Positions 1 to 64,000 of a stretch of 64,000 nt of DNA are shown one piece after another. A program made the translations under genes and the position numbers. A model generated the notes under the pieces. It had not been told where the DNA came from. It saw only the letters and a list, made by a program, of their open reading frames with translations, and searched no databases. Every line of letters begins with the position of its first letter. Position 1 is the first letter of the stretch. The DNA is from Propionimicrobium sp. PCR01-08-3 (GTDB taxonomy: Bacteria > Actinomycetota > Actinomycetes > Propionibacteriales > Propionibacteriaceae): positions 1,691,482-1,755,481 of the forward strand of contig NZ_CP127390.1 of the NCBI RefSeq assembly GCF_030286045.1, given 5' to 3'.

Positions 1-1265
1 TGCCCTTCAGCGAGTTCGCCAGGCTCGTGGTAAAGAGCGAACTGGTCAGTCCGTACTCCGAGTCGTTAGCCTTCTCGATGGCCTCGTCGAAGTCGTCGAC
101 CACCATGATCGGCAACGCCGGCCCGAAGATCTCATCGTGCACGACCGGCATCTGCTGGGTGACATCGGTGAGCACGGTTGGCTGGAAGAAATAGCCGCGT
201 CCGCGGTCTTCGGCCTTGCCTCCGGTGAGCAGTGTCGCGCCTTGGCCGACCGACGCGTCCACCATCTCACCGATGCGGCTGACCGCGCTCGACTCGATGA
301 GTGCACCCATGTCGAGGCCTTCGTCCACGCTGGGATCGCCGTACTTGGTCGCGGCCATGGCATCGGTCATCTTCGAGATGAACTCGTCTGCCACGCCACG
401 GGTGACGTAAACCCGCTCGGCGCAGTTGCAGACCTGCCCGGTGTTGATCACCCTGGAAGCCTTGATCGGCGAGATCGAGGTCGGCATCGTCGAGGACGAT
501 CGCCGGCGCCTTTCCTCCCAGTTCCAGATTGACCTTGGTCACGTTTTTGCTTGCCGCGGCCATGATCGCCGAACCGACCGGCACCGAACCGGTGAAGCTG
601 ACGATGTCGACCCGCGGGTCGGACGACATCTGCTCGCCGATTGCTCCGGAGCCGGAAAGCATGCTGAACACGCCCTTGGGGAGGCCGACCTCGGCGGCGA
701 TCTTGGCGAACTCCATCGCGTTGATCGGGGTCACCGACGCCGGTTTGATCACGCAGGTGTTGCCGGTCACCAGCGCCGGGGCCAGCTTGCGGGCGATCAG
801 GAAGAACGGGAAGTTCCAGGGCAGGATGCCCACCGCAACACCGAGCGGCTTGCGCAGCACGAAGATGGTTTCCTTCGGACGCGCCGAGTTCATCACGCTT
901 CCCTCGATACGAAGAGCGAAACCGGACATGTATTCGAGGTAGTCGGCGGTGAAGTTGACTTCGACGTTGGCGAGCTCGGGGGTCTTGGACTGTTCTTTGA
1001 CAAGGATGTCGGTGAGCATCGCCTCTTTTGCCCGGATGCCCTGGGCGATCTTCGTGAGGTAGCCGGCGCGCTCGGGCGCAGGGGTCAGCGCCCACTGCTT
1101 CTTCGCCTCGTATGCCGCCTGCAACGCGTCATCGACATCCTGGGAAGTGGCCCTTGGTGCGTACGCGAGAGTCTCTCCCGTCGCCGGATTCTCGACGGGA
1201 ATCGTGTCAGCCGTGGAGCGGAGCTCGCCCGCAATGTAGTTCTGGTAGGTGGTCAGCTGAGTCAT
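1..1265 (-). pseudogene. aldA: Lactaldehyde-type aldehyde dehydrogenase, frameshifted and cut by the window edge
   Basis: This is an NAD-dependent aldehyde dehydrogenase of the AldA (lactaldehyde/glycolaldehyde) type. It starts at ATG 1265 with residues MTQLTTYQNYIAG. The fold signatures PWNFPFFLIARK, FTGSVPVG and LELGGKAP (catalytic Glu) lie in the first frame. After residues DDADLDLA (about position 468) the frame is lost. The rest of the protein, including the nucleophile motif GQVCNC (RC of 422-439) and FGPALPI, continues in another frame to position 1 without further damage. Compared from memory with E. coli AldA (DLELAVKAI), three residues are replaced by a single G, which fits an 8-nt deletion. 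The product would lack the catalytic Cys, so it is probably inactive. Its 3' end is outside the window. Confidence 0.8.
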
Positions 1266-1606
1266 GCGTACTCCTTCATCGTTGACGAGTGGTCATTCGG
1301 ATTGTGCTGCGACCGAAGTGACGCGCATTTTTTACCGGGCGAATAGATCGAGCGAGTGATCCGCGTCCGCCTTTCGTCCGCATTATTCGGTGCGGATCAA
1401 TCGGGACGACGAGCAGTGCGCGGAACACCCGCAACAACGCCGATGTATCAGCCAGTCTGCCCCACATCGGCATCCGGAGGTAGCAGTTTCGGTTGGTTGT
1501 GCGCCCAGGCCGATAGGCGGGCATAGCGACGATCCGAGAAACCGACAGAAATGGACGCGACGCGGCGACTATGCGGGAGCGATGCATGCGGGCGAACGTT
1601 GATCCG
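1266..1606. other. Intergenic region with no supported gene
   Basis: These 341 bases lie between the start of the aldehyde dehydrogenase (minus strand) and the tRNA-like sequence. Short open frames on both strands show no recognisable protein. The dehydrogenase promoter should lie here, but I could not pick a convincing -35/-10 pair. Confidence 0.4.
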
Positions 1607-1679
1607 GCTCTGGTAGTTCAATTGGCAGAGCATCTGACTGTTAATCAGCGGGTTACTGGTGCGAGCCCGACTCAGGGAG
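1607..1679 (+). pseudogene. Degenerate tRNA-Asn(GUU) copy
   Basis: This copy matches the intact tRNA-Asn 161 bp downstream through the D arm, the anticodon arm (GTT) and the variable region. It differs in the T arm (loop TGCGAGC instead of TTCGAGT, stem closed by only three pairs) and in the acceptor stem, where the first base pair is lost. It lacks the encoded CCA end. The loss of the conserved T-loop T-T-C suggests it no longer folds as an elongator tRNA. Confidence 0.75.
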
Positions 1680-1707
1680 TGACGGTCCGGTTACAGTAAG
1701 CTCCGAT

Positions 1708-1736
1708 TTGGGTAACGGTTGGGCGCCTGCTAGTGT
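1708..1736 (+). promoter_or_regulatory. Promoter for tRNA-Asn
   Basis: The -35 TTGGGT (1708-1713) and the -10 TAGTGT (1731-1736) are 17 nt apart. The -10 hexamer is identical to that of the rrn promoter in this window. The tRNA begins 32 nt downstream of the -10. A hairpin with arms TTCGCGTT and AACGCGAA (1742-1761) sits in the short 5' leader. Confidence 0.6.
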
Positions 1737-1767
1737 TTCTTTTCGCGTTGAGAAACGCGAACGCCAA

Positions 1768-1843
1768 TCCCTGGTAGCTCAATTGGCAGAGCATCTGACT
1801 GTTAATCAGAGGGTTACTGGTTCGAGTCCAGTCCGGGGAGCCA
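1768..1843 (+). tRNA. tRNA-Asn (anticodon GUU)
   Basis: This is a complete cloverleaf. The acceptor TCCCTGG pairs with CCGGGGA, the D stem is AGCTC/GAGC, the anticodon stem is TCTGA/TCAGA with GTT at 1801-1803 (position 34 by count), and the T arm is ACTGG-TTCGAGT-CCAGT. The discriminator is G, and CCA is encoded (1841-1843). Asn tRNA with G34 is a substrate for queuosine insertion by Tgt, which is also encoded in this window. Confidence 0.97.
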
Positions 1844-1856
1844 ATTATTTATGCGG

Positions 1857-1885
1857 CTTCTACCCGGTGAGGTAGAAGTTTTCTT
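1857..1885 (+). terminator. Rho-independent terminator after tRNA-Asn
   Basis: A perfect 8-bp stem CTTCTACC/GGTAGAAG with loop CGGTGA is followed by TTTTCTT. It lies 14 bases after the tRNA CCA end. Confidence 0.85.
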
Positions 1886-1934
1886 GCACTGCATATTTCT
1901 CACCCTACGCCCTGATCGAGGACATGGCCGCCGT

Positions 1935-2966
1935 TCAGTGCACCCCTGCGTCCCTGGTCAGCTGCCTCAGCCGAGACGGCGTCGTCTGATAGGCGCGCTT
2001 GAACCAGCGGGTCAGGTGAGAACTGTCGGTGAAACCGCACTCGTAGGCAATCTGGGTGATCGACCGTCCACTATTGAGCACCAGCCAGTGCGCGGCCTGC
2101 AGCCTGATCTGGCGCCAGTATTGAGCCGGTGAGGTCCGCAAGTGTTGATTGAACAACCGCGTCAGCTCACGTTCCGATAGGCCGACCGAGGCCGCGATCT
2201 CTGCCACCGTGCCCGTCTCATACAGGCGCTGCCGCATGAGCGCGACGGCGTTGGTCAGCCTCTGGTCCGGAAACGTCAGCCCCATATCGGAATCCTGAGC
2301 CATCGCCTGCATCTGGTCGAGACCCCGATCAGCCATCAGGTAGTGCATCGTCTTGTCTGACCGGACGCTGCCGCAATGCTCGGTCACCAGTTGCATGGCG
2401 AGGTTGATGGACGCCAGACCGCCCGGGCAGGTGATGAAATCGCCATCACGCACCACTGGTTCATCGCTCACCGGAATCACCTCGGGGTGCAGCTGATGCA
2501 AAGCGGAAACCAGGGAGAAGTGCACGGCGCATCGCCTGCCATCGAGCAGGCCGAGACCGGCCAGTAAAAACTGTCCTGTGCACAGTCCGACCACGGGAAC
2601 TCCGCAGTCGATCGCGTCCCGGACGAAGCAGGTCAGTTCGTCCGGAACAGGATTCGCGGAGTGCAGGACGCTGCCGTGCACGACGATGTAGTCATATTCA
2701 CGTGGATCGCCGAAACGGCGGGTGGGGCCCAGCTGAAACCCGCAACTGGCAGCGATCGGATCGTCATTATGCGAGAGCAGATCCCAGGAGCAGAAGACCT
2801 GACGGCTGTAATCCCGCTCGTCTGCCGACAGCCTCAAGAACTCCACGAAGCACGACAACGACATCAACGTGAAGTCCGGCGTAGGAGCGATCCCTACGCG
2901 TAACGGAGGAATGTCGAGCGCGGGGACAGGCCTCGTGGGACCAAGCTCAACTGATCCCAGCTGCAT
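1935..2966 (-). CDS. GlxA-family AraC-type transcriptional regulator
   Basis: This 343-residue regulator has an N-terminal DJ-1/PfpI (class I amidotransferase-like) sensor domain, including the motif GVPVVGLCTGQFLLAGLGLL and a following LITCPGG-like loop. The C-terminal AraC DNA-binding domain has two helix-turn-helix units (VAEIAASVGLSERELTRLF and ITQIAYECGFTDSSHLTRWF). The start is placed at ATG 2966 because GGAAGGGGG precedes it by 5 nt; an in-frame start at 3047 has no such site. GlxA-type regulators often activate catabolism of amino acids or quaternary amines. It is divergent from the dehydratase at 3286, so control of that gene is the natural inference. Confidence 0.85.
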   Translation of the reverse strand: MQLGSVELGPTRPVPALDIPPLRVGIAPTPDFTLMSLSCFVEFLRLSADERDYSRQVFCSWDLLSHNDDPIAASCGFQLGPTRRFGDPREYDYIVVHGSVLHSANPVPDELTCFVRDAIDCGVPVVGLCTGQFLLAGLGLLDGRRCAVHFSLVSALHQLHPEVIPVSDEPVVRDGDFITCPGGLASINLAMQLVTEHCGSVRSDKTMHYLMADRGLDQMQAMAQDSDMGLTFPDQRLTNAVALMRQRLYETGTVAEIAASVGLSERELTRLFNQHLRTSPAQYWRQIRLQAAHWLVLNSGRSITQIAYECGFTDSSHLTRWFKRAYQTTPSRLRQLTRDAGVH

Positions 2967-3285
2967 TACGCCCCCTTCCGTGGAAACCCGTCTCGGGTTC
3001 CAAGCCCAGTTCAATAAGCGTTGATCTACACCTTCGTAGCCAGCCACTCGAGTGCTGTCGTTTCACCAGAGCCACACCTCCACGGTGAAGACGCCGAGGC
3101 CCCGGTTTTATCGCGCGTCCTATCCAAAGATCTGCGGCCATCACCGAACCGGCGCAAGCACCGCCTGCTCTCTGCCGAGAACTCACTCCGTACCGAAAGA
3201 TGACCTAAACCTACTATTGTGTCTGCCCCATCCGAAATACGGTGATATCTGATCACGACAACATCCCAAGGGAGGGATCGCCAGC
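2967..3285. promoter_or_regulatory. Divergent intergenic region between regulator and dehydratase
   Basis: The 319-bp gap contains the start sites of two divergent genes and no supported coding sequence. The dehydratase has a ribosome-binding site (AAGGGAGGGA) just before its ATG. I see AT-richer sequence at 3205-3250, the likely promoter zone, but no clear operator. Confidence 0.4.
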
Positions 3286-4385
3286 ATGAAAATCACCGGC
3301 ATCAGCATCTACCAGGTCGACCTTCCACTCAAAGAAGGCTCCTACAGCTGGTCGAATCAGAGCTTCGCGGCGTTCGACAGCACCGTACTGATCATCGAAA
3401 CCGACAGCGGTCTGACCGGCGTCGGCGAGGTATGCCCGCTCGGTCCGGCCTACCTGCCCGCCTACGCCGAGGGCACCCGGACCGGTCTGCAACTGATCGC
3501 GCAAGGCCTCATCGGCGAGGACCCGCTGCAGGTCAACAAGATCTACCAGCGCATGGACCAGCTGCTGAAGGGCCATCCTTACGTCAAGTCTGGCATCGAC
3601 ATGGCGTGCTGGGATTTGCTCGGCAAGGCGACCGGGCAGCCCGTGTACAACTTGTTGGGCGGCCAGCTGCAGGACCGGGTGAACCTGTTCAAGGTGGTCA
3701 CCCGGCAGGATCCTGCCGCTATGGCGCAGAAGATGATCGACTACCAGGAGCAGGGCTTTCACCAGTTCCAGATGAAGGTCGGAGCCGGCGTCGACTCAGA
3801 CATCGAACGCATCTTCGCGGTTTCCGAGGTGACGCGGCCCTCCAGCATTCTCGCAGCGGACGCCAACACCGGCTGGCGGCAGCATGAGGCGATGCGCGTC
3901 GTGAAGGCCATCCGCGACGTCGACATCTACATCGAGCAGCCGTGCCTGTCGTATGAAGAGTGCCTCGCGGTTCGCCGGCACACCAACCATCCGATGATTC
4001 TCGATGAATGCATGGATGACATCCGCATGGTGATGCGTGGCTACCAGGACAGCGCGATGGATCTCATCAACCTCAAGATCAACCGCGTCGGTGGCATCAC
4101 CAAGGCCATCCAATACCGCGACCTTTGCATCAATCTCGGCATCGCGATGACCATCGAAGATTCCTGGGGAGGCGAGATCGACACCTCCGCGATCGCCCAC
4201 CTGGCTCACTCGACACCGAAGGAATTCCACTTCCAGTCATCGGCTTTCCACGAGTATCACAGCCTCGAGATCGCGGACGGCGGGCCTCAGATCAAGGACG
4301 GTTGCATGATCGCGTCTCCGAGCCCGGTCTTGGCGTCGCCCCGCACATGGACGTGCTCGGCGAACCGATAACCGTCATCAAGTAA
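3286..4385 (+). pseudogene. Enolase-superfamily dehydratase (cis-3-hydroxyproline dehydratase-like) with 3' frameshift
   Basis: This is a mandelate racemase/muconate lactonizing enzyme family member. The capping domain holds GHPYVKSGIDMACWDLLGKA. The barrel carries the acid/base Lys in FQMKVG, metal ligands in ADANTGW, IEQP and LDE, and a second Lys in LINLKINRVGG; these fit the cis-3-hydroxy-L-proline dehydratase group by memory. After residues ASP, position 4318-4320, the reading frame is off by one. The family C-terminus (EPGLGVAPHMDVLGEPI) is encoded in the other frame and ends at TAA 4383-4385. One missing base near 4318 explains this. The shifted frame stops at 4371 and loses only about 20 terminal residues, so some activity could remain. 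Start ATG 3286 has a strong ribosome-binding site. Confidence 0.75.
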
Positions 4386-4412
4386 TCAAGACGAAGGCAA
4401 TACGGTTCGGGC

Positions 4413-4916
4413 TCACTCGTATTCGACGCGCATCTGCTCGACAAGATCGAGGACGAGTGAGCCGACCTTCGGGTCGGTCAGATCGCAGCGTCCGAGACCC
4501 TCTGCCTGCCAGCTGATCGGATCGTCGGAGCCGGGCCGGCGGCGTCCGACCACCTGCACCGTGCCCAGATCGTCGTCCAGATCGAATTGGCGCGCCACCA
4601 CGATGGACGCCCGGACCCGCTCCGCGAAGGCATGCGGCAGCCCGGCGGGTTCATCGAGGATCGCCTCGCCGCGGGTGCCGTCAACCAGCTCCCACCGCAG
4701 CTTGTTCGTATCGGAGTTCCAGCCGCCGCGCTGAATATCGGTCCAGGCGACCAGCTGCCAGCCCTGCGCGTGACGCACCACCATGCGGTCGCGAAGCAGC
4801 GCGACGAAGCCTTGCGGCCCCCGGCCGAGCACCAGCACATCGGGACGCCTGCCGAGGATCTGCTGTAACTCGTTGGTCTCGTCTGTGGTCAGTTTGTGTG
4901 CTGATCGAGTGGCCAT
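4413..4916 (-). CDS. Conserved hypothetical protein linked to a sigma factor
   Basis: This 167-residue soluble protein starts at ATG 4916, 20 bp after the sigma-factor stop, so the two are probably co-transcribed. I do not recognise the family. It has no signal peptide or membrane segment. It contains a beta-rich core (RMVVRHAQGWQLVAWTDIQRGGW, in part resembling a small PH-like barrel) and a C-terminal acidic segment ending in VEQMRVEYE. The position next to a sigma factor could suggest a regulatory partner, but nothing in the sequence looks like a known anti-sigma factor. Confidence 0.75.
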   Translation of the reverse strand: MATRSAHKLTTDETNELQQILGRRPDVLVLGRGPQGFVALLRDRMVVRHAQGWQLVAWTDIQRGGWNSDTNKLRWELVDGTRGEAILDEPAGLPHAFAERVRASIVVARQFDLDDDLGTVQVVGRRRPGSDDPISWQAEGLGRCDLTDPKVGSLVLDLVEQMRVEYE

Positions 4917-4936
4917 GGACCCATTGTTCCACCGCC

Positions 4937-5773
4937 TCACGCCGCGACCATGTCGTTCTGTTCGGCATAGTTGCGTAGCCTGTTGAGTGCACGAAGCTCG
5001 ATGCGCCGCACGGTCGATGTGCTCGTACCGAGTTCTTGCGCCAGCCGGGAGCGTGACACCGGTGGCCCGTTCAGGCCGAAGACGGCATGGACGACCACGC
5101 ACTCGTCTTGCGGCAACTTCTCCAGCCAGACGCGTAGATCGCGCGAGCGATCATCTGCTATCGGCTCGTCGGCCTCGGCAGGCAAGAAGTTCAGCAACTC
5201 GGCGGTGAGGCGACCAGGAGGTGTGAGCCCGACGGTGTCCCGCACCCGCTGCTCGTCACGGCCGACATGCCTGGCCAGCTCCCCCACACCGACCTCTCGT
5301 CCGAGCATGGTTTCGAGATGTTCGCGCGTCCTGCGCAACTCGGCAGCATTGCGGAGCCTAAAGTCGCTGGCCTCGATCGCTCCGCATCGTCGCAATGCGG
5401 CCTTGGAGATTTCTCTTTCGACGATCCGCCAGGCCATGGTGACGAAACGGTAACCGCGCCGGCAATCCCAACGCATGATGGCATCCCCCAGGCCGACGCA
5501 CCCGGTCTGGAAAAGCTCATCGGCGCTGACTCCCGCACGATCTGCCCAGGTGAACGCCAGATTTGCGACCATCCGCAGGTTACTCATCCAAAATTCCTCA
5601 TATGCCTGCCGGCCCTGCTCTGCCAGCAGCTCCAGCTCGGTTTCGGTCCCCTCGGGGACGCGGATGTTTCCGTTCAGCGCCTCATCGGCGAGTATCCCTG
5701 CTTCGATGGCGAAAGCGAGCCGGACCTCGTCGTCGGCCGTCAACAATGATCGTTCGGAGAATTCGAGACTCAT
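4937..5773 (-). CDS. Sigma-70 family RNA polymerase sigma factor (group 2/3-like)
   Basis: This 278-residue factor directs promoter recognition. Region 2 reads NLRMVANLAFTWADRAGVSADELFQTGCVGLGDAIMRWD followed by RGYRFVTMAWRIVEREI (melting and -10 segment). Region 3 is around LGREVGVGELARHVG. Region 4 is PQDECVVVHAVFGLNGPPVSRSRLAQELGTSTSTVRR with a helix-turn-helix. There is no region 1.1, so this is not the housekeeping sigma. ATG 5773 was chosen because residues begin MSLEFSERSLLTADDE; an alternative ATG lies at 5791. Ribosome-binding sites are weak at both. A primary sigma factor in Propionibacteriales usually has a longer N-terminus. Confidence 0.85.
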   Translation of the reverse strand: MSLEFSERSLLTADDEVRLAFAIEAGILADEALNGNIRVPEGTETELELLAEQGRQAYEEFWMSNLRMVANLAFTWADRAGVSADELFQTGCVGLGDAIMRWDCRRGYRFVTMAWRIVEREISKAALRRCGAIEASDFRLRNAAELRRTREHLETMLGREVGVGELARHVGRDEQRVRDTVGLTPPGRLTAELLNFLPAEADEPIADDRSRDLRVWLEKLPQDECVVVHAVFGLNGPPVSRSRLAQELGTSTSTVRRIELRALNRLRNYAEQNDMVAA

Positions 5774-5993
5774 GATCCGAGCATGAACCATCTTTTGTCC
5801 GGTCCGCCGATTTCCACAGGCCCAGTACGGACAACACGTTCTTGGCGAAAACCCGGCACGAAAGAGGCAGATCTGCTTTGCCGGTCCTGCGCGTGCGCAT
5901 CGTGCCGAGGAAGGAACAGTCCCTATGAATAGCAACGGCACTGCTCACATCGAACTCTCCCGCTGTGGTGCATGATGGCACCAGTTCCGTGAG

Positions 5994-7868
5994 CTAATCT
6001 GCCCCGCTGCTGATCTGTTCGAGGGTGCGCCTGGTGGTCTCCAACACGATCAGCTCGCTGAATGCCTGCTTGTGCGCGGAAGGATTATCCACCGGATTGA
6101 TCCGTTGCAGTCGCGATTTCAACTCGGTGAGTCTGCGCATCGTGCTCAATAACTGCAGTTTCGCGGTGTAGGCAGACGCATAGGCCTCGTCCGGGTCGTG
6201 ATGGACGCCCTCCACCAGCAGCGCCACCTCGAGCTGGCGCGCAACATCGTCGCCGGTGGCCTCCTGCAGCTGCTCGGCCCAGCCCTGCGGCTGGTAGGGG
6301 GTCTGCGCGATGACCTCGAAGATCGCCCGGTAGGCCGGATGGGTGAAGTCGTCGGCACTCACACCGTTCCACGCCGTATCGAAGAGCACGGGATGCTGCA
6401 GCATCAACTTCAAGGTGTCCCGTTCGACGACGATATTGCGATCGAACGGATCGGGCCACGGCAGCGACAGGCCGTCGAGGGTCGGCCCCTCATCGTGGTC
6501 CTCACTCGGACGCACCGTCCGCATGGGCGGCACCTGCGTGGTCGGCATCGCCCTGCGGGACTGCTGCGAGACGATGCGGCGGACCTCCTCGACATCCATG
6601 CCGACCAGCTGCGACAGATCGTGAAGATAGCCGCGCACCAGTGATGCGTCCCGAACGCTCGACACCAGCGGGGCGGCGGCCCGCACCGCCTGGACGCGCC
6701 CGTCGACCCGGTCGAGATCGTATTGCTTCACCACGTTGCGCATCACGAAGCGATACAGCGGCACTCGGCGTCCGACCAGTTCACGCACCGCGGGCTCACC
6801 CGATTGCAGCCGCAAGTCACATGGGTCGAGGCCGTTGGGTTCGACAGCCACATAGGTCTGCGACACGAAAGCGCGGTCGAGGTTGAAGACCTTCAAGGCG
6901 GCGGCCTGACCGGCCGCGTCCCCGTCGAAGGTGAAGACGATCTCGCCGTTGAAGGCGTCGTTGTTGCCCATCAAACGCTGCAGCATGCGCGCGTGGTCGG
7001 CGCCGAAAGCCGTTCCGCAAGAGGCCACCGCGGTGTCGATTCCGGACAGGTGGCAGGCCATCACGTCGGTATAGCCCTCGACCACAACCGCCTGAGATTT
7101 CTTGCCGATCGGCTGGCGGGCCAGATCGAGGCCGTAGAGCACATGCGATTTCTTGTAGCAGACGGTTTCTGGAGTGTTGATGTATTTCGCAGGCATCCGG
7201 TCATCGTCAAATACCCGGCGTGCCCCGAACCCCAGCACCGATTTTGCCGAATCGCGGATCGGCCACAGCACGCGTCCTTGGAAGTAGTCCCAGCCTGATT
7301 CGCGAATCAGGCCGGCCTTGACGAGCTCTTCGTCGCTGAATCCCGCCCGGTTCAGATGGTGGTGCAGCGCGCGGCCGTCCTTGGGGGCATATCCCATGCC
7401 AAAATGTTCGGCCGCCTGACGGTCGAATCCGCGGCCGTCGACGAATTGCCGGAAGATCACTGCCTCGGGCGTGGTGATCTGTGCCTGATAGAACTCGGCG
7501 GCCGCTTGATTGGCGGCCAGCACCCGCTGCCGGAGCCCTGGTTGAGCGGCCGGGCGTCCATCGTCACTGATGCGCAATTGGACGCCGGTTTTGTCGGCCA
7601 GCGTCTGTACCGCCTCGGTGAAGCTCAGATTGTCGATCTTTTCCAGGAAGGTGATGACATCGCCGCCCTCGCCGCATCCGAAACAGTAGTAGAACCCTCG
7701 GGAGGGGGTGACCTGAAAACTCGGCGTCTTTTCGTCGTGGAACGGGCAGAGCCCCTTCAGCGATCCGCCACCGGCGTTGCGCAGCTGCACGTAGGCGCCG
7801 ATGATCTCATCGATGCGGGCCCGTTCACGAACCAACGCAATATCTTCCTCGTTGATTCGGGTTGCCAT
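5994..7868 (-). CDS. dnaG: DNA primase
   Basis: DnaG synthesises RNA primers at the replication fork. At 624 residues it is of normal length. The zinc-binding domain has C41, H44, C62 and C65 (CPFHDEKTPSF...YYCFGCG). The Toprim core has VVVEGYTDVMA and the acidic FDGDAAG. The C-terminal DnaB-interacting region follows. The start ATG 7868 is the only one that keeps the zinc ribbon at its usual distance from the N-terminus. It lies downstream of dgt, as in other actinobacteria, with a 221-bp gap that holds no supported gene. Confidence 0.97.
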   Translation of the reverse strand: MATRINEEDIALVRERARIDEIIGAYVQLRNAGGGSLKGLCPFHDEKTPSFQVTPSRGFYYCFGCGEGGDVITFLEKIDNLSFTEAVQTLADKTGVQLRISDDGRPAAQPGLRQRVLAANQAAAEFYQAQITTPEAVIFRQFVDGRGFDRQAAEHFGMGYAPKDGRALHHHLNRAGFSDEELVKAGLIRESGWDYFQGRVLWPIRDSAKSVLGFGARRVFDDDRMPAKYINTPETVCYKKSHVLYGLDLARQPIGKKSQAVVVEGYTDVMACHLSGIDTAVASCGTAFGADHARMLQRLMGNNDAFNGEIVFTFDGDAAGQAAALKVFNLDRAFVSQTYVAVEPNGLDPCDLRLQSGEPAVRELVGRRVPLYRFVMRNVVKQYDLDRVDGRVQAVRAAAPLVSSVRDASLVRGYLHDLSQLVGMDVEEVRRIVSQQSRRAMPTTQVPPMRTVRPSEDHDEGPTLDGLSLPWPDPFDRNIVVERDTLKLMLQHPVLFDTAWNGVSADDFTHPAYRAIFEVIAQTPYQPQGWAEQLQEATGDDVARQLEVALLVEGVHHDPDEAYASAYTAKLQLLSTMRRLTELKSRLQRINPVDNPSAHKQAFSELIVLETTRRTLEQISSGAD

Positions 7869-8089
7869 GGCCGCAAGTCTATTCCGTTCTATTCGCCGCT
7901 ACGAAAGCACCGACTTCGCTCGCACGCGACTCGTATGCGACATGAAGCGAGCGGCCTCGGCATTGGCCAGCGTCATCTCGTCCATTCCGCCCACGTGCAA
8001 CATGCGGCGATCGGCCGGATCCTGCACGGATCTTCCACCACGAGCCCCCATCCTTGTCTCGCCGCATCCTGCGTAGCCTCCGATCCGCC

Positions 8090-9319
8090 TCAGGCAAGCG
8101 GCCCCACACCGTGCCCCATGCTGCGGGGCAGCTCGGCCTTGGCCCAGCCCAACAGGTGTTCGGCCTGGTCGAAGGAGAACCGGTCGGTCATGCCTGCCAC
8201 ATAGGTCACTGCCGAGAGCACCGGATCGTCGCCACGAAACGCCTCCGGCAACCGGTAGGCGTGCTCCGAGTAGTAGGAAACGAGTTCCTGCAAGACGGCC
8301 ACGACACTCTGTGATTGCGCCAGGGACTCGGGGCGCGTGTAGATCTGCTGGTAGTTGAACCGTCTGAGTTCGGCCAGCGCCTCGGCATGATCATGATCCA
8401 TGCCCACCTGCCCGCTTGCGGCGATGCTTGCGCTGATGGCGCGGATCAAGACGCTGAGCTGTTCACGGCGCCCGGTGCCCAGCCTCTCGCTCACCGCGTT
8501 CGGCAGGTCGGCCAGATTCACGATGCCCGCACCGGCCGCATCCTCCAGGTCGTGAGCGCAGTAGGCGATGCGGTCGGCCCAGCTGACGATCTCACCTTCG
8601 ATGGTCACCGGGGCCGGACGCGACCAGGAGTGGTTCCTGATGCCGTCGAGAGTCTCCTCGCACAAATTGAGTTCGGCCAGCGCCACGTCGGCACCCCACG
8701 GGCCGTGGTCGAAACCTTCCGGCAGGAACGCGTCGAAGGCCTCCTCGGAGGCATGGCCCCCTGGACCGTGCCCGCAATCGTGGCCCAGCGCGATGGCCTC
8801 GGTGAGGCTCACGTTCGCGCCGACCGCGCGGGCGATCGAAGTGGCCACCTGCGACACCTCGAGGGCATGGGTCAACCGGGTTCGTTGATGATCGGTCGGA
8901 TAGACCACCACCTGGGTCTTGCCGGCCAGCCTTCGGAATGCCGTCGAATGCACGATCCTGTCCCGGTCACGCTCGAAGCAGGTGCGCTCGGCGTCCGGTT
9001 CTTCGGCCCGGGCCCGGTTTCCTGCTCCGTGTGCCAGTGCGGCCCCGGGCCGCAGCCACGCTGCCTCGCGTTCTTCGCGAGCTTCGCGTCCGATCGGCTC
9101 ACCGGTGGCGATCTGTGCATGGGTGTCACGGTGCGCCCGCACCAGATCACAGCCGTGACCCCGCATGGTGGACGCCCAACTGATGGCCCTGGGGTTCACC
9201 GATCGTTCGGCTCGGGCAGCATTCGCAAGCGCATCAAAATCCCCGGCGGCGGTGTGCTCCTCATTGCGACCCACCCCATCCGCAAAGCCTGTGGTCTGCG
9301 GCGCATCCGGTGTTCTCAT
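8090..9319 (-). CDS. dgt: Deoxyguanosinetriphosphate triphosphohydrolase-like HD protein
   Basis: This family hydrolyses dNTPs to deoxynucleoside and triphosphate. The HD metal site is visible as H151 (LTHALEVSQ), H180-D181 and H184 (LGHDCGHGPGGHASEEAF), with the distal D in SWADRIAYCAHDLEDA. The N-terminal 110 residues are low in conservation, and a shorter start is possible. ATG 9319 is kept because GAGGG lies about 8 nt upstream. The gene pairs with dnaG in the ancestral actinobacterial order, and its stop is 221 bp upstream of the dnaG start. Confidence 0.92.
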   Translation of the reverse strand: MRTPDAPQTTGFADGVGRNEEHTAAGDFDALANAARAERSVNPRAISWASTMRGHGCDLVRAHRDTHAQIATGEPIGREAREEREAAWLRPGAALAHGAGNRARAEEPDAERTCFERDRDRIVHSTAFRRLAGKTQVVVYPTDHQRTRLTHALEVSQVATSIARAVGANVSLTEAIALGHDCGHGPGGHASEEAFDAFLPEGFDHGPWGADVALAELNLCEETLDGIRNHSWSRPAPVTIEGEIVSWADRIAYCAHDLEDAAGAGIVNLADLPNAVSERLGTGRREQLSVLIRAISASIAASGQVGMDHDHAEALAELRRFNYQQIYTRPESLAQSQSVVAVLQELVSYYSEHAYRLPEAFRGDDPVLSAVTYVAGMTDRFSFDQAEHLLGWAKAELPRSMGHGVGPLA

Positions 9320-9467
9320 GCCTCAACCCTCGCATCCGGCACTGACATTTTTGGTGATCGTCTGGTTTCTCGCAGCAACTTCTGAGGCCGCTACCTCCCG
9401 CGCCCGAAATGCGAACACGCACGACATGTCGGGCGCATGATCATATTCCGGGCGCACAGATGGGCAG

Positions 9468-10643
9468 CTACCCGCCAGATGTCTCCAGCTCTGCCTCCGA
9501 CAGATCCAGGTCGAGGCCGCAGCGGTCGTCCAGCCAACCCCAGGGCATGGTGACCTTTTTGCGGGGACTGCCCTGGCGCCCGCGGGGGCGTCCGAGTTCA
9601 GCGACGGGATAGGGCACATCGTGGTCCAACTGGGCGAGCAACGAATCCAGTTCGGCAAGCGACGAGACCATACCGAGCGCATGCCTCAGCTCCCCGCCGA
9701 GCGGGAAACCCTTGAAGTACCAGGCCATATGCTTGCGCAGATCTTTCATGCCGTGCTCCTCGCCCCACAGCCTGGCCAGCAGCTCACCATGTCGGCGGAC
9801 GATCTGCGCGACCTCGCCGAGACTGGGCAACACGTGCACGTCGTCTCCGGCAATTGCGGCGGCGAGGTCACGGAATAACCAGGGGCGTCCCAGACAGCCG
9901 CGTCCGATCTCGACACCTGCGCAACCGGTCTCGTTGATCATGTCTACGGCGTCGGAGGCTTCCCAGATGTCGCCGTTGCCCAACACGGGGATGTCGACGG
10001 CTTTCACCAGTTCGGTGATCGCGTCCCAGTGGGCGTGCCCCGAATAGGCTTCGGCGACGGTGCGGGCGTGCAGGCAGATGGCCGCCACCCCGCAATCTTC
10101 GGCGATTCGTCCCATGTCGAGATAGGTCAGGTGGTCATCGTCAATGCCCACACGGGTCTTGACGGTGACCGGCACTCCGTAGCGGTCGGCGGTTTGCACG
10201 GTGCTGGTCATGATCTGGCGGACCAGATCGAGCTTCCAGGGCAGCACTCCCCCGCCGCCCTTGCGGGTGACCTTGGGCACCGGGCAGCCAAAGTTCAGAT
10301 CAATGTGGTCGACCTTGAAGGAATCGCACAAGATGTCGACAGCGACCTCCAGGGAGACCGGGTCGACGCCGTAGGTCTGCACCGATCGCACGGTCTCCTC
10401 CGGCCAGAAGGCCAGCATGTCCGCGGTCTTGGAGTCGCCAACCACCAAGCCGCGCGAGGTGATCATCTCGCAGACATACAGCCCGGCGCCCTGCTCCCGG
10501 CACAGCTGCCGGTAGGCGGCATTGGTGACACCGGCCATCGGCGCGAGAATCACCGGGGTGTCGATGACCACCGCGTCCGGATGGGACGGCGAAGAAAGCC
10601 GCAGCTTCGGCAGCAGTCTGGTGGAAGTCTGAATTGCGCTCAT
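9468..10643 (-). CDS. dusB: tRNA-dihydrouridine synthase (DusB-like)
   Basis: This flavoenzyme reduces uridines in tRNA D loops. The FMN-barrel signatures are PVILAPMAGVTNAAYR, INLNFGCPVPKVTRKGGGGVLPWK (with the active-site Cys in GCP), PVTVKTRVGID, LHARTVAEAYSGHAHWD and PVLGNGDIWEASDAV. The C-terminal helical tRNA-binding domain ends with a basic segment near RGRQGSPRKKVTMPWGW. ATG 10643 was preferred over TTG 10670 because it begins MSAIQTS and has TGGAGG just upstream. The product is 391 residues. Confidence 0.93.
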   Translation of the reverse strand: MSAIQTSTRLLPKLRLSSPSHPDAVVIDTPVILAPMAGVTNAAYRQLCREQGAGLYVCEMITSRGLVVGDSKTADMLAFWPEETVRSVQTYGVDPVSLEVAVDILCDSFKVDHIDLNFGCPVPKVTRKGGGGVLPWKLDLVRQIMTSTVQTADRYGVPVTVKTRVGIDDDHLTYLDMGRIAEDCGVAAICLHARTVAEAYSGHAHWDAITELVKAVDIPVLGNGDIWEASDAVDMINETGCAGVEIGRGCLGRPWLFRDLAAAIAGDDVHVLPSLGEVAQIVRRHGELLARLWGEEHGMKDLRKHMAWYFKGFPLGGELRHALGMVSSLAELDSLLAQLDHDVPYPVAELGRPRGRQGSPRKKVTMPWGWLDDRCGLDLDLSEAELETSGG

Positions 10644-10904
10644 CGCCTCCAGATTATGGGGCTGTCCCAACCCGGCTTCATCTGCCGAACACGTTAAGCA
10701 AAGGTCGCGAAATCCCGCGAATCACAGCCGAGTTCGCTAACGCATTTATAAGGATCTCCGCCCGCCGAGATCAAGGAGATCCTGCGAGATCTCGATGGGG
10801 TCACGACGTTCAGCTTCACCAAGCTGCAATATCCGTTCTAAATGCGTCCTGACCAATCAAAAAGTAACTAGTGCGAGAGGGCACGTGATCGGCTTGCTCC
10901 AGGT
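10644..10904. other. Short intergenic region with nested inverted repeats
   Basis: Between dusB and the MFS gene lie an inverted repeat AGGATCTCC (10751-10759)/GGAGATCCT (10775-10783) and a palindrome CGAGATCTCG (10785-10794). A 27-codon open frame on the plus strand (10758-10841) reads like a protein tail (EIKEILRDLDGVTTFSFTK) and may be a gene remnant. I cannot assign it. Confidence 0.3.
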
Positions 10905-12275
10905 TCACTCCACCATGTTCTGCAGACGCCGTTCCGGTAGGAACAGTGCGCTACCCGCAGCGATCAAGAAGGATGCTCCGAAAACTCCGAAGACCAGCGG
11001 GTTTCCGCCCACGGTCAGCATCAAGGGGACGCACAGCGGCGCGATGATGGCGGCCACCCGTCCGGCCGCCGAGGCTGCGCCGGTACCGGTACCGCGCATC
11101 GACGTGGGATAGATTTCCGGCCCGATCGCATACAGCGCGCCCCACGCCCCGAGGTTGAAGAAGCTCATGGCGCAACCGGCGATGATGATTCCGGTGGGAT
11201 CGGTCTGGATGCCGAAGAGCACAGCCGAAATCCCCGAGCCGAGCAGGAAGCACGCCAGAGTTGGGCGGCGTCCCCATTTTTCGATCAGCCACGCGGCCAC
11301 CGCGTATCCGGGGATCTGGGCGAGCGTGATGATCAGGGTGTATTCGAAGGAACGCACCAACGAATGCCCCTGCCGCAGCAGAAGCGTCGGCATCCAGGTG
11401 AATGCGCCGTAATAGCTGAGGTTGACGAAGAACCAAACGGCCCACAGAGCGATCGTCCGTCGGCGGAGGTTGGGCGAGAAGAGTGATTCCTGCTGTGTTT
11501 CGACGGTCTCCACACTGACAGGGGTGTGTCGCACCGCGGTGTCGACGCCAATCGCCTGTTCCACCCCCGAGTTCGTTTCGAACTCGCGCACCGACTCCTC
11601 GGCCTGCCGGAGCTTTCCCTTCGATTCGAGAAAGCGCACCGATTCGGGTAGCCCGTGCCGCACGACCAACGCGTAAGCCGCCGGAACCAGCCCAACCAGC
11701 AAGGCCCAGCGCCAGCCCGACCAGCCGCCGATCGTCTGCGGAACGAGGAAGTAGCCGAGCAGAGCGGCCATGATCCAACCGAGAGCCCAGAAGCTCTCCA
11801 GCCAGACCACCATGCGCCCGCGAATACGTTGCGGGGCGAATTCGCTGACAAGGGTGGACGCTACCGGCAGTTCGGCACCCAGCCCGAGGCCGACGACGAA
11901 CCGAAGGATCATCAGCATCGCGATGCCCGCCGAGAACGCGGCCATGCCGGTCGCGATGCCGTAGACCAGCAAGGTAAGCGCGAAGACGTTGCGGCGTCCG
12001 AGCTTGTCGGCGAGCAAGCCACCGACCGAGGCACCGATCATCATGCCGACGAAACCGATCGATCCGATCCAGCTCAGTTGGGTGTTCGTCAGATCCCATT
12101 CGACGGCCAGAGCGGTCATCACATAGCTGATCAGGCCGACGTCCATCGCGTCCAGCGCCCAGCCGGCCCCCGAACCGGCCAGCAGCTTGCCGTGCTCGCG
12201 CCCGAACTTCAGCCGGTCGAGTCGGCTGGCCCGGGTGGGCAGTTGTTCGGTCGCCACCTCGTGCAGTTCGGTCAT
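10905..12275 (-). CDS. MFS transporter, NiaP-like (possible niacin or organic-acid porter)
   Basis: This 456-residue inner-membrane transporter has about 12 predicted helices. Family motifs are GWALDAMDVGLISYVM in helix 1, GGLLADKLGRRNVF in the loop between helices 2 and 3, ELPVASTLVSEFAPQRIRGRM near helix 5 and WLIEKWGRRPTL in the second half. A central cytoplasmic loop (about residues 210-260) is charged. The pattern resembles the Bacillus YceI/NaiP group, so nicotinate or a related carboxylate is a candidate substrate, not proven. ATG 12275 has GGGAGGA seven bases upstream. It is divergent from the PurM-like gene at 12641. Confidence 0.85.
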   Translation of the reverse strand: MTELHEVATEQLPTRASRLDRLKFGREHGKLLAGSGAGWALDAMDVGLISYVMTALAVEWDLTNTQLSWIGSIGFVGMMIGASVGGLLADKLGRRNVFALTLLVYGIATGMAAFSAGIAMLMILRFVVGLGLGAELPVASTLVSEFAPQRIRGRMVVWLESFWALGWIMAALLGYFLVPQTIGGWSGWRWALLVGLVPAAYALVVRHGLPESVRFLESKGKLRQAEESVREFETNSGVEQAIGVDTAVRHTPVSVETVETQQESLFSPNLRRRTIALWAVWFFVNLSYYGAFTWMPTLLLRQGHSLVRSFEYTLIITLAQIPGYAVAAWLIEKWGRRPTLACFLLGSGISAVLFGIQTDPTGIIIAGCAMSFFNLGAWGALYAIGPEIYPTSMRGTGTGAASAAGRVAAIIAPLCVPLMLTVGGNPLVFGVFGASFLIAAGSALFLPERRLQNMVE

Positions 12276-12640
12276 GGTGTCCTCCCGCTGAGTGTTGCGA
12301 ACTATTCGTCAATCGGTTTTCGTCTGTCAGTCTAATACTTGCCGACCCAATTCTTACACGGACACTCACCCGGTGGCGAACCGCACCTCATGCTGGGCAG
12401 CCTCGCGCCATGCAGCGCCCTGATCTCAGCGCCGAGGCCCGCGCGCATGAGCGAACGACTGGCCGGCAGGCATGATCCGGGTGTTCAGCGGCGCTGAGGC
12501 GATCGCGGCGGTGAGATTCCGGAGCGTCCGGCGAGGTGAGCCCGTTCCGCGTTGGCGGACTTCCGCGACGATCGGGTTGCAAGAGCTGGAGTCAACGCGG
12601 CAGCGGAAGCTCCCGCCCCCGCTGCCATACTGGACGAGTG
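12276..12640. promoter_or_regulatory. Divergent promoter region between MFS gene and cblS-like gene
   Basis: The 365-bp gap has no supported coding sequence. I looked for a cobalamin riboswitch because of the neighbours, and see no B12-box (GCCACTG-like) core here. The region close to each start codon has ordinary ribosome-binding sequence only on the MFS side. Confidence 0.35.
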
Positions 12641-13384
12641 ATGCAGCGCTTCCGTGATCTTCTTGTCTTCGAGCCGACTTCGCGACTGGTCATCGCCTGC
12701 GATTCCATCGGCGGGATCGGACCCAAGCCTGGCGACAGTGTGCACGCGGACGAGCAGACCGTCGCCCATTTCGGTGTGCGGGTGCCACTTCTGGAGGTGC
12801 TGTGCTCGGGCGCTCGGCCCATCGCGCTGATCAATGCGTTGTGCGTCGAACGCAATCCGACCGGGCAGAAGATGATTGACGAGATCGAGATTCTCGCTGC
12901 CCAAGCGGGCATTCCGGCGGACGCCGTCAGCGGCAGCACCGAAGAGAATGCGCCGACCACCTCGACCGGAATCGGGGTAACGGTGATCGGCTCGCTCGAC
13001 CACGAGCTCCCGAAGGCCCAGCCGGGAGACGTGGTGATCTGCGCCGGGCTGCCGATCGCCTCCCCTGAATTCAATGTCTATGTCGGGCATCCCGATCAGG
13101 TGACTGTTGCCGAGGTGCGCGACGTGCTGGCCTCGGGCCTGGTGCACGATGCGCTCCCTGTCGGCTCGCATGGCATCGGCTACGAATTGGCCGAGATGGC
13201 CCGGGTGGCCGATCTCGAATCCCGCTGGCTGGGCGGGTGGGATATCGACCCGAAGCGATCGGCCGGCCCCGCCAGCTGCGTGCTGTTCGCGTGCCCGCCC
13301 AACAACATGGACGCAGTAGTCGAGCTCCTCGATCCGAATCGTCCGGCCTCGCCCATCGCCCGACTGAGTGAGAAGGACGTCTGA
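12641..13384 (+). CDS. cblS: PurM/HypE-like kinase, alpha-ribazole kinase (CblS) candidate
   Basis: This 247-residue protein belongs to the AIR-synthase-related (PurM-like) fold. It has LVIACDSIGGIGPKPGD (ATP-binding Asp/Gly loop), VLCSGARPIALINALCVERNPTG, and GSTEENAPTTSTGIGVTVIG. By memory this order matches CblS, which phosphorylates alpha-ribazole during salvage of the cobalamin lower ligand. The neighbouring ECF S component resembles CblT, the alpha-ribazole transporter, and this supports the call. The start is ATG 12641; GTG 12638 is possible and the ribosome-binding site is weak (GGACGAG). Other PurM-like functions cannot be excluded. Confidence 0.7.
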   Translation: MQRFRDLLVFEPTSRLVIACDSIGGIGPKPGDSVHADEQTVAHFGVRVPLLEVLCSGARPIALINALCVERNPTGQKMIDEIEILAAQAGIPADAVSGSTEENAPTTSTGIGVTVIGSLDHELPKAQPGDVVICAGLPIASPEFNVYVGHPDQVTVAEVRDVLASGLVHDALPVGSHGIGYELAEMARVADLESRWLGGWDIDPKRSAGPASCVLFACPPNNMDAVVELLDPNRPASPIARLSEKDV

Positions 13385-13393
13385 GGCATAAAC

Positions 13394-13717
13394 TCACAGG
13401 TCTTTGAGGCGGCTCCGCCAATAGCCAGGACGTCGTTTCGCGTGAGCGTAGGCAACGATGATCACTTCATCATCGCGGACGAAGTAGACAATCCCGTAAG
13501 GAAACACATCAATGCCCCGGCGTCGAATGACAGGGAATCGTCGACGCCCATGATACGGCTGCGCGGACTCCGGCTACTCGCGAATAAAGTCAACAGCAGT
13601 TTCCATCTCATCGGCGAATTGCTCGCCCAGTCCGGCCTCTTCGTTGTCGCACCAGAGAGCGGCTTCGCGGAGCTCTACTCGCGCTGCAGGATGCTCACGC
13701 CAACGTCGCAAAGTCAT
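13394..13717 (-). pseudogene. RelE/ParE-family toxin with internal stop codon
   Basis: The frame reads 107 codons from ATG 13717 to TGA 13394-13396 and matches a ParE-type ribonuclease/gyrase-poison fold (REAALWCDNEEAGLGEQFADEM, FPVIRRRGIDVFPYGIVYFV, VIIVAYAHAKRRPGYW). Codon 48 is TAG (13574-13576). A single G-to-A change from TGG would create it and cut off the conserved C-terminal half, so the toxin is almost certainly inactive. It overlaps the antitoxin stop by 4 bp (ATGA). Confidence 0.82.
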
Positions 13718-13953
13718 TTGTGACGGGCGGCCAGTTCTGCGCGGATGATGCTGCGAGTTTCTTCACCATCCACTAGTTCAACCTTGCCAGAGAGTATCTC
13801 GTCCACGCGTCGGTCAATCTCCTCCTCCCAGGCACTATCGACCTCGGCCTGCTCAACATCGTCGACCTGCTGGAGCGCCAACGACGCTATTTCGCGCTCA
13901 TCAGCGGAGAGGGCCTTGCCTTCCGCGATGTAATCCGCAAGCTTCGGAGTCAT
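13714..13953 (-). CDS. Addiction-module antitoxin (putative addiction module component family)
   Basis: This intact 79-residue acidic protein (many Glu and Asp; DREIASLALQQVDDVEQAEVDSAWEEEIDRRVDEILSGKVELVDGEE) is typical of the short antitoxins next to ParE/RelE toxins. It starts at ATG 13953 and ends in ATGA with the toxin. Autoregulation with the toxin is known for such pairs, but no operator is obvious. With its toxin dead it is now a probable orphan. Confidence 0.8.
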   Translation of the reverse strand: MTPKLADYIAEGKALSADEREIASLALQQVDDVEQAEVDSAWEEEIDRRVDEILSGKVELVDGEETRSIIRAELAARHK

Positions 13954-14036
13954 GCCAGAAGCCTACCGCGCAGAGCACTCGATCCTTAGAAAACAACATC
14001 GGCCGCACGCTACATGTCATCGAGACTCTTGATGGC

Positions 14037-14810
14037 CTAGATCCTGCCCCAGCCGAAGGCGATGCGTCCGGCGGCGGCGAGGACCCCGAGGACAATGAAC
14101 ACGGTAGTCAGCACGACTTGGGCCGGACGCCTGACCATGTCGTGCATGACGATCATCGTCCGATTGGCCCCGTAGCCACGCACGCTCAGCGCGATCCCGA
14201 GATTCTCGGCCGTCACCAGCGAACTGGTGAGCAACGGTACGACGATCGCGACATTCGCCTTCCAGCGTTGGACGAAGTTGCCCGCGTCGATGCGCTGCCC
14301 CCTGGCCTGCTGAGCCTGCTGGATCTGTTCGCGGCGTCTGGCCAGATTCGGGATGGCCGCCATGGCTGAACTAACGAGGATCGACAGCCAGCTCGGCAGA
14401 TGCCAGCGGACCGCGAGATCGAGCACGTCGTCCACGGAGATGTCGTGCATCGCCATCCAGGTGGCAAGGATCATCGCGAGCATCCGCAACACGAAGGTGC
14501 AGCCCATCAGCACACCGCCGACGGTGAACCGCAGTGGCCCCCATTCGCCGATCACCCGCAGGTGCTCGGGATCATGAATCATCCGCGCCGAGGTGGAAAA
14601 GGCAGCGCAAAACCCGACCAGAAGAAACACGACCAGCGACGCCCTGATCAGTGGCCATGCCGATCGCAGCGGCAGCCGCTGCCAAACCGCAATCGCGAAC
14701 AACGCCGCAAGCACGCCGAGATTCCACAGCGGATGCGCGAAGCTCATCACCGCAAGGGTCGTCGCCAGCAAGAGGGCGAGCCTCGCCGGAAGATCAAGCG
14801 TTGCGCTCAC
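14037..14810 (-). CDS. ecfT: ECF transporter T component (EcfT)
   Basis: This 257-residue membrane scaffold couples the ATPase to the S component. It has several transmembrane segments (LALLLATTLAVMSF, LGVLAALFAIAVW, LIRASLVVFLLVGF), a long cytoplasmic loop and the paired short Ala-Arg-Gly-type motif (ARRREQIQQAQQARGQ), which contacts the ATPases. GTG 14810 gives the usual EcfT N-terminus (VSATLDLPARLALLL) and overlaps the ATPase stop by 17 bp. Operon order is S-A-T. Confidence 0.85.
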   Translation of the reverse strand: MSATLDLPARLALLLATTLAVMSFAHPLWNLGVLAALFAIAVWQRLPLRSAWPLIRASLVVFLLVGFCAAFSTSARMIHDPEHLRVIGEWGPLRFTVGGVLMGCTFVLRMLAMILATWMAMHDISVDDVLDLAVRWHLPSWLSILVSSAMAAIPNLARRREQIQQAQQARGQRIDAGNFVQRWKANVAIVVPLLTSSLVTAENLGIALSVRGYGANRTMIVMHDMVRRPAQVVLTTVFIVLGVLAAAGRIAFGWGRI

Positions 14811-16671
14811 GGTTGCTTTCCTTCCCGCAAAGCTCGAGCAATTGAGCTGCCGCCACGCTGAGACGAGGTGAAATATCCAGGCCGAACAGCGTCCGCCACA
14901 GTTCACCCAGTTGCGTGCTGACCTGCATTTCAGCGGGGCCATCGGCGACTATGCGTCCGTCTTCGATCCTGATCACCCGGCTCGCATGCTCGGCGACGAG
15001 CTCCATGTCGTGGCTGATCATCACGATTGTGGTGCCCTGCTGGTTGAGTCGGTCGATCAGGCGCATGATCGACCGGACACCTCGCCAATCCTGGCCGGTG
15101 GTCGGCTCGTCGATCACCAAGATCTCCGGTTCGACCACCAGAATGGACGCCATAGCGACCAGCTGCCGCTGTCCTCTGGTGAGGGTCAGCGGGTTCTCAT
15201 CTGCCACCCCTGAAAGGCCGGTGAACTCCAGAACCTCGGCGGTTTTCCGCGCGACTTCGGCGTCCGGACGCCCGGCCATCCGCAGAGCGTACCCGACCTC
15301 TTCGGCCACCGACTTGCAGAAGATCTGGTGGTCGGGATTCTGGAAGACATAGCCGACGCGTCCGGCGAGCTTCCAGGTCGGCTGATCGGCGATGTCTTCA
15401 CCACAGATCCGCACGCTTCCCGAAGCCGGACGCAGCAGTCCGTTCAGGTGCTTGGCCACCGTCGTCTTACCGGCACCATTGGCCCCGATCAACGCAACGA
15501 ACTCGCCCGCACCGATGGTGAGGTCGATGCCGTGCAGCACCTCGTCCCCGGCTGAGTAGCCAAAATGTAGGTTCTCGATCTCGATCACCGGCCGCCCGGC
15601 TCGTATCCCGGTCCCGTCTGCCGGAGAATCAGGACAAGGCATTTGGTCATTGAGCGGCACGAGGCATGCGGTGGCTGCGAGTTCTTGCCCGACCGTCACG
15701 ATGTGAGGACAGTCTGAGTCGGTTCGCCCGGTTTCCACTGAACGAGCAGACAGAGCGTCATCTGCGTGACGGCGGCCGTTGTCGCCCGAATACGACGGAC
15801 CACCAAGCGCCAACACGCGCCGCAGCCAATCGGCCATTTCCGGAACGGTGATGGGCAACCTCCCGCCGACCGGCAGGTTCAGCGCCCATTCGGGCCGGGC
15901 GCGCAGAAGCTCTCGTCCGAGCCGGGCCATCGGCAACGGGCGGATACCCATCTTCTCCGCACGATCGGGATCGGCGAACAGGTCGGCAGGAGGTCCCTGC
16001 CAGGCGAGCTGGCCATGGTCCAACACGACGACGTGCTCCGCCCGGCTCAGCACGGCCACCGGATCATGCTCGGCGGCTATCACCGTGATGCCTTGCCTGC
16101 GTAATGCCGCCACGACCCGGCGTACGTCGCGCGCACCATCGGGATCGAGCTCGGAGGTCGCCTCATCGAGGCACAGCACCTCCGGGCCCATCGCCAGCAC
16201 CCCGGCGATCGCCAGCCTCTGCAGTTCGCCCCCGGAGAGCTCGCCAGTGGCCCTGTTTTCGAAGCCCGCAAGCCCCACCGCTTCGAGTGCATCCTGTATT
16301 CGCCGCCTGATCTCCGCACGCGGAATCAGATGATTGCGGGGGCCGAAGGCGACGTCCTCGCCGACCGTGCGTCCGATGACCTGGCTGGCCGGGTCTTGCA
16401 GCACCAGCCCGATGTATTGCGTCAGGGTCTGCACCCGGTAGTCAGCCAAATCCGCTAGTCCGTAGCGGATCTGCCCGTTGAGGTCACCACCGTCACCGTT
16501 CGGGATCACTCCGGTGATAGTCTGCAGCAGCGTCGACTTTCCGGCCTCGGCTGCGCCCATGACAGCGGTGCTCGAGCCGGCCGCAAATCCCACGCTGACC
16601 TCGTGCAGCGCGTCAACCGACGACTTCGGATAACGAAAGCCGACCGACTCGGCATTCAGGTCTTGGGGCAC
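14794..16671 (-). CDS. ecfA: Fused ECF transporter ATPase (EcfA1A2 double ABC domain)
   Basis: This 625-residue protein has two complete ABC domains in one chain. Domain 1 has Walker A GAAEAGKST, signature LSGGELQRLAIAG and Walker B VLCLDEATSELD. Domain 2 has Walker A GANGAGKTT, a degenerate signature LTRGQRQLVAMA and Walker B ILVIDEPTTGQDW. A linker of about 100 residues separates them. Fusion of A1 and A2 occurs in some actinobacteria. GTG 16671 follows the S component stop after 3 bp. The altered LTRGQ signature suggests asymmetric sites, as known for ABC dimers. Confidence 0.88.
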   Translation of the reverse strand: MPQDLNAESVGFRYPKSSVDALHEVSVGFAAGSSTAVMGAAEAGKSTLLQTITGVIPNGDGGDLNGQIRYGLADLADYRVQTLTQYIGLVLQDPASQVIGRTVGEDVAFGPRNHLIPRAEIRRRIQDALEAVGLAGFENRATGELSGGELQRLAIAGVLAMGPEVLCLDEATSELDPDGARDVRRVVAALRRQGITVIAAEHDPVAVLSRAEHVVVLDHGQLAWQGPPADLFADPDRAEKMGIRPLPMARLGRELLRARPEWALNLPVGGRLPITVPEMADWLRRVLALGGPSYSGDNGRRHADDALSARSVETGRTDSDCPHIVTVGQELAATACLVPLNDQMPCPDSPADGTGIRAGRPVIEIENLHFGYSAGDEVLHGIDLTIGAGEFVALIGANGAGKTTVAKHLNGLLRPASGSVRICGEDIADQPTWKLAGRVGYVFQNPDHQIFCKSVAEEVGYALRMAGRPDAEVARKTAEVLEFTGLSGVADENPLTLTRGQRQLVAMASILVVEPEILVIDEPTTGQDWRGVRSIMRLIDRLNQQGTTIVMISHDMELVAEHASRVIRIEDGRIVADGPAEMQVSTQLGELWRTLFGLDISPRLSVAAAQLLELCGKESNRERNA

Positions 16672-16674
16672 GAC

Positions 16675-17217
16675 TCAACTCAACAGGCGGGTCTTGCGCA
16701 GCGGCAGATAAGCGATGGTCGCGATGGCAAGGTTGACGGCCGCACCGACGGCGAGCGAGGGCACGGTGGCAATGTACAGAGCCCACCCGCCCATCGGCAG
16801 CATGATCAGCGCAAGCACCGGACTGTTGATGAGCAGCGCCAGCACGAAACCCGCGACCAGGCCGGCGGTGCCCTTGCGTCCCAACCAGCCGAACACCCAG
16901 GCGCAGGCCCCCATCCCCACTCCGATCACCAGGTGCACCGGCAAGGTCAGCGGAAATCCGGTGATCGCCGCGGTCAGCAGGTGGCCGACCAGTGCGACGA
17001 CGGCGCCCATCCAGCCCCCGAAACCGAGAGCCACGAAGAAGCCGGGTGCCGCGTCCAACGCAACGGTGCCAACCGGCGACGGGATCTTGATCAGCGCACC
17101 GACTGCCGACAACGCGATGAAGATCGCCATGATGGCGAGCTTGCGGGCCGACAGCCCACCGGCTGATTGATCGTGAGCCCGCTCCTCAAGTTTGGGAGTG
17201 GTCTGGGCATTACTCAT
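16675..17217 (-). CDS. ECF transporter S component, CblT-like (alpha-ribazole candidate)
   Basis: This 180-residue integral protein has about six helices. The motif LKIPSPVGTVALDAAPGFFVALGFGG, in part, matches by memory the CblT-type substrate-binding components that import alpha-ribazole. It is the first gene of the S-A-T operon, preceded by a GntR gene, and lies about 3.3 kb from the cblS-like kinase. The N-terminal 25 residues are cytoplasmic and acidic. Substrate is inferred from neighbourhood and motif; riboflavin or another vitamin is possible. Confidence 0.75.
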   Translation of the reverse strand: MSNAQTTPKLEERAHDQSAGGLSARKLAIMAIFIALSAVGALIKIPSPVGTVALDAAPGFFVALGFGGWMGAVVALVGHLLTAAITGFPLTLPVHLVIGVGMGACAWVFGWLGRKGTAGLVAGFVLALLINSPVLALIMLPMGGWALYIATVPSLAVGAAVNLAIATIAYLPLRKTRLLS

Positions 17218-17319
17218 GGTTTCCTACCTACTTCTTTCGTGAGGACCCGGCGAAGGATTGGCACGCCGAGTGGTGAGGTTCTTGTTTTCGCTCGTCACGA
17301 CCTGGGCGGCGAGGCCGGA

Positions 17320-18177
17320 TCAGGTGCTTCGGCTCGTGACGGTCGGCCGGTAGCGATCGGGCCTCACGACGATGCGGCTCGTCTCGATCGGGCGATTCTG
17401 AGCGGTGTATCCCACTCGGTCGATGCACAGCAGCGGCATCCCCGGCGCGATTCCGAGCAACTCGGCTTCGCGATCGGACGCCATAGCCAAGCCGTACCGG
17501 TCACTGGTCTGTGTGATGCCGACGTCGAGCGCGGACAGTTCTGCGTAGAGAGATGCTTGTGCCGCGAGAGAATCCAGATCCACACCGGCGAAAACGGACG
17601 CCGGAAACCACGACTCGCTTACTGAGACCGGCTCATTGTCAGCGGTATGCACGCGGCGAATATGAACCAGGCGGCCCTCCCCCGACGGGATCGAACCATC
17701 GACAGCATCGAGATAGGGCTCATGTTCCGACGAGCCGGGCTCGCTCGCTTCGTCGCTGCCCGCTCCCGCCATCAGCTCGCGGGGATCATCCCGCAGACCG
17801 CGGTCAGCCGAATCGCGCTCCAGCAGCCGCCTGCGAGTCTGGGCCTCATCGCTCGTCACCTCGATCACGCACGCGTGCCCGCCGGTGACTCCCGGCTCAC
17901 GCCCGAGCGCGCGCATCGTCGCACTGAAGCTCATCATGTTGGCTTCTGCCTGAATCGGACGACCGGCCGTCACTTTGGTGCCGTTGCCTCGGTCGATCTC
18001 CAGTAGACCGTCGACGATCAGGTCACCGATCGCCTTGCGGATCGTGGTGCGACTCACCTGATAGCGCTGTTGCAAGGTTTGCTCGCTCGGCAGGTAATCG
18101 CCCGGCTGCCAGACGCCGTCGCTGATCTGGGACGCAAGACTGCGCTCGACCCGCAAGTACAGCGGCTCACTGCCCAT
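17320..18177 (-). CDS. GntR-family regulator with UTRA domain
   Basis: The 285-residue protein has an N-terminal winged helix (EPLYLRVERSLASQISDGVWQPGDYLPSEQTLQQRYQVSRTTIRKAI in outline) and a C-terminal HutC/UTRA effector domain (RVHTADNEPVSVSESWFPASVFAGVD and PLLCIDRVGYTAQNRPIETSRIVVRPDRY). Between the first and second strands of the UTRA domain there is an extra segment of about 40 residues rich in D, E, S and G (around residues 120-160). ATG 18177 has AAGGGTGG upstream; GTG 18189 is the alternative. It sits 102 bp upstream of the ECF operon in the same direction, so it probably regulates it. Confidence 0.85.
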   Translation of the reverse strand: MGSEPLYLRVERSLASQISDGVWQPGDYLPSEQTLQQRYQVSRTTIRKAIGDLIVDGLLEIDRGNGTKVTAGRPIQAEANMMSFSATMRALGREPGVTGGHACVIEVTSDEAQTRRRLLERDSADRGLRDDPRELMAGAGSDEASEPGSSEHEPYLDAVDGSIPSGEGRLVHIRRVHTADNEPVSVSESWFPASVFAGVDLDSLAAQASLYAELSALDVGITQTSDRYGLAMASDREAELLGIAPGMPLLCIDRVGYTAQNRPIETSRIVVRPDRYRPTVTSRST

Positions 18178-18240
18178 CTGCCGGGCCACCCTTCATCACA
18201 CGCGGATTCAACGTTCTCGGTCTATCGTCAACCAAGAGCC

Positions 18241-18258
18241 GAGACATCATGACGTCTC
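18241..18258. promoter_or_regulatory. Near-perfect palindrome upstream of GntR gene
   Basis: The 18-bp sequence GAGACATCATGACGTCTC is 16/18 identical to its own reverse complement. It lies 64 bp upstream of the GntR start and could be an autoregulatory operator. There is no experimental support. Confidence 0.4.
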
Positions 18259-18490
18259 CATGTCTACCATCGGTGGGCTGCCGCCGTCCAGTGGGTTGCC
18301 CTTGAGGTCCTAGAGGCAGCTCCGTCTCAACAGAACAGACAAGAGATACCCATGACCATTCACGATGACCCCAACCAACCGCCGCACCGGCCGGCAAGGC
18401 CACAACCGAGACCTTTCGGCGGCCATGTCGCCGTCAATGTGGTCGCGACGCAATCTCGCTCACGCGGCCGAACCGTGCCGCCCCGACGGC

Positions 18491-19489
18491 TTACGGCTCG
18501 GAGATGAAGCCCTCCTGGACCATCCAGTCGAAGGCGACATCCGCGGGTTCTCGTCCGTCGACATCGACCTGCCGGTTGAGTTCGATGAGCACATCGTTGG
18601 TGAGGCTCGGCGAAACCTGGTTGTATACGTCTGCGAGTTCGGGATACTCCTCGAGCACGTCGGTCCCGATCACCGGCGAGGCGTTGTAGGCGGGAAAGAA
18701 GTTCTGGTCGTCTTCGAGCACGGTGAGGTTCAGGGACTTGATGCGTCCGTCGGTGGTGAAGACCTCGCCGAAATTGCAGACACCTTGGTCGGTGGCCGTG
18801 TATACGGCGCCGGCGTCCAGGATCTTCACATTGTCGTCGGGCACGTCGATTCCGTAGTGCTCGAGCATGGGACGGAACCCGTCCGAGCGGGAATTGAAGT
18901 CCGACTCGATGCAGAAGGTGCGTTCCTCGACAGGCAGGTCGGCGATCTGGCTGAGGCTGGAGATGCCGCCCAGTTCCTCCTCGGTCGACGCGCTCACCGC
19001 CAGCGCATAGACATTGTTGAGGGGTGCGGTCGGCAGCCAGGTCAGGCCGTTGTCGGCATCAGCATCGCGGACGGCCTCCCACTGCTCGGTTTGGTCGGGG
19101 ATGCCCTCCTCGTGGCCCATATAGGTCAACCACGCCGTCCCCGTGTACTCGTAGGTCATGTCGGCCGTGTGGTCGAGCATGAGCTGGCGCAGCGCCTGGG
19201 GTCCCGGAATGTTCGTCTGATCAGTGACGTCGAAACCCGCGGTTTGAGCCGTCAGCACCGCGATCTTGCCCAGGATCAGCTGCTCGGTGAAGTTCTTCGT
19301 CGTCACGGTCAGCTGCGCGTCGTCGGGCAGGTCGGGAATCGGCTGGATGGATCCCGGCGCTGAGGCCGGCACATAGGCGGACGAGGGCTGCAGACCGCAG
19401 GCGCTGGTGGTGGCCAGAACCGCTGCCCCGAACAGAAGCGCACAGCAGCGACGACCACGCGGCACACGGGCACGATGGGAAAAAGTCAT
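18491..19489 (-). CDS. Osmoprotectant ABC transporter substrate-binding lipoprotein (OpuCC/ProX-like)
   Basis: This 332-residue lipoprotein has a signal sequence with lipobox around LATTSACG, an acidic linker, and the glycine-betaine-binding fold (VTTKNFTEQLILGKIAVLTAQTAGF, DMTYEYTGTAWLTY, IESDFNSRSDGFRPML, VYTATDQGVCNFGEVFTTDGRI). It imports quaternary amines such as glycine betaine, choline or carnitine. ATG 19489 overlaps the upstream permease stop by 1 bp (TGATG). It is the last gene of the opu operon. Confidence 0.88.
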   Translation of the reverse strand: MTFSHRARVPRGRRCCALLFGAAVLATTSACGLQPSSAYVPASAPGSIQPIPDLPDDAQLTVTTKNFTEQLILGKIAVLTAQTAGFDVTDQTNIPGPQALRQLMLDHTADMTYEYTGTAWLTYMGHEEGIPDQTEQWEAVRDADADNGLTWLPTAPLNNVYALAVSASTEEELGGISSLSQIADLPVEERTFCIESDFNSRSDGFRPMLEHYGIDVPDDNVKILDAGAVYTATDQGVCNFGEVFTTDGRIKSLNLTVLEDDQNFFPAYNASPVIGTDVLEEYPELADVYNQVSPSLTNDVLIELNRQVDVDGREPADVAFDWMVQEGFISEP

Positions 19490-20304
19490 CAGAGTCCCTT
19501 CGGACGGACAAACGTCTCGATGATGCGTCCGACCCAATCGATGAGCAGGGCCAGGAGCGAGCTGAGCAGAGCGCCGGAGACCAGGACGCTCGGCAGAAAC
19601 AGCCGCATGCCGGTCTGGATGAGGACGCCCAGCCCGCCGGCGCCGATGAAGGCAGCGAGAGCCGCCGTGCCGACGAGAAGCACCAGTGCGGTGCGGACAC
19701 CACTGAGAATGACGGGCGTCGCCAGTGGAAGCTCGACGCGCCACAGCGTGGCGAAGCCGCTCATCCCCATGCCGCGCGACGCCTCGATAAGCGGGGGGTC
19801 GACCTCGTCCAGGCCGATCATGGTGTTACGCAGAATCGGCAGGATGGTGTAGAGCACCAAAGCAATGACGGCGGCTTTGAAGGTGAATCCCTGCCAGAAT
19901 GCCAGGAGGACGATGAGACCGACGGCGGGTGCGGATTGGCCCGCGTTGGCGAGGGTCAGAATCACTCCCGAGGCACGGCGGAGCGGACGCCGGGTGAGCA
20001 GAACCCCCAAGGGGATACCGATCACCAACACGATGACCGCGGATACCAAGGTCAGTTCCAGGTGCTCCAGGGTCGAGCCCCACAGCGCCGACGGTGCCAG
20101 GGTGACTCGCTCGGTCTCCGAGAGGTCCGCAGTGGCGAGCCAGACGAGATAGCCCGCCAGGATCACCAGAACAATCAGTGGCTGGATCCACATCCCCTTT
20201 CCGGCCCGGTTGGCCGGTGCCCGCTTCGCCTCGGACGGATGATTCTCCGGCACCGGGATCGGCGTCCCCGGCGCGCCTGGCGCTGACGCAGTGACCGTAC
20301 TCAC
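19489..20304 (-). CDS. Osmoprotectant ABC transporter permease (OpuCB/D-like)
   Basis: This 271-residue membrane protein has an extended N-terminal soluble tail of about 35 residues rich in Pro. It carries five or six helices and the EAA loop (EASRGMGMSGFATLWRVELPLA) that docks the ATPase. It overlaps the ATPase gene stop by 4 bp and the lipoprotein start by 1 bp, so the operon is tightly coupled. Confidence 0.88.
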   Translation of the reverse strand: MSTVTASAPGAPGTPIPVPENHPSEAKRAPANRAGKGMWIQPLIVLVILAGYLVWLATADLSETERVTLAPSALWGSTLEHLELTLVSAVIVLVIGIPLGVLLTRRPLRRASGVILTLANAGQSAPAVGLIVLLAFWQGFTFKAAVIALVLYTILPILRNTMIGLDEVDPPLIEASRGMGMSGFATLWRVELPLATPVILSGVRTALVLLVGTAALAAFIGAGGLGVLIQTGMRLFLPSVLVSGALLSSLLALLIDWVGRIIETFVRPKGL

Positions 20305-21698
20305 TCTTCGTCATCTCCTCGGCGCGGAGTCTCAGGAATCGCGGCATCGTCGCCTGCGGCGGCCACGTCGGTGACGGCCGAGTCGGCGGCAACCGCCGCT
20401 CCGACCGCGTTCCCGACTCCGGTCGTGGGGGCGTCATCAGGTGCGTTCGGGTCCGAGCCATTCCCGCCGACTGGAGTGCTGTCGGCCCCCGGCGCGGCGG
20501 TACGCAGACGTGTGATGGCGTCCATCACGACCTCGACCGTGATGACGCCCTGGAAACTGTCTCGGCGTCCGGTGATGAGTGCGGCACCCGCATTGGAGAC
20601 CAGCATCGAACTCAGCGCGTCGGTGAGCGTCGATTCCTCGGAGACCGTTGCCAGCGCGGGATCTTTCCTGTCGGGGATCGTGGTCATCCGCTCGACCTGT
20701 TGGCGCGATGGCCACGACAGAGGCCGGTTGTGCCGGTCCAGGACGACGACATGGTTGTGGTCGCCGGCCTCCTTCATGCGAGTGAGGACGGTACGGGCGT
20801 CGTCACCGGGGTTGCAGGTCACGGCCGGCCACAGGTCGGCGTCCCGAACCCTGTTGAGGGTGAGCTGCTTGAGCCCGGCACCGCCACCGATGAATCCTTC
20901 GACGAACTCGTTCGCCGGGGCGGCGAGAATCCGCTCGGGGGTGTCGTACTGGACGATGTGAGCGCCCTCGGAGAGGATCGCTATCCAGTCGCCCAGCTTG
21001 ATGGCCTCGTCGAAGTCATGGGTGACCAGCACGATCGTCTTGTGCAGGGTCGCCTGGATCTCCAGCAGCTCGTCCTGGAGCCGTTGACGCGTGAGCGGAT
21101 CCACGGCCCCGAACGGCTCATCCATGAGGAGCACGGGAGGATCGGCGGCCAGCGCCCGTGCCACACCGATGCGCTGCTGCTGGCCGCCGGACAGCTCCCG
21201 GGGATAGCGGTCCCGGTAGCTGGCCGAGTCCAAAGAGATGAGCTCCATGAGCTCCTCGATGCGGTCATCGATGCGATCGGCGGGCCAATGAAGCATCTTC
21301 GGCACCAGGGCAATATTCGCAGCAACCGTCATGTGGGGCAACAGTCCTCCGCCCTGGATGACGTAGCCGATGTGACGGCGCAGATTGTCGGCGTTCATCG
21401 ACATGACGTCGCGATCGCCGATCGTGATGCGTCCGGTGGTCGGCTCGATGAGCCGGTTGATCATCTTGAGCGTCGTGGTCTTTCCGCAACCGGACGGGCC
21501 GACCAGTGTGACAAGCTCACCGGAAGGAATCTCCATGGTGATGTCGTCGACGGCTGCCCGCGGCTGGCCGGAGTACTTCTTGGTGATGTGCTCGAGCAGG
21601 ATGCCCTGCCCCGTCCGGTCGGCCGACTCCGGGAAGGAGGCTGCGGACGAGTCGCCGGTGGAGCCACCGGAGGTGCTGGTGATGTCAGTGCTTAACAC
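20301..21698 (-). CDS. Osmoprotectant ABC transporter ATP-binding protein with CBS domains (OpuCA-like)
   Basis: This 465-residue ATPase has Walker A GPSGCGKTT, signature LSGGQQQRIGVARA and Walker B PPVLLMDEPFGAVDP. Tandem CBS domains follow (PDRKDPALATVSEESTL and SSMLVSNAGAALITGRR). CBS domains of this family sense ionic strength. The last 60 residues are a low-complexity Ala/Asp/Gly tail that is not part of known OpuCA folds. Start is GTG 21698; it overlaps the upstream permease stop by 14 bp. Confidence 0.9.
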   Translation of the reverse strand: MLSTDITSTSGGSTGDSSAASFPESADRTGQGILLEHITKKYSGQPRAAVDDITMEIPSGELVTLVGPSGCGKTTTLKMINRLIEPTTGRITIGDRDVMSMNADNLRRHIGYVIQGGGLLPHMTVAANIALVPKMLHWPADRIDDRIEELMELISLDSASYRDRYPRELSGGQQQRIGVARALAADPPVLLMDEPFGAVDPLTRQRLQDELLEIQATLHKTIVLVTHDFDEAIKLGDWIAILSEGAHIVQYDTPERILAAPANEFVEGFIGGGAGLKQLTLNRVRDADLWPAVTCNPGDDARTVLTRMKEAGDHNHVVVLDRHNRPLSWPSRQQVERMTTIPDRKDPALATVSEESTLTDALSSMLVSNAGAALITGRRDSFQGVITVEVVMDAITRLRTAAPGADSTPVGGNGSDPNAPDDAPTTGVGNAVGAAVAADSAVTDVAAAGDDAAIPETPRRGDDEE

Positions 21699-22332
21699 GG
21701 ATCCCCCTGGGAGTGCTGAGACGGCCGAGCCCGACGAGGACCAGGTCGAGAACTTGGGCGAGAATGACGACTGCTACGACGGCGACGACAACGGAATTCA
21801 GGGCGTTTGCGCCACCGAGCCGCGACAAGCCTGTGAAGATCATGCCGCCGAGGCCGGGGCCGAGCGCGTACGCCGTGATGGCGGCGACACCCATCGACAT
21901 CTGGGCGGAGACACGGACACCGGCCAGAATGACGGGCCAGGCGAGTGGGAGCTCGACGCTGAAGAATGCGCGCGGCCCGCTCATGCCGACCCCGCGTGCC
22001 GCCTCGATCAGGTTGGGTTCGACCTCGTTGAGGCCCACGATCGTGTTGCGCAGGATCGGCAGGACGGCGAAGAAGGTGACGGTCACCACCGATGGGGTCA
22101 CGCCGAATCCGAAGGGGACCACCAGGATGGCGATGAGAGCGAACGACGGGATGGTTAGTCCGACGGCGCTGACACCGTTCGCGAGTTCGGCCAAGGTGCG
22201 GTTGCGGTGAACCAGTGCCCCGAGAACGATCGCGAGCAGCGTCGCGAGCACCGTGCACTGGACCACGAGTGACAGGTGCTGCCATGACGCGAACCAGATC
22301 TGGCTCCATTGGTCAGTGAGGTATTGCCACAT
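21685..22332 (-). CDS. Osmoprotectant ABC transporter permease (first gene of operon)
   Basis: This 215-residue permease has EAA loop EAARGVGMSGPRAFFSVELPLAWP and about five helices. ATG 22332 (MWQYLTDQWS) is preferred to the start at 22377 because it gives the compact N-terminus usual for the family. The operon order is permease-ATPase-permease-binding protein. Expression is likely osmotically controlled, but no operator is visible. Confidence 0.88.
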   Translation of the reverse strand: MWQYLTDQWSQIWFASWQHLSLVVQCTVLATLLAIVLGALVHRNRTLAELANGVSAVGLTIPSFALIAILVVPFGFGVTPSVVTVTFFAVLPILRNTIVGLNEVEPNLIEAARGVGMSGPRAFFSVELPLAWPVILAGVRVSAQMSMGVAAITAYALGPGLGGMIFTGLSRLGGANALNSVVVAVVAVVILAQVLDLVLVGLGRLSTPRGIRVKH

Positions 22333-22690
22333 GAATATCCCATCGTCAGGGGTTGGACGGCTTCGTCTGGGGATCACATCGTTTCGGCACCGGTGGCTGC
22401 GAGACCCGGATGTCTCGCGATTCCAGCGGATTCAGCAGAAGGCACCTCGCGCGGCCTCGCGCGGGTTGCCGCATGCCTGCGAACATGCGGCGGAAGTTCT
22501 CGCCCGGGTGTCTGGAGAAAATCACTGCCGACCAGTACAGCACGGGTGACCAGAGCACGCAAACGCCAACACGCAAAGGGGCCGCCCACATTCAGTGGAC
22601 GGCCCCTCGCTCGATTCGGCCTGGATTCGGACTCATGTCAATGAGTTCAGCCGCCCAGACCCCATCGCCCGAGCAGTCTTCGCAGTCCTC
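22333..22690. other. Intergenic region between opu operon and glyS
   Basis: No supported gene lies in these 358 bases. The only clear feature is the terminator at 22578-22606. The opu promoter should be near 22340-22400, but no good hexamers stand out. Confidence 0.4.
22578..22606 (-). terminator. Terminator-like hairpin downstream of glyS
   Basis: Arms GGGGCCGCCCAC and GTGGACGGCCCC (one mismatch) with a 5-nt loop are followed on the minus strand by CTTTGCG. It lies 85 bp beyond the glyS stop. Confidence 0.6.
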
Positions 22691-24079
22691 TCAGCATCCC
22701 GGAAGACGCTCGGCCAAATACGGCCTGACTTGCGAGATCGCCACCCGTTCCTGGGCCATCGTGTCGCGCGAGCGGATCGTCACGGCGTCGTCGTCCAAGG
22801 TGTCGAAGTCGATGGTGATGCAGTACGGCGTACCGATCTCGTCCTGACGGCGGTAGCGTTTGCCGATGGCCTGCGCGTCGTCGAAGTCGACATTCCAGTA
22901 TTTGCGAAGCTCCGCGGCAAGTTCGCGGGCCTTGGGCGACAGCGCCTCGTTGCGGGACAGCGGCAACACGGCCGCCTTCACCGGCGCCAGGCGGGGATCG
23001 AGCTTGAGCACCACTCTGGTGTCGACGCCGCCCTTGGTGTTGGGGGCCTCGTCCTCGGTGTAGGCCTCCACCATGAACGCCATCAAGGAGCGGGTCAGCC
23101 CTGCCGCGGGCTCGATCACATAGGGAATGTAGTGCTTGCCCTTGGCCTGGTCGAAGTATTCGAGAGTGGTTCCCGAATGCTCGCTGTGGGTGGTCAGGTC
23201 GAAATCGGTGCGATTGGCGATGCCCTCGAGCTCACCCCAGTCGGAGCCGACGAAACCGAACTTGTATTCGATGTCGACGGTGCGCTTCGAGTAGTGGGAG
23301 AGCTTCTCCTTCGGGTGCTCGTAGAAGCGCAGGTTTTCGTCGCTCAGCCCGAGGTCGATATACCAGGCCTTGCGGTGATCGATCCAGTACTGATGCCACT
23401 GCTCGTCGGTTCCGGGCTCGACGAAAAACTCCATCTCCATCTGCTCGAACTCGCGCGTCCGGAAGATGAAGTTGCCCGGGGTGATTTCGTTGCGGAAGCT
23501 CTTGCCGGTCTGGCCGACGCCGAACGGCGGCTTCTGACGGGTCGCGTTGAGCACGTTCTTGAAGTTGATGAAGATGCCCTGCGCGGTTTCCGGACGCAGA
23601 TAGTGCAGTCCGGACTCGTCCTGAATCGGGCCGAGGTAGGTCTTCAGCATCATGTTGAAATCGCGCGGCTCGGTGAACTGGCCACGATTTCCGCAATTGG
23701 GGCAGGGAACCTCGTCCAGCGAAACCGAGTCGGCGTCCTCGATACCCTTGCGGTGGGCGTATTCCTCGGTGAGCTGATCGGCGCGAAAACGCTTGTGACA
23801 GCTCAGGCACTCGACCAGCGGATCATTGAAGACCGAGACATGGCCCGAGGCGACCCAGACCTCTCGGGGCAGGATGACCGAGGAGTCGAGACCGACGACA
23901 TCGTCACGGCTGGTGACCATGTAGCGCCACCACTGCTTCTTGATGTTCTCCTTGAGCTCCACGCCCAGCGGGCCGTAATCCCACGCCGCCTTGGTGCCGC
24001 CGTATATCTCGCCGCACGGGAAGACGAATCCCCGGCGCTTACACAGATTGATGACCTTGTCGAGAGTGCTCTCAGCCAT
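22691..24079 (-). CDS. glyS: Glycyl-tRNA synthetase (dimeric, eukaryote-like)
   Basis: This class II synthetase has 462 residues, the normal length for the alpha2 form. Motif 1 region is around [24 protein letters not shown], motif 2 is [28 protein letters not shown], and motif 3 is near [16 protein letters not shown]. The start [10 protein letters not shown] is ATG 24079. It neighbours the zinc operon, in keeping with the usual actinobacterial glyS-zur linkage. Confidence 0.96.
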
Positions 24080-24436
24080 GACATGCCCTACTGTTCTGGT
24101 CCCCACGAAAGGGACGGCTCCCCGGTACCTGGCTGGCATCGGGTGTGACGTCCTCAACCCGAGCTCGGGCTTTGATCCGTCAGGATCCAAGGACGACGAC
24201 CGCCCACTAGGCTATCTGCTCCGGCTTGAAAGATGAACCGCGTCCGGCACCGATGACGACCCAGCCCTGCTACAAGCCACCCACGGCCTTGAAGCAGCTT
24301 TGGCCCCATGGTGCGGACATCTCCGGGTGCCCACAATTGTCACGTGGGTCGGTATTTCATGTGGGCAGGCGTGGACGTCGTCATGCACTATGAGTGTCAT
24401 CGGTGGCCATCCAATTTGCCTGCACGGCACAGCTAG
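24080..24436. promoter_or_regulatory. Divergent intergenic region between glyS and the zinc operon
   Basis: These 357 bases carry both promoters. A possible -35 (TTGTCA at about 24337) lies upstream of znuA, but no convincing -10 follows it at the right spacing. No gene is supported here. The Zur-box-like palindrome begins just after this interval. Confidence 0.4.
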
Positions 24437-24437
24437 A

Positions 24438-24452
24438 TGATAATGATTCTCA
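24438..24452. promoter_or_regulatory. Zur-box-like operator overlapping the znuA start
   Basis: The 15-mer TGATAATGATTCTCA is a palindrome about a central G (6 of 7 pairs) and resembles the actinobacterial Zur consensus TGAAAATCATTTTCA known from Mycobacterium. It spans the candidate start codons at 24437, 24443 and 24452, so bound Zur would block both transcription start and initiation. Binding is not proven. Confidence 0.65.
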
Positions 24453-25414
24453 TGATCTCTTCGAAGCCACTGCGCTATGCCACGACCGCCGCAGGAGTCG
24501 CCTGCTTGCTGCTGACCGCCGGATGCTCAACACCCGCCGATGAGGACGACTCGGCGACCAGCATTGTGGTCGGCGCCTATCCATTCGAGTTCGTCGCCGC
24601 CCAGGTTGCCGGGGATTATGCGAACGTGACCAATCTGCTTGCTCCCGGCTCCGATGGCCACGACCTCGAACTCTCACCACAGCAGGTGGGCGCCGTGGAG
24701 ACAGCCGATCTCGTCGTGTACCAGTCCGGCTATCAGGCAGCGATGGACGAGGCAGTCGAGCAGCAAGCCCCGGCCAACGTGCTCGACACCGCCTCCTTCC
24801 TCACCCTTCGCACCGCCGAAGAAGACGGCGTGAATGAAGAAGAGGAGGAAAGCCACGACCACAGTGAAGACGGCGACGATCATGACCACGGTGCCTACGA
24901 CCCGCACGTGTGGCTCGACCCGCAGAACATGGCAGAGATCGCAACCCACACGGCCGAGGTCCTCGGCCAAATCGATCCCGACAACGCAGACGCCTTCCAG
25001 GCCAACGCCGACCAGCTGACCTCGCAGTTGAACGATCTGGACTCTGAGTATTCGTCCGGTCTGGCGAATTGTGCGACCACGACCTTCGTCACCAATCACA
25101 CGGCCTTCGGCTATCTGGCCGCCCGCTACGGCCTTGATCAGGTGGGCATCAGCGGCCTGTCTCCCGAGGAGGAACCGAGCCCCGCACGCATCGCCGAGGT
25201 TCAGCAGATCGCCCAAGACAACGACCTGACCACGATCTTCTACGAAACCGCGGCCTCTCCCAAGGTCTCGGAGACCATTGCGTCCGATCTCGGGCTGGTC
25301 ACCGATGTGCTCGACCCGATTGAGACGCTGAGCGACGATTCGCAGGGAAATGATTACATCGAGGTCATGAACTCCAACCTCGAGGCTTTGCAGAAAGCGA
25401 ACGGCTGCCAGTGA
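24452..25414 (+). CDS. znuA: Zinc ABC transporter substrate-binding lipoprotein (ZnuA/AdcA-like)
   Basis: This 320-residue lipoprotein captures zinc outside the membrane. The signal ends in a lipobox (LTAGCSTP). Metal ligands are expected at His in SDGHDLELSP and DPHVWLDPQN, and in TNHTAFGYLAARYG. A His/Asp/Glu-rich loop (EEEESHDHSEDGDDHDHGAYDP region) is typical for zinc-specific members. Several ATGs at 24437, 24443 and 24452 are in frame; 24452 gives the cleanest signal peptide (MISSKPLRYATT). There is no ribosome-binding site, so a leaderless transcript is possible. Confidence 0.92.
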   Translation: MISSKPLRYATTAAGVACLLLTAGCSTPADEDDSATSIVVGAYPFEFVAAQVAGDYANVTNLLAPGSDGHDLELSPQQVGAVETADLVVYQSGYQAAMDEAVEQQAPANVLDTASFLTLRTAEEDGVNEEEEESHDHSEDGDDHDHGAYDPHVWLDPQNMAEIATHTAEVLGQIDPDNADAFQANADQLTSQLNDLDSEYSSGLANCATTTFVTNHTAFGYLAARYGLDQVGISGLSPEEEPSPARIAEVQQIAQDNDLTTIFYETAASPKVSETIASDLGLVTDVLDPIETLSDDSQGNDYIEVMNSNLEALQKANGCQ

Positions 25415-26202
25415 GCGAACGCCAACAAGTAAGCGAGCTGATCATCCATGCTTCTGGTGTCGACACCTGGCTGGGCGATCAGCAGATTCTCTCCGATATC
25501 GATCTCGATGTCGGCAAGGGCGAGGTGGTTGCGCTGCTCGGCGGAAACGGCTCCGGTAAGACCACCCTGTTGCGCACCTTGCTGGGATTGATCCCCCACC
25601 AGAAGGGCGAGATCGAGCTTTTCGGCACACCCTTGGCGCACTTCAGGCACTGGTCGCGCATCGGCTATGTGCCGCAACGCGGGCGCCTTCAGGTGCCGAA
25701 CGCCACCGTGCAAGAGGTCGTCATGCTGGGCAGGCTGTCACGCCGCCCGCTGCTCCGGCTGCCCCGCGCCGTCGACAAGAACGCGGTGAACGAAGCCCTG
25801 GAGCGCGTCGGCCTTTCCGGTGCGGGGCCTCGTCCGATGGCGCATTTATCCGGCGGCCAGCAACAGCGCGCATTGATCGCCCGGGCGTTGGCGGGCCATG
25901 CCGACCTGCTGGTTTTGGACGAGCCGCTCGCCGCCCTCGACGTTCGTACCCAAACCAGCCTTGCGCACTTGCTGGGACGCCTGCACGACGAGGACGGACT
26001 GACGATCGTCTCGGTGCTGCATGAACTCGGCGCCATGGAGCCGCTTCTGCAGCGCAGCATCGTCTTGCAGCTGGGCAGAGTGATCTACAGTGGTCCGCTG
26101 ATCGCCGGGCCGCCGACCGACCACTGCGCCGATGACTCCCCCACGACAGGAAGCCCGATTCTTGAGCCCGAGCTGATCACGCATCCCGCCAAGGAGAACT
26201 GA
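25411..26202 (+). CDS. znuC: Zinc ABC transporter ATP-binding protein
   Basis: This 263-residue ATPase has Walker A GGNGSGKTT, signature LSGGQQQRALIARA and Walker B LLVLDEPLAALD. It starts at GTG 25411 and overlaps the binding-protein stop by 4 bp (GTGA), so translation is coupled. Confidence 0.94.
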   Translation: MSERQQVSELIIHASGVDTWLGDQQILSDIDLDVGKGEVVALLGGNGSGKTTLLRTLLGLIPHQKGEIELFGTPLAHFRHWSRIGYVPQRGRLQVPNATVQEVVMLGRLSRRPLLRLPRAVDKNAVNEALERVGLSGAGPRPMAHLSGGQQQRALIARALAGHADLLVLDEPLAALDVRTQTSLAHLLGRLHDEDGLTIVSVLHELGAMEPLLQRSIVLQLGRVIYSGPLIAGPPTDHCADDSPTTGSPILEPELITHPAKEN

Positions 26203-26203
26203 G

Positions 26204-27184
26204 ATGATCTCAATACTGGCTCTCGATTTCATGGTGCGGGCTTTGGTCGCCGGCGCGATGACCGGCGTGATGGCCCCCGCTGTTGGCAGCTACATCGTGC
26301 AGCGGCGTCTCAGTCTGCTCGGCGACGGGCTCGGTCATGTCGCGATCGCCGGTGTCGGCCTGGCTTTGATGACCGGGCAGGCACCGGTGCCGGTGGCCGT
26401 CGTGGTGTGCGTCGCGGGCGCGCTGATCATCGAGCTGCTCCGGCAATCGGGCCGGGCGTCCGGGGACGTCGGTCTCGCGATCTTGTTCTATGGCGGGCTT
26501 GCCAGCGGCGTGTTGATGGCCGGGCTTGCCGGACGCGGGGCAGGCATGCTCTCGCAGTTCCTCTTCGGTTCGCTGACCTCGGTGGACGACGCGGATCTGA
26601 TCGTCGTCGCGGTGATGGCGGTCCTGGTGCTGGTCACCGCGATTGGCCTGTCACCCCAGTTGTTCGCGGTGTGCGCGGACGAAGATTATGCCCATACCCA
26701 GGGGCTACCCACCCGCATACTCAATCTGGTCATCGTGGCGATGGCTGCGGTCACGGTCGCTGTCTCGATGCGGACGGTGGGTCTCATGCTGGTCAGTGCA
26801 CTGATGGTCATTCCGGTCGCCACGAGCAACAACCTTGTCCAGGGGTTCCGCAGAAGCTTGGGCACCTCGATGCTGATCGGGTTGATCTGCGCGGTGGCGG
26901 GCGTGGTGATCTCGTATTATCTCGATTCTGCGTCGGGTGCCACCATCGTTGTGCTGGCCATCGTGATCTTTGTCGCCACGCTTCCGGTCTCGACCATGCT
27001 GGAGCGCCGCAGACGCGCGCGTCCGCTGCCGGTCGCCGATGAGCCGGTCTTCGAACGCGCGGAGCCTCACGAGTCGATGGCCGAGGCCGGCCGACACCAG
27101 GCGGTCTTGCACGGCGATCACGTGGACTACCTGCATGACGGCCATCGTCATGCGCCTCATGGAGATCATTTCGATGAACACTAA
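26204..27184 (+). CDS. znuB: Zinc ABC transporter permease with His-rich tail
   Basis: This 326-residue permease of the ABC-3 family has about eight helices (VGSYIVQRRLSLLGDGLGHVAIAGVGLAL region and LILVSALMVIPVATSNN-like core). Beyond the family's normal end it carries about 45 extra residues that end in a His-rich segment with HVDYLHDGHRHAPHGDHF. That tail faces the cytoplasm by topology and may bind zinc. Ribosome-binding site AAGGAG precedes ATG 26204. Confidence 0.92.
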   Translation: MISILALDFMVRALVAGAMTGVMAPAVGSYIVQRRLSLLGDGLGHVAIAGVGLALMTGQAPVPVAVVVCVAGALIIELLRQSGRASGDVGLAILFYGGLASGVLMAGLAGRGAGMLSQFLFGSLTSVDDADLIVVAVMAVLVLVTAIGLSPQLFAVCADEDYAHTQGLPTRILNLVIVAMAAVTVAVSMRTVGLMLVSALMVIPVATSNNLVQGFRRSLGTSMLIGLICAVAGVVISYYLDSASGATIVVLAIVIFVATLPVSTMLERRRRARPLPVADEPVFERAEPHESMAEAGRHQAVLHGDHVDYLHDGHRHAPHGDHFDEH

Positions 27185-27716
27185 AGCTGACAACGCCGGG
27201 CACGAATCTGGCCGAGATCGTCGGGGTGAACCCGTTGCAGGCTCGCCCGCCGGCCTGGATTCCCGGTCGCGCGCCGGCGACACGAAGACCGGTGCCGCGT
27301 CCGATCAGACCGGCCGCCCAGAACCGAAGCTCACCAAGCAGCGCCAACTCATTCTCGACCATCTCGATCGGGTGGACGAGTTCCTGACGGCACAGCAGCT
27401 TCACGTGACGTTGCGCAACGAGGGCGAAACCATCGGGCTGGCGACCGTCTACCGCGGACTTCAGTGGCTGGAAGAGGCGGGCATCGTGGACGCGATCCGC
27501 ACCGAGGACGGCGAGGTCGCCTACCGGCAATGCTCCGTGGCACACCACCATCATCTGATCTGCCGGCGGTGTGGCAAGGCTATCGAGGTGAGCGGCGAGG
27601 CGCTTGAAGAATGGTCGCGTGCCGTCGCCGCGCAGTACGGATACACCGAGCCCGAGCACTTCGTCGAGGTCTATGGCCTGTGCCCGGAATGCTCCGGTAA
27701 ACCCGCAACGAGTTGA
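27174..27716 (+). CDS. zur: Zinc uptake regulator of the Fur family
   Basis: This 180-residue repressor has a winged helix (KLTKQRQLILDHLDRVDEFLTAQQLH) and zinc-site residues in HHHHLICRRCG. The structural zinc is bound by C130, C133, C170 and C173. An N-terminal extension of about 50 residues is disordered and low in conservation. ATG 27174 has GGAG upstream and overlaps the znuB end by 11 bp. It closes the znuA-znuC-znuB-zur operon and likely represses it. Confidence 0.9.
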   Translation: MNTKADNAGHESGRDRRGEPVAGSPAGLDSRSRAGDTKTGAASDQTGRPEPKLTKQRQLILDHLDRVDEFLTAQQLHVTLRNEGETIGLATVYRGLQWLEEAGIVDAIRTEDGEVAYRQCSVAHHHHLICRRCGKAIEVSGEALEEWSRAVAAQYGYTEPEHFVEVYGLCPECSGKPATS

Positions 27717-28005
27717 CTCCAGCGCCTGCTGAGACACTCCGACGGCCGCCTGTCGGCTCAGCACGAGGCCTGTCAGGCGAGTATGCAAGCTCGGAAATCG
27801 TGGTGAGACCGGGCGAGGTTGTTGTGAAGAACCCGCACCCCTATCCGGGCGCGCCTGTGTGAGCGGAGACCGGAGGTGGCAGCTCGGTCCGTAGTACGAT
27901 CGCACCCGCACTAGCCACCGAATCCGGACGACAAGAGGAGCTTCCACAGCTTTCCCATAGCCTCTGCGTCTTTCATGGTTGCCGAACCCGATGAGGAGGA
28001 CAACC

Positions 28006-29274
28006 ATGAGCGATCAGAACCTGAACCCTTGGAGCCGTGAGGCGTGGGCATCCGGAAGCAGCAATTATCCTCAGCAGCCCGGGTATGAACCGGTCTTCGG
28101 GCAGCAGGCTACGGCGACCTTCACCGCGAATCCGGCAGATGCCGGTGCCGCGAACGCGCCCCGCAAATCACGTTCGAAACTCGCCGGGATCATCGCTGTT
28201 GCGGTACTCGCGGGAGCGGCCGGTGGCGGCGGAGCGGCCTACGGCGTCGCCAGCTACCTTGGCGCGGGACAGTCGTCCACCGGCGTCACCACCCAGGTCG
28301 TGCAGGCCGATCCCTCCAACCCCGATTGGACGACGGTTGCCGAGGCGGCCTCGAAGGCCGTCGCATCGGTGACCGTTACCTCCCAGAACGGAGCGGAGAG
28401 CCTCGGCTCCGGAGTCGTGATCGACACGGCGGGGCACATCGTCACCAATAACCACGTGGTCTCAGGAGTGGGAACCGGCGCCTCCATCATCGTCACCCTT
28501 GATGACGTCGCGTATCAGGCGACCGTCGTCGGCACCGACGCCGCCACCGATCTGGCGGTTCTGCAGTTGGCCGATCCGCCGGCCGATCTGTCCGTGATGA
28601 GCTTCGCCGATTCGTCCGCGTTGCAGGTGGGCGACGAAGTGATGGCGATCGGCAATCCGCTCGGCCTGGACAATACCGCGACCACCGGCATCATCTCGGC
28701 GCTGAACCGCCCGGTGACAACCGAGGCAACGACCGACAATTCTCCCGTCTCGCACACCAGCAGCTCGGATGTTGTGGTGACGGCGGCAATCCAGACGAAT
28801 GCAGCGATCAATCCTGGTAATTCGGGCGGTGCGTTGATCAATTCGTCGGGCGAGTTGATCGGAATCACCTCCTCGATCGCCTCACTGAGTTCGGGTGAAT
28901 CGTCGTCGAGCGAATCGGGAAGCATCGGGCTCGGTTTCGCCATTCCGGCCAATCAGGTGAGCAATGTGGTCGACCAGCTGATTTCCTCCGGCACGGCACA
29001 GCATCCCCAGATCGGCATCAGCGCGCAAGATGTCACCGGCACGGGGCAGTTGGGTGCTCAAGTGACCAATGTCACCTCTGGCTCTCCCGCCGACCAGGCC
29101 GGTATCCGCTCCGGCGATCTGATCACCGCCGTGGACGGTAACGCCGTCACATCGGCGGAATCACTGGTTGCATTGGTGCGGGCGACCCAGGTCGGCCAAG
29201 AGATCACCGTGACCGTCGAGAGGGATGGGCAGTCGAGCGACCTGACCGTTACGACGGTTGCCGCGTCGAAGTAG
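28006..29274 (+). CDS. HtrA/DegP-like serine protease with PDZ domain (PepD type)
   Basis: This 422-residue protein is anchored by one N-terminal helix (KLAGIIAVAVLAGAAGGG, about residues 58-85). The trypsin-like domain has the catalytic triad H150 (GHIVTNNHVVSG), D182 (DAATDLAVLQ) and S273 (INPGNSGGAL). A single PDZ domain follows (SPADQAGIRSGDLITAVDG). It acts in envelope protein quality control. ATG 28006 is preceded by GAGGA. It converges with the next gene, and the ends overlap by 26 bp. Confidence 0.93.
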   Translation: MSDQNLNPWSREAWASGSSNYPQQPGYEPVFGQQATATFTANPADAGAANAPRKSRSKLAGIIAVAVLAGAAGGGGAAYGVASYLGAGQSSTGVTTQVVQADPSNPDWTTVAEAASKAVASVTVTSQNGAESLGSGVVIDTAGHIVTNNHVVSGVGTGASIIVTLDDVAYQATVVGTDAATDLAVLQLADPPADLSVMSFADSSALQVGDEVMAIGNPLGLDNTATTGIISALNRPVTTEATTDNSPVSHTSSSDVVVTAAIQTNAAINPGNSGGALINSSGELIGITSSIASLSSGESSSSESGSIGLGFAIPANQVSNVVDQLISSGTAQHPQIGISAQDVTGTGQLGAQVTNVTSGSPADQAGIRSGDLITAVDGNAVTSAESLVALVRATQVGQEITVTVERDGQSSDLTVTTVAASK

Positions 29275-29746
29275 CAGGGGTTGGAGTTCGCGCCGAGTTC
29301 AAGATGGCCGCCGCCTGCGAGGCATCATCATCGTCAGGCAGCGTGATCGCGAACCTGCGTCCGTTGGTGTTTGTCACCAAGATGCCCGGCGATCGCCTCA
29401 AGATGATGGCCCAGCCGTCGCGAGCCGGCGCGAATCCCCAGCCGCCCCAATCGTGTGGCTGGATCACCTGTGCCTCGACCGATGCGATCTGGCCAGGCGA
29501 GACCTTCTTGATCGGAATGGGTATGACGCCCGAACGTACGACCAAGCCGTCGGCACCGACAGATACCTTGATGCTCGCCACCAGCAGACAGACCAGCACC
29601 ACGGTCCCGAAAAGAACGCCGAAATGTACCACGGGCATGCCCGGCATGAACATCGTCGAAATGCCCACGACGGCCAGGCCCAGACCGAACCATAGATACA
29701 TCGGCACCCAGTACCTGCGCTCCCACTGCGGAATCACTCGTGCCAT
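29249..29746 (-). CDS. DUF3093-like membrane protein
   Basis: This 165-residue protein has two N-terminal helices (YWVPMYLWFGLGLAVVGIST and VHFGVLFGTVVLVCLLVASI) and a soluble part with the pattern PIKKVSPGQIASVEAQVIQPHDWGGWGF, which fits actinobacterial DUF3093. Function is unknown. Its last 26 bases overlap the end of the protease gene on the other strand. Confidence 0.8.
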   Translation of the reverse strand: MARVIPQWERRYWVPMYLWFGLGLAVVGISTMFMPGMPVVHFGVLFGTVVLVCLLVASIKVSVGADGLVVRSGVIPIPIKKVSPGQIASVEAQVIQPHDWGGWGFAPARDGWAIILRRSPGILVTNTNGRRFAITLPDDDDASQAAAILNSARTPTPATSTRQPS

Positions 29747-29972
29747 CGATGTTCACCCCGGTCTCGTTCATAGAGCGAAGAATCTGCAGTGCTGGCCGCG
29801 CCGCCAGAAGCTTCACAGCATGATTTTAGGCCATCGATCCCCCGCTCACGGGCTCGGGCTCGCGGCGTGGCCGTGCAAAAGCTTCCGCGATTCGGTTTCC
29901 AGCGCGAAGCCCCGCACGTAGAGCTGCGCTTCAACTCACCAACTGCGGAAGGTTTCGCACGCTTGATCGCCG

Positions 29973-30716
29973 CTAGGAGCGCGCGACAAGCGGTAGCGAG
30001 CGCAGCCCGCGCTCCATATGCCAGGCCGCGAACGCCGCGACCAGCCCGCTCACCTCGCTGCGGGCCCGATCCGGCACCTTCGCGGTGACCTCCCAATCGC
30101 CGCACAACAGGGCAGACAGCAGCGTCCAAGCGCCGTCGCTGGGCAGCGCGGTTCGTGGTGGACGACAGGCGATGCAGACCATGCCTCCCGCCTCGGGCGA
30201 GAATCCGTCGTGCGGGCCTTCGAGTCCGCAACGTGCACAACTGGTCAACGCAGGCGCATAGCCGGCCACCGCCAATGCGCGCAACAAATACGAATCGAGA
30301 ATCATCGTGCATGGTCGCGGCCCGTCAGGAGTGCCTGACCCGAGCGTCCGCAAGGCCCCCAGCAGTAACCGGTACTGCTGCAGAGCGGGTTCGCCTTCTT
30401 CGGCGACCAACCGGTCGGCGGTCTCGACCATGGCCTCACCTGCCGTGTAAGCACCGTAGTCAACCCGCATCGGAGCGTCATAGGCGTGCAGGGTTTCGAC
30501 CTGGGTGATGACGTCCAGATTGCGTCCCTGGGCGAACTGCACGTCCACATGGCTGAAAGGTTCGAGTCTGCCACCGAATTTGGACGACGTGCGCCGCACT
30601 CCCCTGGCCACCGCACGCACCTTGCCGTGCGTGCGACTCAGCAAGGTGATGATGCGGTCGGCTTCACCGAGCTTGTGGGTGCGCAGCACCACAGCTTCAT
30701 CTCGGTAAGTCGGCAC
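29973..30716 (-). CDS. recO: DNA repair protein RecO
   Basis: This 247-residue protein mediates RecA loading in RecFOR recombination. An N-terminal OB fold ([36 protein letters not shown]) and a zinc finger ([10 protein letters not shown] with MVCIACRPP) are visible. GTG 30716 has AGGAG upstream but the spacing is short. It is divergent from uppS. Confidence 0.93.
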
Positions 30717-30789
30717 ATCTCCTATTGTGTCTCGCCACGCGCAATTGCCCAGCTTCGACACCCGTCACCCATCGTCTAAAGTCCTGAAC

Positions 30790-31587
30790 ATGGTTGAACA
30801 TCCGGCGCACCGCTCCCCCACACCCCACCCGAGCGGCGCGCGACCTCCGGCGATTCCTGCCGATCTGATCCCGAAGCATGTGGCGATCGTGATGGACGGC
30901 AACGGGCGCTGGGCCAAGCAGCGTAATCTGCCGCGCACCAAGGGCCACGAGGCCGGCGAGGCCGTGCTGTTCGAGGTAATCGAGGGCGCCATCGAGATGG
31001 GCATCAAGAATCTCTCGGCCTACGCGTTCTCGACGGAGAACTGGAAGCGTTCCCCCGATGAGGTGCGGTTTCTGATGGGGTTCAACCGCGACGTCATCCA
31101 CCGCCGTCGCAATGACCTCGACGCGCTCGGCGTGAAGGTGCGCTGGGCGGGCCGGCGTCCGAAGCTTTGGGGCAGCGTGATCCGCGAGCTCGAAGAGGCC
31201 GAAGAGCAGACCAAACACAATGACGTGCTGACCATGCAATTCTGCGTCAACTACGGCGGACGCGCCGAGATCGTGGACGCCGCCCGCCAGATCGCCCGCG
31301 AAGCCAAGGCCGGCAGGCTGGATCCCGATCACATCACCGAAAAAAGCTTCCGGCACTATCTGGACGAGCCGGAGATTCCCGATGTCGACCTCTTCGTCCG
31401 CAGTTCTGGCGAGCAGCGCATCTCGAATTTCTTGGTTTGGCAGTCGGCCTACGCCGAACTGGTCTTCATCGACAAGTTCTGGCCCGACTGGGATCGCCGC
31501 GATCTGTGGACTGCCGTCGAACGCTATGCAGGCAGGGACCGCCGCTTCGGCGGCGCCATCCCCAATCAGGTGGAGCATTCTCGCTGA
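30790..31587 (+). CDS. uppS: Isoprenyl transferase (undecaprenyl/decaprenyl diphosphate synthase)
   Basis: This 265-residue cis-prenyltransferase makes the lipid carrier for cell wall precursors. The signatures [16 protein letters not shown] (catalytic Asp), FSTENWKRS and [25 protein letters not shown] are complete. A short Pro-rich N-terminus precedes them. ATG 30790 has no clear ribosome-binding site. It lies 73 bp from the divergent recO. Confidence 0.95.
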
Positions 31588-31826
31588 CAGTCCCTCGCGC
31601 GATCTGAACCATTGTTCGCCGAGTACGAGCCATCTCGTACACCACCTACTTCATGAGGTCCTCGGCGAAGTGCGTGTCCCCACCCACGGCAGACACCTGC
31701 CATGGTCTCGAGCTTTCGTGGGGCGTTTCTGCACGCCGGAGTCAGGTATTCGCAACGCCGCGGTGGCGACCGTGAATGCCAAGGTCACACCCCCGGCTGC
31801 ATGCCCGTCCCCAGCCCCAGCTATCC

Positions 31827-31856
31827 TTAACACCGTTCATCCCTTAACGGTGTTCA
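31827..31856. promoter_or_regulatory. Two tandem BioQ-like operator boxes
   Basis: Two 13-mers, TTAACACCGTTCA (31827-31839) and TTAACGGTGTTCA (31844-31856), share the pattern TTAAC-N3-GTTCA, 17 bp apart. They also form a larger palindrome (AACACCGTT/AACGGTGTT, 31829-31854). The pattern is close to the actinobacterial biotin repressor BioQ site (TGAAC-N3-GTTAC). They overlap the predicted bioB -35. Which protein binds is not shown. Confidence 0.6.
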
Positions 31857-31882
31857 ACTGGAGTCGTCGCGGGCCTTTATAG
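31853..31882 (+). promoter_or_regulatory. Candidate bioB promoter
   Basis: A -35 TTCAAC (31853-31858) and a -10 TTATAG (31877-31882) are 18 nt apart, placing the operator over the -35. It is a moderate match, and a second TTATAG follows at 31887. Confidence 0.45.
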
Positions 31883-31933
31883 CCGGTTATAGGTCGCTGA
31901 AACCAGAGGAGCCCCGCGAGCTTTAGGAGCAGT

Positions 31934-33004
31934 ATGAATCTCACAGAGATGACCCGACGTGGCATTCAAGGAGAATCGATCACCCGCGAGCAGGCTCTTG
32001 AAATCCTGCGCAGCGACGATGACGAATTGATGTCAGTGCTTGCCGCCGCGGGAAAGGTCCGCAGACATTTCTTCGCCAACAGGGTCCGGCTCAACTATCT
32101 TGTGAATCTCAAGAGCGGCATGTGCCCCGAAGATTGTTCCTATTGTTCGCAGCGTCTTGGGTCACGGGCGGAGATCATGAAGTATTCCTGGGCCGACCCG
32201 CGGGCCGTCCATGAAGCGGTCGAAGCCGGCATCACAGGAGGCGCCCGCCGGGTCTGTCTGGTGGCATCGGGCCATGGTCCGAGCACCCGTGAGGTGAACC
32301 GTGTCAACCGGATGGTGAGCGACATCAAGCAGACCCATCCCGACATCGAGGTGTGCGTCTGTTTGGGATTCGTGGACGACGAGAAGGCTGCGTCCATCAA
32401 AGAAGCGGGCGCAGACGCCTACAACCACAATGCGAACACGGCGCGCAGTCACTACGGCGAGATCTGTTCCACACACTCCTACGACGACCGGATCGACACG
32501 GTCGAGGTATTGAAGCGCAACGGGCTCTCCCCCTGCTCCGGAGTGATCGCGGGCATGGGCGAGACGGACGAAGAATTGGTCGACGTCATCTTCGATCTGC
32601 GATCGCACGGCGTCGATTCGGTCCCGGTGAATTTCCTGCTGCCCTTCGACGGCACGCCCCTTGAAGGCACGACTGATCACCTGACCCCACAACAATGCCT
32701 GCGCATCTTGGCGATGGTCCGCTTCGTGCATCCGGACGCAGAAGTCCGCGCCGCGGCCGGCCGCGAGATGCACATCAGGACCATGCAGCCGCTGATGCTC
32801 GAGGTGGTCAATTCGATCTTCCTCGGCGACTACCTGACCAGTGAGGGTGCCGCCGGTGCCGCCGACCTTCACATGCTCGCCGATGCGGGATTCGTCCCCG
32901 AGGGACTTGACGAGTTGCCAGCGCCGCTGGCCCCGGCGATGGACGATCATGCCGTTCCGATCCGTCACCGTGGTATCGGAACCAAACTCCCGGCGAACGC
33001 CTGA
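31934..33004 (+). CDS. bioB: Biotin synthase
   Basis: This radical SAM enzyme inserts sulfur into dethiobiotin. The 4Fe-4S motif is at C64, C68 and C71 (CPEDCSYC). A [2Fe-2S] cluster ligand set is expected around [10 protein letters not shown] and [14 protein letters not shown]. The 356-residue length is normal for actinobacteria. Ribosome-binding site AGGAG precedes ATG 31934. No other biotin genes lie in this window. Confidence 0.97.
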
Positions 33005-33044
33005 ACCACAGCTGTGCTACATGGGTCAACGTGGCCTGGAGTGC

Positions 33045-33306
33045 ATGACGAACCCTGACCATCACGGTTGATGAGGAGACGCTCAGGCGCGCTCGAATTC
33101 GAGAGATCGAGCGCGGCGAATCGGTCAACCGGGTGCTCGCCCAGCGGTTGGAGGAGTATGCGGGAGCCGACACCGAACGCGAGCGGCGGCAGAAAGCTGC
33201 CGATGACTTTGTCCAGTTCGCCCGCCCCCACAGCGGCAGCAGCAATGGACGCGGCTGGACCCGCGAAGAATTGTACGAAGAACGGCTTGAGAAGCTCCTA
33301 CCGTGA
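33045..33306 (+). pseudogene. VapB-like antitoxin remnant with frameshift at the start
   Basis: The body reads LTITVDEETLRRARIREIERGESVNRVLAQRLEEYAG and ends with a basic/acidic tail to TGA 33304-33306. This matches ribbon-helix-helix antitoxins that usually begin M-T-T-L-T-I. The only nearby ATG (33045) is one base out of frame: ATGACGAACCC would need one base less. An in-frame TGA lies just before the body. There is no PIN-domain (VapC) toxin gene after it; folP2 ends 13 bp downstream on the other strand. Confidence 0.6.
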
Positions 33307-33318
33307 CCGTGAAAGCGG

Positions 33319-34257
33319 CTAGCGTCCGCGCTCGGATTTTGCCGGTGGACGATCACCCCGAATGGACGCGACCATGTCGAGTACCCGTCGGGTGGCTCGC
33401 ACATCGTGCGCACGAAACACGGTCGCACCCTGCCAAGCCGCGACAGCCGTCGCCGCGAGGGTGCCCTCCAGCCGCTCATCGATGTCCAGGTCGAGGGTCT
33501 CGCCCACGAAATCCTTGCGGCTGATCGCCTGCAGCACCGGGTATCCGAGTGCCACGACGCGTTCAGTGGTCGCCACCAGCCGCAACGAGTTCATGGTGGT
33601 CTTGCCGAAATCCAACGTGGGGTCGAGCAGTATCGCCTCTTTGGCGACTCCTGCGTCCAGTGCCCGTCGGGCGTCGGCGGCCAGCGAACCTAGCACCGCA
33701 TCGACCACCGCGTCACCGGGCCCGTAGTCGATTCCATCCGGGTCGGTTCGCGGCGGAAGACCACCGGTGTGCGAAACCACATAGCCTGCGCCCTCGCGCG
33801 CCGCGACGAATGCCAATTCGGGGTCTGCTCCCGCCCAGGTGTCATTGATCAGGTCGAACAGGCCGCTGCAGGCCGTCGCTACCTCGGTTCGCCAGGTATC
33901 CAGACTGATCAGCAACTCCGGGAACCGCTCCCGCAACACCGTCAAGAACGGACGCACCCGTTCGATCTCGGCGGCCTCGCTGACCCAGTCACCGTCTTCA
34001 CCGGCCCGCACACCCCCGACGTCGACGATGTCGGCGCCGTCGGTGATCATCTGCTGGGCGCAGGCAAGGCCGCCGTCCAGATCGAGATACCGGGCCGGTG
34101 CATAGAAGGAATCGGGCGTCCGGTTGATGATGCCCATCACCGCCGGATGACCGGCATCAATGACGTGATCACGAAGTATCAAGGGCGCGGGCTGAGTAGG
34201 ACTCACGGGTTCGAGTCTGCCACGATCCCCGGCGGGCATCGCCGTATTGGCGCCCAC
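33319..34257 (-). CDS. folP2: FolP2-type dihydropteroate synthase homologue
   Basis: This TIM-barrel protein resembles mycobacterial FolP2 (Rv1207): GIINRTPDSFY, ADIVDVGGVRAGEDGD, LISLDTWRTEVA and a terminal VASIRGDRPP. The canonical DHPS loop ESTRPG after VDVGG is replaced by VRAGEDGD. That is the FolP2 pattern, and FolP2 proteins are reported not to complement DHPS. Start GTG 34257 is uncertain; GTG 34206 would be shorter. Ribosome-binding sites are poor for both. The function of FolP2 is not established. Confidence 0.85.
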   Translation of the reverse strand: MGANTAMPAGDRGRLEPVSPTQPAPLILRDHVIDAGHPAVMGIINRTPDSFYAPARYLDLDGGLACAQQMITDGADIVDVGGVRAGEDGDWVSEAAEIERVRPFLTVLRERFPELLISLDTWRTEVATACSGLFDLINDTWAGADPELAFVAAREGAGYVVSHTGGLPPRTDPDGIDYGPGDAVVDAVLGSLAADARRALDAGVAKEAILLDPTLDFGKTTMNSLRLVATTERVVALGYPVLQAISRKDFVGETLDLDIDERLEGTLAATAVAAWQGATVFRAHDVRATRRVLDMVASIRGDRPPAKSERGR

Positions 34258-34288
34258 CGGGGATCGTTATCGCGACAGGAGAGAAGGA

Positions 34289-36214
<1,926 letters not shown>

Positions 36215-36218
36215 CTAC

Positions 36219-36247
36219 CTTAAACCCGTTCGTCGGCTCAGGCCAAA
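36219..36247 (-). promoter_or_regulatory. Candidate leuA promoter giving a leaderless leader peptide
   Basis: A -35 TTTGGC (36247-36242) and a -10 TTTAAG (36224-36219) are 17 nt apart. Transcription would start 6-8 nt later, at or next to the GTG of the leader peptide, so no untranslated leader is needed. Confidence 0.5.
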
Positions 36248-36534
36248 CACCGATCGCTGGTCGGACGCTCTGAGGCCCTCCCCTCCCGCCTGCTACACGA
36301 GCGCCCGATTGCGCGACAGACATGCCCGCCCAATACTTCGGGCCCGGCCTGCTTCGGTTCCCGCTGCCATCAGCCGTCCAATGCATACTCCTGGCAACAA
36401 CGGCCACACCTCGCCACGGCTCACCGGTTCCTGCGACAATGAACGGTGACGAAGCGCAGACCGGTCGTCCGGTTGAAAGCGAGGACGATCGGCTGAGGCT
36501 TCCGGCACTATCCGCGACCAGATTGGTGATGTAC
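36248..36534. other. Intergenic region between leuA leader and mannitol-type dehydrogenase
   Basis: This stretch holds the two divergent promoter zones and no supported gene. A clear ribosome-binding site for the dehydrogenase is absent. Confidence 0.35.
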
Positions 36535-38010
36535 ATGGCAAACCTGAATCGCTCCAATTTCCCAGTTGAGCGCCAGATCGGAGCATCGGCGCCTGATGCC
36601 ACCGGCATCGTGCACTTGGGCATTGGGCAGTTCCACCGCGCACACGCGGCAGTCAACACGGCATTGGCGATGGCCGAAGCCGGAGGCGATTGGGGCATCG
36701 TCGGCGTCGCTAACCGTTCCCGCCGCATCATCGATCCGATGCTGAACCAGGATTTTCTCTACTCGATTCTGCAGTTGAGCCCCGAAGGCACCGACGTACA
36801 AATCGTCGATGTACACCGCCGCCTGTTCGTCGCGGCGGAGCAGCCGGCCGAGGTGCTGGCGGCCATCGCCGACCCCAATCACAAGATCGTCACGCTGACG
36901 ATCACCGAGAAGGGCTACAACAAGAACGGCGTCACCGGCGATCTGATGACTGACTCTGCCGAGATCGCTCCCGGATTGATCGGACCCGATCAGGCCAAGG
37001 CGCCACTCGCCCAGCTCGCCTGGGGCCTGGTCAAGCGCTGCCACGAGTCGAAGGCCCCGCTGACCGTGTTGTCCTGCGACAACATGCAGTCGGCAGGCAA
37101 TACGACCAAGGCAATGGTGACCGAGTTCTTGCAGGCTGCAGGTGTGGACGACAACACCATGAGCTGGATCGCCGAGAACGTCTCCTTCCCGAACGCCATG
37201 GTCGACCGCATCGTGCCGGGCACCAACGAGGAGACCAAGGCGCAGGTCGAGCAGATCCTCGGTCTGCGAGATGAGGCTCCGGTGCCTGCCGAGGCGTTCA
37301 CCATGTGGGTACTGGAGGATCACTTCAAGGCCGGTCGTCCGGCTTGGGAGGCCGCTCCCGGCGTCACTTTCTCCGAAGAGGTCGAACAGTACGAGCTGGT
37401 CAAGCTGCGTCTGCTGAACGGCTCGCATTCGCTGATCAGCTACCTGGGCGGCTTGAGCAATTCGCCGACCATTCCTTCTGCCCGCGACAAGGAGTTCGTC
37501 GAGAAGTCGGTGCGGGCCGCGATCTATCACGAGTTCTTGCCGAGCATCGAATTGCCGCACGGTTTCGACGCGGACGCCTATGTCGCGCAGCTGTTCCATC
37601 GCTGGCAGAACCATGCCCTGGGCGACAAGACCTACCGGGTCGGCTCGGATGGTTCCGCGAAGCTGCTGCAGCGGGTTCCCGAGCCTGCGCTGCGGATGCT
37701 GAACATGGGCCAGATGCCGCACGAGATGGCGCTCACCACCGCGTCCTGGATCGCCTGCGTCTGCCCGCCGGCCGGCTTCGATCCGGGCGAAATCGCCGCG
37801 TTGATGGAGGAACCGCAGCGCGAGAACCTCGCCAAGGCCACCGCTGGCGCGAAGAATGTACACGAGCACGCCGAGAAGATCATGACCGGCGGCTTCTTCC
37901 CCACCGAGTTGGCCGAGCACGGCGAGTTCACCGACCGGGTCGCCGAGCTGCTTGACGACATCGTCACCCACGGGGTCGAGGCGGCAGCCAAGGACGCCCT
38001 CGGCGAGTGA
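36535..38010 (+). CDS. Mannitol 2-dehydrogenase family oxidoreductase
   Basis: This 491-residue NAD(P)-dependent long-chain polyol dehydrogenase converts mannitol to fructose or acts on fructuronate/tagaturonate. The N-terminal Rossmann domain has IVHLGIGQFHRAH. The C-terminal helical domain carries KLRLLNGSHSLISYLG (substrate-site Lys, Asn and His). ATG 36535 (MANLNRS) is preferred over 36529. No polyol transporter is beside it, so the substrate is undefined. Confidence 0.88.
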   Translation: MANLNRSNFPVERQIGASAPDATGIVHLGIGQFHRAHAAVNTALAMAEAGGDWGIVGVANRSRRIIDPMLNQDFLYSILQLSPEGTDVQIVDVHRRLFVAAEQPAEVLAAIADPNHKIVTLTITEKGYNKNGVTGDLMTDSAEIAPGLIGPDQAKAPLAQLAWGLVKRCHESKAPLTVLSCDNMQSAGNTTKAMVTEFLQAAGVDDNTMSWIAENVSFPNAMVDRIVPGTNEETKAQVEQILGLRDEAPVPAEAFTMWVLEDHFKAGRPAWEAAPGVTFSEEVEQYELVKLRLLNGSHSLISYLGGLSNSPTIPSARDKEFVEKSVRAAIYHEFLPSIELPHGFDADAYVAQLFHRWQNHALGDKTYRVGSDGSAKLLQRVPEPALRMLNMGQMPHEMALTTASWIACVCPPAGFDPGEIAALMEEPQRENLAKATAGAKNVHEHAEKIMTGGFFPTELAEHGEFTDRVAELLDDIVTHGVEAAAKDALGE

Positions 38011-38040
38011 GCGATTAGCTCCTCCTGTCGAACACAGAGA

Positions 38041-38086
38041 AAACCGTTCGGGCTCTCCACTCAACCACTGGAAGCCCGAACGGTTT
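38041..38086. terminator. Bidirectional terminator between the dehydrogenase and the era operon
   Basis: A perfect 14-bp stem, AAACCGTTCGGGCT (38041-38054) with AGCCCGAACGGTTT (38073-38086), has T-rich sequence on the plus strand (TTTTTCG) and A-rich sequence at the other end. It lies between convergent genes. Confidence 0.85.
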
Positions 38087-38119
38087 TTCGATCACGCAGC
38101 AGCGATGCCGCGGCTGCCA

Positions 38120-38263
38120 TCAAAGCTGGTCGCCCGAGCCGAGGTAGCTGTTGGCTTCCTCACGGTTCAACGGCCTCACCGACCCATCCTCTAATTCTTC
38201 GGTGCGCTTTCCTGCCAACGAAACCCATTCAACAGCGACCTCGGCATAGTTCTTCTGCTCCAT
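38120..38263 (-). CDS. Small unknown protein translationally coupled to era
   Basis: A 47-residue frame starts at ATG 38263, which overlaps the era stop by 1 bp (TGATG). The sequence MEQKNYAEVAVEWVSLAG followed by KRTEELEDGSVRPLN is soluble, acidic and free of a signal or membrane helix. I know no family for it. The coupling and ordinary codon use favour a real gene. Confidence 0.5.
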   Translation of the reverse strand: MEQKNYAEVAVEWVSLAGKRTEELEDGSVRPLNREEANSYLGSGDQL

Positions 38264-39207
38264 CAGAACCCCAGCCTGTTCAAGTGTTTCGGGTCCCGCT
38301 GCCATTCCTTGAGCACCTTGACCTTGAGATCCAGATGCACCGGGGTGCCCAACAGCGCCGTGATCTGACGTCGCGCGTCCGTGCCGACCTGCTTGATGTG
38401 CTCGCCCCGGCGTCCGATCATGATCGGCTTTTGAGAATCCCGCTCCACGATCAGCGAGGCGAAAATATCCAGCAGCGGACGATCGTCCGGGCGCCCCTCG
38501 CGCAAGCCCATCTCGTCCACCTCAACGGCGATGGAGTGCGGCAGTTCGTCGCGCACGCCCTCCAGGGCGGCTTCCCGGATCAACTCGCCCACCAGCGTCT
38601 CGGTGGGTTCGTCGGTCACTTCGCCGTCCGGATAGTAGGCGGGGCCTTCGTCCATCATCGCGACCAGCACGTCTGCGATCTCGTCCACCTGGTCACCGGA
38701 CAACGCCGAACAGGGCACGATCTCCTCAAAGACCACCCCGGTCTTCTCCTGAAGCGCCTCGATCTCCAGCAACTGCTTCGCCAACCGGACAGGACTCACC
38801 AGATCTGCCTTCGAGCAGATCGCGACCAGCCGGGGCGGATGCGCCAGCCCGGCGACCTCACGCACCAGGTACTCGTCGCCCGGCCCGACATGCTGATTGG
38901 CGGGCAGCACGACCGCCACCACATCGACCTCACTCCAGGTGGCATAGACCAGGTCGTTCAGCCGCTCCTGCAACAGCGAGCGCGGCTTGCTCAATCCCGG
39001 GGTGTCGATGACGACCAGCTGGGCGTCATCGCGCGAGATGATGCCGCGCACGGCATGCCTGGTGGTTTGCGGCTTGCTGCTGGTGATCGCCACCTTCGAG
39101 CCGACCAGCGCGTTCGTGAGCGTCGACTTGCCCGCATTCGGACGACCGACAAAGCAGACGAAACCCGATTTGAAGCCCTCGGGGGCACTGGATGCGGGCT
39201 CACTCAT
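38263..39207 (-). CDS. era: GTPase Era
   Basis: This 314-residue GTPase is needed for 30S maturation. The G1 loop is GRPNAGKST, G3 DTPG (IDTPGLSKPRS), G4-like CSKADLVS, and the C-terminal KH domain has IMIGRRGEHIKQVGTDARRQI. ATG 39207 overlaps the corC-like stop by 8 bp. It is in the phoH-ybeY-corC-era operon. Confidence 0.96.
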   Translation of the reverse strand: MSEPASSAPEGFKSGFVCFVGRPNAGKSTLTNALVGSKVAITSSKPQTTRHAVRGIISRDDAQLVVIDTPGLSKPRSLLQERLNDLVYATWSEVDVVAVVLPANQHVGPGDEYLVREVAGLAHPPRLVAICSKADLVSPVRLAKQLLEIEALQEKTGVVFEEIVPCSALSGDQVDEIADVLVAMMDEGPAYYPDGEVTDEPTETLVGELIREAALEGVRDELPHSIAVEVDEMGLREGRPDDRPLLDIFASLIVERDSQKPIMIGRRGEHIKQVGTDARRQITALLGTPVHLDLKVKVLKEWQRDPKHLNRLGF

Positions 39208-40477
39208 CGTTCTCGTCCTCTGATTCGTCGTCGGTTGGTTCGTCAACCCGGCGCACCAGCACCGTGTCGATCTGGTGACGCCGCCCGGTGGATTTCTCCG
39301 CGGTGATCTCCAGCCCGTTCCAGGTGATCTGGGAGCCGTAGATCGGCACCATGTTGAGCACCTTGGCCAGTAGCCCGCCCACGGTTTCGACGTCCTCGTC
39401 CTCAAGTTCGAGGCCGAAGAGGTCCCCCATGTCGTCCACCGGCATCCGCGCCGAGATCCGCCATACTCCCGGCTCGACCTCTTCGGCCAGATCGGGCTCG
39501 GCATCGTATTCGTCGGTGATTTCGCCGACGATTTCTTCGACCACGTCCTCAATCGTCGCGACGCCGGCGGTACCGCCGAATTCGTCGATCACGATCACCA
39601 TGTGATGACGGGTCGTCTGCATCTCACGCATCAGGTCGTCGATCGGCTTGGAGTCGGGGGTGAACGATGCCTCACGCATCAAGGAGCACACGGTCTCCTT
39701 CTTCTCCGCCTCAGGATTGTCGTACACCCTGCGCATCAGATCTTTGACATACAGCACGCCGACGACCTCGTCCAAGGATTCGCCGGTCACCGGGATGCGG
39801 CTGAACCCTGACCGCAACGCCAGCGACAGGCCCTGCCGCAGCGTCTTGTCCTGGTTGATGTAGACGACATCGGTGCGCGGCACCATCACTTCGCGGACGA
39901 TCGTGTCGCCGAGTTCGAAAACCGAGTCGATCATCTCGCGCTCACCGTCGCTGGCGCCCGCGATACGCTCCGCCTCCGCGATGAACGGGCCGTCCGAGTA
40001 GCCCCGGCCAGGAGTGATGGCATTGCCTATCCAGATCAGCAACTGAGAGATAGGCCACAAGATGACCGAGAGCACCGACATCACGCGCGCGGACGCACCC
40101 GCAACCGCTTCGGCCTTCTGCCTGCCGAGCGTGCGCGGGGCCACACCCCAGATGATGAACGAGACCAGCGTCATGATGACGACGCTGCCCCACAGCCGGG
40201 TGGTCAGGCCGGCAAAATTGTCGACCAGAACCAGGCAGACCAACACCACGGAAACGACTTCGCAGAAGACCCGCAGAAAGGCTGCGGCGCTGGTCTCCGG
40301 TGCCGGGTCATCGGTGATCTGCTTGACCGCTGCGGCGCCACGCTTGCCGTCGGCCACCATTTGGTCGGCACGGCCGGGGGTGATGGTGACCAGGGCGGTT
40401 TCGATCGCCGAGCCGACGCCGGCCAGCAGTGCGGCCACCAGGGCGCAGCCGACCATGATCCAATCTTGGGTGGTCAC
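39200..40477 (-). CDS. HlyC/CorC (CNNM) family membrane protein
   Basis: This 425-residue protein has an N-terminal DUF21 transmembrane domain with four helices, a tandem CBS pair (MVPRTDVVYINQDKTLRQGLSLALRSGFSRIPV and later VIDEFGGTAGVATIEDVVEEIVGEI) and a C-terminal CorC/HlyC domain. Some relatives are implicated in magnesium or cobalt efflux. Start GTG 40477 overlaps the ybeY stop (AAGTGA) and has a good ribosome-binding site. Confidence 0.92.
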   Translation of the reverse strand: MTTQDWIMVGCALVAALLAGVGSAIETALVTITPGRADQMVADGKRGAAAVKQITDDPAPETSAAAFLRVFCEVVSVVLVCLVLVDNFAGLTTRLWGSVVIMTLVSFIIWGVAPRTLGRQKAEAVAGASARVMSVLSVILWPISQLLIWIGNAITPGRGYSDGPFIAEAERIAGASDGEREMIDSVFELGDTIVREVMVPRTDVVYINQDKTLRQGLSLALRSGFSRIPVTGESLDEVVGVLYVKDLMRRVYDNPEAEKKETVCSLMREASFTPDSKPIDDLMREMQTTRHHMVIVIDEFGGTAGVATIEDVVEEIVGEITDEYDAEPDLAEEVEPGVWRISARMPVDDMGDLFGLELEDEDVETVGGLLAKVLNMVPIYGSQITWNGLEITAEKSTGRRHQIDTVLVRRVDEPTDDESEDENDE

Positions 40478-40932
40478 TTGCCCGCCCTTGATCGTTGCCA
40501 TTCCGAAATGATCTGATCGTTCAATCCGAACATCACGGCCTTCTCGGCCGGCTCCGCGTGGTCGTGCCCGAGCAAATGCAGCAGTCCGTGAATCAGCAGA
40601 TACTGGATTTCTTCGAAGGGTTCGCGTCCATTCTCGGGCGCTTGAGCCGAGGTGAATTGCGGGCAGATCACGATGTCACCGAGCATTCCCCGCGGCGGCT
40701 CCTCACCTTCTGCCGGGGCGCGCAGCTCGTCCATCGGAAAGCTCATCACATCGGTCGGGCCCTCAAGGTCCATGAACCGCTGATGCAATTCGGCCATCGC
40801 GTCCGGATCGATCAGCAGAATCGACAGCTCGGCTTGCGGATGAATCCGCAGTCTGGCCAGCGCGAACTCCGCCAACTGCACAAGTGACAGCTCGTCGACC
40901 TGCTCGCCCGACTCGTTGTTGATCTCGATCAC
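40474..40932 (-). CDS. ybeY: Endoribonuclease YbeY (rRNA maturation factor)
   Basis: This 152-residue single-strand RNase acts in 16S 3' maturation and ribosome quality control. The metal site is the triple-His motif HGLLHLLGHDH. It overlaps phoH by 4 bp and the corC-like gene by 4 bp, and so is translationally coupled to both. Confidence 0.96.
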   Translation of the reverse strand: MIEINNESGEQVDELSLVQLAEFALARLRIHPQAELSILLIDPDAMAELHQRFMDLEGPTDVMSFPMDELRAPAEGEEPPRGMLGDIVICPQFTSAQAPENGREPFEEIQYLLIHGLLHLLGHDHAEPAEKAVMFGLNDQIISEWQRSRAGK

Positions 40933-42014
40933 CGGTTTGCCCGCTGTCTGCCGGAGCTGAAGGCCTGGGCCAGTGTCGAGTCATAGCGGTCGTAGGCAGC
41001 GACGATATCGCCCACCAACTTGTGACGTACGACGTCGCGCTTGGTCAGCTGACAGAATGCGATGTCGGGTATGCCATCGAGAATGTCTTGCACGGCGCGA
41101 AGCCCGCTCTTCACCCCGCCCGGCAGGTCGATCTGTGTGATGTCGCCGGTGACGACGACCTTCGAACCGAATCCCAGCCGGGTGAGGAACATTTTCATCT
41201 GTTCCATCGAGGTGTTCTGTGCCTCGTCCAACACGATGAACGCGTCGTTGAGGGTACGTCCGCGCATATAGGCCAGCGGAGCAACCTCGATCACTCCACC
41301 GGTCAGCAGCTTCGGGATCGACTCGGGATCGAGCATGTCATGCAAGGCGTCATAAAGCGGACGCAGGTAGGGATCGATCTTGTCGTTCAGCGTGCCGGGC
41401 AGATAGCCCAGCCGCTCCCCCGCCTCAATCGCCGGCCTCGTCAAGATGATCCGGGTCACCTGCTTGGCCTGCAACGCCTGTACGGCCTTCGCCATCGCGA
41501 GGTAGGTCTTGCCGGTACCGGCAGGTCCGATGCCGAAGGTGATGGTGTGTTTGTCGATCGCGTCGACATAACGCTTCTGATTCAGCGTTTTCGGACGAAT
41601 GGTGCGCCCGCGGCTCGACAAGATGTCTTGGGTCAGGATCTCCGCCGGATGCGAGCCCTCGGCGCTCATGGCGAGCACCCGCTCGACCGCCTCCGCGTTC
41701 AGGCCCTGCCCGGTGCGGACGATCGTGACGAGTTCGGTGAGGGCTTCGCTGGCGGCTGTGACGTCGCGCGCTGCACCGCTGAGGGTGATCTCGTTTCCGC
41801 GCACATGGATGTCCGCCGCGAGTTCGCGCTCCATGATGCGCAAAAACTCATCGCGCGGGCCGAGGATGCTGATCATGTCGATCGAGGCGGGCACCACAAA
41901 GGTATAGCTTCCGGGCATCTGAGCCACGGTGGACGCGGCTCGTCCGTCTCCGGCAACCTGATCGGGTTGATGACTGGTAGTCAGAACGATCCTTTCGTTG
42001 AATTCGCAGGCCAA
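40929..42014 (-). CDS. phoH: PhoH-like ATPase
   Basis: This 361-residue protein has an N-terminal KH-like region and an ATPase core with Walker A GPAGTGKT and Walker B FIVLDEAQNTS. The role in RNA metabolism is inferred from its constant partner ybeY. The frame opens at TTG 42014 without a ribosome-binding site. A good AAAGGA lies upstream of an in-frame CTG near 41984, and ATG 41918 is a further choice, so the start is uncertain. Confidence 0.9.
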   Translation of the reverse strand: MACEFNERIVLTTSHQPDQVAGDGRAASTVAQMPGSYTFVVPASIDMISILGPRDEFLRIMERELAADIHVRGNEITLSGAARDVTAASEALTELVTIVRTGQGLNAEAVERVLAMSAEGSHPAEILTQDILSSRGRTIRPKTLNQKRYVDAIDKHTITFGIGPAGTGKTYLAMAKAVQALQAKQVTRIILTRPAIEAGERLGYLPGTLNDKIDPYLRPLYDALHDMLDPESIPKLLTGGVIEVAPLAYMRGRTLNDAFIVLDEAQNTSMEQMKMFLTRLGFGSKVVVTGDITQIDLPGGVKSGLRAVQDILDGIPDIAFCQLTKRDVVRHKLVGDIVAAYDRYDSTLAQAFSSGRQRANR

Positions 42015-42075
42015 TTCTAGCTACCCCGCGCCGAAAGGCTGAATCGGCCGATGACGCTGTTACTATCGCAGCTCG

Positions 42076-42546
42076 TCACTCATCGCTGTCGCCGTCATCA
42101 TCGCCTTGAGCTTGCAGATCGTCTTCGGAGATGATGTGCATCGCGGCTTCTTCGGCACTCGCCGCGCCGCCCGAGATACCTTCATCCTGGGCCACCGACT
42201 CGACGGTATTGCTACCGCCGTCCTTGCCGTCGGGGGCGCTGAGGCGTCCGGCCCGTTGCGAGCCAACCTGACGATTCTCGCTATGCGGATTCCATGACCC
42301 CTTGAGCTTCTTGGGGTCTTCTTCCGGCTCTTCCTGAGCGATCCGCTGGTCGATGGTTTCGCCCCGTTTCATCTCTTCGGGCGTGTTGCCATAACCCTGC
42401 GCGGGCGACCAATTATCCGGCGCGGTGTAACCCTCATCAAGTGGATCTTCCACGCCGCGATGAACAAGCGAATCGGACTGTGCCAGCTGGTCCAACTGCT
42501 CAGCAGTATCCGGTGCATCTTCATTCTCTGGCATGTTCTCCGTCAT
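42076..42546 (-). CDS. DUF5709-like acidic protein
   Basis: This 156-residue protein is acidic, rich in Gly, Glu and Asp, and has no signal or membrane segment. It contains the DPLDEGYTAPDNWSPAQGYG-type N-terminus and a central GETIDQRIAQEEPEED motif characteristic by memory of actinobacterial DUF5709. Function is unknown. Confidence 0.75.
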   Translation of the reverse strand: MTENMPENEDAPDTAEQLDQLAQSDSLVHRGVEDPLDEGYTAPDNWSPAQGYGNTPEEMKRGETIDQRIAQEEPEEDPKKLKGSWNPHSENRQVGSQRAGRLSAPDGKDGGSNTVESVAQDEGISGGAASAEEAAMHIISEDDLQAQGDDDGDSDE

Positions 42547-42776
42547 GTATCGATACTGCCATCACTGCTCCAAGCCTGCATCCTTACACGCGAACTACAC
42601 GGGCGGTCCGTCGCGAGCGGCAGCCGATGAAGTCGTCCTTGGCGGGCCCACTCTAAGCGGACGCCGTCACGCCGGTGGCGAACACCTTTGGTGAATTACT
42701 TCACATCGGGCCCGCAGCTGTGATTACCTCGTTCTCGTCAGCACAAGTCATGTGCGCCCGGTCGAGGAGGACCCAG

Positions 42777-44669
42777 ATGACCAGCGAGCAGCAGGAAGTG
42801 TTCGAGCCGCCCGACGAGATCGTCGACAAGGCCTGGATCTCGGACTGGCAGGCAGCCGAGGCTGCTGCCGCGTCTGACCCGGTGAGCTACTGGGCCGAAC
42901 GCGCCGGCGAGTTGGAGTGGTCGAAGCCGTGGGACAAGGTACTGGACGACCGGAAGGCGCCGTTCTTCAAGTGGTTCACCGGCGCCAAGACCAACATCGT
43001 CACCAATGCGGTCGACCGACATCTCAAATCGGCCCGACGCAACAAGCTGGCCCTGATCTGGGTCAGCGAAGACAATTCAAAAGTACGCACCTTCTCATAT
43101 TTCTCGCTCAATCGCGAGGTCGAGCAGATGGCCAACATCCTCAAGGCGATGGGCGTCGAGAAGGGCGACGTGGTCACCATCTACCTTCCCCGGATCCCGG
43201 AGATCTTCTTCGCGATGCTGGCCTGCGCCAAGATCGGGGCGATCCACTCCGTGGTATTCGCCGGATACTCTGCCGAGGCGTTGGGTACCCGCATCGACGA
43301 CTCGGAGTCGAAGGTCGTCATCACCGCGGACGGCTCGTGGGTCAATGGAAAGGTATTCGCCCTCAAGGACATCGTCGACGAGGCGGTGAAGTTCTCTCCC
43401 ACGGTGGAGAACGTCATCGTTGTGGCCAACACCGGGACCGAGGTTGCGATGGACACCATCCGCGACCACTGGTACCACGAGCTGACCCGACTGCCGATTG
43501 CGAAGGGTCACTGCGAGACGGTGCAGGTGGACGCCGAGGACCCGCTGTTCATCCTCTACACCTCCGGATCGACCGGCAAGCCCAAGGCAATCTTGCACAC
43601 TCATGGCGGCTACCAGGTCGGCACGTACACCACGCTGCGCTATTCCTTCGACATCAAACCTGAGGACCGCTGGTGGTGCACCGCCGACCCGGGGTGGGTC
43701 ACCGGCCACTCCTATCTGGTCTACGGGCCGTTGCTCAACGGGGCCACCGTCTTCATGGCCGAGGGCAGCCCGACATACCCCTACCCGGACATCAACTGGC
43801 AGCTCATCGAGTACTACGGCATCACCGGCTTCTACACCGCTCCCACCGCGATCCGCACCTTGATGCGGTTCGGCGACGCCTGGGTCACCAAGCACGATCT
43901 TTCCAGCCTGCGGCTGCTCGGCTCGGTGGGCGAGCCCATCAATCCGGAGGCCTGGCGATGGTTCCACCGGGTGGTGGGCCAAGGCCACTGCCCGATCATC
44001 GACACCTGGTGGCAGACCGAGACGGGCATGTTCCAGATCACCACGGTGCCCGCCATGCCCCAGAAGCCGGGGTCGGCGGGGCGTCCGGTGTTCGGCCAGC
44101 AGGCCGCCATCCTCGACGAGGCGGGCAACGAGGTGCCCGACGGCACCGAAGGGTTCCTGGTGCTCAAGAACCCGTGGCCGGCGATGATGCGTACCCTGTT
44201 CAAGGATCCGGACCGCTACATCAGCACCTACTGGTCGAAGTACCCGGGCCTCTACCTCACCGGGGATGCCGCCAAGCGGGACGCAGACGGCTACATCTGG
44301 GTGATCGGACGCACCGACGACGTCATCAAGGTCTCGGGCCATCGGCTGGGCACCGCCGAGGTGGAGTCGGCGCTGGTGTCTCATCCGGGCGTCGTGGAGG
44401 CCGCCGCTATCGGGCTGCCTCACGAGATCAAGGGCAACGCCATTCATGCGTCGGTGATCCTCGCCAACGGCCAACAGCCGAGCAGGGAACTGGAAGAAGA
44501 GCTACGCACCCACGTTGCCGAGACGCTGTCGCCGATCGCCAAGCCCGACACCTTCGACTTCCCCGAGAAGCTGCCCAAGACCCGCTCGGGCAAGATCATG
44601 CGCCGGGTGCTGCGCGCCCGCGCGCTCGGACAAGACGAAGGGGATCTATCGACCCTCGAGAGCGACTGA
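42777..44669 (+). CDS. acsA: Acetyl-CoA synthetase
   Basis: This 630-residue AMP-forming enzyme activates acetate. The A-motifs are YTSGSTGKPK and the TWWQTETGM core; the C-terminal domain ends with the regulatory Lys in PKTRSGKIMRR (target of acetylation in the family). Ribosome-binding site GAGGA precedes ATG 42777; the longer frame upstream has no support. Confidence 0.95.
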   Translation: MTSEQQEVFEPPDEIVDKAWISDWQAAEAAAASDPVSYWAERAGELEWSKPWDKVLDDRKAPFFKWFTGAKTNIVTNAVDRHLKSARRNKLALIWVSEDNSKVRTFSYFSLNREVEQMANILKAMGVEKGDVVTIYLPRIPEIFFAMLACAKIGAIHSVVFAGYSAEALGTRIDDSESKVVITADGSWVNGKVFALKDIVDEAVKFSPTVENVIVVANTGTEVAMDTIRDHWYHELTRLPIAKGHCETVQVDAEDPLFILYTSGSTGKPKAILHTHGGYQVGTYTTLRYSFDIKPEDRWWCTADPGWVTGHSYLVYGPLLNGATVFMAEGSPTYPYPDINWQLIEYYGITGFYTAPTAIRTLMRFGDAWVTKHDLSSLRLLGSVGEPINPEAWRWFHRVVGQGHCPIIDTWWQTETGMFQITTVPAMPQKPGSAGRPVFGQQAAILDEAGNEVPDGTEGFLVLKNPWPAMMRTLFKDPDRYISTYWSKYPGLYLTGDAAKRDADGYIWVIGRTDDVIKVSGHRLGTAEVESALVSHPGVVEAAAIGLPHEIKGNAIHASVILANGQQPSRELEEELRTHVAETLSPIAKPDTFDFPEKLPKTRSGKIMRRVLRARALGQDEGDLSTLESD

Positions 44670-44678
44670 TATCCCAGC

Positions 44679-44717
44679 CTGCGGTGCCTGCTGTCCTCCG
44701 ATGGCCGGGCACCGCAG
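44679..44717. terminator. Terminator-like hairpin after acsA
   Basis: A perfect 10-bp stem, CTGCGGTGCC with GGCACCGCAG, has a 19-nt loop. It lacks a clear U-tract, so it may be rho-assisted or only a 3' stabiliser. Confidence 0.45.
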
Positions 44718-44795
44718 TCAGGTCCAGACGCCGGACCTCAAACAAGCTGCACCCGGCAAGCGCTCCTTGTTCGTCCTCACCAAATGCGAAGACTC

Positions 44796-46965
<2,170 letters not shown>

Positions 46966-46974
46966 CAGCTGCCC

Positions 46975-47409
46975 CTACTGCTGCTGCGAGCCAGGCTGCT
47001 GATCTTGCTGGGGGTCGTTAACCGGCCGGGTCTGATTGGGATCGTAGCTGGGCCGGCCCTGCTGATACGGCTGCCGGGGATCGGCCGGTTGGGTGAAAGG
47101 TTGCTGTCCGCCGGTTTGCTGCGGTGCCTGGGGTTGTGCCTGCTGGCCGTAGCCTGGCTGCACATAAGGCTGCTGCGCCTGGTACTGCTGGGGATCACCT
47201 GGCTGGACGGTGATCTGAGGTTGGTCGGTTGGCTGCTGATTGCCTTCGACGGCTTTCGGGTCGTCCTTCTTGAGATCTTTGGTTTCTTCTTTGAATTCGC
47301 GGATCGCCTTACCGGACGCCTTTCCCAGGCCTGCCAGCCGGGTGCCGCCGAAGAGCACCAAGACGACGACCAGGATCAGCACCAATTCCGGCCAACCGAT
47401 AGAACCCAT
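46975..47409 (-). CDS. tatA: Twin-arginine translocase subunit TatA with long Q/P-rich tail
   Basis: TatA forms the translocation pore. The N-terminal helix GWPELVLILVVVLVLFGG and amphipathic helix (KLAGLGKASGKAIREFKEET) are canonical. About 85 further residues are Gln-, Pro- and Gly-rich and low in complexity, giving 144 residues in all. Ribosome-binding site GGAGG precedes ATG 47409. Confidence 0.93.
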   Translation of the reverse strand: MGSIGWPELVLILVVVLVLFGGTRLAGLGKASGKAIREFKEETKDLKKDDPKAVEGNQQPTDQPQITVQPGDPQQYQAQQPYVQPGYGQQAQPQAPQQTGGQQPFTQPADPRQPYQQGRPSYDPNQTRPVNDPQQDQQPGSQQQ

Positions 47410-47691
47410 GACTTCCTCCAGCTTTCACGATGCGCGTGATGTCCATGGTATCCGGTTGCACGCGATGCGCTCCACCGTCACACTGTCGCCGAGCGCCAGG
47501 CCTCGCAACCCGGCCAATTGACAAGCATGTCGTTCCCGCAGCGAGATCTGCTCGGGACTGCCACCCGCATGAAAAGCCCTTACTGCCAGCATCCTCATCA
47601 GCCATAGTTGCCCTGCAAGCGCCGGCACGACAACGATAAGGGCCTGACAGAGAATTAACGCGTAGCAGTAATTCTCTGGAGGTCCTAACGA

Positions 47692-48657
47692 TCAATCTCC
47701 TGGGAACACGGCCCTGGTCCGGTCGATCGCTTCCTGCGCCGCCGCGGCCGCTGCCGCTCCTGCTCCCCCAGGTACCATTACCCGGGCGGACCCGCCGAGC
47801 CGCAACAGCAGGCTGTCCAGCCATGCCGCGTCGGCCACTGCGAAACGGACGCGAGCCGAACCGTCGTCGTTCTTCTCGACCTCCCGAACCGGATAGTAGT
47901 CGATCACCCAGGTGGCACTCGGCGCCAATTCGAGCACGACCTCGCCATCGGACTGATCGAACCAGCCGCCGGCCAACGACGGAATGGCCCCGTGGCCGGT
48001 GGCCGATCTGCCGGTCGGTTCGGCCCCGGCGATGCGATCCAGCCGGTAGGTCCGCCAGTCTTCGCGCTCGACACTCCAGGCCTGCAGGTAGACCACCGAG
48101 TCCCGCATCTGCAGCTCGGCGGGATCGACTACCGGATAGCTGGTCTCGCCGCGGGCTGCCCCGTCGTAGACAAGGCGCAGCTGCAGGCTGTTCTCGATGG
48201 CGGTGGTCAGCGTCTCACGAATCTGATCGTCTCCCTTGTTGACTGCCAGCACGACGGGGGCGCGTTGCCCGGTTGCCTCCGAAAGTTTCACGGCCGCGCT
48301 GCGCGCCGCCTCTCCCCCTTCACCCGTCGCCATCTCTGCAACAGCTTGTAAGGCCACCAGGAGGGAGACCGCTTCGTCAGGCGTGAAGCGCGCCGGCCTG
48401 GTCAAGTAGTCGGCGTTGCTGATGTGGATGATGCCTTCATTCTGAGCGGCGTCCATGTCCACCTCGATGAGGTCGCCCGGAAGCCCACCGGGAAGACCAC
48501 ACATCCACAACACATTCAGGTCGGCCAGCAGTTGCTTCTTGCTGATGCCGAAGTCTTCCGCGGTTTCGGCGACGGTGATTCCCGGATGCGCCTGCAGGTA
48601 CGGCACCATGGCGAGCAGCCGGGCGACCTGATCTTGAGAAGTTGTCATCGCCGTCAC
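47692..48657 (-). CDS. pafC: WYL-domain regulator PafC
   Basis: This 321-residue regulator has an N-terminal HTH (YLQAHPGITVAETAEDFGISKKQLLADLNVL), a WYL domain and a C-terminal WCX-like part. PafB and PafC together control the DNA-damage response in mycobacteria. GTG 48657 overlaps pafB by 4 bp; ATG 48648 is an alternative. A gap of about 280 bp separates it from tatA. Confidence 0.88.
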   Translation of the reverse strand: MTAMTTSQDQVARLLAMVPYLQAHPGITVAETAEDFGISKKQLLADLNVLWMCGLPGGLPGDLIEVDMDAAQNEGIIHISNADYLTRPARFTPDEAVSLLVALQAVAEMATGEGGEAARSAAVKLSEATGQRAPVVLAVNKGDDQIRETLTTAIENSLQLRLVYDGAARGETSYPVVDPAELQMRDSVVYLQAWSVEREDWRTYRLDRIAGAEPTGRSATGHGAIPSLAGGWFDQSDGEVVLELAPSATWVIDYYPVREVEKNDDGSARVRFAVADAAWLDSLLLRLGGSARVMVPGGAGAAAAAAAQEAIDRTRAVFPGD

Positions 48658-49631
48658 ACCCCCGTCGGTTCTTGGAAACCATCGCCGTGTGCCCGAACCA
48701 CTTCTTCGAGTTGTCGCAATACCTCGGTTCTCAAGTCGGCCGGTTCCAGGACGATCAGGTCAGGTCCGTAACTGGCGATCTCGGCAGCCGCGTTGGCCCC
48801 GGCCAGCTGCAACCGGTACGCCTCGAATCCGGGAGGCAGCACCTGGCTGACGCTCACCTTGGTTCCTCTGCGCCGCAAGGCGGGCGCCCGATCCGCCCGA
48901 ATCGCCAGCACGACATCGAGATCGGGCTGGGGAATCAGCCTGGTCACCTGCTCGTTCATCTTCTCGGCGGGCGGCGGGACGAACGCGTCCGGTTTGCCTG
49001 TTCTGGACACCTCACCAACGATGCGGGAAAGCTTGAAAATGCGGGGGGCATCGCGTCCGGTATCGAAACCCAGCAGATACCCGCCGTTGCTGCGCAAAAT
49101 CAGCCGCCACGGCTGCACCATGCGCTGTTCCCCGCCTCGATAGCCGAAACGAACGGCCTGGCGGTCGAGCATCGCGTCCCAAAGCGGATTGAAGGCCTGC
49201 TCATGCACGTTCAACTGGGGCAGCAGTGCCCCCAATCTGCCGGAATCCGGATCGACGCCGGCCGCCCTCAGCTTCGCCAGCGCGTGGGCGGTGGGTTCGG
49301 CCACACTCGCCTGCTGCCATACGCTCGCGGCGATGCCCAACGCCATCGCTTCTTCTCGAGTGAATTCGATCGGTGGCAGCTCGAAGTCGCCTCGTGAGAT
49401 TCGGTAGCCCTCCTCGTCCTCGAAGAAGCTGTCGTTGCTTCCGGTCTCGATCGGGATACCCATGGAACGCAGAAGGTCCTTGTCGCGCTCGAAAGTGCGC
49501 AAGAAATTCTGTTCACTCAGCTCGCGATAGTCCTCGACGGTCTCGCGGATCTTGTCTCGGGACACAAAACGCCTGGACATGAGCAGCAGGATCGTCAGGT
49601 TGATCAGTCTCTCGGTCTTACTCGCAGACAC
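48654..49631 (-). CDS. pafB: WYL-domain regulator PafB
   Basis: The 325-residue partner of PafC has the HTH in RLINLTILLLMSRRFVSRDKIRETV and the WYL core. Start is GTG 49631. No pafA or proteasome genes lie nearby, unlike in mycobacteria. Divergent from the gluQ gene. Confidence 0.88.
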   Translation of the reverse strand: MSASKTERLINLTILLLMSRRFVSRDKIRETVEDYRELSEQNFLRTFERDKDLLRSMGIPIETGSNDSFFEDEEGYRISRGDFELPPIEFTREEAMALGIAASVWQQASVAEPTAHALAKLRAAGVDPDSGRLGALLPQLNVHEQAFNPLWDAMLDRQAVRFGYRGGEQRMVQPWRLILRSNGGYLLGFDTGRDAPRIFKLSRIVGEVSRTGKPDAFVPPPAEKMNEQVTRLIPQPDLDVVLAIRADRAPALRRRGTKVSVSQVLPPGFEAYRLQLAGANAAAEIASYGPDLIVLEPADLRTEVLRQLEEVVRAHGDGFQEPTGV

Positions 49632-49854
49632 ACATAAACGCTAGCAGCCGCCGATGAGCGGCATATCTTCGGCAAGGGTCATGGCCACCAGACCCTGAGG
49701 CCCTCCCACGTAGGCCCGCATACTCCCCCTGCTGTTCCGAGAACAACGGCAGTGAGTGACAGCATGCCTCGAGATACCTCAACCGATTCGCGCGTTGCGA
49801 GCGTTCCCCTTGAAACTGCATCAGCAGCTGTGGCGGCGAACTAGAATCGCCCGC

Positions 49855-50769
49855 ATGCCCACCGGACGATTCGCCCCCAGCCCCACGTCCGACCTTCATC
49901 TCGGGAATCTGCGCACTGCGCTGCTCGCCTGGCTTTTCGCCCGCAGTTCGTCGAGCAGGTTCGTCTTGCGTATCGAAGACCTCGATCAGCAGCGGGTCGC
50001 CGCGGCACCCGAGGTCGCCCGCAGACAGGTTCGCGATCTTCAAGTGTTGGGTATCGATTGGGATGGCGAGCCGGTGCGCCAGTCGGATCGTTTGGATCTT
50101 TACCGGGACGCTGCCGCCGGCCTAGACACCTACGAGTGTTTCTGCACCCGCCGCGAGATCGCCGAGGCCTCACAGGCGCCGCACGGATCGTATCGTCCCT
50201 ACCCCGGCACCTGTGCGAATCTGACCGAACGTGAGCGGGCAGCCAAGCGGGCGGCGCGGCGGGCAGCCATCCGGGTGCGGGCGCAGGGCGCGATGATGAC
50301 CGTTCATGACCGTCACGCGGGCGATGTCACGGGAGCGGTCGACGACTTCGTGCTCTTCCGAGCCGACGGCACTCCTGCCTACAACCTGGCAGTGGTGGTG
50401 GACGACGCCCTGCAAGGCATCTCCGAAGTCTGCCGGGGCGCCGACCTGCTCGATTCGGCTCCCCGGCAGGCGTGGCTGGCGACAAGGCTGGGATTCAGCC
50501 CACCGACGTATGCGCATGTCGGGCTGGCGATCAACCAGAGCGGGGCCAGGCTCGCCAAACGTGATGGTGCGGTCACGCTAGCCGATCTCGCCGCGCTCCA
50601 GATTCCAGCCCCTCGGGTCTTCGCACAGTTGTGTGCATCTGCGGGATTGCCTCAAGCCGGCGCGGCCCCGCAACTGCTCGAAGCAGTGCGGGGCAGCGAT
50701 TGGTGGCGGGCCTCCGAGATCTGGGAGCCTTGGATTGTCGATGCCGGACGACTCGTCCGCGGATGGTGA
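49855..50769 (+). CDS. gluQ: Glutamyl-Q tRNA(Asp) synthetase
   Basis: This 304-residue truncated glutamyl-tRNA synthetase lacks the anticodon-binding domain and charges queuosine-34 of tRNA-Asp with Glu. The class I motifs are TGRFAPSPTSDLHLGNL (HIGH-like) and RLAKRDGA (KMSKS-like). The zinc site is around YECFCTRRE with a later Cys and Tyr. ATG 49855 is preferred; ribosome-binding sites are weak. Confidence 0.92.
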   Translation: MPTGRFAPSPTSDLHLGNLRTALLAWLFARSSSSRFVLRIEDLDQQRVAAAPEVARRQVRDLQVLGIDWDGEPVRQSDRLDLYRDAAAGLDTYECFCTRREIAEASQAPHGSYRPYPGTCANLTERERAAKRAARRAAIRVRAQGAMMTVHDRHAGDVTGAVDDFVLFRADGTPAYNLAVVVDDALQGISEVCRGADLLDSAPRQAWLATRLGFSPPTYAHVGLAINQSGARLAKRDGAVTLADLAALQIPAPRVFAQLCASAGLPQAGAAPQLLEAVRGSDWWRASEIWEPWIVDAGRLVRGW

Positions 50770-50877
50770 CAGCGAGCTTTCAGGCGTGCCGAGAACGCAC
50801 GCGTCCCCCCAGAGCCCCCATATAGTTCAGGTGGATCAGGCCACTACGTCTTCGGCTGAGTTGCTGAGCCGTCCCGA

Positions 50878-51918
50878 TCAGCCGCTGTAGCTCTGGGTAA
50901 ACAAGATGTCGACCACGCACGCCGCCGCGGTATTGGGTGCCATCGAGGGCGTCTTGTTGCCGTTCGGGTAGGCCTGATCTCCGGGCAATGTGACCAGGAC
51001 GCGGCTGCCCAGCTGTTGACCCACCAAGGCATTGAAGAGAGCCTGATGCACGGCCCCACCGTCGACGGCGTCGGTGACCGCGGCCGAGCCGTAATCGTTG
51101 TAGTACTCGGTACCGTCCCAGGTGCTGCACACTGCGTGCGACGTCAGCGCATCGGTCGCCTCGAGGGCTCGTCCGCTGCCCTGGATCAGAGGTTGGACGC
51201 CCACGCTGGTCGGCTCGGCGAGATCGGCGGGGATGGTGATCGCCGGGACCCCGTCGGTTTCGGAAACCGACGGTAGGCCGTCCGGCACGGCGACCGGCTC
51301 CCCCTCGGGGCCGGCCAGTTCGCTGTCGAGAATGTCGACGATGAAGAGGAGAGTATCGCCGGGATTGATGCCGGCGTCGATTTGACCATTCGGATCGTAA
51401 CCATCGGAGCTGGTGATCGCGATCGCCACCCGGCTGCCGACTTTTTGCCCCACGACTCCCTTGGCGAAGCCGGGGATCAGCTGGTTGAGCGGAAAGGTCG
51501 TGGCAGCGCCATTGATCCACGATGAGTCGAACAACGCGCCGCTGCGCGCATTCATCCCCACGTAGTGCAGGTTGACCGTGGCCGTGTCGCTCGGCACCTC
51601 GGTGCCATCGCCTTCGATGATCACCTTTGACATGGTCTCGTCGACCTCGAACGGATACGGCGCATCGATCGTCGGCTCGGTGCCCCAATCGTCGCTCACC
51701 GAAATGGCGCTGAGGTCGGTCAAGGTCTCGGGCTCGACCGTCGGGGTTGCACTCGGAGTGTCACTCGACGTCACTTCAGAAGGGGTAGGGCTGGGACTCT
51801 CATCGGAGTCACCGCCGCCGCACGCGCTCAACGCCAAAGCCAGCGCGAGCGCGCCGGCGATAGCACCCATGCGTATCGTCCGCGATTTGAATCCTGAGTG
51901 ATTTCGGTCGTCATGCAC
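50878..51918 (-). CDS. FKBP-type peptidyl-prolyl isomerase lipoprotein
   Basis: This lipoprotein of about 346 residues has a signal with KSRTIRMGAIAGALALA and a lipobox ending LSACGGG, then a Ser/Thr/Pro linker and two FKBP domains. The first has VNLHYVGMNARSGALFDSSW. The second is degenerate (WDGTEYYNDYGSAAVTDA). Start GTG 51918 is chosen to keep the basic n-region; TTG 51921 and ATG 51870 are alternatives. It sits outside the membrane and likely aids folding of exported proteins. Confidence 0.85.
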   Translation of the reverse strand: MHDDRNHSGFKSRTIRMGAIAGALALALALSACGGGDSDESPSPTPSEVTSSDTPSATPTVEPETLTDLSAISVSDDWGTEPTIDAPYPFEVDETMSKVIIEGDGTEVPSDTATVNLHYVGMNARSGALFDSSWINGAATTFPLNQLIPGFAKGVVGQKVGSRVAIAITSSDGYDPNGQIDAGINPGDTLLFIVDILDSELAGPEGEPVAVPDGLPSVSETDGVPAITIPADLAEPTSVGVQPLIQGSGRALEATDALTSHAVCSTWDGTEYYNDYGSAAVTDAVDGGAVHQALFNALVGQQLGSRVLVTLPGDQAYPNGNKTPSMAPNTAAACVVDILFTQSYSG

Positions 51919-52018
51919 CAATGCAGATTACCCGACCAATCCCAGAACCTGCGATCAACCCGGTATGAGGTCGCCACCTGGACGCCGCACCCACGACCCT
52001 GTTGTCCCTGCCCCGGTC

Positions 52019-52756
52019 TCAGCGATCAATGACGTCGAGTAGTTCCCCGAGCTCTTCGCGCGTCAACTCGCGAGTCTCACCGACCTGAAGCTGCCCGAGC
52101 CTGACCGGTCCGATCGAGATCCGTGCAAGTTGGCGAACCGGGTGCCCGACGCTATCCATCATGCGGCGGACGATACGGTTGCGTCCCGAATGCAAAGTGA
52201 TCTGCACCAGGCTGCGTGAGGCTGCCCGATGCACCAATTTCACCTTGTCGGCCTTGATGTGGCCGTCTTCGAGAGTGACACCCTTCTCCAGCCTGCGCAA
52301 TGTCTTGTTGTCGAGCAGGCCCTCGACCTCCACCAGATAGGTCTTCGGCACCTCGTGGGAGGGATGCGACAGCTGATTGGCGAATTCGCCATCATTGGTC
52401 AGGATGAGCAGGCCCTCGGTCTCGGTGTCAAGGCGTCCGACGTGAAACAGCCGCTGATGCCTCGGCACATACTGTTCGAGGTTCGGACGCCCCTGCGGGT
52501 CGTCCATCGTCGAGACCACACCACGCGGTTTGTTCAACACCAGATACATGTGACGCCGTGGCGGCGGAATCCGCGAGCCGTCGACGCGGATGACATCGTG
52601 CTCCGGATCGACCCTGGTGCCCTGTTCGGTGACGACCCGGCCATTGACCTCGACGCGTCCCTCGGCGATCATCTCCTCGCTGGCCCGCCGGCTGGCGACA
52701 CCCGCCTGCGCAAGAGCCTTTTGCAGGCGCAGGCCCTCAGTTGGCTTGTCGTTCAT
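52019..52756 (-). CDS. rluB: 23S rRNA pseudouridine synthase (RluB/RsuA family)
   Basis: This 245-residue enzyme has an N-terminal S4 domain (LRLQKALAQAGVASRRASEEMI) and a catalytic domain with the active-site Asp in RLDTETEGLLILTND. It overlaps the scpB stop by 20 bp and ends the parA-scpAB operon. Confidence 0.93.
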   Translation of the reverse strand: MNDKPTEGLRLQKALAQAGVASRRASEEMIAEGRVEVNGRVVTEQGTRVDPEHDVIRVDGSRIPPPRRHMYLVLNKPRGVVSTMDDPQGRPNLEQYVPRHQRLFHVGRLDTETEGLLILTNDGEFANQLSHPSHEVPKTYLVEVEGLLDNKTLRRLEKGVTLEDGHIKADKVKLVHRAASRSLVQITLHSGRNRIVRRMMDSVGHPVRQLARISIGPVRLGQLQVGETRELTREELGELLDVIDR

Positions 52757-53480
52757 CGGTCTTCTCCAGCTCGTCAGGAATGATTGCCAAATTAGACAAT
52801 TCGGCTGCCAGGTCGGCGGCCTCAGGCAAATGCGGTGCGATCGGTGGCAGGTCTTCCAGACTAGCCAGCCCGAGCCTTTCAAGGAAATAATCCGTGGTGC
52901 CGAGCAGCCCGGCTCCACTCGTTTCGTCCCGTGCGGTTTCCGACACCAGGCCTCGGGCTATCAGCGTGCGGACGACCCCGTCCACGTTGACCCCTCGCAC
53001 GGCCGACACCCGGGAGCGCGAAACCGGCTGCGCATAGGCGATCACCGCAAGTGTCTCCAGGGACGCCTGACTGAGCCTGTTCTGCTGACCCTCGATCACC
53101 CATTGGGAAATCAGCTCGGCTTGTTCCGGACGCGTCGCATACTGCCATCCTCCGGCGATCTCACGTAACCGGAATCCCCTGCCGGTCCGGTCGTAAAAGT
53201 CACGCAACTCTTCGAGAGCCTGCCGGACGACACCGATCGGCGCGTCCACCGCACTCGCGAGCAGCTCGGCAGGCAATGGCTCGGTCGCGATGATCAGCAA
53301 TGCCTCGAGATCTGATTGCACATCGCCGCGACCGCTGCCGCCAGTTCTCTCATCGCACGATTCGGGCTCCGGGGTCTCGACGAGATCCGGTGTGTCAGCA
53401 TTCATGTCGTCCCTCCGGAGGCTTCTGCCGGTCGCCTCCAACATTCCGGCCCGCTGGTCGTCGCTGAGGTCAGCATTCAT
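52737..53480 (-). CDS. scpB: Segregation and condensation protein B
   Basis: ScpB is the second winged-helix subunit of the SMC kleisin complex. Conserved features are ALLIIATEPLPAELLA, QASLETLAVIAYAQPVSRSRVSAVRGVNVDGVVRTL and GTTDYFLERLGL. The N-terminal 60 residues are unconserved. Two in-frame ATGs at 53480 and 53405 have the same ribosome-binding site, a consequence of a 75-bp duplication. Confidence 0.94.
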   Translation of the reverse strand: MNADLSDDQRAGMLEATGRSLRRDDMNADTPDLVETPEPESCDERTGGSGRGDVQSDLEALLIIATEPLPAELLASAVDAPIGVVRQALEELRDFYDRTGRGFRLREIAGGWQYATRPEQAELISQWVIEGQQNRLSQASLETLAVIAYAQPVSRSRVSAVRGVNVDGVVRTLIARGLVSETARDETSGAGLLGTTDYFLERLGLASLEDLPPIAPHLPEAADLAAELSNLAIIPDELEKTDERQAN

Positions 53481-53505
53481 GTCGTCCCTCCGGGGGCTTC
53501 TGCCG
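53394..53505. repeat. Tandem 75-bp duplication around the scpB start
   Basis: A 37-bp segment that holds the ribosome-binding site, the ATG and the first codons of scpB recurs 75 bp apart (53394-53430 and 53469-53505) with one mismatch. Both copies are in frame, so the duplication adds 25 residues (MNADLSDDQRAGMLEATGRSLRRDD) before the second ATG. Confidence 0.85.
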
Positions 53506-54334
53506 GGCTTGCTGCGGATACGTCATCGCCTGGTGGACGATCGAACTCGTCCGAGATCTCCACCTGTCCGGCCTCGTCCCCCATCCAACGGATGGTCAGC
53601 TCGGCCAAGGGCGCAAGTTGTTCGAAGCTCACCTGCGATCGCCGGAACAGCTCGAGTAAGGCCAAGAACCGGGCGACGCATTCCAGCTTCGTCGCGTCGG
53701 CGGTGAGATCCCGGAAGCTCAGCGTGCGTGCCGACCGCAGCCGGGACACGATGAACTCCGCCTGCGTGGCGACACTGATCTGAGGAAGGTGCAGCTGCGA
53801 GACGGGCATGATCTGCTCGTTTTCCCGGGTGAACGCCCGCTCCGCCAGCGTGGCCAACCGAGCCACACCGCCGGGAATCGTCACCTCGGGCAATAGCCCG
53901 CGGAATTGTTCCTCCAACCCACCAGGCCTCGCGGCGACCTGCCGCTCGGCGTCCATCTGCGCGGCGAACCAGCGGGAGACCTCCTTATAGGCGCGATACT
54001 GCAACAGACGCGCGAAGAGCAGGTCGCGGGCCTCCAAGACGGCCAGATCCTCCGGATCCTCAACCTCTCCGCTGGGTAGCAGCCGAGCGGCCTTCAGATC
54101 CAGCAGGGTTGCCGCCACCACGAGAAACGAGGAGGTCTGTTCAAGATCCCAGACCTGACCACCGACCTTTACGTGCGCGATGAACTCGTCGGTGACCTGA
54201 CTGAGTGCGACCTCGGTGATGTCCAGCTGGCGTCGCCCGATCAGTTGCAGGAGCAGATCGAACGGCCCCTCGAAGTTCTCCAGGCGGATCAGGAACGATC
54301 CGCCTGGCTCGAGCGGCTGCTCGTCACTGGTCAT
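53477..54334 (-). CDS. scpA: Segregation and condensation protein A
   Basis: This 285-residue kleisin bridges the SMC dimer. The N-terminal domain has RLENFEGPFDLLLQLIGRRQLDITEVALSQVTDEF, and the C-terminal winged helix has FLALLELFRRSQVSFEQLAPLAELTI. It overlaps the RHH gene and scpB by a few bases at each end. The C-terminus is cut short by the 75-bp duplication junction. Confidence 0.95.
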   Translation of the reverse strand: MTSDEQPLEPGGSFLIRLENFEGPFDLLLQLIGRRQLDITEVALSQVTDEFIAHVKVGGQVWDLEQTSSFLVVAATLLDLKAARLLPSGEVEDPEDLAVLEARDLLFARLLQYRAYKEVSRWFAAQMDAERQVAARPGGLEEQFRGLLPEVTIPGGVARLATLAERAFTRENEQIMPVSQLHLPQISVATQAEFIVSRLRSARTLSFRDLTADATKLECVARFLALLELFRRSQVSFEQLAPLAELTIRWMGDEAGQVEISDEFDRPPGDDVSAASPAEAPGGTT

Positions 54335-54663
54335 TTGCGCAGCCGCTCCAACACTGTCTCGTTCTCGCCACCGGCGGGCAATTCGTCTGCCAGCATTCCG
54401 ATGGCGACACGAACCAATCGTCCGCGGTCGACATTGATGCCGTGGTCGACCCGCAGCCGCAAACGGATCTGTTCCAGACTGAGCAACTCGTCGGTACTGA
54501 CGTAGACCGTGATTTTCTCGTCATGGCGTACGCGTCCGCTCGGCCCTGAGGTCGGCTTCTTCTGTTTCGCCGGCTGCGAGGCCACGGCCTGCTGGTCGGG
54601 AGCTTCAGCTCGAGCCCCGCCGAACAGTTCATCTGCACCGGGCAGACTTACACGGCGTGGCAT
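54331..54663 (-). CDS. Small ribbon-helix-helix-like protein between parA and scpA
   Basis: This 110-residue protein has a basic N-terminus and a C-terminal segment with the RHH-like pattern KITVYVSTDELLSLEQIRLRLR and VDRGRLVRVAIGMLADEL. ATG 54663 overlaps parA by 16 bp and its stop overlaps scpA by 4 bp. Position and fold suggest a DNA-binding partner of ParA, but no experiment or named family is known to me. Confidence 0.7.
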   Translation of the reverse strand: MPRRVSLPGADELFGGARAEAPDQQAVASQPAKQKKPTSGPSGRVRHDEKITVYVSTDELLSLEQIRLRLRVDHGINVDRGRLVRVAIGMLADELPAGGENETVLERLRK

Positions 54664-55574
54664 CGAACAAGCACCTCTTTCGCGAGCGTCCGGTAGGCCG
54701 CAGCGCCAGGCGAGTTGGACGCGTAGCTGGTGATCGGCTCGCCTGCCACAGAGGTCTCGGGGAACTTCACGGTACGCCGGATGACGGTGTGGAAGACCGT
54801 ATCGCCGAATGCCTCCAAGACCCGCTGCAAAACCTCGCGGCTGTGCAACGTGCGAGAGTCGTACATGGTCGCCAAGATGCCGATGATCTCGAGATCCGGG
54901 TTCAGGCGATCGATGACCTTCGAGATCGTGTCGGTGAGCAGCGCGACGCCGCGCAATGCGAAGAACTCGCACTCCAGGGGAATGATCACCTTGTCGGAGG
55001 CGGTCAACGCGTTGATCGTCAGCAGACCCAGGGAAGGCGCACAGTCGATCAGGATGAAGTCGTAACGGCCGCGAATCTTGTCGAGTACCCGCTTCAGGGT
55101 CTGTTCTCGCGCAACCTCGCTGACCAGCTGGACTTCGGCGGCGGACAGATCGATGTTGGCCGGTAACAAGTCCATTCCCTCGGTGGCCGTCGACAACACG
55201 ATCTCATCGAAGGAATACTCATTGCTGAGCAGCAGGTTGTAGATCGACTGATCGAGGGTGTGGGGGTTGACGCCGAGCCCGACGGAAAGCGACCCTTGGG
55301 GATCGAAGTCGACCAACAGTACCCGTCGTCCGACTTCGGCGAGCGCCGCCCCCAGGTTGATCGTGCTCGTGGTCTTGCCGACCCCGCCCTTCTGATTTGT
55401 CATCGAGATCACGATGGCGTGTTTGGGGCCCGATTCTGGGGGCGTCGGTTCTGGCAGGTCAGGGAACGGACGCCCGGTGGGCCCGAGTTCATCGTGCTCC
55501 TCGGGTGATGCCTGTTCTTCTGGCATCTCAACCTCGAACAGCCCATCGTCCGCCCGCGTTGATTCGTCGTCCAT
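54648..55574 (-). CDS. ParA-family (Soj-like) ATPase
   Basis: This 308-residue deviant Walker A ATPase has KGGVGKTTSTINLGAALA, the DFDPQGSLSVGLG loop and the DCAPSLGLL motif. An acidic Pro-rich N-terminal extension of about 50 residues precedes the fold. ATG 55574 has AAGGAG upstream. It leads the scpAB operon, as in Mycobacterium (Rv1708). It is not the main parAB near oriC. Confidence 0.9.
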   Translation of the reverse strand: MDDESTRADDGLFEVEMPEEQASPEEHDELGPTGRPFPDLPEPTPPESGPKHAIVISMTNQKGGVGKTTSTINLGAALAEVGRRVLLVDFDPQGSLSVGLGVNPHTLDQSIYNLLLSNEYSFDEIVLSTATEGMDLLPANIDLSAAEVQLVSEVAREQTLKRVLDKIRGRYDFILIDCAPSLGLLTINALTASDKVIIPLECEFFALRGVALLTDTISKVIDRLNPDLEIIGILATMYDSRTLHSREVLQRVLEAFGDTVFHTVIRRTVKFPETSVAGEPITSYASNSPGAAAYRTLAKEVLVRCHAV

Positions 55575-55973
55575 GCACGTGCTCCTTCTCCGCCGGGGTA
55601 ACGCACCAAAGATTAGTCGACATATCACCAGGCCGCTCCGACGGACGCCGGACACGCCCGAATCGATAGTGAGTCTCGATGCTGCCTCCAGACTTGATCC
55701 GCTCCGCCACACGTGACCTGCATAGCTGTGGGTCAATTGACCCGAGCCGGACGATCATCGTTTTGAATCGGAATCTCAAATAGTCGACAACAAGAAGCTC
55801 TCAGCACTCAAATATCTGTCGGTGAAATAAGATTTCCTGCGCAAAATTAACTGTCCGAATAGACGGTGCCCGACCATACCTCACCGGCCCAGAGACAAAA
55901 ACGCAAACCGCCTCTAAGGCGGCTGCCAAATAAGAGCCGCGTTCCCGAAAAGTTTAAATTAAGAGATCAGGAA
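55575..55973. other. Intergenic region upstream of parA
   Basis: The 399 bases hold no supported gene. It contains the perfect palindrome GGGTCAATTGACCC at 55730-55743 and AT-rich sequence from 55770 onwards. Confidence 0.5.
55730..55743. promoter_or_regulatory. Perfect 14-bp palindrome upstream of parA
   Basis: GGGTCAATTGACCC is identical on both strands and lies 156 bp upstream of the parA start. It looks like a dimeric repressor site. The binding protein is unknown. Confidence 0.4.
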
Positions 55974-56010
55974 ATAAAAAAACTCCCCCAGAGAAAGCTC
56001 TGGGGGAGTT
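55974..56010 (-). terminator. rrn operon terminator
   Basis: A perfect 13-bp stem (AACTCCCCCAGAG with CTCTGGGGGAGTT, loop of 4) is followed by a run of T on the minus strand. It lies just after the 5S gene. Confidence 0.92.
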
Positions 56011-56017
56011 TGTGGTG

Positions 56018-56135
56018 TTCGGCGGTGTCCTAGTCTCCCACAGCCTGGCGGCTGCAGTACAATCGGCGTGGTAAGGCTTAACTTCCGGGTTCGGAATGGG
56101 TCCGGGTGTTTCCCTTACGCTATGACCACCGTAAC
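56018..56135 (-). rRNA. 5S ribosomal RNA
   Basis: Read on the minus strand it has the conserved CCCATTCCGAACCCGGAAG core and 3' end CACCGCCGAAC. Ends were set by pairing of the first and last bases (one A bulged); they are approximate by a few bases. Confidence 0.92.
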
Positions 56136-56204
56136 TCTATGAGAATACTTGTCAAACCGGCATCCGAACCCCGAGGGTTTGGGTGGTTGTCCGTATCCTG
56201 GGAT

Positions 56205-56223
56205 ACTTCACAGTGGACGCGAG
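56205..56223 (-). promoter_or_regulatory. 3' arm of the 23S rRNA processing stem
   Basis: The segment pairs over 19 bp (one G-U) with 59438-59456 on the other side of the 23S gene. This is the long RNase III-type stem that flanks 23S. Confidence 0.7.
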
Positions 56224-56274
56224 ACCCTCGTGGCAACACAACATGTGTGCTGGTGTAAGAGGATTGTTTGTTTT

Positions 56275-61288
<5,014 letters not shown>

Positions 61289-61479
61289 AAACTGTAAAAA
61301 CAATCCCCCAAGAGAATCCAAACACTGACAAAAAAACCAACCAACAACCCAAAAGGCCATCAGCCAGCAAAAATTTTCATCAAAGGAAACCCAAACCAAA
61401 ACCAAAGTCCTGGCACGGGAAACACAAACAAACAAAAAACATTTGCTCATGCCATAAAATAAATGCATTGACTATAAAA

Positions 61480-61499
61480 GCACACTGTTGAGTTCTCAA
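61480..61499 (-). promoter_or_regulatory. rrn leader boxA-like antitermination element
   Basis: Read on the minus strand as TTGAGAACTCAACAGTGTGC, a form common in actinobacterial rrn leaders. It lies about 190 bp upstream of the 16S 5' end. Confidence 0.65.
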
Positions 61500-61568
61500 A
61501 AATCGGACACCACAACCAAAACCCCCGGAAGAAAACCCCCCGAAAACCCCAGCCAGGCAACCCAGCAA

Positions 61569-61597
61569 ACACTACCAAACCAAACAACCGAAGTCAA
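61569..61597 (-). promoter_or_regulatory. rrn operon promoter
   Basis: The -35 TTGACT (61597-61592) and -10 TAGTGT (61574-61569) are 17 nt apart. They lie about 280 bp upstream of the 16S. Confidence 0.8.
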
Positions 61598-61599
61598 AC

Positions 61600-62210
61600 C
61601 CGATCGCTGACCGTAATGTTTACCGATTCAATTCCGAAGCCCATCTCTGCGATTCCGAAAAATCACCAGAAACAACCTTCAAAAGGAATCATCTTTCATT
61701 TTCAATTTGCCGCTTTTACCGGTAATCCCGGTCGAGGCGACTTGATCTACTTTAACGATCTTCGCCGTGAGAATCAAATCGAGATCCGATCCCCACTCTG
61801 TTTCTCTTGAAAGCTCAGGGCGGGCCCAACTCGGACGCACACCCCTCTGCTCCGCAAGAACCAGAAAGCTGATCGCCAACCAGCACCTCAAAAACCTGAC
61901 CGAGAGTAAAATCCCTAGTCAAAGACCTATATTTCAAGATCCTCTGTTTTTTCAGCCCCAGAAGGCTTCGCCTACATTACACACGCCTGACACGCTGCGC
62001 AAATCGAGAGTTGTCTCTCGTTGCCCCCGGCCCGTTCGCGATCTCGGCTGATCGCGCTGACCAGGGCTGCGGCAACGCCACCAGCTCGTGCGCAACCTGG
62101 CCAAGGCCGCCCGTAATGACGAAGGAAGCCCCGTAGCTGCGAAACGAACTCACAGCCACGGGGCCACACCTATCGGTATCTCGATAGAGACCGGCGATTA
62201 CCCTCGGAAA
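61600..62210. other. Intergenic region between rrn promoter and tyrS
   Basis: The region upstream of the rrn promoter is AT-richer than the surroundings and may carry a second promoter. No gene is supported. The tyrS hairpin is at 62128-62164. Confidence 0.4.
62128..62164 (-). terminator. Terminator-like hairpin downstream of tyrS
   Basis: Arms GCCCCGTAGCTG and CAGCCACGGGGC (one mismatch) with a 13-nt loop are followed on the minus strand by CTTCCTT. Confidence 0.6.
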
Positions 62211-63476
62211 CTAGCCGAGGATCTTCACCGAGCCTACGGTGCGCTTGCCCCGGCGGAGCAGAGCCCATCGTCCACCCAGCAAATCGTCCTCACTCAAGCG
62301 AGCCTCGGCGTCCGTCACTTTCTGGTTGTTCACGTAGGCGCCGCCCTCGGCGATGGCCCTGCGTCCGGCCGACTTTGAGTTCACCACTCCACTGGCAGCG
62401 AGCGCGTCGGAGACTAGTGGCAATTGGCCATCGCGGCGAGTGATCTCGACCGCACCAAGTTCGGACATCACGGCGTTGACTGTCGATTCCGGGAGTGCGG
62501 TCAAGTCTCCGCGCCCGAATAGTGCCTTGCCTGCCAGCTCGGCGGCCTCACGTTCGGCTTTACCGTGCACCAGATCGGTGACGTCGTCGGCAAGGGCACG
62601 CTGGGCAGCACGCTTGTGCGGCGCCTCCTTTGTTTCGAGAGCCAGCTGTTCGATCTCATCATGGCTGCGCCAGGAGAAGATCTTCAGGTAGTCAATGACC
62701 TTGGCGTCCTCGGCGTTCAGCCAGAACTGGTGGAAGGCGAACGCGGAGGTGAGCTCGGGGTCGATCCAGACTGTGCCGGTCTCGGTCTTGCCGAATTTGG
62801 TGCCATCGGCCTTCGTCAGCAACGGGGTCACCAAGCCGTGCGCTGTGGCGCCTTCGGTACGGCGAATAAAGTCGATGCCGGCCGTGATGTTGCCCCATTG
62901 GTCCTGGGCACCGGTTTGCAGAGTCGCCCCGTACTTGCGGTACAGCTCCAGGTAGTCCAACGACTGCAGGAGAACGTAGGAGAACTCGGTAAAGCTGATG
63001 CCATCGTTCAGTCGCCTGGCCACCACATCGCGGGCGAGCATCCGATTCACCGAGAAATGCTTGCCGACGTCGCGCAAGAAGTCGAGCGCCGACATCTGGG
63101 ACATCCAGTTGAAGTTGTTCTCAACGATCGCGGCGTTGCTGCCTTCGAAGCTGACGTATTTGCTCACTTGGCTGCGTAACCGTTCGGCCCATTCGGCCAC
63201 GACATTGACCTGATTCATGACACGTTCGCCGGTCATTTTCGGGTCGCCGATCATGCCGGTTGCCCCGCCGACCAACAGGATCGGACGATGCCCTGCCTCT
63301 TGTAGGCGACGGGCCAGCAGTAACTGCATCAGGTGACCGATATGGAGGCTCGCGGCGGTTGGATCGAAGCCCACATAAGACGTGACCGGCCCTGCGTCCA
63401 GGTGGGACGCGAGAGCGTCCGCGTCGGTGGATTGGGCCACAAAGCCACGCCAATTCAGTTCATCAAGCAGTGCGTT
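62211..63476 (-). CDS. tyrS: Tyrosyl-tRNA synthetase
   Basis: This class I enzyme of about 421 residues has the HIGH motif in LHIGHLMQLLLARRL, a KMSKS-like KFGKTE and a C-terminal S4 domain (SGVVNSKSAGRRAIAEGGAYVNN). GTG 63476 (VNALLDELNWRG) matches the usual TyrS N-terminus; ATG 63515 is an alternative. A hairpin leader lies upstream (63536-63581). Confidence 0.94.
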   Translation of the reverse strand, partial: NALLDELNWRGFVAQSTDADALASHLDAGPVTSYVGFDPTAASLHIGHLMQLLLARRLQEAGHRPILLVGGATGMIGDPKMTGERVMNQVNVVAEWAERLRSQVSKYVSFEGSNAAIVENNFNWMSQMSALDFLRDVGKHFSVNRMLARDVVARRLNDGISFTEFSYVLLQSLDYLELYRKYGATLQTGAQDQWGNITAGIDFIRRTEGATAHGLVTPLLTKADGTKFGKTETGTVWIDPELTSAFAFHQFWLNAEDAKVIDYLKIFSWRSHDEIEQLALETKEAPHKRAAQRALADDVTDLVHGKAEREAAELAGKALFGRGDLTALPESTVNAVMSELGAVEITRRDGQLPLVSDALAASGVVNSKSAGRRAIAEGGAYVNNQKVTDAEARLSEDDLLGGRWALLRRGKRTVGSVKILG

Positions 63477-63535
63477 CACGAGGGCCAGACTACCGGGCAA
63501 CCACCCGACGCTCATCGCCGGTTTCACCCGCTCGC

Positions 63536-63581
63536 CCAAACTGAGTCCGCTGCTGTTGCAACGCGAGCGAACTCAGTTTGG
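63536..63581 (-). promoter_or_regulatory. Long hairpin between argH and tyrS
   Basis: Arms CCAAACTGAGTCCGCT (63536-63551) and AGCGAACTCAGTTTGG (63566-63581) pair over 15 of 16 bases with a 14-nt loop. Transcription from argH into tyrS runs leftward through it. No U-tract follows, so it may be an attenuator, a processing site or an mRNA stabiliser. Confidence 0.5.
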
Positions 63582-63655
63582 ATAGGCGTCTGTGAACGAC
63601 TGCGAGCGTTTGGCTGGATCGTGGCTGAGGTTTGAAGAGACGCTCAGGCTCTGGG

Positions 63656-64000
<345 letters not shown>

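Follow-up and report, generated by a model that had tools for sequence, protein, structure and literature searches.

A spaced, in-frame duplication of the scpA-scpB stop/start junction in Propionimicrobium sp. PCR01-08-3

Translational coupling by termination-reinitiation has been described for gene pairs in which the upstream stop codon and the downstream start codon share the sequence ATGA. In the excerpt of PMC10666635 used here, such pairs have a 4-base overlap and an upstream Shine-Dalgarno (SD) sequence and encode subunits of one complex. For three pairs of E. coli genes, the same paper reports that a gap of 38 nt lowered reinitiation by 80–90% (two pairs) or wholly (one pair). Short sequences inserted at such junctions are also known. 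The MIRUs of mycobacteria are described, in the cited part of a review (PMC12548453), as inserting at start codons with coupling of this kind. On the engineering side, the excerpted text of PMC13255528 reports that, in E. coli, a gene is translated more strongly when a synthetic short ORF with an internal ribosome-binding site precedes it.

The scpA-scpB pair of one actinobacterium, Propionimicrobium sp. PCR01-08-3, shares the 4-base overlap, the upstream SD and the single complex with the ATGA-coupled pairs, but it differs from them in having a second whole copy of the junction 75 bases downstream. The pair was analysed in a 64,000-nucleotide stretch of contig NZ_CP127390.1 (the window), and window positions are used throughout (Table 1). 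ScpB is assigned to Pfam family PF04079 (E 3.4e-47; 160.4 bits against a curated cut-off of 27.4) and ScpA to PF02616 (E 1.5e-45). The two copies of the junction are identical at 37 of 38 bases, with sharp edges, and the offset of 75 bases keeps the reading frame with no stops between the starts. An in-frame duplication of the scpB start, with the two starts 25 residues apart, had been reported in the first-pass annotation and is confirmed. The single mismatch noted there is also real, a C/T difference, while the unit, given as 37 bp ending at 53505, is 38 bases long and ends at 53506. Each unit carries a GGAGG ribosome-binding site six bases before the ATG, and the SD and ATG are intact in both copies, which show no difference from the SD onward. 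The scpB product from start 1 reads MNADLSDDQRAGMLEATGRSLRRDD-MNAD....

Table 1. Features of the duplicated scpA-scpB junction, in window positions
Feature	Position	Strand	Remarks
scpA	53477..54334	-	285 aa; TGA overlaps start 1 by 4 bases
scpB from start 1	52737..53480	-	247 aa
scpB from start 2	52737..53405	-	222 aa
ScpB domain PF04079	52839..53309	-	residues 58-214
Copy 1 of 38-bp unit	53469..53506	-	last scpA codons, SD, ATGA stop/start overlap, first scpB codons
Spacer, 37 bp	53432..53468	-	between the copies; once in genome at up to 3 mismatches
Copy 2 of 38-bp unit	53394..53431	-	one C/T difference; inside scpB read from start 1
SD-like GGAGG of start 1	53487..53491	-	
SD-like GGAGG of start 2	53412..53416	-	
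Predicted 24-codon out-of-frame ORF	53402..53476	-	ATG abuts scpA stop; TGA forms an ATGA overlap with start 2

The core sequence GGAGG-GACGAC-ATGAATGCTGAC is present in both copies, with two matches in the window and none in 100 shuffles, and the close direct repeat at the scpB start scores 35 while the best scores in 10 Markov-1 random windows are 12–15. On these two grounds a chance origin of the repeat is excluded. No further copy of the 38-base unit was found in the genome in a search allowing up to 3 mismatches, and therefore no dispersed element is involved. An assembly artefact might be considered, since this is one local repeat judged from the assembly alone. We regard it as extremely unlikely, because the 37-base spacer and the mismatch are unlike a doubled repeat, and the contig is 3.25 Mb long in a genome of 2 contigs.

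The duplication has been searched for in relatives at two depths. Within the genus, seven other genomes were compared and the junction is readable in four (G002, G005, G006 and G007); of the remaining three, G001 yielded no junction, that of G003 lies beyond a contig end and that of G004 appears deleted. None of the four readable junctions has a duplicated scpB start, and their nearest ATG lies at -4 or -8 from the scpA stop, the -8 of G002 being read by eye at a junction where the script found no start offset. A wider survey of 158 loci gave 148 junctions including our own, after 10 were dropped (six with scpB only and four smc loci); its named and unnamed records may overlap in species. A start was found in 115 of the 148, and the commonest offset, in 65 of these 115, is the -4 seen at start 1. 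All 148 were tested for a repeat spanning the start. Our junction scores 35, the next two 17 and 13 and the rest at most 10 (best 8 of 148 listed), and the junctions scoring 17 and 13 are the ends of 15-bp arrays. No other of the 148 junctions has a comparable start duplication. Judging from the sequences compared, the duplication is lineage-specific. The divergence of the copies (1 mismatch in 38, 95% interval 0.07–13.8%) is consistent with a duplication that postdates the divergence from the nearest relatives, whose DNA identity is 77–78% where aligned. The earlier proposal of a recent event is upheld by this single mismatch and by the absence of the duplication from the four readable junctions of the genus and the 147 other junctions; the contrary pattern, both copies conserved with divergence in relatives, was not found.

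The region that received the insert is a variable one. The distance from the conserved end of ScpA to the conserved start of ScpB is 227 nt here (152 without the 75-base offset), 140 in G006, 82 in G005 and G007 and 49 in G002. In the junction survey, the residues ahead of the ScpB domain have a median of 23, quartiles of 8 and 37 and a maximum of 188, and the tails of the relatives vary freely. Repeats with periods of 15–18 bp have been observed in the scpA tail or scpB head at other junctions, for example L044, L046, L045, L049 and L015 (22 of 148 junctions listed), which argues that the linker is generally free to grow. These expansions affect the same unconstrained linkers as the repeat described here; they differ in their short periods, and just two of the arrays extend to a start, each by a weak end. 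The extra 25 residues of the start-1 product sit outside the Pfam domain. In an AlphaFold model built from 33 sequences, residues 1–50 have a mean pLDDT of 48–54 in five 10-residue blocks, while 13 of the 16 blocks of residues 51–210 are at 90 or above. The extension is thus predicted to be probably disordered.

Based on these observations, we consider it quite probable that the locus is a lineage-specific, near-neutral local duplication of the scpA-scpB junction. The arrangement observed suggests that a 38-bp cassette, comprising the end of scpA, the SD, the ATGA and the first scpB codons, gave rise to a second copy 75 bases downstream, and that 37 bases of filler came to separate the two. 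The insertion site would be the hypervariable linker that runs from the folded portion of ScpA to that of ScpB. If so, the locus is a clear small case in which disordered tails between coupled genes can grow by copying of the stop/start junction, a process that keeps both genes in frame and coupled while residues are added.

The position of the scpA stop codon sets the two starts apart. Start 1 overlaps it by four bases, as in ATGA-coupled pairs, and start 2 lies 71 bases past it. Since start 1 alone overlaps the stop, the two starts are not equal, and their description as equivalent in the first-pass annotation is not sustained; more generally, identity in sequence does not make two start units of a gene equal when one alone overlaps the upstream stop. 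In view of the distance effect in the E. coli pairs, start 2 would need an initiation of its own or a relay. In the sequence ATGAATG a second ATG directly follows the scpA stop and opens the 24-codon frame, and because this frame ends in ATGA at start 2, coupling could be relayed. From sequence considerations, start 1 is most likely the main scpB start, and two ScpB isoforms are possible. Most ScpB would probably come from start 1, through reinitiation at the ATGA overlap by ribosomes that have just completed scpA, and this product would carry the 25-residue, probably disordered extension. Start 2, which keeps a good SD, would probably give a minor 222-aa form, either by its own initiation or after translation of the 24-codon ORF. 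No report of an scpB start duplication or of ScpB isoforms was found in titles and abstract openings, in a literature search that covered subscription papers only sparsely.

The 24-codon ORF makes the insert comparable with the MIRUs. As far as the cited parts of PMC12548453 and PMC4213456 describe them, MIRUs (53 and 77 bp) are close to the insert in size, lie at operon junctions and carry a short ORF with a -4 overlap. By analogy, the short ORF of the 75-bp insert, from the scpA stop to the ATGA at start 2, may be what left scpB coupled to scpA. The predicted ORF does abut the scpA TGA and overlap the next start by four bases, and the mycobacterial MIRUs (PMC12548453) and the engineered short-ORF boost in E. 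coli (PMC13255528), both taken from excerpts, offer precedents. We nevertheless find this account unlikely. Unlike the MIRUs as excerpted, the unit is confined to one locus, with only two copies at up to 3 mismatches and the spacer present once, and the repeated part is the junction itself. Such a relay is also unneeded, since start 1 already keeps scpB open, and copying of the junction makes a second ATGA automatically.

A second alternative is that the dual start has been selected, so that the cell produces the two ScpB forms in a regulated ratio and Smc-ScpAB assembly is altered by the 25-residue tail. The intact SD-ATG units, identical from the SD onward, and the in-frame offset without stops are consistent with this proposal. 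On the other hand, the arrangement is absent from every other junction tested, the tail is predicted to be disordered and outside the Pfam domain in a region where the tails of relatives vary freely, and one third of insert lengths would be in frame by chance. This proposal is, in our judgement, quite improbable. A further effect of the duplication could arise through RNA pairing. In a fold of 321 nt, SD1 is predicted to pair with copy 2 (0.83–0.86). With flanks of 90 or 130 bases, the values for an unpaired SD are 0.01–0.05 and 0.20–0.23 with two copies, against 0.73–0.75 with one copy; with a flank of 60 bases they are 0.40 and 0.24 against 0.21, and the masking effect is gone. SD masking, if true, would make the duplication non-neutral. 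We give it little weight, because the stability of the fold does not exceed that of shuffled sequences (z -0.78, equalled by 40 of 200) and the outcome depends on flank length. A regulatory RNA structure was rejected on the same grounds.

A tandem duplication yields a match as long as its spacing. Here the match is 38 bases at a spacing of 75, and the duplication is not a plain tandem because a 37-base spacer of no clear source separates the copies; the tandem event put forward in the first-pass annotation does not account for the locus, since a plain duplication leaves the spacer unexplained. Ungapped, 10 of the 37 spacer positions agree with one flank and 11 with the other. Of eight gapped comparisons, the one with the 100 bases downstream gave the best alignment; 14 of 300 shuffles did as well, which is borderline, and in each of the others at least 39 of 300 did. 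A longer test of this downstream stretch was not significant. Three further readings were rejected: that the downstream sequence holds an older, third copy of the unit (407 and 316 of 2000 codon shuffles align equally well under two scorings), that the spacer is an older ScpB N-terminus (its likeness to ScpB N-termini, suggested by eye for L008, is not significant, with 85 of 400 shuffles as good) and that the spacer is an inverted copy of the unit.

As the origin of the preferred local duplication, a break at which repair or replication took up filler DNA appears likeliest. The copy-spacer-copy form would be expected if filler was captured while a staggered break was repaired, and the genome encodes Ku. 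The form also recalls the resident type II CRISPR array, in which near-identical repeats surround a spacer of similar size. Spontaneous off-target CRISPR integration occurs in E. coli, and in the present case the Cas1-Cas2 of the organism's own type II system might have integrated a spacer off target, duplicating the target on either side of it. This is compatible with the repeat-spacer-repeat form, with the presence of Cas9, a type II Cas1 and an array whose 36-bp repeats recur every 64 bp, and with another duplication in this genome (L203:12134) spaced exactly 64 bp. However, the repeat and spacer at scpB measure 38 and 37 bases against 36 and 28 in the array, the period is 75 and not 64, and a single unit lies inside a gene junction. 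Among the matches listed for the spacer, those to phages (8 of 42 records listed) include none below E 6, and those to plasmids (8 of 49 records listed) none below E 0.4. Similar duplications in the genome, described below, have no fixed repeat length (arms 26–68, spacings 57–116), and a fixed-length integrase is disfavoured since arm and spacing lengths vary too much. We therefore regard CRISPR integration as very unlikely.

In 38% of the genome (61 stretches, the window among them, together 1.264 Mb), we identified 14 short-range spaced duplications, with the arm and spacing ranges given above. The count is a hand merge of 20 rows (spacing up to 130, non-overlapping arms), in which two rows of a 21-bp array (L195:13275) were dropped and the L205, L210 and L261 rows merged; six rows with spacing above 130 were excluded. 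L205 and L210 are true 2.3-copy arrays. The pair at L203:12134 is identical at 38 of 38 bases, while that at L221:2263 has 39 bases with one mismatch at a spacing of 76 and lies upstream of an ornithine carbamoyltransferase gene. At L187:9462 (spacing 74) the last codons of a gene resembling, by eye, a substrate-binding lipoprotein are repeated before nadD, and at L195:11684 a 30-base pair follows msrA at a spacing of 75. The array at L205:15984 (2.3 copies, spacing 79) repeats the end of purE including its ATGA. A constant spacing of 74–76 bases, as in the first 400 kb, was rejected when more sequence gave 57–116.

By reading, at least 8 of the 14 loci (scpB, L203, L205, two at L221, L210, L187 and L195) are at gene ends, at stop/start junctions or between genes, the other six having been looked at less closely. 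Automatic ORF calls leave at least one arm outside ORFs at 12 of 14 loci (83.6% of bases are inside), with a crude caller that dropped scpB and purE, misscoring our locus and L205, and that scored L221:2263 and L195 as coding on account of antisense ORFs. In the relative G005, outside its CRISPR array, spacings of 68, 72, 89 and 112 (L235) and 108 (L231) are among the matches listed. The 14 similar duplications make the scpB case one of a class, and an ordinary mutational process is therefore favoured. A more specific version would be that a recurrent process copies 26–68 bases, often at gene borders, to a place 57–116 bases away with unrelated filler, and that its product at scpA-scpB is a self-coupling insert: two overlapping frames deliver ribosomes to a re-created ATGA, so that the insertion is tolerated and the operon acquires a second form of ScpB. 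This version has, in our view, a small chance of being correct.

Several other repeats were observed. The type II CRISPR locus of the organism occupies L250:7048–8580 and 8939–13282 and encodes a Cas9 of 1137 aa and a type II Cas1 of 298 aa; the 36-bp repeats of its array read GCTGGGGATCAGTTCGATAACCCCTTGATAGACTTC and the spacers are about 28 bp, for a period of 64. G005 has a very long CRISPR array at L226, from 13969 to near its end, with repeat GTGCTCCCCGCGCAGGCGGGGATGATCC and a period of 61, which we take to be type I-E-like. At L198:5001 of the organism's own genome, a 93-bp segment is repeated 179 bases on, with ends that look inverted by eye (CCTTCC..GGAAGG). The tRNA-Asn gene of the window (1768–1843) has a 56-base copy of its body, with 3 mismatches, 161 bases upstream (from 1610), at which ARAGORN calls no tRNA.

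The genome comparison also revealed apparent losses affecting the Smc-ScpAB complex. In G004, of the same genus, scpA and scpB are apparently fused by one large internal deletion (L069, about 1541–1845) that joins scpA to about residue 36 with scpB from about residue 168. The 3.15-kb locus also carries parA-like and rluB-like genes (named by eye), and the best smc match covers model positions 1078–1181 only, in an assembly of 300 contigs. In the genera g4 (G010, G057–G059), g14 (G020, G098–G105) and g22 (G028, G160–G162), none of the 17 genomes has PF04079, PF02616 or an Smc above the TIGR02168 cut-off. These genomes are 99–100% complete, eight of them in one contig, and the whole complex has apparently been lost in these genera within one family. 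An MksF-like protein (PF11855) was not found in G057, G098, G100 or G101, and was detected in the other four of the eight genomes tested (G010, G161, G028 and G162).
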